A stretch of DNA of 38,148 nt, taken from positions 1 through 38,148 of the IMG/VR virus record IMGVR_UViG_3300037847_001257; one strand, written 5' to 3'. Of this stretch, positions 1-38,148 are shown piece by piece (position 1 is the first letter of the stretch; the number at the start of each line of letters is the position of its first letter). Source of the DNA: a virus. The position numbers and the translations under genes are program-made. The notes beneath the pieces were generated by a model. That model was not told the origin of the DNA. It saw nothing but the letters and a program-made list of their open reading frames with translations, and ran no database searches.

Positions 1-94
1 ATGACCAAAACATAACAAGCATAGTCCAAAAGAACATGCAAAATTTACAGTTCCTATCTGTCTTATAGCTATTAAATGTTGGTATTAATTTCAT
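1..94 (-). CDS. Small Cys/Trp-containing membrane-type protein, truncated by window edge
   Basis: An open frame starts at an ATG one base after the stop of the next gene upstream and runs 31 codons off the left edge. GAGG lies 10 bases before the ATG. The visible residues are polar for about 18 positions (MKLIPTFNSYKTDRNCK), then aromatic and hydrophobic (FCMFFWTMLVMFWS), consistent with the beginning of a membrane segment. Tight spacing and same-strand position after three other small membrane proteins suggest it is another lysis-cassette member. The C-terminus and function are unknown. It could also be a chance frame, because only 94 bases are visible. Confidence 0.45.
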   Translation of the reverse strand, partial: MKLIPTFNSYKTDRNCKFCMFFWTMLVMFWS

Positions 95-95
95 T

Positions 96-293
96 TTAAA
101 ATATCCTCGTGTTTACCCAAAAGATAAAAAACATAAGTCCTAACATAAATAATTGCACAAAAGACATAAGTGCAACTATACCTAATTGTTTTTCAGCCCA
201 AGGTTTTAGTTCTTGTTCGTTCCAAATTTCTTGCTCCTCTATTGTGGAGTCTCTATTTTTAAAGTTTAAAAGTGCTTGTTGATAGTATTTCAT
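96..293 (-). CDS. Small single-pass membrane protein, possible lysis protein
   Basis: A 65-residue product. Residues 1-37 are charged and Gln/Glu-rich (QEIWNEQELKPWAEKQ). Residues 38-62 form one strongly hydrophobic segment (GIVALMSFVQLFMLGLMFFIFW), so this is a C-terminally anchored membrane protein. Its start overlaps the stop of the 95-residue gene by one base, implying coupled translation. Position after the ejection-protein genes and next to the three-segment holin-like gene fits a role in lysis such as holin, antiholin or inner spanin. No family is recognised; the role is inferred from topology and neighbours only. Confidence 0.65.
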   Translation of the reverse strand: MKYYQQALLNFKNRDSTIEEQEIWNEQELKPWAEKQLGIVALMSFVQLFMLGLMFFIFWVNTRIF

Positions 294-580
294 TAATCTT
301 TTCTTTGGTCTTTTTTTCCATCTGCTCTCGCTAATTTATCGACATCTATAGGAACTTTTAAAGCTGTTCTTACCATTGTATCTATTCGTATCATGTCGTT
401 ATCCATTTGTCTTACTCTATCTATTAACGCAACTATCATACCATGTTGTGTGTCTAGTTTTTTATGCACATCTGCTATTAAATGATTAAATAATTTCCAA
501 ACCATCCAACCAGCAGCAACTGCAAAAGCTGCAGGAATACCTACAGTTTCTAATAAATCCATCCATTGACTGCTGTTCAT
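293..580 (-). CDS. Membrane-anchored coiled-coil protein, lysis-cassette candidate
   Basis: A 95-residue product with one hydrophobic segment at about residues 13-32 (VGIPAAFAVAAGWMVWKLF). A polar helical region follows with hydrophobic residues at heptad-like spacing (IVALIDRVRQMDNDMIRIDTMV), then a charged tail (ADGKKDQRKD). The one-anchor-plus-coil layout resembles small phage proteins beside holins, and the protein damaged at 12059-12300 has the same layout. It overlaps both neighbours by one base (293 and 580), so translation is probably coupled. Holin partner or spanin-like function is an inference; no catalytic motif is present. Confidence 0.7.
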   Translation of the reverse strand: MNSSQWMDLLETVGIPAAFAVAAGWMVWKLFNHLIADVHKKLDTQHGMIVALIDRVRQMDNDMIRIDTMVRTALKVPIDVDKLARADGKKDQRKD

Positions 581-1020
581 TATCTACCCTTTGCTAAACT
601 ACCACCAAAGTACATACCTATAATAGCTGATACTAAGTTAGTGTCTAATTGTGTAATTACAAGACCTTGAAAAGTTATCCAGTCAAATACTTCTCTACCA
701 CTTCTAAACAGTCCTCCGGGATTCCATTGTGTATAACCTACTGTAACACTTACTTCAGGATAATAAACTGCTACAAGTTTAGGTAAAAGAACAATAGCAA
801 ACACAGAAGTAAGTGCAATAATTCTTCTAGTCCATGCAAAACCTTTATCTTTTAAACCATGGTCAAGTGATTGTTTTTTAGCTTTCATATCAAACTCGCC
901 ACGAGTTATAAGAAGTTTTTGTGCTTCTGCTTTAGCCTTACGACTTTCAGACCAGATACTCATAACTCCACCAAGCACAGTTGATGCTAACATAGTTATT
1001 ATCTCAAACGGAAAACCCAT
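580..1020 (-). CDS. Putative three-segment holin-like membrane protein
   Basis: A 146-residue product with hydrophobic segments near residues 5-22 (FEIITMLASTVLGGVMSI), 66-87 (RIIALTSVFAIVLLPKLVAVYY) and 118-141, joined by a basic coiled region (SRKAKAEAQKLLITRGEFDMKAKK). Length, a short hydrophobic N-terminus with GGVM, a basic linker and two later segments fit the three-transmembrane holin type found in marine phages and gene-transfer agents (PF11351-like). It starts one base after the stop of the 1759-codon gene. The expected action is inner-membrane permeabilisation at lysis. No endolysin gene is visible next to it, so the lytic enzyme may lie beyond the left edge or within the large virion protein. 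Confidence 0.6.
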   Translation of the reverse strand: MGFPFEIITMLASTVLGGVMSIWSESRKAKAEAQKLLITRGEFDMKAKKQSLDHGLKDKGFAWTRRIIALTSVFAIVLLPKLVAVYYPEVSVTVGYTQWNPGGLFRSGREVFDWITFQGLVITQLDTNLVSAIIGMYFGGSLAKGR

Positions 1021-1021
1021 G

Positions 1022-4000
1022 TTACTCTTGTAAACTTTGTAACATTTGAGAAAGGCTAGTTCCTCCCGGAAAACTTTCTTTACTTAATTTAATAGCAGTA
1101 TTAAATGTATTTTCATCTAAATATATGTCAAGTCTTTTTTGTGCTTGTATTCTTTGTTCTTCAGTCATACTTTCGTTAGGAGCATTTTCAAACATAATTA
1201 TAGCTTTTACAATATTAGGTACATCATCAACAGTTACTTTTTCTTTATTACCTATAAAACTTTTTACATAATCATAGTAAGAACTTGTTGGATTATTATC
1301 TGCTGGAGGTGCATATCTATTTATTATACCCATTAAATTACCATCTAAATTATTTACTTTAGTAGTAATGTCTCTCATTAATGCTCTTAAACCTGATTCA
1401 GGACTATCAAATACTACAAATGGTCTAGGTCTATCATTAGCATAAGTTTCTCCTGTTTCTCCTGCATAATTTTGACCTATTTCAATATTTCCGGGATTAT
1501 AATAAGTGTTATTTTCAGTTAAAGGTTTAGTATTTATATAATTTAATACAGCTTCTCTTTCTTCTTCAGTTGCATCATTTTCCATAAAACTTTTTTGTTT
1601 ACTTAAATTTCTAATGTAAGCATCTTCTTCTTCTTTAGTCATCTTTTCTTTTTCTAAAGTTTTTAAATTAGTGCTTGGAATAACTCCATCTAAAATACTT
1701 CTAATAACTTCTTCAGTAGTTCTTTCTCTATCCATACCTGCTGGTATTCTTTCTATTCTTTTTTGTTCTTCTTTACCTTCTCCTCCTAAGAAAAAGCTAA
1801 GTCTATCCTCATTCATTTTTTTATTAAGTTCTCTCATAGGCATAATTAAATCACTAATCTTTTTAGATACTTCAGTAGCTCTTTGCTCTTTATCTTTACC
1901 TTCAAAGACTATGTAATCTTTTTTCTCCATAGCTACATCAAAAGCTTTATCACCTAAGTCTACAAGCTTACCATCAACTTCTCTTATAGTAGGATATAAA
2001 TATTCTTTTTGACCATCACCTGAAGACCTTGTTAATAAAGTATGTTTATCTTTATATAGTTCTCCTCCGGGTTGTGTAGCTCTTTTAAACCATGCTTTAT
2101 CTTTTACCATAGCTAAAACTTCAGCTTCTGTTAAACCACTTTTACCACCTGAGAAAAACCCAAGTCTATTCATTTGTTCATCTAAGTAAGGTTCATTAGT
2201 AAAAGGATTAATTCTTTGTGAAGCGTTTTCTTTTACATCAGTAACTGGAAAGTCTTCTGAGATTTCACCACCTTTAAAATTAGTTTGTCTTTCTTGTTGT
2301 TTTTTAAGTTCTTTAGTAGATATTTTATCTACTAATTCTGCTACTTTAGCTTCCCAAAGTTCTCTTTCAGCTATTATAGCTATTCTATCTTCTTCAAACT
2401 TTATATCGTTTTTTTCATATTTTTCTAAAGTTATTTTACCTTCTTCATAATTTTGAAGATTTTTTTCTTTTAATTTTTGAACTTGTTTTAGTTCTCTTTC
2501 ATATTGTGCGTTTCTTAATGTTCTATTTATATCAGAGTCTTGTGGTCTAAGTCTAATACCAAACATATATGCTATAGCAAGAGCAGGAGTATCTGGAGTT
2601 ACATATCTTCTATCAAAAACAGCAGGTACAGCTTCTTCTTTTCCTTTAGCTTGTTTTAAAGATTGAAGAACTTTTTCAGTTCCGTAAGCTGCTGGTAATA
2701 TTCCAAGCATTCCTAAACCGGGAATATTAGGTAAATTCTTTTTAGTAAAATGTGTGGCTATTTCCCAATTACTCTCAACTCCTAAATCTGCTAAATCTTG
2801 TCCTGTAAAAGGGTCTTTTTTAAAACCAAAGTTAGCAATTAAATCAAAGTATACTCCACCGGGTTGAAAGTTTCCGGGAAGCCCTGTAAAACCTGCACCA
2901 GTATTTCTTTGCTCAAAAATATCTCCTCCGGGTAACCATCTAGCTACATCTAAATATACTGCATTACCATTTGAATCATCTACAGGTAATCTAATATTAG
3001 TATAAGGCATTAAATCCCCAATAACAGGTATGCCTCCAAACATATTTCTAGCTAAATCTTTTCTTACAACTTCTCTATCTAAAGCTGTTCCTTCTTTGTC
3101 ATCTGTCATGTATTGACCTAAATTATTCATAGCATAACCTACTGCAGCCCACTTAGCAAACTTATGAGGATTTAAAGCAGCAGTTTCTGCTAAGAGTGGA
3201 ATAACTCTATAAGTATAACTAATAAAAGGTACTACTGTTCTTTTTAATGCTCTAATTACAGGAGCATTAATATCATAATCTATAAACCATTTACGAGCAT
3301 CCATAGCTGCCTCAGTTCTAGACATGCCTTTATTTTTTATTCTGTCCATATATAAAGCCATTCTAAATATTTGGTCTTCATATTGATATAATTTTTCCCA
3401 ACCTTCTGGTCCTAATGTTTTAACAAGTTTTGCATTTTTTAACTTATGATAATATTGAGATATTATACCATCACCTATAGTTTCTGAATTATATAATTTA
3501 GCTAAATACTCATCAACTAAATCCATTCTTTTTAGTTCTGTAGAAACAAACCCAACATCAAAAATACCATCAATTCTTGCTTGTCTTCCTATTGCAGAAT
3601 TAGGATTCATCATTTCTTTATGAGCTTGTCTAAGTAATTTAAACTGTCCAGAAAAACCTCCTTTAATTCCTGCAGCATCTATCATAAGAGTATTAGACAT
3701 AGTATTACCTACATGAGTAGACCAAGAAAAAGCAGTTTTTAATTTTTTCCAAAATGTTTGAATTTCATCTAGTACTTTTATACCTTTAGTACTTAAAATA
3801 TCATGTTGAAGACCAAAACCATACATATGTTCTAAATCATTAAGAACATTTCTATCTACATATTTACCACCAATTTCACCAAACTTTTTATTTCTAGTTT
3901 CACCTATACTTGCTTTACTAGCTTGTCTATATCTTTTTTGTTCTTCTTTTGTTAGTAATTTATAAGCAGCTTCATCTAAAACAATACCTTCCATTTCTGT

Positions 4001-6301
4001 AAGTTCTTTAAAAAATCTAGTAGTAGCTATATCATTTGCAAACAATCTACCTGTTTCTGCTATAGCAAAAGCAGCATCTTCAATTTCTTCCATTCCAAGT
4101 CTTTCTGCTTTTGTGTACTGTCTTCTAATTTTTAACTTACCATTTTTTAATTCTTCTAGTATTTCCCAACCATCTGATTTTTTATACTTTGTATTTTTTC
4201 TATTAAATTGATTTTTAGTAACTATTTCAATTTGTCCTCTAGGTTTAAACTCATCACCCATTATTCTTATTTCATTTTGAGATTCGTAAAAACTTTTTAA
4301 ACCTCCTTTATTTGCTGCCTTTTCTTCCATAGGTTTTCTAAAACTTTGTTTTAAATAAGTGTTTATATTTTTTTTAAAAGTTTTATCATTTAATAATTTA
4401 GCATCTCTAAATTCTGCAGCATATTTACTAATTAAAGTTCTAGTTTCTGCATTAATAGTTTTCATTTCACCAGAAATAAGTTTTTGATTTATTTTTTGTA
4501 ATTCAAGTTGGTCTCCTGTCATTAAAAAATATAACATTCTTCTTTGGTCTAAGTCTAATTCTTTAGATGCTTTTTCTACTATGTCATAAAATTGATAACC
4601 TATTGTATTTTTGTCAGTTCTAAATTGTTGTTTTAATTTTAAATAAGATTCATCTAAGCCATAATCAGAAATAATTCCTCTACCAAACCATTCGCGAACT
4701 ATGTTGTCTTGAGTTTTGTAATTAAAATTTCCTGTAATAGCAGCATTTGTAAGATACCTACCACCTTTAACAGCTCCCACTCCAACTGCAGCTCCTGCAA
4801 ATCCTGATATAAGTCTTTGACCAAGTTGTTCTGCAAATGTTAAATCTGGATTATCTTCAAACATTGAATTTCTAAATGCTTCTATATTATAACCCATTAC
4901 AGCTCCTATTGTTTCTGCAGGATTGTTAAACATAAGATTTTTTAAAGGCATACCTAAATATTTTTGATAAGCTTTTAAAACTGGATTAGATAATTTATAT
5001 TTAGGAGTAGATGGGTTTACTGCATCATCTACTATATTATTTACAAGTTCTCTTTTATTTTTTGGAGGTCTTCTATTATTTATACTTGCTTTTACAAAAG
5101 CTTTAGCATCTTTTAATTTTTTAAAAGTACCTAAATTAGTTCTTACAACAACTGGTGGTAAATCTAAGTTATCAGGGTCTGTTTGTGGATTAGGTTTTCT
5201 AATAGTTCTAGTTACAGTAAAAGCATTAGGTAAAGGTTTTTTTGTTTTAGGGTCAAGAGCTTTTCTAATAGAATAAGTAAACTTTTCTAAATTTTTTTCA
5301 TGATATGCTTTATAAACAGGATTTCCTTTTTGAGTTCTGTCTATTATAAATTTAACTTCTACAGGAAGTGTACCTTTTTCATTTAACGAAAATTGAGTTT
5401 TTTTATTACCTTTTACAGGAGGTCTAATATCATCAACTACAAATCTTTTGAGTTCTATTTTACCTGTTTTTTTATCTACTATCTGTACTGTGCTTAGTCC
5501 TTTACTTTCATCTAAGTCTATAACTGTACCTATTTTATTAGTATCTTTAAGTACAACTCTTGAACCAACTTCTACTGTATTATTTAGTTTACTTACATCA
5601 ACAAAATCATCTGCAAAATCTGCTACTTCAATATCATCTGCTGCTGAAAATATACTTGGTTTACCTCTGGCTCTTTGAATACCATCTACTACTCCTCCAC
5701 CTACTCCACCTAAAAGACCTCCAGCTAAAGTTCCAATACCTGTCATTTCAGCTTTCTTAGCTAAAAAACTAGAAGTTTCATCTGTAAGAAACAACCCTGT
5801 ATCTTCAGGAACATAACCTAAAGAACTTACTGCTGCTCCAGAAACCATTCCATATTTTGCAAGTTCTAGTAAATTTGTTGCTTTCTTTCCTTTACTTAAC
5901 CAACCTACAATAGGAATGTAAGTTACTGGGTCTGCAGCTATAGCACTTGTTAAAAAAGCACCCATTGCTTTTCCACCATATTCGGGATTAGATAAAATTG
6001 AATTTAATACCTTATCTCTTTTTCTTAAATCTTCAGTAAATTCATCCCAGCCAAATGTCTTACCTGCCATTTGAGCAATACCTCTAAGACTATCTGATGC
6101 TCCCATATCAACAGCATATTCTAGTGCTTCTCTTTCACTTACATTATAAAGAGGATTAATTTTTCTTCTTTTATAATCTGTAGCTTCATCTATATATTTA
6201 AAAGGACTTTTATCAGTATCACTAAATAAAGGGTCATAATATAAATCTTTTGCTGCATAAGCTGGAACTATTAACTTTAAAGGATTTGTAGTGTCTACCA
6301 T
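1022..6301 (-). CDS. Very large internal virion/ejection protein with C-terminal peptidoglycan-hydrolase-like domain
   Basis: A 1759-residue product, the largest gene here. Visible features: a glycine-rich hydrophobic stretch at about 190-207 (GTLAGGLLGGVGGGVVDG), a KOW/SH3-like beta region at about 240-295 (VGSRVVLKDTNKIGTVIDL), a long helical charged middle, and near residues 1005-1065 a hydrophobic block (VVPFISYTYRVIPLLAETAAL) typical of large podovirus core proteins. The C-terminus at about 1590-1700 carries NPGNIE, then FDSPESGLRALMRDI and NRYAPPADN, a pattern known from phage virion-associated lysozyme-like or P5-type domains. I infer that it is packaged, ejected with the DNA, crosses the membrane and locally opens the cell wall. 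Catalysis is not proven because the active residues of that family are not certain to me. Confidence 0.8.
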   Translation of the reverse strand: MVDTTNPLKLIVPAYAAKDLYYDPLFSDTDKSPFKYIDEATDYKRRKINPLYNVSEREALEYAVDMGASDSLRGIAQMAGKTFGWDEFTEDLRKRDKVLNSILSNPEYGGKAMGAFLTSAIAADPVTYIPIVGWLSKGKKATNLLELAKYGMVSGAAVSSLGYVPEDTGLFLTDETSSFLAKKAEMTGIGTLAGGLLGGVGGGVVDGIQRARGKPSIFSAADDIEVADFADDFVDVSKLNNTVEVGSRVVLKDTNKIGTVIDLDESKGLSTVQIVDKKTGKIELKRFVVDDIRPPVKGNKKTQFSLNEKGTLPVEVKFIIDRTQKGNPVYKAYHEKNLEKFTYSIRKALDPKTKKPLPNAFTVTRTIRKPNPQTDPDNLDLPPVVVRTNLGTFKKLKDAKAFVKASINNRRPPKNKRELVNNIVDDAVNPSTPKYKLSNPVLKAYQKYLGMPLKNLMFNNPAETIGAVMGYNIEAFRNSMFEDNPDLTFAEQLGQRLISGFAGAAVGVGAVKGGRYLTNAAITGNFNYKTQDNIVREWFGRGIISDYGLDESYLKLKQQFRTDKNTIGYQFYDIVEKASKELDLDQRRMLYFLMTGDQLELQKINQKLISGEMKTINAETRTLISKYAAEFRDAKLLNDKTFKKNINTYLKQSFRKPMEEKAANKGGLKSFYESQNEIRIMGDEFKPRGQIEIVTKNQFNRKNTKYKKSDGWEILEELKNGKLKIRRQYTKAERLGMEEIEDAAFAIAETGRLFANDIATTRFFKELTEMEGIVLDEAAYKLLTKEEQKRYRQASKASIGETRNKKFGEIGGKYVDRNVLNDLEHMYGFGLQHDILSTKGIKVLDEIQTFWKKLKTAFSWSTHVGNTMSNTLMIDAAGIKGGFSGQFKLLRQAHKEMMNPNSAIGRQARIDGIFDVGFVSTELKRMDLVDEYLAKLYNSETIGDGIISQYYHKLKNAKLVKTLGPEGWEKLYQYEDQIFRMALYMDRIKNKGMSRTEAAMDARKWFIDYDINAPVIRALKRTVVPFISYTYRVIPLLAETAALNPHKFAKWAAVGYAMNNLGQYMTDDKEGTALDREVVRKDLARNMFGGIPVIGDLMPYTNIRLPVDDSNGNAVYLDVARWLPGGDIFEQRNTGAGFTGLPGNFQPGGVYFDLIANFGFKKDPFTGQDLADLGVESNWEIATHFTKKNLPNIPGLGMLGILPAAYGTEKVLQSLKQAKGKEEAVPAVFDRRYVTPDTPALAIAYMFGIRLRPQDSDINRTLRNAQYERELKQVQKLKEKNLQNYEEGKITLEKYEKNDIKFEEDRIAIIAERELWEAKVAELVDKISTKELKKQQERQTNFKGGEISEDFPVTDVKENASQRINPFTNEPYLDEQMNRLGFFSGGKSGLTEAEVLAMVKDKAWFKRATQPGGELYKDKHTLLTRSSGDGQKEYLYPTIREVDGKLVDLGDKAFDVAMEKKDYIVFEGKDKEQRATEVSKKISDLIMPMRELNKKMNEDRLSFFLGGEGKEEQKRIERIPAGMDRERTTEEVIRSILDGVIPSTNLKTLEKEKMTKEEEDAYIRNLSKQKSFMENDATEEEREAVLNYINTKPLTENNTYYNPGNIEIGQNYAGETGETYANDRPRPFVVFDSPESGLRALMRDITTKVNNLDGNLMGIINRYAPPADNNPTSSYYDYVKSFIGNKEKVTVDDVPNIVKAIIMFENAPNESMTEEQRIQAQKRLDIYLDENTFNTAIKLSKESFPGGTSLSQMLQSLQE

Positions 6302-6311
6302 AATTGTTTTT

Positions 6312-8039
6312 TTATTTTTTTATTAATATACTATTAGTTTGTTTATCAAAATAAAGAGTATGTGTTAAGTTTTCTGGAAATCCAAAATCTGGTCCAAATG
6401 TTAAATTTAAATCTAAATCTGTTCCTAATAAAATATATCTTGTATCTACTCCTTGCTCTGATATTAATTTAGGTATATCAAATATATTATAAAAATCACT
6501 TTCTGCATCATTAGTATAACCAATCCAAGATTGTCTATTTTCTTGAGGTACTATATCTGTTAAAGATGTTGAATTTTTAAATTCTTCATCTTCTTTAGTG
6601 TCTACAGGTTCAGTATTACTTTGTCTTGTTACATTTTCAAAAGCCATTCTAATACCGTTTAAATCTAAACCTGCCAGAGCTGCAGTTTTTCTGTAGTCAT
6701 CTATAATATAGTGCATATTTTCTGTCTCTCTAAATTTAGTTACACTTTTTGGAAATGTTTCGCCCTCAGGAGATGTTCTCACAGTAGAGTCAAATTTTGG
6801 ATTATAATTTCCATAAGCATCTACACTAAAATCACCATCAGCATCTATCATTAAACCAGCATATATAATTTGAGAAAAGTTTTGTAAAGCTTCTGTTAAA
6901 TTTTCTTCATTAGCACCATCCATTATATAATGATGTGGATGTCTACCAGCATATACAACAGCTTTATTAAATTCTTTTACAGGAATAGAACCTCTAAATT
7001 GTGGTAGTCCATCTTCTCCTATTTCCATAAACATAAATTCATATTCACTATGAAATTCTGGTTTTATTAATTTTAAAAAGTTTTCTATTTTATCACTACT
7101 TGCTCCTATCATTCCTGACTTTTCATCTTCTAAAACTTCTACTTCTACTGTAGCCCATACATGTTGGTCTTCAGGTCTATATTGTATTCTACCATCTGGA
7201 GTAAAAGAAGCAATATGTTTTACTTTGTCTTTATAAATAATACCATCTTCTATTCTTATTTTATAAGTATCTATATCATTGTCTGCACCAGCATAGTCAC
7301 CTCTTAATAAATTCTTTTGAGCTAAATCATCTAAAATATCTGTTGCTCTTTTACCTTCTCCATAAGCAATTTCATATGCTCTTAATCCAGCTTCTAAATT
7401 TTTATATTTATCATACATTTTAGTACCATACAAGGCATCTTTAGCTTTTTTATCTTTATATTTAATAGTTTCTTCAGTTTCTCTTTTAAGTATTTTTTTA
7501 GTTCCTTTAGTAATCCAACTAAATAAATTTCTAGGAACATCTGCTTGGTCTTCATAAAATTCTGTAAAGTCTTCAAAATCTGGTATGTTTGTTGCAGCAG
7601 CTATTATAGCATTGTATTCATCTGCATTAGCTTTAGCCATTTTTTTAGCTTCATCTTTTAAATAACTCATATAACTATTAGCACTTAAATTTTTATAAGC
7701 ATCGTTACCTGAAAGTTCTGTTTTCATTTCATCAAAATACATATCTTCTAAAAATCTTTCAACAGATTTTCCTGATTCAATTCTTTCTTCTTCTCTAGTT
7801 CTCCAATCTAAAGCTTTTGCATTATAAGCTTGATAATTAGCTTTTTGTGGTAACATTCTAGCATCAGCTTCTTCTGCTCTTTGATTAATTAAAAAATTAG
7901 CTCCTTTAACTAAAGTGTCTAATGCAAAAAGATTTCTAGAAAATTTTTCTTGTTTCTTAGCTTGTTTTTCTTTGTAGGCACGAGATTTAGCAAATGTATC
8001 TTCTGCAAATTGTATACCTCCATCATCATATCTAGCCAT
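6312..8039 (-). CDS. Internal virion/ejection protein, function unknown
   Basis: A 575-residue, highly charged and mostly helical product. The N-terminus (MARYDDGGIQFAEDTFAK) is followed by Lys/Glu/Gln-rich sequence likely to form long helices, and a more beta-like C-terminal half with many Asp, Tyr and Phe. There is no signal peptide and no catalytic motif that I recognise. The stop lies 10 bases before the start of the 1759-codon gene, and the gene sits between other large virion proteins. The place in the order tail fibre, core proteins, lysis suggests an internal core component ejected with DNA. That role rests on context alone. Confidence 0.75.
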   Translation of the reverse strand: MARYDDGGIQFAEDTFAKSRAYKEKQAKKQEKFSRNLFALDTLVKGANFLINQRAEEADARMLPQKANYQAYNAKALDWRTREEERIESGKSVERFLEDMYFDEMKTELSGNDAYKNLSANSYMSYLKDEAKKMAKANADEYNAIIAAATNIPDFEDFTEFYEDQADVPRNLFSWITKGTKKILKRETEETIKYKDKKAKDALYGTKMYDKYKNLEAGLRAYEIAYGEGKRATDILDDLAQKNLLRGDYAGADNDIDTYKIRIEDGIIYKDKVKHIASFTPDGRIQYRPEDQHVWATVEVEVLEDEKSGMIGASSDKIENFLKLIKPEFHSEYEFMFMEIGEDGLPQFRGSIPVKEFNKAVVYAGRHPHHYIMDGANEENLTEALQNFSQIIYAGLMIDADGDFSVDAYGNYNPKFDSTVRTSPEGETFPKSVTKFRETENMHYIIDDYRKTAALAGLDLNGIRMAFENVTRQSNTEPVDTKEDEEFKNSTSLTDIVPQENRQSWIGYTNDAESDFYNIFDIPKLISEQGVDTRYILLGTDLDLNLTFGPDFGFPENLTHTLYFDKQTNSILIKK

Positions 8040-8041
8040 AA

Positions 8042-8626
8042 TTATTGTCCTCTATTTAATAAACTTTGTTCTGCTTCAGGTTGTTGTTCTGGTTTACTTA
8101 ATAAACTTTCTTGTGGTATTTCTAAATTTTGTATTTGTTGTTGAATGTCAGAAGGAAGAACTCCACTAGGAACTTTACTTGTATTTATTTTTTCTTTAAT
8201 AGTATTTTTTAGATTGTTAGTTTGTTCTTGAAACATATTATCTTCATCTTCATCATCATCTTCACTATCTATTCTATATTCAATACCTGCTTTTTCTGCT
8301 AATGCCATTAATAAATACATAATCGGTTCCATTAACATCATCATTAAATCAGGATTAAATTTACCTTCTCTAAAACCTACATATCCTATTTGCATTGCTA
8401 AATCTGTAATAGGAACTCCATCGGCTATAGCTGCCATCATAGGCATATAATTTTCTTCTAATAAAAGTTCAGATGCTATATAATCTAAAGCTTCTTTAAA
8501 GTTTGTAAAGTCTGGTGGACCTTCAAAAGGTCTAGGCTCATCTGGATTAGATGTTAAAGACTGACCGGGTATAGGTCTACCTGTATTTGTAAAAGCTTGT
8601 ATTGCTTCTTGATTATATTGTTCCAT
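8042..8626 (-). CDS. Virion-associated hypothetical protein with acidic run
   Basis: A 194-residue product. The N-terminal third is Pro-rich (PDEPRPFEGPPDF). Residues 92-112 are Met/Leu-rich and hydrophobic (PDLMMMLMEPIMYLLMALA), enough for a buried helix or a membrane contact. Residues 121-130 are almost purely acidic (SEDDDEDEDN). The C-terminus is Gln/Pro/Leu-rich. It begins 13 bases after the stop of the 344-residue gene and ends 2 bases before the next start, so it belongs to the internal-protein operon. No homologous family is recognised; it may be a chaperone or linker for its large neighbours. Confidence 0.7.
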   Translation of the reverse strand: MEQYNQEAIQAFTNTGRPIPGQSLTSNPDEPRPFEGPPDFTNFKEALDYIASELLLEENYMPMMAAIADGVPITDLAMQIGYVGFREGKFNPDLMMMLMEPIMYLLMALAEKAGIEYRIDSEDDDEDEDNMFQEQTNNLKNTIKEKINTSKVPSGVLPSDIQQQIQNLEIPQESLLSKPEQQPEAEQSLLNRGQ

Positions 8627-8639
8627 ATTAATTTACTCC

Positions 8640-9674
8640 TTATCCAAATGAATACATTCCACCTGAAAAGCTTGACATATGTTGTTTGTAAGAATCTGTA
8701 TTATCTATTAAACTATTTAAATAATTAGAATTTTGTATATTACTAGCTAAATAATTATTTCCTGTTTTTTGTAATGCAAAATCTATTTCTCCATAAACAC
8801 TATTATTTGTTAAACCTCTATCAACTACTCCCGGTAAATTAAATGTATATGAATTATAATCTCCAGTCGATTGTTCTACACCAAAACCTTTGTATACTTC
8901 TTGTTTAACAAGTTTTCTAGCTCCACCTTTTAATTCATCTTCAAGAAAATCTTGTCCTTCTTCTAATATATTATCTATCATATTTGGTTTTGGTTCTAAT
9001 AAAGAATCAGTTTTTATATTTCTTATTCCTTCTACAATTTCACTTGTATCAACTTTAATTGTGTTAGGGTCAAGTTTTAAAATATTATCATAATCTTTTG
9101 TACCTAAATCTAATAATTCTCCTGTAATTTTACTTGTATCAGTTTTATTTACAATAAGTTTACCATCTTTATCAAATAAATTAAAGTTATCATCTCCTAT
9201 TTTAATATCAGAAGTATCAAGTTTTACATCTACTTTAGGAGTTGTTTCAGCAACAGAAAGTTTGTCTTTAGCAAAAATAGAAGTTCTTCCTTCACTAAGT
9301 TCAAAACCTCTACCCTTTAAAAAATTACCTGTTCTATCTATAGCATTTCCAATAGTTTGACTTACTGTATTATAAGCATTACCTACAAAAGTACCGGCTT
9401 TGTTAATTAAATTTAAAGTATGTCCTATAGCTTTAGAACCTATACCAGCTTTACTTAATAAATTAGTAGACCATGTAGCTAATTTACCGGTAGCTCCAAA
9501 GAAACTACCTAAAGCTCCTGCTGCATAAGGCATTAAAAACATCATTCCAATTTGACCAACTATACCAAGTTTACCTATAGCTGCTCCTACTTTTTTAAAT
9601 ACTTTTTTAATTCCTTTACCTATTTTTTTAACAGTCTTTTTAAGACCTTTCCATGCTTTACTTAATAATCCCAT
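8640..9674 (-). CDS. Internal virion protein with cationic amphipathic N-terminus
   Basis: A 344-residue product. Residues 1-36 contain many Lys spaced with hydrophobic residues and no acid (MGLLSKAWKGLKKTVKKIGK, then GIKKVFKKVGAAIGK), like a membrane-active amphipathic helix. Residues 37-62 are hydrophobic and Gly/Ala-rich (GIVGQIGMMFLMPYAAGALG). The rest is polar, Asp/Thr/Asn-rich and probably beta. Similar openings occur in internal proteins of T7-like marine phages (from memory). Start and stop lie 1 base from the 793-codon gene and 13 bases from the next gene. I infer a role in puncturing or lining the inner membrane during DNA entry. Confidence 0.72.
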   Translation of the reverse strand: MGLLSKAWKGLKKTVKKIGKGIKKVFKKVGAAIGKLGIVGQIGMMFLMPYAAGALGSFFGATGKLATWSTNLLSKAGIGSKAIGHTLNLINKAGTFVGNAYNTVSQTIGNAIDRTGNFLKGRGFELSEGRTSIFAKDKLSVAETTPKVDVKLDTSDIKIGDDNFNLFDKDGKLIVNKTDTSKITGELLDLGTKDYDNILKLDPNTIKVDTSEIVEGIRNIKTDSLLEPKPNMIDNILEEGQDFLEDELKGGARKLVKQEVYKGFGVEQSTGDYNSYTFNLPGVVDRGLTNNSVYGEIDFALQKTGNNYLASNIQNSNYLNSLIDNTDSYKQHMSSFSGGMYSFG

Positions 9675-9675
9675 A

Positions 9676-12057
9676 TTATGTGCCTCCGAATATGCTATCT
9701 ACTGTACTAGATGCATTTTTAAAATTAGTTGACCAGTTTTTTGCAGCATCTCCTTCTGAACTTGCAGCAGCTATCATAGCATTTAATTTTCTATTAGCTG
9801 TATCTGTAGCCCATTTAAAATCATAGTCTGCTTGGTCTCTTAGTTCTTGCCATAAAAATGATAATGCTGATGAAGTTAATCCAAAAGCATTCTGTACATT
9901 TTGTTGATTAACTGCATTTTGTGCTGCAGTATCTGCCATGTTTGATTGTCTTCTCCAATTTATATTAGAGTTAATAATAGCTTGTTCATTAGCAGAGTTC
10001 CATTGTTCTCTGTTAAAATCTAACTGAGCATTAAATTGACTAACTTGATTTAATATTGCAGCGTTAGCTTTATTAATATCTGCAGTTCTGTTAGCACCTC
10101 TAGCTGCTGCTGCATTTCTAGATTGAGCATTAAACTGACTATTAGCATTCATTTGTGTTGCATTAAATTGATTTATATTTGCTTGTAAACTAGCCATAAA
10201 TTGATTAGTTTGATTTTCACTAGCTGCATTAAATTGTCTTGCAGCGTTTTGTGCTGATTGATTAGATAAGATACGCTGTTGTTCTTGTTGTGCTTTTAAA
10301 ACATTTGATTGTTGTTGATTGTTTAAATTAGCCATATCCATTTGTAAAAAAGCTTGAGCATTTTGTATTTGAGCTTTTTGATTAAAATCAGCTTCTGCTA
10401 AATTTGCTTGAGACATTAAAGCAGCATTTTGTATTGCAGCTTGTTGGTCATTACTAGCTTCTGTTAAACCAACAGTTTGTAAAAATTTACTATTAGACAA
10501 TGCTATTTGTTGGTCAGAACTAAATTGAGCCATGTCCATTTGAAAAACATTATTTGCATTTGTTAGTGCTGTTTGTTGTCTTCTTTGTGCATTTGCTTCT
10601 GCTTCTTGTGCCTCTATACTTTTTTGTTGACTTACACTTTGTTGAATAGCTTGTGCATTACTTTGAGCTATCGGCATAGCTGATTGAATAATAGCATTAA
10701 ATAAATTATCTCTACCCACACTAGAAGCACTTAAACCTCTAGCAGCCAACATTTGTTCTACTTGTGTTACAGCAGGTTTAGCCCATGGTGGTATTTCACC
10801 ATTTTCCATACCTTCTAATAATCCATTTAACTGTGTAGATACTAAAGCTTCTTCAGGTAATCCAGCTATAACACCTCTTTCTTTTTCACTAAAATCTGCA
10901 AGTCTAGCTTCTAAAGCTGCTGGGTCATTTCCTATTTCTTGTATATCTGCTTGAGATAAACCAGCTTTAGTTAGTTGTTTTTTAGCTCTAGTTATTCTAG
11001 CTAAACTTGTACCTGCGTTTTGTGCTGCAGTTGCTTTAGCTCCTTCACTAATAGTACCTACTACTCTATCAGTTAAAGCACCTTCTGGTATTTCAACTTC
11101 AGCTCCCTCTATAGGTGCAACTCTATCTACTTGTGCTGCCTGTGCTATAGATTGGTCTGATACTTGTCCTTGTGCTGCATCTACCTGTGCTTGTGTGTCT
11201 ACTGTAGCTGCATCCATTTGTCCAGCTTGAATTTGTGCAGGAGTAGCAGCAGTAGTAGCAGTTGCTTCAGTTACTGTTTCAGGAGCAACTTGGTCTATAG
11301 TAGTAGCTTGTGCAGGAGTAGTAACATCCATCTGAACAGTATCTGCTGTAGTTCCTTCTTGAGAAATTTTTACAGCTTCTGCTTGTGGAAGGTCTGGTAG
11401 TTTACCTGCTGCTATATCTTGTGCAGTTCTTCCTGTTTCTATTACTCTTTGACCTCTTTCAGATTCAAACAAATCTTGTTTTTGTTTATCTGTCATTCCA
11501 GCAAATTCATCTTGTTCTGTAGTAGTATCTGTTGTTGTAGTACCACCTGCTTTTTGTCCTGTGTTTACATATTTAAAACCATTCCATGAATATATAAAAC
11601 CATTATTACCTGTTATTGTAGCTTGACCATTTGGAGGGTCTCTAGGTTCATCTTTTCTACCACCAACATCTCCTCCTCTTCCTCTTCCTCTGCCATCCAT
11701 AGCATTATCTACTGTCATAGATGCTCTGTCCATATTGTCAGCAAAAACCATATTACTTCTGTCAGGTCTTTGTTCTTGATTGACTGGCATTTTTGCAATA
11801 TCTATTTCTTTCATTTCTCCTGATAACACAGGTCTTACCTTATCTACAGGAATTGCAGGTTTAGGCTCATCTTGTCTTTGTATAGACATTTCATCTTCTT
11901 TTTTCATTTTGTTTCTTTGAAACGCTTGTTGAATAGGATTACCTTTTACAACATCGCCAGTTTGATAACCAACTCTTCCACCATTACGCATATCTAATCT
12001 TTTATCAGTAGTATACTTCTGTTTATATTTATTTCTTTTTTTCTTTTGTTTTGCCAT
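9676..12057 (-). CDS. Large Gln/Ala/Asn-rich internal virion protein
   Basis: A 793-residue product. Residues 1-20 are very basic (MAKQKKKRNKYKQKYTTDK), followed by RNGGRVGYQTGDVV. Residues about 165-330 are low-complexity Thr/Ala/Gln (TTTTDTTTEQDEF; ATTATTPAQIQAGQ). Residues about 430-720 are helical with recurring Q-x-N-A and QFNA elements, and the C-terminus is more ordered (WQELRDQADYDFKWATDTAN). The repeating QFNA helical pattern resembles core proteins that line podovirus ejection channels. The start follows GAGG by about 9 bases. Upstream are the frameshifted small gene and the tail-fibre cluster. Channel or core function is inferred. Confidence 0.75.
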   Translation of the reverse strand: MAKQKKKRNKYKQKYTTDKRLDMRNGGRVGYQTGDVVKGNPIQQAFQRNKMKKEDEMSIQRQDEPKPAIPVDKVRPVLSGEMKEIDIAKMPVNQEQRPDRSNMVFADNMDRASMTVDNAMDGRGRGRGGDVGGRKDEPRDPPNGQATITGNNGFIYSWNGFKYVNTGQKAGGTTTTDTTTEQDEFAGMTDKQKQDLFESERGQRVIETGRTAQDIAAGKLPDLPQAEAVKISQEGTTADTVQMDVTTPAQATTIDQVAPETVTEATATTAATPAQIQAGQMDAATVDTQAQVDAAQGQVSDQSIAQAAQVDRVAPIEGAEVEIPEGALTDRVVGTISEGAKATAAQNAGTSLARITRAKKQLTKAGLSQADIQEIGNDPAALEARLADFSEKERGVIAGLPEEALVSTQLNGLLEGMENGEIPPWAKPAVTQVEQMLAARGLSASSVGRDNLFNAIIQSAMPIAQSNAQAIQQSVSQQKSIEAQEAEANAQRRQQTALTNANNVFQMDMAQFSSDQQIALSNSKFLQTVGLTEASNDQQAAIQNAALMSQANLAEADFNQKAQIQNAQAFLQMDMANLNNQQQSNVLKAQQEQQRILSNQSAQNAARQFNAASENQTNQFMASLQANINQFNATQMNANSQFNAQSRNAAAARGANRTADINKANAAILNQVSQFNAQLDFNREQWNSANEQAIINSNINWRRQSNMADTAAQNAVNQQNVQNAFGLTSSALSFLWQELRDQADYDFKWATDTANRKLNAMIAAASSEGDAAKNWSTNFKNASSTVDSIFGGT

Positions 12058-12058
12058 T

Positions 12059-12127
12059 TTACTTTACCTCAAAGAGTTTGTCAACCTTTTCATGTAATTT
12101 TTCTAATCTATCCATAAGGACATTCAT
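12059..12127 (-). CDS. 22-codon frame: displaced C-terminal coiled coil of the 12124-12300 gene
   Basis: ATG at 12127 overlaps the TGA of the preceding small gene in an ATGA junction, and 22 codons read MNVLMDRLEKLHEKVDKLFE followed by VK. It is a clear amphipathic coiled coil. Inserting a single A into the AAA run just before the upstream stop makes the two frames one protein joined as ...QEVKDDMNVLMDRLEK..., so this is most likely the displaced C-terminus of one original gene. It might still be translated by coupled re-initiation. Whether the deletion is genuine, a programmed shift site or an assembly error cannot be told from the sequence. Confidence 0.45.
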   Translation of the reverse strand: MNVLMDRLEKLHEKVDKLFEVK

Positions 12128-12300
12128 ATCATCTTTACTTCTTGTTTGGTAACATAATCTTTTGCAATCTCTTCACGAGTCTTATTCAAAAGTATGTCTA
12201 TTCTTTTTGCTTCTGCTTCGTTTTTACGAATACCATAAAGCACCGGAGCTAACACCAAAGTTATAAAGATGTTCCAAAATAAATAAGGTGTTAATTCCAT
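12124..12300 (-). CDS. Small membrane-anchored coiled-coil protein, apparently frameshifted at its 3' end
   Basis: Fifty-eight codons from ATG at 12300. Residues 5-23 form a hydrophobic segment (PYLFWNIFITLVLAPVLYG), then a charged helical region (RKNEAEAKRIDILLNKTREE). The layout is one membrane anchor plus coil, as in the protein at 293-580. The frame ends at TGA in AAAGATGATATGA; a one-base longer A run would read through into the next 22 codons and give a product of about 81 residues. Location between tail fibre and core proteins suits a lysis or tail-associated membrane protein. No family is assigned. Confidence 0.65.
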   Translation of the reverse strand: MELTPYLFWNIFITLVLAPVLYGIRKNEAEAKRIDILLNKTREEIAKDYVTKQEVKMI

Positions 12301-12306
12301 ATCTTA

Positions 12307-12576
12307 TTAATTTGCAGCGATGTAAGCTTTACCATCTGTAATAGCTTTTGTATAAGATGATTTATCATCTGAAGAGCCTTTTACATCTGGAGTTTTATCA
12401 TCACTATCAACAGGTGCATATTCTAAAATAACTTCTAAATGGTCTACATTTCTTTGAACCATTTCGTTTACTTCAGCCTGTGTCATTCCTTCAACATCCC
12501 AACTTCCAGCTTTAACACCATTAATTAATGTTACGCTATCTGTTGCTGCTGTTAGTACTTCTGATACTGTTGCCAT
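12307..12576 (-). CDS. Small conserved-type phage protein after the tail fibre
   Basis: An 89-residue acidic product (MATVSEVLTAATDSVTLING; ends SSYTKAITDGKAYIAAN). The central part (GMTQAEVNEMVQRNVDHLEV) is helical. The start follows the tail-fibre stop by one base, with GGAG just upstream, so it is in the same transcript and probably made in step with the fibre. Small proteins in this position in marine phages are often fibre-associated. I cannot assign a family; a chaperone or accessory role for the fibre is a guess from position. Confidence 0.7.
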   Translation of the reverse strand: MATVSEVLTAATDSVTLINGVKAGSWDVEGMTQAEVNEMVQRNVDHLEVILEYAPVDSDDKTPDVKGSSDDKSSYTKAITDGKAYIAAN

Positions 12577-12577
12577 A

Positions 12578-15500
12578 TTATTCTCCTTTTAAGTTTTTAA
12601 TTTCAGCCATGAGTTCATCATAACCATCCATATCTTTTAAACCTTTTGGTTTGTGGGAATTCTTTTTAAGTTCTTCTACTTGTGTAGAAAGTTCTTTTAC
12701 TGCATTTACTAGATACCATGTCATGTTATCTGGGTTTACAGTTTTTACTCCTGTTGACTGTGTTTCAACCATATCAGGTAAAATTGTTTCTATTTCTTGT
12801 GCTATAACACCAAGTTGTATTCCTTCTTTATCGATAGCAGCATGACTTGGAACTTCTGTTATTTCATCTTCAGTTCTATATTCAAAGTTTTTAACTTGTA
12901 TTTGATTTATAGCATCAAGACCCATGTTGTTATCTTCTATATTCTTTTTAATTCTTTCATCAGATGTTGTTGACCAAGATGATGAATTATTACCTTGATA
13001 TACTCCACTTGTTACAGTTATAAAACCTGTATTATCGCCTTTACCAGTATTTGTAGAATTTCCTGTACCAATTACTAATTCACCATCAACATCAGATGCA
13101 CTTGCTGCTGATAAATAACCTATGTAAACATTAAATTCACCAGTAGTTAAATTATTTCCGGGAATAGAAGGTCCAACACAAGTATTGTATCTACCAGTAG
13201 TTATAGCAGGACCTGCATTAGAACCAAAAAGAGCATTATGTGTACCAGTTGTAACAGCAGAACCAGTACTATAGCCAACCATAGTATTACTTGTAGCACT
13301 TGTAATAGCATCACCAGTTAAATTTCCTATAGTAATATTGTAGCTTCCAGTAGTTTGTGTAAAACCTGCTCTATACCCTATACCCGTATTATGAATACCA
13401 GTAGTACATTTTTCTAAAGCCTCATAACCCATAGCTGTATTAGAATCACCAGTAGTACAGTCTGTTAATGTTCCATAACCATAAGCAGTATTACCACCAC
13501 CAGTTGTTATTGCATCACCTGATATATACCCTGTTAAAGTACAACCAGTTGCTGTTGTTATAGCTGCTCCTGTATTATAACCAATAGCTACATTTCCAGA
13601 ATTATCTCCAGCATTTTGAGTTAATAAAGCATTTCTACCTATAGCAACACAATAACTTCCTGTATCATCAGTATTTAGAGCATTAATACCTATAGCAACA
13701 TTACTACCACCAGTTGTATTTGCTCTTAAAGTATGTTTACCTATTGCTGTGTTTTCATTACCTGTATTGTTTTCTAACGATTCAACACCTATAGCAACAT
13801 TACCTGCTCCTGATAAAGTATCTAGTAAAGCTGCTCTACCTATAGCAACATTATCAGTACCAGTTGTTAATTTACCCATAGCTTCATAACCAACAGCAGT
13901 ATTGTTAGAACCTGTAGTAATTGCATCTCCACACTCTGCACCTATTGCTGTGTTCTGCGCCCCTGTGGTGCTTGACCTTAATGCTTTAGAACCAAGTCCT
14001 GTATTGTTACTAGCTGTAGTGGCTGCTTGAAGTGATGCATAACCAACACCTACATTATCTTGACCAGTTGTATTAGCTGATAAAACATCTCTACCTATAG
14101 CAACATTTTGGTCTCCTTCTGTATTTGCATCAAGAGAAGTAGAACCTACTGCTACATTATTTGTTCCTGTAGTATTAGATTCCATAGAACTTCTACCTAT
14201 AGCTACATTATTACTTGCTGTTGTATTTGAATCTAATGCTCTTCTACCTAGAGCAACATTATAATCACCTGTTGTATTTGTATCTAATGCTCTATAACCC
14301 ATAGCAACATTGTAAGAACCTGTAGTAATTGATAATCCAGCATCTGCTCCTATTGCTGTATTTTCAGAACCTGTTGTATTTGCTCCTAAAGAACGATAGC
14401 CAACTGTTGTATTATAACTAGCAGTAGTATTAGCATCTAAAGCATTAGCTCCAACTGCTGTGTTGTATTGCCCTTCTGTATTAGCATCCATAGCAGCATA
14501 ACCAATAGCTGTGTTTCTTTCTGCTGTTGTGTTTGTGTCTAGTGCATAAGTTCCTACTGCTACATTTAAAGCACCAGTAGTATTGTCATTTAAAGCATCT
14601 GAACCTATAGCAATATTAGCGTTGGCTGTAGTATTTGCTTGTAATGCTTGGTGTCCTACAGCTGTATTGAAACTTCCTGTGCTGTTAGCACTTAAAGAAT
14701 TAGACCCTATACCAACATTTTGTTGACCTGTTGTATTAGCATCTAAAGCTAGTGTTCCAAAAGCATTATTATGAGAACCTGTTGTATTACTTAATAAAGC
14801 ATTATATCCAACAGCATTATTATTTGAAGCAGTTGTATTAGCATTAAGTGCTTGTGAACCACACGCAACATTAAATTGACCAGTTGTTGTTGCTTCTAAC
14901 GCAGTAAAACCTACTGCTGTATTATGGTTAGATGCATCATTATTTTGTGCAGATAAAGCAAAATAACCTAGAGCTGTTGACCTAGTTCCTGTATCTTCTG
15001 CATCAAGAGCATTATATCCAACAGCTACATTATAATCACCAGTTGTTAGAGCAGCACCTGCATTTGAGCCTATAACAACATTTCTTTGACTTCCACTTGC
15101 TAATGCAGCACCAGCACCATCACCTAATCTTACATTGTTACTACCTGCTGTGCTTGTAATAATTTGACCAACAAAAGTAGCATTACCACCTTCTGACATA
15201 TCAAGGGTTAAAGCTGTTACTTCAGAACCGCCATCATCTCCAATAATTTTAAAATCTGCATCTTGTGTATTTACTTTTACTTGATAAGTTCCAGAAACAT
15301 TAGACCATGTAGCAATAGTTGTTCCATCATCTTTATATCTCCAGTCTCCACCACCTGCATCTAATGCAATATCAGCAGCAGAATCTATAGTAAAGTCTGC
15401 ACCACTTGTTATATCTAACGCACCACTATCAGAAATAGTAGAACCATTTATAGTAATATCATCTACTGTAAGTGTTGAAAGAGTACCAAGACTTGTAATA

Positions 15501-16042
15501 TTTGTTTGTGCTGCTGTTGATAAAGTTCCAGCTATACTACCTGTAACTGTTAAATCCCCTCCAATAGAAGCATCATCTGTAACTGTTAAATCATCTTCAA
15601 CTTTTAAATCTACTACATTAAGACTAGCAAAAGCATCCACTATTGCTGCACCTGAACCTGCACCATCAGAATAAACTGCTTTTACATCACCAGCAGGTAT
15701 AGTTACATTAGCACCACTACCTTGCGATATAATTATGTTTTGTGAACCTGATGTTCCGTTTTCTATAAACCAAAGCTTTGATACTGTATTTGGTCCAATA
15801 GTAATAGTACAAGCTGAATCTAAAGTACCTGTATATTTTAAATAAATAGATCTACCTGGATCAGTAGATCCATCAGCTATCGTGGTTGTATGAGTATCGG
15901 CGTTAGTAGTTATCGCCTCTGTACCGTAGCTAAAAGCTTCAGCTATCAATTCTAAATTTGTGTTTGTACTAGTCCCCCAAGTTCCTGCTTCGTCACCTGT
16001 GGCTATTTCTTTTAATCTTAAATCATTTACGTATGTTGCCAT
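12578..16042 (-). CDS. Tail fibre with 17-residue tandem repeats and S74 self-cleaving chaperone
   Basis: An 1154-residue product. Residues 1-190 form the virion-proximal part (MATYVNDLRLKEIATGDEAG, then beta-rich sequence including DLKVEDDLTVTDDASIGGDL). Residues 303-987 hold about 40 tandem units of 17 residues with consensus NtAiGynALdaNTTGsy, likely stacked beta-turn layers of a trimeric shaft. Residues from about 1023 on are an S74 intramolecular chaperone: TTSDERIKKNIEDN carries the Ser-Asp at which this family cleaves itself, and QLGVIAQEIETILPDMVE is the usual core motif, followed by a coil (VKELSTQVEELKK). The fibre trimerises, the chaperone is cut off, and the shaft binds the host surface. 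The strand composition changes sharply near 15849, within codons 58-65. Confidence 0.92.
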   Translation of the reverse strand: MATYVNDLRLKEIATGDEAGTWGTSTNTNLELIAEAFSYGTEAITTNADTHTTTIADGSTDPGRSIYLKYTGTLDSACTITIGPNTVSKLWFIENGTSGSQNIIISQGSGANVTIPAGDVKAVYSDGAGSGAAIVDAFASLNVVDLKVEDDLTVTDDASIGGDLTVTGSIAGTLSTAAQTNITSLGTLSTLTVDDITINGSTISDSGALDITSGADFTIDSAADIALDAGGGDWRYKDDGTTIATWSNVSGTYQVKVNTQDADFKIIGDDGGSEVTALTLDMSEGGNATFVGQIITSTAGSNNVRLGDGAGAALASGSQRNVVIGSNAGAALTTGDYNVAVGYNALDAEDTGTRSTALGYFALSAQNNDASNHNTAVGFTALEATTTGQFNVACGSQALNANTTASNNNAVGYNALLSNTTGSHNNAFGTLALDANTTGQQNVGIGSNSLSANSTGSFNTAVGHQALQANTTANANIAIGSDALNDNTTGALNVAVGTYALDTNTTAERNTAIGYAAMDANTEGQYNTAVGANALDANTTASYNTTVGYRSLGANTTGSENTAIGADAGLSITTGSYNVAMGYRALDTNTTGDYNVALGRRALDSNTTASNNVAIGRSSMESNTTGTNNVAVGSTSLDANTEGDQNVAIGRDVLSANTTGQDNVGVGYASLQAATTASNNTGLGSKALRSSTTGAQNTAIGAECGDAITTGSNNTAVGYEAMGKLTTGTDNVAIGRAALLDTLSGAGNVAIGVESLENNTGNENTAIGKHTLRANTTGGSNVAIGINALNTDDTGSYCVAIGRNALLTQNAGDNSGNVAIGYNTGAAITTATGCTLTGYISGDAITTGGGNTAYGYGTLTDCTTGDSNTAMGYEALEKCTTGIHNTGIGYRAGFTQTTGSYNITIGNLTGDAITSATSNTMVGYSTGSAVTTGTHNALFGSNAGPAITTGRYNTCVGPSIPGNNLTTGEFNVYIGYLSAASASDVDGELVIGTGNSTNTGKGDNTGFITVTSGVYQGNNSSSWSTTSDERIKKNIEDNNMGLDAINQIQVKNFEYRTEDEITEVPSHAAIDKEGIQLGVIAQEIETILPDMVETQSTGVKTVNPDNMTWYLVNAVKELSTQVEELKKNSHKPKGLKDMDGYDELMAEIKNLKGE
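13082..15136 (-). repeat. About 40 tandem 51-bp units encoding 17-residue fibre repeats
   Basis: The units read N-[TV]-A-[IV]-G-x2-A-L-x2-N-T-T-G-x2 with few length exceptions (one of 16, one of 18, a few of 19 residues). DNA copies have diverged strongly while the Asn, Gly and Thr-Thr-Gly positions stay, which shows selection on the protein rather than recent duplication. Cys appears at the first position in two units (CVAIG and CTLTG). Confidence 0.93.
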
Positions 16043-16049
16043 AATTCAC

Positions 16050-16949
16050 CTATGCTGCTTCTTCCTCCCAATTAGTAGTTTGACTATCGTCAACCTCACT
16101 CCAGTTAGGTGTCTGACTATCGTCAACACCACTCCAGTTAGGAGTTTGACTATCGTCAACTAAGCCCCAAACTGTTACGTTTGGTATTCCTGCTGTTATT
16201 ACCAACCCTTCTAGAATAACAACACTCTTACCAATTATACCTATTTCTCCGAGAGAAGAAACTCCTTCTACTCCAGATATAGAAACTACGTTCTGAGTTC
16301 TAGTAGTAACACTACCTAAACCAGATGTCATAGTAGACAAACTTGGTGACACATTAGCGTCTGCTACGGTGGTTAATGTACCTAAGCTACCTGTACCAGA
16401 TAAACCTGTTGTGAGTATAACACTACAATCACCAGATATACTAACAGAAACATTACCTAATGTAGCTGATACTGCAGGACAACCTACGTTAGCTGTACCT
16501 TTAGCTATTATAGTACCTAAAGCGGTAGTACCCTCTTGACCGCTAGGCGTAACGTTAGCCTCAGCTACCGTACTTACACTACCTAAAGCTGAGGTAGAAC
16601 TTACACCAGTTAATGAAAAATTAGCGTCACCGCTTATAGCGGGTGTTCCCAAAGCTGATGTACCCGCTTGACCGCTAGGTATTACATTAGCTTCACCTAC
16701 CGTTGAAACTGAACCTAAGGCTGAAGTAGAAGATAAACCAGTAATGGTAACTTCAGCTTTAGCTATGATTGTGGGAGTGCCTAAGGCACTAGTAGAACTT
16801 AAACCTGATAAAGTAAGATTAGCTTCACCTACTACACTTACTGAGCCTACGGCTGATGTTGCACTTAAACCAGTTAAGGTTACGGGTAGTTCACTACTCC
16901 ACGCACCTTCCCCCCAAGTGCCTCGACCCCAGCCGTTTATTATAGCCAT
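16050..16949 (-). CDS. Appendage/tail structural protein built of 22-residue repeats
   Basis: A 299-residue product. The opening MAIINGWGRGTWGEGAWSSE is a motif I associate with structural proteins of cyanophages and pelagiphages. Residues 22 to about 255 are around eleven units of 22 residues (VTLTGLSATSAVGSVSVVGE is the start of one), alternating between an ALGSVSTVGEAN type and an ALGTPxI type. The C-terminus has three 11-residue units VDDSQTPNWSG/E before EEEAA. Ala/Ser/Thr/Val/Gly richness and the absence of Lys over most of the length fit a beta-solenoid fibre. The gene ends 7 bases before the fibre start, so a receptor-binding or whisker-like role is likely. Confidence 0.78.
   Translation of the reverse strand: MAIINGWGRGTWGEGAWSSELPVTLTGLSATSAVGSVSVVGEANLTLSGLSSTSALGTPTIIAKAEVTITGLSSTSALGSVSTVGEANVIPSGQAGTSALGTPAISGDANFSLTGVSSTSALGSVSTVAEANVTPSGQEGTTALGTIIAKGTANVGCPAVSATLGNVSVSISGDCSVILTTGLSGTGSLGTLTTVADANVSPSLSTMTSGLGSVTTRTQNVVSISGVEGVSSLGEIGIIGKSVVILEGLVITAGIPNVTVWGLVDDSQTPNWSGVDDSQTPNWSEVDDSQTTNWEEEAA
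16064..16162 (-). repeat. Three tandem 33-bp units (VDDSQTPNWS repeats)
   Basis: The word GACTATCGTCAAC recurs every 33 bases at the 3' end of the appendage gene and encodes VDDSQTPNWSG, VDDSQTPNWSE and VDDSQTTNWEE on the minus strand. High DNA identity between the units indicates recent tandem duplication, and the number of units may vary between relatives. Confidence 0.88.
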
Positions 16950-16952
16950 AAT

Positions 16953-17381
16953 TTAGGCTATACGTATAATCGCCGTGCTTGCTGCTGCTGCGGGGAACTG
17001 TATAGTAAAGTCACCAGCTGTTGAAGTTTTATCTCCACCAAAATCGATAGAAGCTACTGCTTTATTACTTTGTGAGCTGTTGTAAATTAAACAACCTCTA
17101 GCAGTAATGGTAGCTGTACCAAAAGTTAAATCACTAAAATCTGTAAAACCTGTAGTACCACTTGATGTAGGTGTCACTGCTGTTAAATTAGCACCGCCTG
17201 CAGTATAGTTAGTACCTGTAGCTTGACCTGTTGTAACGTAAGCTGTTGTGGTAGCACCTAATGTAGCTGAGCTAGTGTATAATGCTAATTTAAAAGTATG
17301 ACCAGAACTGGCAGTAAAGTTGTGTGTAGCTGTCAGCAGTTCCTTTTTAAAACTAGTTACTAATGTTGATGATATCGCCAT
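16953..17381 (-). CDS. Virion structural protein of a marine-phage type
   Basis: A 142-residue Thr/Ala/Gly/Ser-rich product with beta character: MAISSTLVTSFKKELLTATH, then FTASSGHTFKLALYTSSATL, and a C-terminal FTIQFPAAAASTAIIRIA. I recall closely similar sequences in cyanophage and pelagiphage structural gene clusters, with the LYTSSATL, LIYNSS and DFGGDKTS elements. It lies 3 bases upstream of the appendage protein and overlaps the previous gene by one base. It is probably a minor capsid, decoration or tail-tip protein; which of these is not resolvable from sequence. Confidence 0.75.
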   Translation of the reverse strand: MAISSTLVTSFKKELLTATHNFTASSGHTFKLALYTSSATLGATTTAYVTTGQATGTNYTAGGANLTAVTPTSSGTTGFTDFSDLTFGTATITARGCLIYNSSQSNKAVASIDFGGDKTSTAGDFTIQFPAAAASTAIIRIA

Positions 17382-17671
17382 TATTTAATCTCCTTTAAAA
17401 TATTAGCTAAATCTTTATTACCTTGTTTAATCAATGAGTTACTTATAGTACAATGTTCACTCTTGATCGCCTGTTTAATATGATATAGTATTGTTTCATA
17501 AATAGCAAGTTTATAAGCCTCAGCTTGTTGCCTGATGTGTGGTGCTGCATTTTCTGATATACCACATATTCTAGCTGTAGCTCTTTCTGCCCAGTATTCA
17601 GGTGAGTGCCCTTTATTAGTTTCAGTGGCTACTGTTATTAAACCTAAACCACTTTCTGAATTATCTAACAT
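17381..17671 (-). CDS. Small helical phage protein of unknown role
   Basis: A 96-residue product, mostly helical (SPEYWAERATARICGISENA; YKLAIYETILYHIKQAIKSE), with two Cys that do not form a metal site. It overlaps both neighbours by one base, so translation is coupled to the Rossmann-like enzyme upstream and the structural protein downstream. I recognise the SPEYWAERAT style from marine phages but no function is attached to it. It may be a chaperone or a small virion component. Confidence 0.72.
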   Translation of the reverse strand: MLDNSESGLGLITVATETNKGHSPEYWAERATARICGISENAAPHIRQQAEAYKLAIYETILYHIKQAIKSEHCTISNSLIKQGNKDLANILKEIK

Positions 17672-18405
17672 TAGTATCTTTTAGCCTCTGGTGGTCCGTC
17701 TATAACAGTTCTAATTTCAGTGATATTTTTAAGTTGTTCTTCTTTTAGTTTATCGTTATACCAAGATAATTTGACTTGTCTATATGTGCCTTCAGAATCT
17801 ATGATTAATATATCTGGGTCATCAAGTCTGTGATAACCATATATTCTTTCCTCTAAGGGTGAGTTAGTATCTAATAAACCTGAGCGTGGTGCTACGTTAA
17901 TAATCATACCAGCTTCTATACATTTAGCTAACCAAAACTCGCAACAACCTCTACCAGCCTCGGCAAAATGTATATTACCTTTATAACTAAAATCTATACC
18001 GAATAGATTTAATGATTTAACTTTATTGTATAAAGCAAAAGCAAAAGCATAAGGCACTGTATTGTTTAAGTATGCACAATCAGTGGCTTGTGCTACTTCT
18101 TCTAAAGGATATAATACTGCGGATGGACATCTATCATCTAACTCACACGTATAAATAGGGCAATCAGCTTTGGGTAGCCACCTACGCATTATACCTGTTT
18201 GAGTGCCTGCGTCATCAGTATCCATAAACCTACTTACAGGATCTAGCATGAAGACTCTATCACATTTAGTGATAGCCCCCATACAATTTATTCCCCAAAC
18301 TTCATCGTAAACGTTTGAGTGTATTAAACTTAGGTGAAAGTCTAATTGACTTTCGCCCATAGCGACTATGGCAATATTCTTGCCTTCTAATTCTTTTATT
18401 ATCAT
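17671..18405 (-). CDS. Rossmann-like enzyme resembling MptE/Maf (DUF115-type) proteins
   Basis: A 244-residue product. It starts with a nucleotide-fold-like beta-loop-helix (IAIVAMGESQLDFHLSLIHS), then YDEVWGINCMGAITKCDRVFMLD, a second sheet region, YAFAFALYNKVKSLNLFGID with FSYKGNIHFAEAGRGCCEFW, and VAPRSGLLDTNSPLEERIYG. This order of motifs resembles the Rossmann domain of MptE-like and motility-accessory-factor glycosyltransferase relatives found in marine phages. It is an enzyme-like gene inside a structural operon, overlapping the adaptor gene by ATGA and the next gene by one base. Modification of a virion or host surface glycan is a reasonable guess; the substrate is unknown. Confidence 0.65.
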   Translation of the reverse strand: MIIKELEGKNIAIVAMGESQLDFHLSLIHSNVYDEVWGINCMGAITKCDRVFMLDPVSRFMDTDDAGTQTGIMRRWLPKADCPIYTCELDDRCPSAVLYPLEEVAQATDCAYLNNTVPYAFAFALYNKVKSLNLFGIDFSYKGNIHFAEAGRGCCEFWLAKCIEAGMIINVAPRSGLLDTNSPLEERIYGYHRLDDPDILIIDSEGTYRQVKLSWYNDKLKEEQLKNITEIRTVIDGPPEAKRY

Positions 18406-19049
18406 GACTGGGGTGTTCTCCGTACTTCATCGTATCTGTTTTGGTCTCGGGTAGATTTACCCTCACCAAGATTTTTAAGTGAAGCTATAGCCTCTTGAAA
18501 CCTAGCCTCATAAACTGGTGTAGTTTCAAAAGTTTTCAAGTAAGTATTAGCTTCTACTAAACTACCGTATAACATAGCGTTTACTGCATTAGTAGAGAGC
18601 CAAGTACTACCTGTGGCTGTAGCGGTTAGCGAAGTTGGTCTATAAAAATAATGTAACTCAAAGTTATAATTTGAATCTGGTGTAGGGGCTAGTATAAAAC
18701 TATTTTGATCAAACTCTGCGTAATATTTAGGTTGTGCTGTAGTTCCTTCAGCGGGAGTAAAATCACGTATAAATGATACATGTTTTAATTTTAACATGTG
18801 ATATTTATTACTTGAATCTATTACAGCTAAACTAAATGGTGATAAAAAATCAGTAGGCATTGCTAAATAAGTATTACTAGCAGTACCTGCACCTGTTACA
18901 TTTTTTCTAAAAACATCAAGCTGAACGCTTTTTAATATACGCTCTTCTGCACTTTTTATAAAGTCTGGTAAATGTGTTACAAAACTTGACTCAGTGCTTT
19001 CAGCGTAATCCTGTATAGCCGTTTTTAGTGATGTTAAAGTCCAACTCAT
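18402..19049 (-). CDS. Head-tail adaptor / P22 gp4-like protein, second copy type
   Basis: A 215-residue product. A helical N-terminus (LKTAIQDYAESTESSFVTHL, then PDFIKSAEERILKSVQLDVF) precedes a beta domain (NSFILAPTPDSNYNFELHYF) and a helical C-terminus (EARFQEAIASLKNLGEG) ending in Arg-rich RYDEVRRTPQS. The helix-beta-helix arrangement with a LxPTPD motif occurs in phage connector-completion proteins, and the protein at 19863-20537 has the same arrangement (LWPTPDT). It probably forms a ring below the portal. It overlaps the following enzyme gene by 4 bases. Confidence 0.7.
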   Translation of the reverse strand: MSWTLTSLKTAIQDYAESTESSFVTHLPDFIKSAEERILKSVQLDVFRKNVTGAGTASNTYLAMPTDFLSPFSLAVIDSSNKYHMLKLKHVSFIRDFTPAEGTTAQPKYYAEFDQNSFILAPTPDSNYNFELHYFYRPTSLTATATGSTWLSTNAVNAMLYGSLVEANTYLKTFETTPVYEARFQEAIASLKNLGEGKSTRDQNRYDEVRRTPQS

Positions 19050-19053
19050 GGTA

Positions 19054-19413
19054 TTATGTTACTATAGTTACGCTTCCTAGACTAGCCTCTAATGTTTGAA
19101 GATCAAAACTTGAGCCTATAGGATCATTATGACTTACATCCATTGAAGGTGCACTCATACCTAATGAATCTTTAGTATTTTCAGTTCTAACTATACCGTA
19201 GCCTGTGGTTGGGGCTGGTTCTGTGGGTCTAGCTTGCCTTAAAGCTTCGGGGTCAACAGGTTGTAATATAGGTTCTAATTGTGGATGCTTAGGCTCAAAA
19301 CATTCAGGACAAGTTTTTAAACCGTTCCACTCTTTTTTGAGTTCTGTGTATTTATAAACGAAACCACACCTGTCACACCTAGCTCTTGATTTTTTACCTG
19401 CAGCATAAGCCAT
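19054..19413 (-). CDS. Zinc-ribbon protein in the adaptor cluster
   Basis: A 119-residue product. Two CxxC pairs, C13-x2-C16 and C35-x2-C38 (ARCDRCGFVYKYTELKKEWN; TCPECFEPKHPQ), give a plausible zinc ribbon at residues 10-42. The remainder is Pro-rich and disordered (QPVDPEALRQARPTEPAPTT) and ends in a hydrophobic SVTIVT. Phage proteins with this ribbon are usually encoded beside connector genes. The ribbon may bind nucleic acid or stabilise a small structural protein. One base is shared with the upstream gene; the downstream start is 4 bases away. Confidence 0.75.
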   Translation of the reverse strand: MAYAAGKKSRARCDRCGFVYKYTELKKEWNGLKTCPECFEPKHPQLEPILQPVDPEALRQARPTEPAPTTGYGIVRTENTKDSLGMSAPSMDVSHNDPIGSSFDLQTLEASLGSVTIVT

Positions 19414-19709
19414 TATTTTTTCTTCCTACTTTTTCTTATAGCCTCTTTACCTTTTTTAAATATACTGGCTACAAAAGTTTTACCCATTACCTTAGCTCTC
19501 TGTTCACCTACCGTAAGTATTTGTATTTTACGAGCAAAAGGTTTTTTAATCTTTTTTACTTTAGCTACTGTTTTTCTAGCATCCTCTGGTGTAGCGAACT
19601 TAATACTGACTGTATCCTTAGGGTTTTCATCAGTGTATAATCTTCTACCACTACCTTTAGGTTTTTTACCTGTACCTACTTTAGGGTCTCTACCTTTTTT
19701 TCTTGGCAC
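19413..19709 (-). CDS. Small Lys/Arg-rich protein (KKPKGSGRRLYTDENP type)
   Basis: Starting at GTG 19709 gives 98 residues beginning MPRKKGRDPKVGTGKKPKGS, with AGAGG 11 bases upstream. An ATG at 19736 would add nine residues but would deepen the overlap with the preceding gene to 47 bases and has no ribosome site, so I prefer the GTG. The body has one acidic-polar stretch (LYTDENPKDTVSIKFATPED) and ends in KKGKEAIRKSRKKK. Strong positive charge suggests DNA or RNA binding, perhaps packaged with the genome. I recall the same GSGRRLYTDENP motif in other marine viruses, but no proven function. Confidence 0.68.
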   Translation of the reverse strand: MPRKKGRDPKVGTGKKPKGSGRRLYTDENPKDTVSIKFATPEDARKTVAKVKKIKKPFARKIQILTVGEQRAKVMGKTFVASIFKKGKEAIRKSRKKK

Positions 19710-19863
19710 GTTTTTTTGAACCTCTTTTAGCAGCATTCATTTGAGCTTTGGTGGGTGCACCTTTAGCACCTTTTTTACGCATTTTTTCACCTGAACCTGC
19801 TTTGATTCTTTTACGTTTGGCGTGTATATTAGCCCATAAACCTTTCTTTTTATGTCCTGGCAT
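19690..19863 (-). CDS. 57-residue strongly basic protein
   Basis: Fifty-eight codons with stop, beginning MPGHKKKGLWANIHAKRKRI and ending RGSKKRAKKKR. Apart from one Glu all charged residues are Lys, Arg or His. The ATG overlaps the stop of the gp4-like gene (both at 19863-19865) and its 3' end overlaps the next gene's start by 20 bases, a typical compact operon arrangement. The GLWANIHAKRKRIKAGSG motif recurs in marine phages from memory. A DNA-condensing virion protein is the simplest guess; no fold is evident. Confidence 0.72.
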   Translation of the reverse strand: MPGHKKKGLWANIHAKRKRIKAGSGEKMRKKGAKGAPTKAQMNAAKRGSKKRAKKKR

Positions 19864-20537
19864 TAATAACTACTCCTAGCTGGTGTTAACCTCAAAGAAA
19901 CTCTAGGTGAGTCTTCATCTGCTGCTAATTTAAAATCTTGTTCATATTGTTGTTTCAATAAACCCACTCTCTCAGGGTTCTTTTTCATAGCTATATAATA
20001 AGCTAAACCGCTAGTTAAACACGGCATAAACCTTGAGGGTATCTCAGGATCTTCAGCTGAAGCACTAACGTCATCTATACGTTGTACATTATAACTAATT
20101 AATTTATAAGTAGAAGCTGTATCTGGTGTTGGCCATAGCTTCACTACTGGACTTATTTGTCTATCTACAAAATACTGTGTAGGTCTACCTTTAGCGTCTT
20201 TATCAGGTATGTTTAAATACTCACTTCTACCGATACGTTCTATCTGTAAATCAGTATCATTACCTGAGTCAGTCTTTCTTATTACGGCACTTAATATATC
20301 TATATCATAACTATTAAAAGTATAACTAGATGTACCAGCCGTCAGGTTAGTAGTTACCTGCTCTATAGTCCAGAGGTTTACCCCTCTGTTAGACCAGTCG
20401 GCGAACATTATATTTAATGAACGCCGAGCTGTTTCTGCGTCGTATCCAGTTCTAAGTTCTATACCTGCTAGTTCAAAAGCTTCTTCTATAGCGTCAGCTA
20501 TACTTAATGAAAAAGTTTTAGTACCAGAGGTAGCCAT
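19863..20537 (-). CDS. P22 gp4-like head-completion / tail accessory factor
   Basis: A 224-residue product. The helical start (TFSLSIADAIEEAFELAGIE) leads to ARRSLNIMFADWSNRGVNLW and TIEQVTTNLTAGTSSYTF, a combination characteristic of gp4-type connector proteins that extend the portal and hold packaged DNA. Residues about 115-135 hold PVVKLWPTPDTASTYKLISY, the beta domain. The C-terminal helix includes YYIAMKKNPERVGLLKQQYE. It follows a structural gene with one-base overlap. Binding below the portal ring at the end of packaging is the known role of the family; here it is by similarity. Confidence 0.82.
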   Translation of the reverse strand: MATSGTKTFSLSIADAIEEAFELAGIELRTGYDAETARRSLNIMFADWSNRGVNLWTIEQVTTNLTAGTSSYTFNSYDIDILSAVIRKTDSGNDTDLQIERIGRSEYLNIPDKDAKGRPTQYFVDRQISPVVKLWPTPDTASTYKLISYNVQRIDDVSASAEDPEIPSRFMPCLTSGLAYYIAMKKNPERVGLLKQQYEQDFKLAADEDSPRVSLRLTPARSSY

Positions 20538-20947
20538 TACTCATAATCCTTTATACAGTGTAGGACTATTAAATAAGTATCGCCTGAACTATGCCCAGTA
20601 GTTGTAAGTAGTAAGTCTCCATTTTTACCAGAGCCTGCTGTATTTTGTAAACCACCGAAAGGTGAAAAATCTAAAATACCGTCGGCACTAGGGTTTAACT
20701 CCATACATAAAGTGTTACTAGTAGCATTCCAGAATAAACCTATTTTAGTAAAGCCTAATATTGAATAATAAACTTTATTTAGTTTTACTCCTGTACATGC
20801 TGCTCCGTCACTTTTACGTGCTGTTAAACCGCTCACATCTACTTTAGCGACGGCACTTTCACCAGTACCGTCACTAACATTAGTCAGCTGAACTATAAAA
20901 TCTTTATCACCATCTAAAATGGTTGTTGATGTTACTGCATCAGCCAT
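20537..20947 (-). CDS. Virion structural protein, beta-rich
   Basis: A 136-residue product: MADAVTSTTILDGDKDFIVQ, then TNVSDGTGESAVAKVDVSGL, LGFTKIGLFWNATSNTLCME and a C-terminal TTGHSSGDTYLIVLHCIKDY. The pattern resembles a small beta-sandwich virion protein seen repeatedly in marine phage structural clusters. It overlaps the gp4-like gene by one base and lies 12 bases after the decoration-like gene. A head-decoration, connector or tail-hub role is possible; I cannot choose. Confidence 0.72.
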   Translation of the reverse strand: MADAVTSTTILDGDKDFIVQLTNVSDGTGESAVAKVDVSGLTARKSDGAACTGVKLNKVYYSILGFTKIGLFWNATSNTLCMELNPSADGILDFSPFGGLQNTAGSGKNGDLLLTTTGHSSGDTYLIVLHCIKDYE

Positions 20948-20959
20948 AGTTTACCTCCC

Positions 20960-21466
20960 TTACGCGTCTGCGAATGGAGTAACCACAGTACCAGAAGCTA
21001 GTACTATACCTTCTACTGCATATTTTGCTGAGCCGATAGCGGTTACTTTGATAATAGTTCCAGCTATACCACCTTTAGTAGAGCCATTTAACGTAATAAC
21101 GTCATTACTAGCACCTGAAATAAAAGTTTTACCTGCTGCGTCACTTTTACCTAAATATAAACCACCTACGAACTTATCAGTTCCGTCAGTTTTAATATCT
21201 AAATCTGTAGCTGCAGTTTCTATAACAAAAGTAAAAGTAGCACCTAAATTATTTAACTGATTAGGATCATCATCTCTGCCAGGAGCAGTAGCTACTATAC
21301 TAGGTAGAGTAAACTTACCGTCAGCATCATTACAAGTAAGAACCTTACCTGCGTGTGCGTCTACCGTTAAAGATGTGTCTGCAGTTAAACTAACTACGTT
21401 AGCATTACCTGCTGAAATAAAACCAGCTAAAGATTTAACTGGTCCTGAAAATGTCGATTTTGCCAT
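20960..21466 (-). CDS. Putative capsid decoration / structural protein
   Basis: A 168-residue product rich in Gly, Ala, Thr and Val: VSLTADTSLTVDAHAGKVLT, FTFVIETAATDLDIKTDGTD, KYAVEGIVLASGTVVTPFAD. This is all-beta character with no catalytic motif. AAGGAG precedes the ATG. It is the first gene after the transcription terminator downstream of the capsid gene and has a leader of about 100 bases with an inverted repeat, so it may be separately controlled. Decoration of the capsid or part of the tail are both possible. Confidence 0.7.
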   Translation of the reverse strand: MAKSTFSGPVKSLAGFISAGNANVVSLTADTSLTVDAHAGKVLTCNDADGKFTLPSIVATAPGRDDDPNQLNNLGATFTFVIETAATDLDIKTDGTDKFVGGLYLGKSDAAGKTFISGASNDVITLNGSTKGGIAGTIIKVTAIGSAKYAVEGIVLASGTVVTPFADA

Positions 21467-21484
21467 ATTAAGTCTCCTTAATTT

Positions 21485-21524
21485 ATCTATCGTCTTGGCT
21501 TGTCTGCTAGGTCAGTCGATAGAT
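21485..21524 (-). promoter_or_regulatory. Leader inverted repeat upstream of the 21466 gene
   Basis: ATCTATCG at 21485-21492 pairs perfectly with CGATAGAT at 21517-21524 across a 24-base loop. It lies in the transcribed leader about 20-60 bases before the start codon of the structural gene and after the terminator at 21562-21590. It could modulate translation or mark an RNA-processing site. On the minus strand a TAGAAT box just upstream is a weak -10 candidate, without a clear -35. Confidence 0.4.
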
Positions 21525-21561
21525 TGTTAATATTCCTAGAACTTAATTCTAACTTAATTAC

Positions 21562-21590
21562 CCCCAAAAAGAAAGGGAGCCGAAGCTCCC
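21562..21590 (-). terminator. Intrinsic terminator after the major capsid gene
   Basis: On the minus strand GGGAGC-TTCG-GCTCCC forms a six-pair G+C-rich stem closed by the very stable UUCG tetraloop, followed at once by TTTCTTTTT. It lies 36 bases after the capsid stop codon. A terminator or partial terminator here would raise capsid transcript relative to the downstream tail genes. Confidence 0.88.
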
Positions 21591-21625
21591 TAACTTAACG
21601 TTTATAATAAACGTCACCCCAAACA

Positions 21626-22534
21626 TTATGCTCCTGGTGAACCGTAAATGCCTCTCCAATCACTAAATCCGAAAGAATATCTTTCTCTAGCTTTGTATCG
21701 TACATTTCCAGTTTCGAAGTCTCCTTCCATACCAGTTGACATTGGCGACCTTACGAAGTGTTTCAACCCGTTAGGAGCGTCAGTCTTAATGAAGAAAGCA
21801 TCAGTATCTGTAAGATAATGGTTTACAACGTAACCTTCTGGGAACATACCCATGTTTTTCATTGCGTTGATGTCATTATCAGAAGTATTAACTCTTCCTG
21901 GAGATTGTAATATTCTCTCAGCTACAAACTGTAGTTGTGGTGGAATAATTAATTTTCTTGCTTGTACATTTACTTTCAAGCCTCTTTCATCTTTATAAGC
22001 TGAAATATCAATTAAAGCATTTTCTAATGAAGTTTCATTCAAGTCAGCTGCAGTGCTTGGCTCATTAGCTTGATCGCCACCTGTTAAAGATGGGTGATCA
22101 GTTGTCATGAGTGGTTTACCGTCGCCTCCTGGGAAGGAAGTTGAGAAACCATTATTAAGTACATTTGCTGCTTTCACTTGCTTAGTATTAGCCATTGATC
22201 TAGCTAAAGCTCTTGTGTATCTTGAAGAAAGACTATCATAAAGATTATCTTCAATAGCCTCTTCTGTTAACGCAAACGCTAAAGCTACAGTCTCGTGGCT
22301 GTATCTAGCTGTGAAAGTTTCTTGAGCTGTGTCATAAGATACCGCAGCACCCTCACCTTTTACAGGAGCTTGCCCGAAACCTGATAACATAACTTCTTCT
22401 TCAAACGCTCTATCTGAATTTTCAGTATCAAAAATTTCAGCATGTTCGTTCTCGTATCTATCGTACTCAAGACCAAAAAGTGCATTTAGTCCTGGTTCGA
22501 GTTCTTTTACTAATTGAGCTCTATTAATTGCCAT
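21626..22534 (-). CDS. Major capsid protein, HK97-fold type
   Basis: A 302-residue product. The order of elements fits phage coat proteins: an N-terminal helix (MAINRAQLVKELEPGLNALF), the E-loop region (FEEEVMLSGFGQAPVKGEGA), a spine helix (RYTRALARSMANTKQVKAAN), FPGGDGKPLMTTDHPSLTGG, then the conserved C-terminal set (RKLIIPPQLQFVAERILQSP; MKNMGMFPEGYVVNHYLTDT; FGFSDWRGIYGSPGA). There is no separate protease gene and no large N-terminal scaffold domain; a scaffold-like gene lies upstream at 23628-24542. A terminator follows directly. It assembles with the portal and the scaffold into the procapsid. Confidence 0.9.
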   Translation of the reverse strand: MAINRAQLVKELEPGLNALFGLEYDRYENEHAEIFDTENSDRAFEEEVMLSGFGQAPVKGEGAAVSYDTAQETFTARYSHETVALAFALTEEAIEDNLYDSLSSRYTRALARSMANTKQVKAANVLNNGFSTSFPGGDGKPLMTTDHPSLTGGDQANEPSTAADLNETSLENALIDISAYKDERGLKVNVQARKLIIPPQLQFVAERILQSPGRVNTSDNDINAMKNMGMFPEGYVVNHYLTDTDAFFIKTDAPNGLKHFVRSPMSTGMEGDFETGNVRYKARERYSFGFSDWRGIYGSPGA

Positions 22535-22546
22535 CTATATCACCTT

Positions 22547-23086
22547 TTAGTCGTTACCGAAAGTAGAAGCTGGGAATATGAAATAACCTCTAGCGTATTG
22601 ACCTATAGAGTTTCCTGGAGTATCCACGAAAGCTACCTGTTTAGCAATACCACTAGATGTTGTAGTAGTCACACCTTCTTTAGAACGGTTGTTGTTAGTA
22701 TCACCTGCAGTTGTAGAGATAGTATGAACTTTACCTACATCGGCTTGAGTTGGAGTACCTGTGTACTGTGCCTCATAAACAATGTTAGGGTCAGAATATA
22801 CTAAAGCTTTAGCATCTGCAGAACCTAGCGTAGTTGTGGCGCTTGGCCATTTTCTTGAGAAAATGATTTCACCATCTGTCGCTGTATATTCTACACCATA
22901 AAATACGCCTAGCGGTGCGTCTGTCGCCCCAGCTTGTAATACATATCCACTAGCAAGCTTCACTACATCGCCTGAAAAAATATCACCTGTAGCTCCACTT
23001 TGGATTGCAAACTCACTAGGTCTAATAGTACCGCCTGACATATGATACGCTGGTGTAAAACCATTTGGATCATTGACGTTAGCCAT
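22547..23086 (-). CDS. Capsid-associated structural protein
   Basis: A 179-residue product. MANVNDPNGFTPAYHMSGGT at the start is a motif I know from small head proteins of marine phages encoded next to the coat gene. The remainder is Gly/Thr/Val/Asp-rich (TGDIFSGDVVKLASGYVLQA; APLGVFYGVEYTATDGEIIF) and suits a beta-barrel decoration or trimeric cement protein. The stop lies 12 bases before the capsid start. An abundant virion protein is likely; exact placement is unknown. Confidence 0.78.
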   Translation of the reverse strand: MANVNDPNGFTPAYHMSGGTIRPSEFAIQSGATGDIFSGDVVKLASGYVLQAGATDAPLGVFYGVEYTATDGEIIFSRKWPSATTTLGSADAKALVYSDPNIVYEAQYTGTPTQADVGKVHTISTTAGDTNNNRSKEGVTTTTSSGIAKQVAFVDTPGNSIGQYARGYFIFPASTFGND

Positions 23087-23127
23087 AATAAATCACCTTT
23101 TATAATATAAGTTTAAATACAGCGGAT

Positions 23128-23616
23128 TTAACTTCCATCAAATCCACTACCTTTTCCAAAGGTAACTTGCGTTGTTCTATTAGGTTTACTAATAGGCATC
23201 GCATCGTTACTTTCTCGCATCAAATTATTGTCTACTGCCTCCATTTGAGCATTAGCCAAGTTGGCATAATATTCTCTTCTTTGTTGAACAGTCTCCATGG
23301 GCATTTTTGCGAGTATCAAGCCACCAACTCCTATGACTCCAGCGTGTTTACCATCCTCGATAGTAGGTGCCTCAAACTCTGGATGTTCCTCAGCTCTCAC
23401 TGGTTCCCATCCCTCACGTATACGTTTTGACATATTCGCTTGGTCTAATTGTCCTACCATTGATTCACGTAACCATCTGTAGACATAACCCTCTGGTGGG
23501 TTAGGTGCGTCTAATAATGACGGTGGGCTCCATGGTTTTCTACGAGCATTATTTTCTCGAGTAGATGCAGATCTAGGAGTTCGATCTGGTTCAGTAGTGT
23601 TGTTTTTATCTACCAT
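23128..23616 (-). CDS. Head-region virion protein, hypothetical
   Basis: A 162-residue product with a polar disordered N-terminus (EPDRTPRSASTRENNARRKP), then WSPPSLLDAPNPPEGYVYRW and REGWEPVRAEEHPE, followed by a hydrophobic VIGVGGLILAKMPMETVQQR and a helical YYANLANAQMEAVDNNLMRE. I have seen the same PPEGYVYRWLRE style in head clusters of marine phages, always beside the scaffold and coat genes. No function is established; a minor capsid or assembly protein is likely. Confidence 0.72.
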   Translation of the reverse strand: MVDKNNTTEPDRTPRSASTRENNARRKPWSPPSLLDAPNPPEGYVYRWLRESMVGQLDQANMSKRIREGWEPVRAEEHPEFEAPTIEDGKHAGVIGVGGLILAKMPMETVQQRREYYANLANAQMEAVDNNLMRESNDAMPISKPNRTTQVTFGKGSGFDGS

Positions 23617-23627
23617 TTTTTTCTCCT

Positions 23628-24542
23628 TTATTTAACATGCTTAGCATATTCTTCTAGTGGCACACCTAATCTTTTTGCTATCGCTACTTGACTCGGTGTG
23701 AGTTTTACTTTTCTACGTGACCTAGCTCTAGTGGTATTAGCACCTCTGCTTGAACCAGTTACAACTTCGTTCACGTTACCTTGTGAAGTGTTACCTAATT
23801 TATGAGGAAACGCTTCTTTTAACCTTTTATCTATTTCTGAATAATATTCATCAGATGTAGGGTCAAAACCTTCTTTCTCAACTAACTCTCTATGAAAAGC
23901 AAAAGCTGAAGTAGTCATGGCTATGTCGTCACCAAACCATTCGTTACGACTTGCCCACTCTTGAGCTTTAGGATCAGGTTGAGGAGTTAACGCAGGTTCA
24001 GGTAAAGGTTGGGGTCGCCCTTGACTTTGAACTGGTTGCTCTACAACTTCCTGCTCATCATTAGTCTGTCGAGACTGTACCCTAGAGAGAGACTCTTGTT
24101 CTACGGCATACTTAGCGACTTCCTTTTGAGCTTGTAGCATGGCATCTGTATCACCAGACTCATAAGCTTTTTTGTAGTCAGACTCTGCTGCCTTCAACTG
24201 AGTTTCTACTCTAGCTGAGTATTCATCATAAAGGTTTTTATCTGTTTTTGAAAGGGTGTTTTTAGTTTTATTTAATTCTTCTTGTATACCTTTAGCGTAT
24301 TCAACTGCTGCTTGTTCTCTTCTTTCAGCTTCTCGAATCTTGTAGGTTAGTTTGTTTATTCGTTTTTTAACACCGTCACTATAATCTTCTATTTCTTCGT
24401 CAGATGATTCTTGTTTCTTATTTTCTATTGGTTCTTCTTCTACTACGGCTCCTTCAGAATCATCATCACCTTCTGGTTCAGGTAATTCTACTTCAGTAAC
24501 CTCTTCATTATCTTCTACTTGTTGCATAGCCTCTTCTGCCAT
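23628..24542 (-). CDS. Scaffolding / capsid assembly protein
   Basis: A 304-residue product. Residues 1-60 are extremely acidic (EVELPEPEGDDDSEGAVVEE). Residues 60-150 form coiled coil (KKRINKLTYKIREAERREQA; ETQLKAAESDYKKAYES). A Pro/Gln-rich linker follows, then a helical EWASRNEWFGDD region, and a basic C-terminus (RARSRRKVKLTPSQVAIAKR). The acidic-coil-basic design and position between portal and coat genes are typical of podovirus scaffolds, whose basic tail binds coat subunits. It is probably removed or lost during maturation. Confidence 0.82.
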   Translation of the reverse strand: MAEEAMQQVEDNEEVTEVELPEPEGDDDSEGAVVEEEPIENKKQESSDEEIEDYSDGVKKRINKLTYKIREAERREQAAVEYAKGIQEELNKTKNTLSKTDKNLYDEYSARVETQLKAAESDYKKAYESGDTDAMLQAQKEVAKYAVEQESLSRVQSRQTNDEQEVVEQPVQSQGRPQPLPEPALTPQPDPKAQEWASRNEWFGDDIAMTTSAFAFHRELVEKEGFDPTSDEYYSEIDKRLKEAFPHKLGNTSQGNVNEVVTGSSRGANTTRARSRRKVKLTPSQVAIAKRLGVPLEEYAKHVK

Positions 24543-24568
24543 GTTTTTCTCCTTATGTGCGTGATTAA

Positions 24569-25042
24569 TTAAGCTGATTGAATATCTTCAGGATTATCAA
24601 TAACAGCTAGTATTTCATCATCGTTTAATAAACGCAGTTCACCACCCTCAATTTTGAGTCTAGCTCCTGCATACCTGCCAAATATCACCCAATCTCTAGG
24701 CTTACACCAAGCTCCATCAGGAAACTTAGATTCATCTTTATAAGCGTCGGGACCAAGCGATACTACAAAACCAACATTAGTAGATATACGTTCTTTTTCT
24801 AATGTTGACTCTGCTAATAAAATACCGCCCTTAGTTTTAGCTTTACGGCTAAAAGGTAGGATAAGCATTCTATAACCTGTGGGTTGAGGTAGTTTACTCT
24901 GTAACTCCTCATCACTATGTATTTCTTCAGGGGTGAAGGTTTTTTCTTCTACTTGTGCTTCAAGTTTTACGTCCTTGAATCTTTCTACTGTGTCAGGTAT
25001 AGGTTGACCACCTTTACCAAAACTTGCGACTTCTTTAGTCAT
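24569..25042 (-). CDS. GroES-like co-chaperonin
   Basis: I place the start at ATG 25042 because AAGGAAG lies just upstream; an in-frame ATG 45 bases earlier would deepen the overlap with the previous gene. The product has 157 residues. Residues about 52-145 match the Cpn10 fold: PTGYRMLILPFSRKAKTKGG with ILLAEST and a mobile-loop-like stretch, then VGFVVSLGPDAYKD, WCKPRDWVIFGRYAGARLKI and LRLLNDDEILAVI. An N-terminal extension of about 50 residues is extra. Phage co-chaperonins replace host GroES on host GroEL to fold the coat protein; position in the head module agrees. Confidence 0.85.
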   Translation of the reverse strand: MTKEVASFGKGGQPIPDTVERFKDVKLEAQVEEKTFTPEEIHSDEELQSKLPQPTGYRMLILPFSRKAKTKGGILLAESTLEKERISTNVGFVVSLGPDAYKDESKFPDGAWCKPRDWVIFGRYAGARLKIEGGELRLLNDDEILAVIDNPEDIQSA

Positions 25043-25211
25043 ATTCTTCTTCCTTTTTGTGCAGGTCTCTAATACTGTGAATCGCAAACGACAGACCTGT
25101 TATTTCGCCTACAACTTTTTGATAACTTTCAAAGTTTTGTATATTACCTGCTGCTAGAGAATCTTTTAATTGTTCTTGCCGTTCCTCAAGTAATTTTAAT
25201 AATTTATCCAT
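25035..25211 (-). CDS. Small coiled-coil protein coupled to the nuclease gene
   Basis: Fifty-eight residues from ATG 25211, which shares an A with the stop of the nuclease gene (TAATG). A TTG at 25220 is an alternative but has no advantage. The N-terminal half is a leucine-rich helix (MDKLLKLLEERQEQLKDSLA), followed by a second helix (YQKVVGEITGLSFAIHSIRD) and an acidic end. It overlaps the start of the GroES-like gene by 8 bases. The fold suggests a dimeric helical hairpin; function unknown. Confidence 0.75.
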   Translation of the reverse strand: MDKLLKLLEERQEQLKDSLAAGNIQNFESYQKVVGEITGLSFAIHSIRDLHKKEEEYD

Positions 25212-25576
25212 TATGCCCAAACTTTAGTTTTAGTACCGCCATTATACTCTACTGCGTGACCTTCGTTAATAAGTTTTTGACAAATATCTTCACCTTCTAT
25301 AGTGTGTGGTATACCTAATATTCTGCCGTACTTACCTTTACCTAGTGATTTAACCTGTAGTTTAGTACCGCAAAGTTCTTTTAAACGTTCCTTAGCTTTT
25401 AAACCCAATGCTTTTTCTGCTAAATTACGGGTACGTGACTCAGGAGTATCAATACCAGCTAACCTAACTCTTTGTTTAACTAAAGTTACGCTAAACCCTA
25501 AATCAATATCTACGTCTATCGTATCACCGTCTATCACCCTTACTAGTGTGCAGTTATAGTAATAGGGGTCACTCAT
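25211..25576 (-). CDS. Staphylococcal-nuclease-like (SNase) nuclease
   Basis: A 121-residue product carrying all main SNase signatures: VIDGDTIDVDIDLG at residues 14-27 (Asp pair for calcium), RLAGIDTPESR at 38-48 with Arg38, Asp43, Thr44 and Glu46, and KYGRILG at 82-88 with Arg85. The catalytic Arg-Glu-Arg set therefore looks intact. There is no signal peptide, so it acts in the cell or is packaged. It lies within the head and packaging module, and the gene overlaps both neighbours by one base. Host DNA degradation or trimming during infection is possible. Confidence 0.9.
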   Translation of the reverse strand: MSDPYYYNCTLVRVIDGDTIDVDIDLGFSVTLVKQRVRLAGIDTPESRTRNLAEKALGLKAKERLKELCGTKLQVKSLGKGKYGRILGIPHTIEGEDICQKLINEGHAVEYNGGTKTKVWA

Positions 25577-25842
25577 TAACAGCCCCAGTCTCTACGTGCC
25601 CAGTAGTTAGCTTTCATTCTATCGCTACCTAAACCTTTACTACGTGAGCAGTAAGCTTTTTTACGTTTAGGGTTATTTTTATGCATACCTAAATTAGCGT
25701 CCCCAAAAGTTATTTTTTTAACTTTACCAGTACTAGGGTTTTTAACAAAAACTACTTTACGTTTTTTACCGTAACCTGTTTCACCTTTACGTAAAGCTCT
25801 AGGTGTGTTTAGTTTAACAGTTTTGCCTTGATACTTAGCCAT
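25576..25842 (-). CDS. Small basic protein with C-terminal WARRDWGC
   Basis: An 88-residue product, basic throughout: MAKYQGKTVKLNTPRALRKG, KKRKVVFVKNPSTGKVKKIT, FGDANLGMHKNNPKRKKAYC and a C-terminal LGSDRMKANYWARRDWGC. The VKNPxTGKVKKITFGD and ANYWARRDWGC motifs recur in small marine-phage and algal-virus proteins as I recall, with no tested function. Two Cys near the C-terminus could bind metal or form a disulfide. One-base overlaps on both sides place it in a coupled series of basic proteins. Confidence 0.75.
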   Translation of the reverse strand: MAKYQGKTVKLNTPRALRKGETGYGKKRKVVFVKNPSTGKVKKITFGDANLGMHKNNPKRKKAYCSRSKGLGSDRMKANYWARRDWGC

Positions 25843-26312
25843 TATAACATTTTAGTTTTTTTACGCTTATTCTCCATAACAGCACCACAAGCTCTAGCTA
25901 TAACCCCACCCCTATTCTTTTTAACTGGAGTTTGGCTATCTTTAGCCATAGCTTTTTCAATAGCTAAACCTCTAGCTTTTTCGTATGATGATAATCTGCC
26001 GTCTCTATTTAGATCAGCTTTACCACTGTTTTTTAACTTACGTTCTTGACTACTATTCATAACTCCACCTCCCATGGATTTTTTAGTTCTCTTTTTCTTT
26101 TTACCTAAAAGGTCAGCGTCAGCTTTACGTGCACCGCCTTTACCAGTAGCGAAACTTCTTACCCTACCACAGCCCCATGAGTGTGAGCTTTGTCCAGGTC
26201 TTGACCCTGAGCTGAAGTACGCCCCTTGACCTCTTTTATAAACTTTATTTAAAGTAGATACCGATTTACCACTACTTTTAGCGTATTTTTTAACACATGC
26301 TGGAGTAGCCAT
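25842..26312 (-). CDS. Basic phage protein with a single EF-hand-type loop
   Basis: A 156-residue product. Residues 1-60 (CVKKYAKSSGKSVSTLNKVY, KRGQGAYFSSGSRPGQSSHS) form a conserved-looking domain with RGxGAYxSSGSRPGQ, seen in other marine viruses. Residues 70-80 are Lys/Arg-rich. Residues 100-111, DLNRDGRLSSYE, match the 12-residue calcium loop exactly at positions 1, 3, 5, 9 and 12, flanked by helices. The C-terminus is basic (KRKKTKML). Calcium-dependent structural switching in the virion is possible in seawater, but unproven. It overlaps the next gene by one base. Confidence 0.78.
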   Translation of the reverse strand: MATPACVKKYAKSSGKSVSTLNKVYKRGQGAYFSSGSRPGQSSHSWGCGRVRSFATGKGGARKADADLLGKKKKRTKKSMGGGVMNSSQERKLKNSGKADLNRDGRLSSYEKARGLAIEKAMAKDSQTPVKKNRGGVIARACGAVMENKRKKTKML

Positions 26313-26313
26313 A

Positions 26314-26541
26314 TTATTTTCTCCTTTTTCTTTTTACCTTACGTTTATCTTTAGCTCTTGAGCGTTCTACCGCTTCATAGTCTTTTTTAGTCATTTTACC
26401 TGACTTATATTTTTTACGAGTACGTAAAATTTCACGTTCTCTTGCTTTAGGGTTTTTAGCCCCTTTTAAATAAGCTTTTGGTACGCCTTTACGACTTTTA
26501 CTAACTTTAGCAAATTTACGTTTACGTTTTACCGCAGGCAT
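26314..26541 (-). CDS. Small Lys/Arg-rich protein
   Basis: A 75-residue product in which about half the residues are Lys or Arg: MPAVKRKRKFAKVSKSRKGV, YLKGAKNPKAREREILRTRK and an ending of KDKRKVKRKRRK. The GVPKAYLKGAKNPKARERE motif is shared by small virus-encoded proteins as I recall. It overlaps the upstream 56-residue gene by one base (TAATG) and is spaced one base from the next gene. It likely binds DNA or neutralises its charge in the capsid; no fold is assigned. Confidence 0.75.
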   Translation of the reverse strand: MPAVKRKRKFAKVSKSRKGVPKAYLKGAKNPKAREREILRTRKKYKSGKMTKKDYEAVERSRAKDKRKVKRKRRK

Positions 26542-26711
26542 TACTCCTTACCACTAGGACAGATATTATAATCTAATCCTTTAGTAGCAGCACCGCCTCC
26601 TTTAGCTTTACCTTTACCCATACCGAAGGTCTTTTTAAAAAGTATATCTCCTACGGTTACTGGTTTAGATAAATCAATTTTATTAGCTTTAGGCACTTTT
26701 ACTTCTTTCAT
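26541..26711 (-). CDS. Small Gly/Lys-rich protein, 56 residues
   Basis: A 57-codon frame: MKEVKVPKANKIDLSKPVTV, then GDILFKKTFGMGKGKAKGGG and LDYNICPSGKE. AAGGAG is placed 5 bases before the ATG, a strong ribosome site, and the stop shares an A with the next start (TAATG). These two facts support a genuine gene despite its length. The Gly/Lys segment resembles nucleic-acid-binding tails. No family is recognised. Confidence 0.72.
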   Translation of the reverse strand: MKEVKVPKANKIDLSKPVTVGDILFKKTFGMGKGKAKGGGAATKGLDYNICPSGKE

Positions 26712-26723
26712 AATAGCTCCTTA

Positions 26724-26834
26724 CTATTTCTTTTTCTTTTTGCCACGGTTCATCTTCTTTTTAATCATAGATTTACCGCCTTTTTTAAGCTTAACCATTT
26801 TACCACGGTTTTTCTTAATCATTCTTCCTGGCAT
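26724..26834 (-). CDS. 36-residue hyperbasic peptide
   Basis: A 37-codon frame begins 2 bases after the portal stop with MPGRMIKKNRGKMVKLKKGG and ends MNRGKKKKK. Fifteen Lys and three Arg out of 36 residues, with no acidic residue. Its place in an unbroken series of basic small genes between portal and nuclease supports expression. It resembles the arginine/lysine-rich tails of protamine-like or ribosomal proteins; DNA condensation is an inference. Confidence 0.62.
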   Translation of the reverse strand: MPGRMIKKNRGKMVKLKKGGKSMIKKKMNRGKKKKK

Positions 26835-26836
26835 AA

Positions 26837-29251
26837 TTACTCTCCTTTAGTTAATGTGTCAGATGATCTGACGTCTTTTAGTATATCATAAAATTCTTTA
26901 CGTATGTTGCCTTCTTCTTTCATTTCTGCTGACTCACGCTGTTGTGCTATTTTCATTTCAGCTATAGCTTCTTGTGACTGTATACGTTGAGCGTCAACTT
27001 GTGCCCTTATCATATCACTTTCAGCTCTTTGTTGTATTTCAGCTTCTTTTAGTTTTACTATTGGGTCAACTTGTTCAAGCTCTTGTGCTCTAGCTAAGGC
27101 TTCCGCTTGACCAGTAACTACTTGTGTAGCTTGAGCTGCAGCAGTAGCTATCTGGTTCATAACCTCTGGTGGCATAGGTCCAGCCGACATATCTGGTAAC
27201 GGTTGACCTAATACCTGCTCTATTTGTTGTTTATACTTCATAGCTTGATGCTCTTGTATGTTAGCCTGTATAGAAACCATAGCCCCTTGATTTTGTTGCA
27301 TCATAGGGTTTTGTAAAAAGGCACTATGTGCTTGAATATACGCATCGTGGTTTTGAAACTCAAAAGCCTGTATAGGTTGGTTAGTTAATGCTGCCTGTTG
27401 TTCGCTTATAGGGTCACGTGGAGGTACTTCACTAGGCGGTGGTAGTATTAATTCTATGTTTTTTACCTCTAAAGCCTCATACATACGCCTATAAGCCTCT
27501 CTTAAGTCGTGAATATCGGGTGCAGCTTGTGCCATCTGTAGTTCTTGCTGTGCCAACATCACTCTTTGTGCCATACTAAAGATATTAGGGTCACTAACGG
27601 GTAAAATATCTATTCTATTGTCAAAATCAGTAGCTTTTACCTCTCTAGTAGCTCCTGGCACGTCATATGGGTAAACTGGCGGTAAACTTTTACTAAAAAT
27701 ACCCGCTAAAAGCTTAAATTCTTTCTTTTGTGCGTAATGTAAGCGTTTATGTATAGCTGACATCACTTTTGTACCCCTTTCTAGCATAGCTACGGTAGTT
27801 CCTACGGGTAATTGTTGACTACCTATGTCACCAACCTGCATATCTGCGATAGAAGCGAACCTTCTACCTGAATCTATCAGTACACCTAGTAGTTGGCTCA
27901 GTACATTACTCGGTTCTTTATAGGGTAAAGGCATTAATGCGTCCCTAATCACTCCTCCTGGTACATCAACATCCCTAAATTCACCTGGACGGAGCGGTTC
28001 ATCCTCACCTTGTACTCTCATGCCCCTAGCTTTAAAGCCTGCAGGTAAATTACTAAGAGTTCCAGCGTCTACTAACTGACGTAATATAGAAGTAGCTGAC
28101 TTAGTTAGCCCACCAATCATGTGAATTAGCCCGAAACCGTAAAAACCTAGTCCTGGAAGGAACTTATAGTGTACAAAATACTCTTTTTTACGGAATAATT
28201 CGTCACCTTCGTTCCAATTACGTCTTACTGAAAGGATTTTACCCTCATCTTCTAGTATAGTTACTACGTAAGGCACACCAAAACCGAACTCATCTATGCC
28301 CTCTAGCTCTAAATCAACGTGAAACTCTAAAATATTGTACTCATCGTAGTCGTTTATAGATGGTGACATGCCTTGTAGCTCGTCCATCTTCTCTTTAGCT
28401 TCGTTATATTCTATATCTGCACTAGGGTCAGTGACTTCTATGTTTAAATATGTACCGTTTAGTTGTGATTTTTTTAAATCATTACCCGTCATACTTATAA
28501 CGTGGGTAAAACGGGGGCTACTTTCTAAGTCTGTAGTTTCATAGGAGACTACTAAGTCCTCAGCTTTTACTAAACGGCTAGTAGGTCTACCTAATAAATT
28601 GTCGTAATAAACTTTTTTAAATGCACTACCCGCTAAAGGTAGGTAAAACAGTAAACTGTCCATCTCTGGGTCATACTCTTTCATGACCTCAGTGATTTGA
28701 TAGTTCATAAATTCTTTTACCCGCTGGTTTTGTGCTTGTACTTCAGGAGTTTCATTGCCCATTATTCTAGTTTTAACTGGTCCGCCTGCTGGTAGTAACT
28801 CCCTATAAGCTTGAGCTTGAAACTGGGTAACGGCTTCACTTAATAATGGATGATGTACACCCGTAGCACCAGGGAAAGGTTCTTCTCTTTCTTCTATTTT
28901 AATACCCAGTAAATCTAAACCTTTAGTAAAAGTGTCAAGCCAATCTTTACGGGACTCTTTGTCATTATCGTAAGCTGAAAGTAGCTCATCACTTAAAGTA
29001 TTTAAATCAGCTTCATCAATTATTTCAGCTAGGTTCATTTGATGTTCAGTCATAACCATTGACATCTCTTCACCTATGGGGTTTACTTGACCCTCTGGTG
29101 TTATTTCAAAACTAGATGTAAGGTCGCCCTGAATATTCATTTCCTCAGGTAATTCAACTTCCATACCTAAGTCTGGTTGAGGGGCATCTTCTGGTAAATC
29201 TTCTATTATTTCTAAATCAATTTCACCTGAAGGTTTATTTTCTATTGCCAT
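26837..29251 (-). CDS. Portal protein, P22-like
   Basis: An 804-residue product. After an acidic N-terminus, the recognisable portal core begins near residue 95 (WLDTFTKGLDLLGIKIEERE, EPFPGATGVHHPLLSEAVTQ, FQAQAYRELLPAGGPVKTRI), continues with YDPEMDSLLFYLPLAGSAFK, and has IGGLTKSATSILRQLVDAGT with LSNLPAGFKARGM and LPVGTTVAMLERGTKVMSAI. The C-terminal 200 residues are Gln/Met/Ala-rich helices (QALNQ-type barrel). The length and motif order fit P22-type portals of marine podoviruses. It forms the dodecameric channel that engages the TerL motor. The start is 4 bases after the terminase stop. Confidence 0.92.
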   Translation of the reverse strand: MAIENKPSGEIDLEIIEDLPEDAPQPDLGMEVELPEEMNIQGDLTSSFEITPEGQVNPIGEEMSMVMTEHQMNLAEIIDEADLNTLSDELLSAYDNDKESRKDWLDTFTKGLDLLGIKIEEREEPFPGATGVHHPLLSEAVTQFQAQAYRELLPAGGPVKTRIMGNETPEVQAQNQRVKEFMNYQITEVMKEYDPEMDSLLFYLPLAGSAFKKVYYDNLLGRPTSRLVKAEDLVVSYETTDLESSPRFTHVISMTGNDLKKSQLNGTYLNIEVTDPSADIEYNEAKEKMDELQGMSPSINDYDEYNILEFHVDLELEGIDEFGFGVPYVVTILEDEGKILSVRRNWNEGDELFRKKEYFVHYKFLPGLGFYGFGLIHMIGGLTKSATSILRQLVDAGTLSNLPAGFKARGMRVQGEDEPLRPGEFRDVDVPGGVIRDALMPLPYKEPSNVLSQLLGVLIDSGRRFASIADMQVGDIGSQQLPVGTTVAMLERGTKVMSAIHKRLHYAQKKEFKLLAGIFSKSLPPVYPYDVPGATREVKATDFDNRIDILPVSDPNIFSMAQRVMLAQQELQMAQAAPDIHDLREAYRRMYEALEVKNIELILPPPSEVPPRDPISEQQAALTNQPIQAFEFQNHDAYIQAHSAFLQNPMMQQNQGAMVSIQANIQEHQAMKYKQQIEQVLGQPLPDMSAGPMPPEVMNQIATAAAQATQVVTGQAEALARAQELEQVDPIVKLKEAEIQQRAESDMIRAQVDAQRIQSQEAIAEMKIAQQRESAEMKEEGNIRKEFYDILKDVRSSDTLTKGE

Positions 29252-29255
29252 AATT

Positions 29256-30770
29256 TTAATAATAACTTATTTTTCGTTTATAGTATATCTCATCTTCTTC
29301 ATAGTCGCTAGGTAGTTTTACGAAGCCACCTTGTCTAAACCTTAATAAAGCCTGTGTGGTTGAGTCAACTAGGTCGTCATGATCGCCCGCAGGAAAAGCA
29401 GCACACTCTTCAATAAGTTCGTAAGCGTATTTAGTATCTGGTGCCCAAACCATACCTGACTCAAATAAAGGCGTACTAGCATTAACTCTAGCTATTTTAT
29501 CGTTACCTTTACTGGGGGTAAAATTTTGTACGGGTATACCTAAGTTACGTAACTCTTGGGTTAAAGGTATACCAGTAGCTTTACTTTCTATAATCACTAC
29601 GTCAGGTGACCACTCATTATATTGTTCATAAGCTACGGCTTTTAGTTCAGGAAAGCTGTACCTACCTTTAATACAGTCAAGTAAAATTATATGTGGTACG
29701 TTACCGTCATAAAACTCCTCACCTATTTTACCTTCAGGGTAAAACACTCCCCAAGTAGTTATAGCTGAGTAGTCCGCCATTGAGCTTTTTAAAAAAGCGG
29801 TATCGTAACTTTGTATTAAATATTCACAGGCGGGTGGTTTATCGTGTGGCCATGTGTTCCACCACTCACGTTTTATAAGTGCTCCCTCTTCACTAGTAGG
29901 GTTCTGCATATACTGAGCGTGCCACTTTGGTCCGCCCCTTAAACTAGCCTTTACGCTTTCTAATTCTTCTAGTTTCCAGTACTCTGGCCATAAAGCTTTA
30001 CCGCTAGGTAGTATGGCTGGTAGTTCTATAACTTCCCACTGGTCAGCTTTAGGGTCACGGGCAGCATCTTTAAGTAATCTACCCGTAAGGTCGTTTACGT
30101 TCCAACGGGTCATAACTATTACTATGGCTCCTCCTGGCTGTAAACGTTGACGCGGTCCAGATGTATACCACTCATACGTGTCGTCCATGCTTTTAGGATT
30201 CATGGCATCTTGTTCACTGTGCGGGTCATCAATAATAAATAGGTCAGCACCCCTACCCGCTAATGCACCGCCCACACCAGCTGCATAATACTCACCTTTT
30301 AATTTAGGATTAGCTTTATCTTGAGTTTCCCATTTACCTGCTGCTTTTGAGTCAGGGTTTATTAGTACATCAGGAAAAACTTTTTGAAAGTCTTCCGTTA
30401 ACATTAAGTCCCTAATCTTACGCCCAAACTTTACTGCTAAGTCTGCGGTGTGAGTAGCTTGTAGTATTTTTAAACTAGGGTTACGCCCTACTAAGTAAGC
30501 GGGGAAGTAATGACTAGCGAACTCACTTTTAGTATGACGCGGAGGCATATTAATTATAAGCCTTTTTATTTTACCTTTAGCTATACGGTCAAAAGCATCA
30601 GCCATCTTTTTATGATGTGCACCGCTGACAAACTGTGGCCATTGGCTTTTTACAAAGTTTAAAAAATTATCTTTACTAGCCTCAACGTTTTCTATTTCTT
30701 TTAAACGTTCAGTTAGTTCTAGGTGTTCTTTTAGTACGTCTTCTGGTAGATCGTTTAAATCATATTCCAT
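29256..30770 (-). CDS. Terminase large subunit
   Basis: A 504-residue product. The ATPase part has a variant P-loop at residues 75-82 (MPPRHTKS), Walker B with LFIIDDPHSE at 177-186, and a coupling motif VIVMTRWN at 217-224. The nuclease part has YDTAFLKSSMADYSA near 320, VVIIESKATG near 395 and GDHDDLVDSTTQALL near 475, giving the usual acidic triad. All key residues seem present. It cuts and pumps concatemeric genome DNA through the portal. It starts inside the last codons of the 810-residue gene (11-base overlap). No small subunit gene is recognisable next to it. Confidence 0.95.
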   Translation of the reverse strand: MEYDLNDLPEDVLKEHLELTERLKEIENVEASKDNFLNFVKSQWPQFVSGAHHKKMADAFDRIAKGKIKRLIINMPPRHTKSEFASHYFPAYLVGRNPSLKILQATHTADLAVKFGRKIRDLMLTEDFQKVFPDVLINPDSKAAGKWETQDKANPKLKGEYYAAGVGGALAGRGADLFIIDDPHSEQDAMNPKSMDDTYEWYTSGPRQRLQPGGAIVIVMTRWNVNDLTGRLLKDAARDPKADQWEVIELPAILPSGKALWPEYWKLEELESVKASLRGGPKWHAQYMQNPTSEEGALIKREWWNTWPHDKPPACEYLIQSYDTAFLKSSMADYSAITTWGVFYPEGKIGEEFYDGNVPHIILLDCIKGRYSFPELKAVAYEQYNEWSPDVVIIESKATGIPLTQELRNLGIPVQNFTPSKGNDKIARVNASTPLFESGMVWAPDTKYAYELIEECAAFPAGDHDDLVDSTTQALLRFRQGGFVKLPSDYEEDEIYYKRKISYY

Positions 30771-33192
30771 ATTTAAGGGTCATCAAAGGTTTAGTAACGT
30801 GCCCCCCTTTATTTAACCGTAATACTTCAAAAGCTTCTTTTACTTGAGGGGTGAGCATTATTTTAAAATATTCGTTACCTAGTTCATCAGTAAATTCTGT
30901 TGGGTTTAAAATTAACTTATAATCTTGTTCTATTTGTTTAAAACTTCTATCGTAATTTCTAGCGTATGAACTAGCACGTCTAGAGTGTTTACCGCCTCGT
31001 ATGTTTCTAGCGTCAATATAATACATAGCTTCTGGGTTAGAATCATAAGGGGGATAGACACTTGGGCTAGGTAAATCCTTATCCATTCTTTCTGTAGTGT
31101 TAATTATTGAAACTACGTCATCACCGTCTTTTCTATTAGGTCTCATAGTGTCAATCATCTCACCTGCATCTTTTTCTTTGAACCCGCCTTTACCGTCAGG
31201 TTTTACAGTAACGTTATAACGTACTCTATGGGCTGGGGACTCTTCAAAATATTTTAATTGATTAGGAGTAAGAACAAGATTACTATCTCCTGCAGCTTTT
31301 ACTAAAGCTCTATCGTTTTTAGGTAGTAATACATAGGGTGAATCATTTTTTACAGCGGTCTGTATACCGAACTTAACGTTATCAGTAAACCAATCACCCG
31401 CTTCAGCTCTCGGTAGTTTTTTAACTGCTTCGTTATAGTATTTACTACCTGCGTCAAAAAAGTCGTCGCCTAAAGCCTCACGTAAAGCGTTTTCTTTTTC
31501 TAAAGTGAACCTACCTTTTATTTCATCTACTTCATCAGCGAACCTATCGGCTGTTTCAAAGAAAGATTCATTTATTTGATATTCATCAAAAGCTTCTTGA
31601 TTTCTAGCTCTGACAAAAGTATCTACTTCGGCATCTTGTCTAGCGAGTATATCGTCATACTTTAATAAAAAAGGTTTAAGCGTACCACCTTCATCCATAG
31701 CTTTATAACCGCCAGGACTAGCAAGTTTCATAGCATTTAACGCACCGTTACCCTGAGTATATTGCTCATCTAAAATTGGAATAATTTCTTTAATACTACC
31801 GCCTTCTGCATCATCTAAATTTCTAGTGACTAATTTTTGTTTATCACCAGTCATTCTGTAAGGGTCGCTTTGTATCTCCTGTATTACAGTTACGTTTTTA
31901 TCTTTACCTACGTCAGTTACCGTATATCTTTGATGAGTGTACCTTCCGCCAGTATCAGTAAGGTCAGCACTAGTACCTTTAGCCAAGCCAGCATGACCTG
32001 ATTGTATAGTAGTTCGAGGGTTGTTAGGGTCTCTAGGTGATATATATCCGTCTTCATATTTTAATAAATCACCGCCGTAAAGCCTACCGTCATCATACAT
32101 GTTAAAAGTACGTTCACCATATATTGATTTACTTCTGTCAGTTTTTAGTACATCTTTAGGATCAAGTTCTTTTCTTAAAGCTGGGGTACTTAAATCAAAA
32201 GCAGTAGGGTGGTTAGCGAACTTTATAAAAGACTGTTGAGCCTCTGGTGCACCTTTAGGGTAAAAAGCATGATGCTCTTGTAGTTTAGGTGAGTTACTAA
32301 TAATATGTTCCATCAAAGCTCTAGGCGTAACAGTTTTATTATTAGCTATAAAATCTTCATCGACAAAACTTTTTATTTGTCTACTTACGTTATTATTCTT
32401 TTGACCTTTAGCCCCGCCTTCTACTCCGTAACGTTCCATAGCTTGAAAGATATTATTTATAGGTACGGCTTTATCTGGGTTTTTTCTGTAGAACGGAGTA
32501 TCAGCTAAAGCTACGGTACTAGTTAGTACTATGTTATTAGTCTGTGATTTAGTTACATTAGGAGGAGCATACTTAGGAGTAAAAGCAGTATACCTTATAT
32601 TATTTTCTATAACGGGGGCTATTGGTCCCTTAGGCGGGGGTCCACCCTCACCGCCAACTTTAGTTTTAGGTTTAGCGGGGGTATCTGTGCCTAACTTACC
32701 TAACCTACGTAACCCGAATAAAGTAGCACCTTTTAATAAACTAGGTACTTCGCCTACACCTATTAATGAACTAGCAGCAGACAAACCACTTAAACCGCCA
32801 AACAATCTAGATTCACCTGAACCTTTATAAGGACTAGGCATAGTGGGTTTATTTAGTGGACCTTCCATGGGGTTATACCCTAGCATCATTAAGTCAACTT
32901 CATACTCTTCTGTAGGTCTACGCCCTGATTTTTCTAAAGCTTCAATTTCTTTATCTTTAAAATACTTAGCCTCATAACCGTCAATTATATTACCTAAACC
33001 AGGAGTCATGTACATGGCCATTTGATCAAGGAACGGTAGCTGGACAAAGGACTCGTAAGCTTGTTCTACGTTACCTGTTTTAAAATCATTAACAATTTGT
33101 GGATAATTTTGTGATCTGCTGCGGAAACGTTTTTCTAAACCAGAAGCGTCTGGTCTCGGATAAGCGTATGTTGGTCGGTTACCTAATGACAT
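30760..33192 (-). CDS. Large protein of unknown function upstream of terminase, EIQSD motif
   Basis: An 810-residue product. The N-terminal 115 residues look structural (FLDQMAMYMTPGLGNIIDGY). Residues about 130-165 are hydrophobic and Gly-rich (FGGLSGLSAASSLIGVGEVP). The middle carries HHAFYPKGAPEAQQSFIKFA, and residues 433-446 read VTVIQEIQSDPYRM. In large phage and mobile-element polyvalent proteins a similar E-x-Q-S-D element follows a hydrophobic strand, so I suspect a distant relative of those domains. The C-terminus has YYIDARNIRGGKHSRRASSY and LRLNKGGHVTKPLM. Virion-packaged or injected effector is a guess. It overlaps both flanking genes. Confidence 0.7.
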   Translation of the reverse strand: MSLGNRPTYAYPRPDASGLEKRFRSRSQNYPQIVNDFKTGNVEQAYESFVQLPFLDQMAMYMTPGLGNIIDGYEAKYFKDKEIEALEKSGRRPTEEYEVDLMMLGYNPMEGPLNKPTMPSPYKGSGESRLFGGLSGLSAASSLIGVGEVPSLLKGATLFGLRRLGKLGTDTPAKPKTKVGGEGGPPPKGPIAPVIENNIRYTAFTPKYAPPNVTKSQTNNIVLTSTVALADTPFYRKNPDKAVPINNIFQAMERYGVEGGAKGQKNNNVSRQIKSFVDEDFIANNKTVTPRALMEHIISNSPKLQEHHAFYPKGAPEAQQSFIKFANHPTAFDLSTPALRKELDPKDVLKTDRSKSIYGERTFNMYDDGRLYGGDLLKYEDGYISPRDPNNPRTTIQSGHAGLAKGTSADLTDTGGRYTHQRYTVTDVGKDKNVTVIQEIQSDPYRMTGDKQKLVTRNLDDAEGGSIKEIIPILDEQYTQGNGALNAMKLASPGGYKAMDEGGTLKPFLLKYDDILARQDAEVDTFVRARNQEAFDEYQINESFFETADRFADEVDEIKGRFTLEKENALREALGDDFFDAGSKYYNEAVKKLPRAEAGDWFTDNVKFGIQTAVKNDSPYVLLPKNDRALVKAAGDSNLVLTPNQLKYFEESPAHRVRYNVTVKPDGKGGFKEKDAGEMIDTMRPNRKDGDDVVSIINTTERMDKDLPSPSVYPPYDSNPEAMYYIDARNIRGGKHSRRASSYARNYDRSFKQIEQDYKLILNPTEFTDELGNEYFKIMLTPQVKEAFEVLRLNKGGHVTKPLMTLKYGI

Positions 33193-33538
33193 GTTTACTA
33201 AAAAACTCCTTGCGTGCTTTTTTCAAGTTTACTTTATTTTGCATGATTATACTAGGTTTAGGTGTACTGTGATCTTTATCCTTAGGGTGTGACCAAAACC
33301 ACTTGGCTCGTGGACGCTCGTCATGTAAATCTTCAAGTATGTCCATAAGTGCCTCGCGAGACGTCGAGGAGTGACACTCAAACATAATGGCATCATAGTC
33401 ATCTATAACATGATAATACTCTTCTATTAACTTAGGGTCGTAATCTAATACTAATAGTTTACCGTTTTTATATGAGGGGGCTGAGTAAGGACAGACTTCA
33501 CTGATTGACTCAAAATATTTTACTAAGCGTTTAGACAT
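33179..33538 (-). CDS. First gene of the leftward late operon, hypothetical
   Basis: A 119-residue product: MSKRLVKYFESISEVCPYSA, PKLIEEYYHVIDDYDAIMFE, SREALMDILEDLHDERPRAK and a basic C-terminus (NLKKARKEFFSKHVIR). It has alternating helix and strand signals without a known catalytic motif. It is the gene nearest to the control region and overlaps the 810-residue gene by 14 bases. A terminase small-subunit role would fit the position, but I see no helix-turn-helix that would support it. Confidence 0.68.
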   Translation of the reverse strand: MSKRLVKYFESISEVCPYSAPSYKNGKLLVLDYDPKLIEEYYHVIDDYDAIMFECHSSTSREALMDILEDLHDERPRAKWFWSHPKDKDHSTPKPSIIMQNKVNLKKARKEFFSKHVIR

Positions 33539-33544
33539 CTCAAT

Positions 33545-33550
33545 ATTATA
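33545..33550 (-). promoter_or_regulatory. TATAAT box 6 bases before the first late gene
   Basis: The minus strand has a perfect TATAAT here, but it lies only 6 bases before the ATG at 33538, leaving little room for a leader, and no -35 box stands at 16-18 bases. It could direct near-leaderless transcription or be chance in an A/T tract. The candidate at 33571-33637 is an alternative. Confidence 0.3.
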
Positions 33551-33570
33551 AAAAAATTTTGCAAAAAATT

Positions 33571-33637
33571 TTAGTATAGGACGTTTAGTTCAAAACTTAA
33601 TTTGTACGGTAAATGAGCCTGAAAATGTTAGTATAGG
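33571..33637 (-). promoter_or_regulatory. Duplicated CCTATACTAA boxes, candidate late promoters
   Basis: The minus strand carries CCTATACTAA at 33571-33580 and again at 33628-33637, 57 bases apart. Each contains TATACT, a five-of-six match to the bacterial -10 box. They lie 30-100 bases before the first gene of the leftward head/tail operon. No consensus -35 is present at either; recognition by a host factor with phage help or another sigma factor is possible. Confidence 0.42.
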
Positions 33638-33684
33638 CTACTTATATACCGTTAACCGTATAAGGGGGGTGGGGGTCTGTCTGT

Positions 33685-33840
33685 GTCGCAGCTCTGCTGC
33701 GACCCGCTGGAAGGACTTAAAACGCGTCTCCAGGGACTTTTGTCTTCTTCACGCCTGTGCGTCTGCCAGCTCTGCTGGCTCTGTGGTCGCCGTCAGGCGA
33801 CGCTGTGTGCGAGCTCTGCTCGCCTGTGTGCCCCGCAGGG
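33685..33840. repeat. Array of G+C-rich hairpins with shared CTCTG loop
   Basis: Three perfect hairpins share the loop CTCTG but have different stems: GTCGCAG/CTGCGAC at 33685-33703, GCCAG/CTGGC at 33765-33779 and GCGAG/CTCGC at 33809-33823. Further perfect hairpins lie between: ACGC-CTGT-GCGT at 33751-33762 and GTCGCC-GTCA-GGCGAC at 33786-33801; CCC-GCA-GGG at 33832-33840 is weaker. The word CTGTG precedes most stems. The block is clearly richer in G+C than its surroundings and is non-coding in any convincing sense. Stem changes that keep pairing indicate that structure is what is kept. Nature unknown. Confidence 0.82.
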
Positions 33841-33851
33841 AACAAAATGTT

Positions 33852-33900
33852 AGTAAGTACTTACTTACTTTTTAGTTCAAAAAAAGTATGTACTTTTTTT
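33852..33900. promoter_or_regulatory. Two perfect palindromes, operator candidates
   Basis: AGTAAGTACTTACT at 33852-33865 is a 14-bp perfect palindrome. At 33879-33900, arms of AAAAAAAGTA and TACTTTTTTT surround a TG centre. Both contain AAGTA/TACTT half-sites and lie 37-85 bases before the -10 box of the plus-strand gene. A dimeric repressor or activator site is the natural reading. The second could act as a weak terminator, though a two-base loop is unfavourable in RNA. Confidence 0.5.
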
Positions 33901-33936
33901 AATTTAGGGGTTTACTTTTACTATACTTTGCGCTAT

Positions 33937-33942
33937 TATAAT
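33937..33942 (+). promoter_or_regulatory. -10 box of the plus-strand gene
   Basis: A perfect TATAAT, 33 bases before the ATG at 33976. TTTACT at 33911-33916 matches four of six -35 positions but at a long 20-base spacing; no better -35 is present, so an activator bound at the palindromes just upstream may be needed. Confidence 0.55.
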
Positions 33943-33975
33943 AGGGTATTAATTAATAACCTAAAGGGGGTAAAT

Positions 33976-34227
33976 ATGAAAAATAATACTAAAACTAAAA
34001 CTACTACTAGCGTTAAACCCGCTACTAATCCCGCTGTACTTAGCGTTAATACCGCTAAGGCTAGGGTTGAAGGCGTTAACCTAAATCAAACTAGGTTAGC
34101 TAAAAGCGTTAAGGCTAAAACCTTAAATGACCTAGTAGAAATATATAGTAATTTATTCGGTTCTAATAATTATAGGGCTCACCTAAATTACGATATTAAA
34201 AAGGGGGCTATAGTACTAGAATCCTAG
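33976..34227 (+). CDS. Lone plus-strand gene, small basic Thr/Lys-rich protein
   Basis: Eighty-three residues from ATG 33976, with AAAGGGGG 5 bases upstream, a clear ribosome site. The N-terminus is Lys/Thr-rich (MKNNTKTKTTTSVKPATNPA), then SVNTAKARVEGVNLNQTRLA and SVKAKTLNDLVEIYSNLFGS, ending in a beta-like RAHLNYDIKKGAIVLES. The DNA word GCGTTAA recurs in frame at 34010, 34043, 34073 and 34106, encoding four Val-Lys/Asn steps 10-11 residues apart. It faces away from the late operon and towards the early one, with its own promoter and terminator, as an early regulator would. No family recognised. Confidence 0.75.
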   Translation: MKNNTKTKTTTSVKPATNPAVLSVNTAKARVEGVNLNQTRLAKSVKAKTLNDLVEIYSNLFGSNNYRAHLNYDIKKGAIVLES

Positions 34228-34232
34228 TACTA
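34211..34232 (+). other. Hairpin spanning the stop codon of the plus-strand gene
   Basis: TAGTACTAG at 34211-34219 pairs perfectly with CTAGTACTA at 34224-34232 around an AATC loop, and the stop codon TAG lies inside the 3' arm. It directly precedes the terminator and may protect the mRNA 3' end or respond to ribosomes finishing translation. Confidence 0.6.
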
Positions 34233-34270
34233 CCCCTACGGGGGGCGGTCAAACGCCCCCTATTTTTTTA
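34233..34270 (+). terminator. Strong intrinsic terminator after the plus-strand gene
   Basis: GGGGGCG at 34241-34247, loop GTCAAA, CGCCCCC at 34254-34260, then TATTTTTTT. An overlapping CCCC-TACG-GGGG stem (34233-34244) with a stable tetraloop would compete for the same G run, so the two structures are mutually exclusive, an attenuator-like arrangement. Confidence 0.9.
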
Positions 34271-34281
34271 CCGCTAACCAA

Positions 34282-34510
34282 GATCAAGATCATGAAGGAC
34301 CACGGTCCATGGACCAAGTGTCTTTGTCTTTGTGTCTTTGTCTTTTGTCTTTGTGTCTTTGATCATGATCACGATGGGCAACGGACCAAGGATCGTGGTT
34401 CATGTGCTATTGGCTGTTGTCTTTGGATCACGATCAAGATGTCTTTGTCTTTGTCTCATGGTCAATGGTCAATGGTCCATATATTTTGGTCCGTTGTCCT
34501 TGTCTCTAGG
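34282..34510. repeat. GATC/GGWCC/GTCTTTG-rich intergenic repeat island
   Basis: A non-coding stretch made of a few short words. GATC occurs seven times (34282, 34288, 34361, 34367, 34391, 34426, 34432). GGACC or GGTCC occurs at 34297, 34304, 34311, 34383, 34475 and 34488. GTCTTT runs occupy 34319-34360 and 34440-34457, and ATGGTCA is tandem at 34468-34483. TGATCATGATCA (34360-34371) and GGTCCATGGACC (34304-34315) are perfect 12-bp palindromes. Plus-strand open frames here are low-complexity by-products. An origin, methylation-sensitive control site or repeat-expanded spacer are options. Confidence 0.75.
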
Positions 34511-34582
34511 CTTTCTCAGTTGTCTCTATATATAGAATAGATATTCGGTTATTTCAATTACCAAACCTGTCACATGTTTTAC

Positions 34583-34721
34583 TTTAGTTGGTACCAATTA
34601 TTACCCAACTAAATACTATTGTCTTCAAATAGGCAATAGGTCGGTAATAGGGTAGCCAATAACCACGGTTAAAGGAGTAAGAACGAGGCTTTACGCTCGG
34701 TGGCTATTGGCTTATTGGCTA
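34583..34721. repeat. Inverted repeats in the convergent intergenic region
   Basis: TTTAGTTGG at 34583-34591 pairs with CCAACTAAA at 34605-34613. Further right GCCAATAACCAC at 34655-34666 pairs, with one mismatch, with GTGGCTATTGGC at 34700-34711, and TAGCCAATAA at 34653-34662 pairs exactly with TTATTGGCTA at 34712-34721, so the left arm has two alternative partners. This lies between the 3' ends of the plus-strand gene and the leftward early genes and may act as a two-way terminator. No gene is evident between 34271 and 34787. Confidence 0.6.
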
Positions 34722-34787
34722 AATAGAAAACTTTTACAGTTTTAGAAAAACTTTTTTCCACAGCCAATATATAGGGAACAGCTTATT

Positions 34788-35096
34788 TTATAATTTCTCC
34801 CATTTATTATCCATGCTGTAAACATATTCTTTAAGGTCAGCAGGGGCTAAACTAGTAGCAATCAGGTCAGCACCCTCCCATAGCCATATAGGTGTAGGAT
34901 CTGCAGGACCACGTAGTTTAAACATTCTATCGTTCACATCTCCTGGCATATCTTGGTTGTCACACCAGTCACCAAACTGCTCGTTCATATTTTCTATAAT
35001 AGCTTTACCATCTTTTAAACTACCTACCCCAATGACATAAAAGCGAGGTTTATTAGGGTCATAACCGCTAGGGTGTAGAGTAAATTCATATTTCAT
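34788..35096 (-). CDS. Early-region hypothetical protein, 102 residues
   Basis: MKYEFTLHPSGYDPNKPRFY, VIGVGSLKDGKAIIENMNEQ, FGDWCDNQDMPGDVNDRMFK and PIWLWEGADLIATSLAPADL show an alpha/beta pattern in an acidic small protein. AAGGAG lies 6 bases upstream of the ATG. It is the last gene of the leftward early block and faces the plus-strand gene. No family or motif recognised. Confidence 0.72.
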   Translation of the reverse strand: MKYEFTLHPSGYDPNKPRFYVIGVGSLKDGKAIIENMNEQFGDWCDNQDMPGDVNDRMFKLRGPADPTPIWLWEGADLIATSLAPADLKEYVYSMDNKWEKL

Positions 35097-35113
35097 AACA
35101 TTCTCCTTATATA

Positions 35114-35365
35114 TTATTTTAAATCTGAATCTTTGATATTATACAACTCTTGTATAGCGTAGCCTAAACTACCAGTATAGTCGGGACCATCCCCCTCAAA
35201 CCATTCATCACTACCGTGATACTTTTTAAGGGGCATCCCATCCTCATCTAGCTTGACGTTAAAGCACTCACCATAACTAGTAGAGTTCTCCATTATATCA
35301 AGTAATTTTTGATTAGGACCACCTTGGTCTTCTATAATATTTATTAGGTCAAATATATTTATCAT
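35114..35365 (-). CDS. Early-region acidic hypothetical protein, 83 residues
   Basis: MINIFDLINIIEDQGGPNQK, LLDIMENSTSYGECFNVKLD, then GSDEWFEGDGPDYTGSLGYA and a helical IQELYNIKDSDLK. Strongly acidic, with no cysteine cluster or catalytic motif. It lies between two other acidic early genes with 12-17-base gaps and has an AAGGAG ribosome site. Small acidic early phage proteins often inhibit host functions, but nothing here proves that. Confidence 0.68.
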   Translation of the reverse strand: MINIFDLINIIEDQGGPNQKLLDIMENSTSYGECFNVKLDEDGMPLKKYHGSDEWFEGDGPDYTGSLGYAIQELYNIKDSDLK

Positions 35366-35377
35366 TACTTACTCCTT

Positions 35378-35695
35378 TTAATTCCAATCATCATTTAAAA
35401 AACGATTAAATGTTTCCACAGCATATTCATATAACTCTTGGTCAGTAAATATTTTATTCGGTATATAATACACTCCAGCATTTTGATAAGCCCCGCTAGT
35501 TTCGTGAAAAGTATTAACGCCGTCGTTCCAGAAATTAAGGTAATCACCAGTACCGTTTTTACGCAATGGTTCGGGGTAAGGTAAGCTTAACTGATGCCTG
35601 TGGTCATCATTTTCTTCTTTAATTAAATCCCAATTATAAGGTAACTCATCCCAAGGAAATTTAGTTACCCACTCGTCAAATGTTCCATACTTCAT
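35378..35695 (-). CDS. Early-region acidic Trp/Tyr-rich hypothetical protein, 105 residues
   Basis: MKYGTFDEWVTKFPWDELPY, NWDLIKEENDDHRHQLSLPY, PEPLRKNGTGDYLNFWNDGV and a C-terminal LYEYAVETFNRFLNDDWN. Six Trp and many Asp/Glu are unusual for its size. AAAGGAG lies 7 bases upstream. It is the first gene after the compound inverted repeat at 35770-35847 and may begin a transcript. No family recognised. Confidence 0.7.
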   Translation of the reverse strand: MKYGTFDEWVTKFPWDELPYNWDLIKEENDDHRHQLSLPYPEPLRKNGTGDYLNFWNDGVNTFHETSGAYQNAGVYYIPNKIFTDQELYEYAVETFNRFLNDDWN

Positions 35696-35726
35696 AATTT
35701 ATACTCCTTTTAATTAATATAAATAT

Positions 35727-35732
35727 ATTATA
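35727..35732 (-). promoter_or_regulatory. -10 candidate for the 35695-34788 genes
   Basis: A perfect TATAAT on the minus strand, 31 bases before the ATG at 35695 and downstream of the compound inverted repeat. There is no clear -35 at normal spacing, so this is tentative. Confidence 0.35.
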
Positions 35733-35769
35733 AGCGTGATCAATATAGATGGGGGCGACGGTCAAAAAG

Positions 35770-35847
35770 TCACGGTGTAGTGGTTAGGCTTATGAATAGT
35801 AAGTAGTGCCAACCTAACCACCTTTTTAATTAACTCCGTCACCGTGA
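35770..35847. terminator. Compound nested inverted repeat with U-run, terminator-like
   Basis: Outer arms TCACGGTG (35770-35777) and CACCGTGA (35840-35847) enclose inner arms GTGGTTAGG (3580-88 of this block, i.e. 35780-35788) and CCTAACCAC (35813-35821). On the minus strand the outer stem is followed by CTTTTT. The block sits in a 175-base gap between two early genes and holds no open frame worth reporting. A terminator is the simplest reading; a structured RNA or protein site is possible. Confidence 0.5.
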
Positions 35848-35870
35848 AAAGAGTTGGAAACAAGGCACTC

Positions 35871-36032
35871 CTATTTTTCTCTTTCTTTTATTATAAGCTG
35901 TTCGTACATATCAACTTCTTTATCTCTGCGTTCTCGTATGCGTTCTATTTTTTCTTCAGCTTTTTGATTTGTAGCGTCAATACACTTTAAATAAAAACCT
36001 ACTTTTTCAGGGTTGTATTTTTCTTTACTCAT
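35871..36032 (-). CDS. Small coiled-coil protein, 53 residues
   Basis: I choose ATG 36032 (MSKEKYNPEKVGFYLKCIDA), one base after the preceding stop, over an in-frame ATG 60 bases upstream that would read through the end of the previous gene. The rest is one charged amphipathic helix (TNQKAEEKIERIRERRDKEV, then YEQLIIKEREK). Function unknown. It is the last gene before the compound inverted repeat. Confidence 0.6.
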   Translation of the reverse strand: MSKEKYNPEKVGFYLKCIDATNQKAEEKIERIRERRDKEVDMYEQLIIKEREK

Positions 36033-36033
36033 A

Positions 36034-36474
36034 TTAATACCATACCGACATGACCGCTTTACGCTCTGCTGCCACACGGAGCAGAGTCTCAAGGTCTTGA
36101 ACCTCTTTATAGTTATATTCAGCGTAGCCGTCTTTAGTAGTATAGATTATTGTCTCGTCGGTTAATTCTATACCCTCGTCATTAGCTGTATCTACCGTAG
36201 CTTGTATTAAGTCACCTAATAAATCAGCTTGTTCTTTTAAGGTGTCGCTGTAGATGTAGGGGTCCTCGTCGCTTTGGTCAATATACCAAGTATGCTCACC
36301 GTTACTTAGTTCAAAGATTAAGGGGTTATAGAACTTACCCCTAAATGAGCCGTCAACACCGTAGCCACTAAACATACCGCCCATTAAATTAATATCTTTG
36401 ATACGGTCATCGTCCTCGTGTGTGAACTTTTTTTCACGGTCATTATTGTGTACAATATAACAATCTAATCCCAT
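36034..36474 (-). CDS. Early-region hypothetical protein, 146 residues
   Basis: The start is ATG 36474 (MGLDCYIVHNNDREKKF), because GGAGGAGGA lies 10 bases upstream; the longer in-frame ATG would have to translate that ribosome site. The product contains GSFRGKFYNPLIFELSNGEH, TWYIDQSDEDPYIYSDTLKE and a helical C-terminus. The SFRGKxYxPLI element recurs in small proteins of marine podoviruses as I recall, without a function. It shares an A with the stop of the microprotein gene (TAATG). Confidence 0.75.
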   Translation of the reverse strand: MGLDCYIVHNNDREKKFTHEDDDRIKDINLMGGMFSGYGVDGSFRGKFYNPLIFELSNGEHTWYIDQSDEDPYIYSDTLKEQADLLGDLIQATVDTANDEGIELTDETIIYTTKDGYAEYNYKEVQDLETLLRVAAERKAVMSVWY

Positions 36475-36560
36475 TATTTTATCCTCCTCCACCATATTAC
36501 GGCGATAAAAAGGAGCAGGGAAAATGCTCCTATTAGTTGTATTATTAAATTATCTATCAT
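36474..36560 (-). CDS. 28-residue membrane microprotein
   Basis: Twenty-nine codons from ATG 36560: MIDNLIIQLIGAFSLLLFIA followed by VIWWRRIK. One hydrophobic segment fills residues 4-23 and ends with a Trp-Trp-Arg-Arg interface, the usual positive-inside anchor. The ATG lies within the last codons of the zinc-knuckle gene and the stop forms TAATG with the next start, so it is translationally coupled on both sides. Its last codons contain the ribosome site of the next gene. It is too short for most gene finders. Possible early membrane effector. Confidence 0.7.
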   Translation of the reverse strand: MIDNLIIQLIGAFSLLLFIAVIWWRRIK

Positions 36561-36780
36561 TTAATTCCTTTAGCCTAGCGTCTCTTTTATCAGCTCGGCG
36601 TATAGCCTCTAATCTAGCTGGTATAACTTTAGTAGCGTTACAAATATCGCAACACCTACCCTCAGCTAACGGCTCGGCGTTATGCCCTTGATTCCAGTAA
36701 GCTTTACCTGTGTCTGGGTCACGGTGTATATCAATGTCTCTAGGACAAAGGTCACAGTTTAATACTTCTTCATAATTCAT
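36550..36780 (-). CDS. Zinc-knuckle protein of phage early type
   Basis: A 76-residue product with C9-x2-C12 near the N-terminus (VLNCDLCPRDID) and C43/C44-x-x-C47 (GRCCDICNATKVIPARLE), a likely four-Cys zinc site, then a basic helix (AIRRADKRDARLKELNDR). The GHNAEPLAEGRCCDxCN motif is common in short early proteins of T7-like and marine podoviruses. Probably nucleic-acid or protein binding; function unproven. Confidence 0.8.
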   Translation of the reverse strand: MNYEEVLNCDLCPRDIDIHRDPDTGKAYWNQGHNAEPLAEGRCCDICNATKVIPARLEAIRRADKRDARLKELNDR

Positions 36781-36843
36781 AATTTTCTCCTATAAAATTA
36801 AAACCTAGTATCATAATAGGTAGGGTCGTAAAGCATGTAAAGG

Positions 36844-37179
36844 TTAGTCCTTAACATAATAACCATCTTTAAGAGTACCTGTACGGTCTTTTATTTCGTT
36901 ATGGGCTACCTCTAAACAATGGGTAGCACTCAAACCGTGTTGATGTGCCATAAGTATTAACACCACCATACAATCACCAATAGCGTCAGCTATTTCCCAA
37001 AGGTCTTGCTTACTTATACCGTTAGCCAGTTCACCCACCTCCTCGGTAAGTTTAATCATTTGACTACTTTTAGCTTGTATATCTGTAGGGTCAACGGGCA
37101 GTAGTCCTCGGCTGTAACCCCAATCAACTATGTTAGTGATTGGGATCCAGTTATCTTCGCGTATGTCTTTTATACCCAT
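36844..37179 (-). CDS. MazG-like nucleotide pyrophosphohydrolase
   Basis: A 111-residue product with the all-alpha NTP pyrophosphohydrolase pattern: IKLTEEVGELANGI has E46, E47 and E50 (EExxE), EIADAIGD has E62, D65 and D69 (ExxD plus D), and EVAHNEIKDRTG at 90-101 is the usual third helix end. Members hydrolyse (d)NTPs or (p)ppGpp-like nucleotides to monophosphate and are common in marine phages, where lowering the starvation signal or dNTP balancing has been proposed. The start overlaps the previous gene by 10 bases. Confidence 0.88.
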   Translation of the reverse strand: MGIKDIREDNWIPITNIVDWGYSRGLLPVDPTDIQAKSSQMIKLTEEVGELANGISKQDLWEIADAIGDCMVVLILMAHQHGLSATHCLEVAHNEIKDRTGTLKDGYYVKD

Positions 37180-37559
37180 TTTACAAACTCAAACTTAGGC
37201 TCAACGCCCTCAAAGTCTTCTGACATAAACCTAGTAGTCTTACTAAGTTCTTCAGCGTAGTGGGGATCAACGCTACAGCTTTCGCCGTCTTCGTCATAAC
37301 CCAGTATTAATAGCTTACCCGCCAAGGGTTGAGGGTACTCAGCTAGTTTACAGTATCTAGTATCGTTACGGAATAAACCCTCGTCATCTACTATAGCCAT
37401 GTGTTTATCATTTAAAGTAATAATATCAATAGTGCTACAGTCTATAACTGCTTTACTGCTACCTAATATAGAGCCGAACTCATCTACGGCTAAATCAACT
37501 ATACTAGTGCTCTGGTCAAACGGGTCAACCATAAAGGCTTTATAAGTTTTATCACTCAT
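37170..37559 (-). CDS. Early-region hypothetical protein with beta-rich core
   Basis: A 129-residue product: MSDKTYKAFMVDPFDQSTSI, VDLAVDEFGSILGSSKAVID, IDIITLNDKHMAIVDDEGLF, PQPLAGKLLILGYDEDGESC. The order (short strand, helix with G-S, then DEEGLF-type strand and L-x-G-K-L-L-I-L) recalls DUF3846-like phage proteins, with low certainty. It overlaps the upstream gene by 8 bases and the MazG-like gene by 10 bases. Confidence 0.72.
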   Translation of the reverse strand: MSDKTYKAFMVDPFDQSTSIVDLAVDEFGSILGSSKAVIDCSTIDIITLNDKHMAIVDDEGLFRNDTRYCKLAEYPQPLAGKLLILGYDEDGESCSVDPHYAEELSKTTRFMSEDFEGVEPKFEFVKWV

Positions 37560-37746
37560 CGTTAGCCCCCCTTTTTTCCATCCAAGCTGAGGTAATATCT
37601 ATAGACTCACGTCTACCCATCTCAGGGAATATTTCCCTTAACTTAGCTGGGGCACCAAACATATTCATGCCGTGCCTCATAGTGTCGAGTAAATCAAAAT
37701 AAGGTTGATACTCGTGCTCATTATTATTAGTATTAGTTTGTGTCAT
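37552..37746 (-). CDS. Early-region hypothetical protein, 64 residues
   Basis: MTQTNTNNNEHEYQPYFDLL, DTMRHGMNMFGAPAKLREIF and PEMGRRESIDITSAWMEKRG. Mostly helical with a polar N-terminus. The helical pattern with MFGAPAKLREIF-E is typical of small T7-like phage proteins of unknown role. AGGAG precedes the ATG, and it overlaps the next gene by 8 bases. Confidence 0.7.
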   Translation of the reverse strand: MTQTNTNNNEHEYQPYFDLLDTMRHGMNMFGAPAKLREIFPEMGRRESIDITSAWMEKRGANDE

Positions 37747-37795
37747 ATTTTTCTCCTATAAAATTAACTAACTATTAAATAATAAAAAGGGTGGC

Positions 37796-37990
37796 TTATG
37801 ATGTAAAGCCACCTCTAAAAAGATATTTGAGATTGTTAATAGCTTTTTTGTCAAGATGCCTAAGGTGTTTAGGTATATCTTCATTAGTAGGGTTATCTGG
37901 TATTCTTTCACCAGTGTCCTCATTTTCTAACACGCTCTCTAATACGCCGTCTTTATTAATCTTAAAACTGTTACGAATATCTTCAGTCAT
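37796..37990 (-). CDS. Early-region hypothetical protein, 64 residues
   Basis: MTEDIRNSFKINKDGVLESV, LENEDTGERIPDNPTNEDIP and KHLRHLDKKAINNLKYLFRG. Acidic first half and basic helical second half. Its ATG overlaps the stop of the truncated upstream gene (ATGA), so it is coupled to it. No family recognised. Confidence 0.7.
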   Translation of the reverse strand: MTEDIRNSFKINKDGVLESVLENEDTGERIPDNPTNEDIPKHLRHLDKKAINNLKYLFRGGFTS

Positions 37991-38148
37991 ACTTTACTCC
38001 TGTCTATCCACCTGTAACGTGGGGTTATATCGGGGAACTTCTTAAAAGTTTTAATAAGGTCGTGTTGTTTTTTAATACTGAACTTACTAAAGTCTTCTAA
38101 AAAATCTAAATCTGGTTCTATGTTATTAGCTCTTAATAAAGCTAATGT
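37987..38148 (-). CDS. 3' end of an early gene, 5' part outside the window
   Basis: The minus strand is open from the right edge to TGA at 37987-37989, giving 53 residues: TLALLRANNIEPDLDFLEDF, SKFSIKKQHDLIKTFKKFPD, ITPRYRWIDRSKV. Helical and charged. The stop overlaps the next ATG by four bases (ATGA), which supports a real reading frame. Function cannot be judged from the tail alone. Confidence 0.65.
   Translation of the reverse strand, partial: TLALLRANNIEPDLDFLEDFSKFSIKKQHDLIKTFKKFPDITPRYRWIDRSKV

Follow-up and report, generated by a model that had tools for sequence, protein, structure and literature searches.

A one-strand array of probable DNA mini-hairpins behind a G-tract upstream of terL in HTVC023P-like marine phages: a candidate site for viral DNA replication or packaging

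The window analyzed here, the whole 38,148-nucleotide stretch of IMG/VR record IMGVR_UViG_3300037847_001257, is part of an uncultured HTVC023P-like marine phage genome and carries a dense cluster of G+C-rich hairpins. The cluster has the look of a control site not described before, for which we infer a job in the copying or packaging of viral DNA. The hairpins have covarying stems, share a loop rule, lie on one strand and occupy a fixed place after a G-tract. The cluster was first noticed in an initial annotation made from the sequence alone; that observation is confirmed and extends further than first noted. Sequence data by themselves seldom reveal selection on DNA secondary structure; in this case the combination of independent stems, strict loop rules and orientation on a single strand brings it out. 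Additionally, the clade-wide G-tract upstream of the terminase large subunit gene (terL) provides a handle on the start of replication or packaging in a marine phage group for which no description of either was found in the open-access literature.

Genes of the window run leftward almost throughout, and the G+C-rich block sits between the leftward gene of a 119-aa protein and a rightward 83-aa ORF (Table 1). The initial annotation placed the block between divergent transcription units, which is true of the window; in some relatives (L006, L115-L119), however, the small ORF faces the other way without any change in the direction of the array. The array is therefore not simply the 5' UTR of the small ORF, and that identity was rejected. 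Within the 119-aa protein, a WxWSHP motif is invariant. INPHARED records contain no relative of this array-adjacent protein of the subclade. Neither the 119-aa protein nor the small-ORF family gave a Pfam match above cut-off or a PDB fold match at E <= 0.001; against a viral model library, the 119-aa protein matched only uncharacterised or unnamed phage models, and its best BFVD match was A0A516M8K8. The K/T-rich small-protein family is represented by several paralogues per genome in both orientations (window, L025, L085, L109, L148 and L187), and these paralogous ORFs often stand behind their own AGTAAGTACTTACT palindrome. After the small ORF of the window, positions 34262-34500 comprise low-complexity GTCTTTGTCTTTGTGTC repeats and GATCATGATCACGAT palindromes with numerous TTGTC/GTGTC motifs, a style kept in relatives. 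Searches for DNA similarity to known phages returned only spurious A+T-rich matches to Fusobacterium phage.

Table 1 Features of the window around the hairpin array and the terminase genes
Feature	Position	Strand	Remarks
Portal protein	26837..29251	-	~49% identity to HTVC023P/027P
Terminase large subunit	29256..30770	-	~61% identity to Pelagibacter phage HTVC027P
119-aa protein gene	33179..33538	-	Fold family unassigned; accompanies the arrays of relatives; missing from more distant G-tract loci
G-tract ATAAGGGGGGTGGGGG	33660..33675	+	Fixed left edge of array; points away from terL
Hairpin 1, GTCGCAGC(TCT)GCTGCGAC	33685..33703	+	Perfect 8-bp stem; GTCGCAG-CTCTG-CTGCGAC
Imperfect hairpin CTGGAAGGACTTAAAACGCGTCTCCAG	33707..33733	+	DNA fold
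Hairpin 2, GCCAGC(TCT)GCTGGC	33765..33779	+	6-bp stem, perfect
Hairpin 3, GTCGCC(GTCA)GGCGAC	33786..33801	+	d(cGNNAg) type, perfect
Hairpin 4, GCGAGC(TCT)GCTCGC	33809..33823	+	6-bp stem; outer pair G-C here, C-G in L004
Short 3-bp hairpin CCC(GCA)GGG	33832..33840	+	Recurrent last cassette TGTGCCCCGCAGGGA
Palindrome AGTAAGTACTTACT	33852..33865		Usual right edge of arrays
83-aa ORF, paralogous small-protein family	33976..34227	+	K/T-rich tail and small helical domain; orientation differs among relatives
Intrinsic-terminator-like hairpin and T-run	34240..34261	+	3' of small ORF

The three different perfect stems described as sharing a CTCTG loop were all found (hairpins 1, 2 and 4), although a reading as GC(TCT)GC fits them better, with a TCT triloop and a C-G closing pair on stems of 8, 6 and 6 bp. 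The CTGTG said to precede most units is likewise present, at 33681, 33755, 33781, 33803 and 33824. Regarding the two further perfect hairpins that had been proposed, hairpin 3 is clearly perfect, whereas the other candidates are the 3-bp hairpin and the imperfect one. Four perfect stems of at least 6 bp within 156 nt compare with a mean of 0.15 and a maximum of 3 in 5,000 dinucleotide shuffles, none of which reached four, and DNA folding of the block gave z = -3.8. Across the 38 kb, this loop class is represented by four hairpins, all inside 139 bp of the block. The AGTAAGTACTTACT palindrome that usually closes the arrays is probably an operator bound by a protein.

Searches with TerL, with the 119-aa protein and with DNA patterns gathered more than 100 IMG/VR loci, on fragmentary contigs. 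Relatives lacking the block had been named as potential counter-evidence; of 31 distinct loci that carry the 119-aa gene, 30 have an array in the equivalent slot, compared with 2 of the 33 more distantly related terminase loci without the gene. Dozens of independent contigs carry the array, which rules out an assembly artefact, the other concern raised at the outset. Arrays of relatives differ in how many hairpins they have, in hairpin order and in stem sequence; the leading G-tract is constant, each array beginning directly after a G6-T-G5 tract, and the terminal palindrome is usual. In some genomes, another array of like orientation follows downstream, ahead of a paralogous small ORF. Very long G-runs (ATCCAGGGGGGGGGGGGGTGG) stand behind some arrays (L088, L048 and L154), and contigs sometimes end there.

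Pairing is retained while the stem sequences change. A set of 34 distinct GCTCTGC units was drawn from relatives by nearness to the G-tract, not by pairing; 94.6% of their cells were paired, versus 71.4% after shuffling, and 39 cells were altered on both sides, versus 10.9. The covariation score was 0.544, a value reached in 0 of 500 shuffled sets; shuffling gave 0.134 and sliding 0.04-0.08. Kinship among the units can inflate the shuffle statistics, and both E-values and shuffles correct only partly for shared descent; the slid control, which retains kinship, fails to reproduce the signal. Hairpin 4 supplies a direct compensatory case in its exchanged outer pair (Table 1). The initial claim that structure is preserved under sequence change thus holds for a much larger set of units.

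A strict rule governs the loops: the closing pair is C-G, the loop is GNA, GNNA or TNT, and the strand is always the same. Counting one hairpin per inner stem and loop, so that some may still be related, 42 of 55 distinct hairpins from 33 non-redundant arrays follow the rule with C-G closure. On the strand of the G-tract, they divide into 13 c(GNA)g, 16 c(GNNA)g and 13 c(TNT)g. Hairpins obeying the rule in mirror orientation number zero, and each class stays at 1% or less in shuffles. The GCTCTGC core occurs 60 times forward and once in reverse. Hairpins of the d(cGNNAg) and d(cGNAg) types are exceptionally stable in DNA. The c(TNT)g hairpins have C(ANA)G as their complement, which can close a loop of one residue. 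In 13 of the 16 distinct GNNA hairpins, a pyrimidine stands third in the loop; this is disallowed in RNA GNRA loops and therefore favors folded DNA over RNA. Mean folding z-scores for the plus and minus strands were -4.1 and -4.0 with DNA parameters and -2.7 and -3.6 with RNA parameters. On these grounds, the target of selection is probably DNA structure rather than RNA. In hairpins CCGAGCGAAGCGAGG and CCGAGCGTAGCGAGG of L115-L119, L088 and L074, a GNA triloop is combined with tandem G-A mismatches that lie between G-C pairs, a further shape that folded DNA would accommodate.

A structured RNA, transcribed from the G-tract side or from the opposite strand, with the hairpins serving as a leader, a stabiliser or a protein sponge in the manner of CsrB/RsmZ, would also account for strand-asymmetric loops, covarying stems and RNA folds that beat shuffles. 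The sponge RNAs resemble the array in their rows of hairpins whose loops are fixed and whose stems vary, but the phage loops contain no GGA (0 of 55 distinct hairpins), which led us to reject a Csr sponge. The GNNA loops are mainly GNYA rather than GNRA, no Rfam family matched, so that a known RNA family was rejected, no above-chance promoter precedes the array, and the orientation of the small ORF is independent of that of the array. An RNA role is accordingly rather unlikely. The initial exclusion of a tRNA, a CRISPR or an ordinary terminator survived testing in all three cases: the repeats are 65-78% alike at spacings of 78 and 44, unlike a CRISPR, and a stem with a T-run occurs only beyond the small ORF (Table 1), with none in the array.

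Small DNA hairpins of fixed loop also serve as promoters for the virion RNA polymerase of phage N4 (P1-P3), where variable stems carry a C-G closing pair and a fixed triloop, and structure rather than stem sequence is recognised. The N4 hairpins require that closing pair together with a 5' G, a central purine and a 3' A in the loop (PMC4496689). Hairpin promoters for a virion-carried RNA polymerase would fit the C-G-closed triloops (C-G closure in 42 of 55), variable stems, fixed loop and single orientation of the array, whose core AGC-AGA-GCT resembles the N4 hairpins. However, N4 has three spread promoters with GRA loops on the template strand, whereas the phage array is dense and bears TNT, GNA and GNNA loops; the loop that predominates on the candidate template strand reads AGA rather than GRA, and its GNA loops are mostly GTA or GCA, without the central purine. 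Nor was a giant RNA polymerase found: the largest ORF of the window (1759 aa) has only a lysozyme-like match, and the largest ORFs in long relatives span 805-1015 aa. The PF00940 profile gave no match, its controls being equally silent. With the template-loop rule and the polymerase both failing, N4-like promoters were rejected as an identity and are very improbable as an explanation.

The initial annotation had suggested three roles: a mobile hairpin family, a replication or packaging signal, or a structured RNA. Selfish or recombinogenic cassettes multiplying in an intergenic slot, comparable to mitochondrial GC clusters and double-hairpin elements, would explain the modular mosaic of recurring CTGTGTGCGAGCTCTGCTCGC and TGTGCCCCGCAGGGA cassettes, the tandem duplication in L035/L120 and the second arrays downstream. 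Those mitochondrial elements are likewise GC-rich hairpins with compensatory stems in A+T-rich intergenic DNA, but the phage array keeps to one slot, one orientation and a strict loop rule. Instead of copies at many places, as expected of a mobile element, copies were found only in the region upstream of terL, as one slot plus tandem duplicates in one phage subclade. Among viral contigs, the searched cassettes formed arrays only in the present phage family, and matches outside it were lone sites. In bacterial genomes (GTDB), a search with one cassette pattern yielded 10 matches, none paired and none in arrays, and an origin from bacterial genomes was rejected. REP/BIME elements with their RAYT share clustered short GC-rich palindromes; the array differs in having no GTAG/GGAG head, Y1 transposase or scatter, and Y1 transposase was found in 0 of 6 phage records with positive controls. 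Furthermore, the one-way orientation (60:1) together with the compensatory changes points to selection, which argues against selfish cassettes. A freely mobile family is therefore improbable. Occurrences of AGCTCTGCT at G004:2200 and 2309 lie within genes and were dismissed as chance.

The array abuts a G-tract that is shared across the clade upstream of terL, so that a replication or packaging signal fits best among the three suggested roles; the freely mobile family finds no support, and a structured RNA is less likely, the loops suiting DNA better. A DNA-only scan for ATAAGGGGGGTGGGGG returned 93 stretches; loci with the tract include the window and L132-L211. In all 58 loci where TerL could be placed, the tract lies upstream of terL, and in 56 of them it is on the opposite strand, pointing away; TerL identities in the loci with the tract range from 87% down to 29-45%. 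In the majority of distant relatives, the G-tract occurs without hairpin arrays. The array is thus best regarded as a one-subclade addition to an older control region, and the hairpins are dispensable for the role of the tract in those distant relatives. The motifs GGAGTCCC and GGGACTCC are enriched within 300 bp of the G-tract on either side in distant relatives (L134, L140, L177, L202, L025 and others), against a background of ~0.004 per 300 bp.

We tentatively favor the reading of the array as a cis-acting DNA element belonging to a G-tract-primed origin, the origin role itself being speculative. The block would act as stable DNA mini-hairpins, either folded single strands or extruded cruciforms, rather than as a protein or RNA gene, and would form part of a control region upstream of the terminase and late genes. 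In mitochondria, a G-tract primes replication and the OriL hairpin primes the second strand. At mitochondrial CSB II, the G-tracts of the non-template strand, two runs split by one base as in the phage, stall transcription and mediate hybrid-quadruplex formation, termination and R-loop priming, and a G6TG8 variant is recorded (PMC5027508). By analogy only, since the phage has many hairpins beside its G-tract, a rightward transcript could stall at the G6-T-G5 tract and stay hybridised, so that the duplex opens and the transcript offers a 3' end able to prime DNA synthesis. The displaced G-rich strand, which carries all the GNA/GNNA loops, might then fold into c(GNA)g, c(GNNA)g and c(TNT)g hairpins that would mark a second-strand priming site or a loading site for phage replication or initiator proteins. 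The otherwise unidirectional genomes and circular contig maps count in favor of an origin. No origin-like switch in GC skew was seen, the skew being uniform with gene direction; no promoter driving transcription into the G-tract was recognised, and none above chance precedes the array. The T7-type primase zinc ribbon PF08273 was found in 0 of 8 records, the control being positive in one genome.

A conserved position ahead of terL is equally typical of packaging, and a pac site for the terminase is only slightly less likely than an origin or priming site. The G-tract with its GGAGTCCC-type motifs and the hairpins would then constitute a pac or end-processing region recognised by the terminase, with the cut halted or marked by the hairpins. 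Consistent with such a site are the enriched motifs and the conservation of the G-tract ahead of the terL operon in all of the 58 loci, at TerL identities from ~30-45% up, the hairpins being restricted to the subclade. Contig ends fall within 400 bp on the array side 11 times, versus 3 expected, but their distances are scattered, as with assembly breaks. The window contig and others continue across the array, and the long contigs are circularly permuted relative to one another; a plain cos-type genome end was therefore rejected. Moreover, no terS was recognised adjoining the array. Taken as a class, the G-tract and its DNA-specific mini-hairpins may well be a new kind of phage cis-element in an uncultured marine lineage, a folded-DNA origin or packaging platform subject to compensatory change and cassette turnover, though we stop short of calling this probable.

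HTVC023P-type pelagiphages have the terminase and portal lineage in common with the window phage; two cultured members, HTVC023P and HTVC027P, contain neither an array nor a G6-T-G5 tract in the first 50 kb of each. The paper on HTVC023P-type genomes mentions no hairpins or intergenic structure (PMC9599517). In phage 023Pt_psg01 (L223), the strand opposite terL carries repeated G-rich tracts (GGGGTGGGTGGGCCC and similar), both upstream of that gene and at record positions 15447 and 16260. They are possibly a distant version of the G-tract and array region, and one of them adjoins a c(GCAA)g hairpin.
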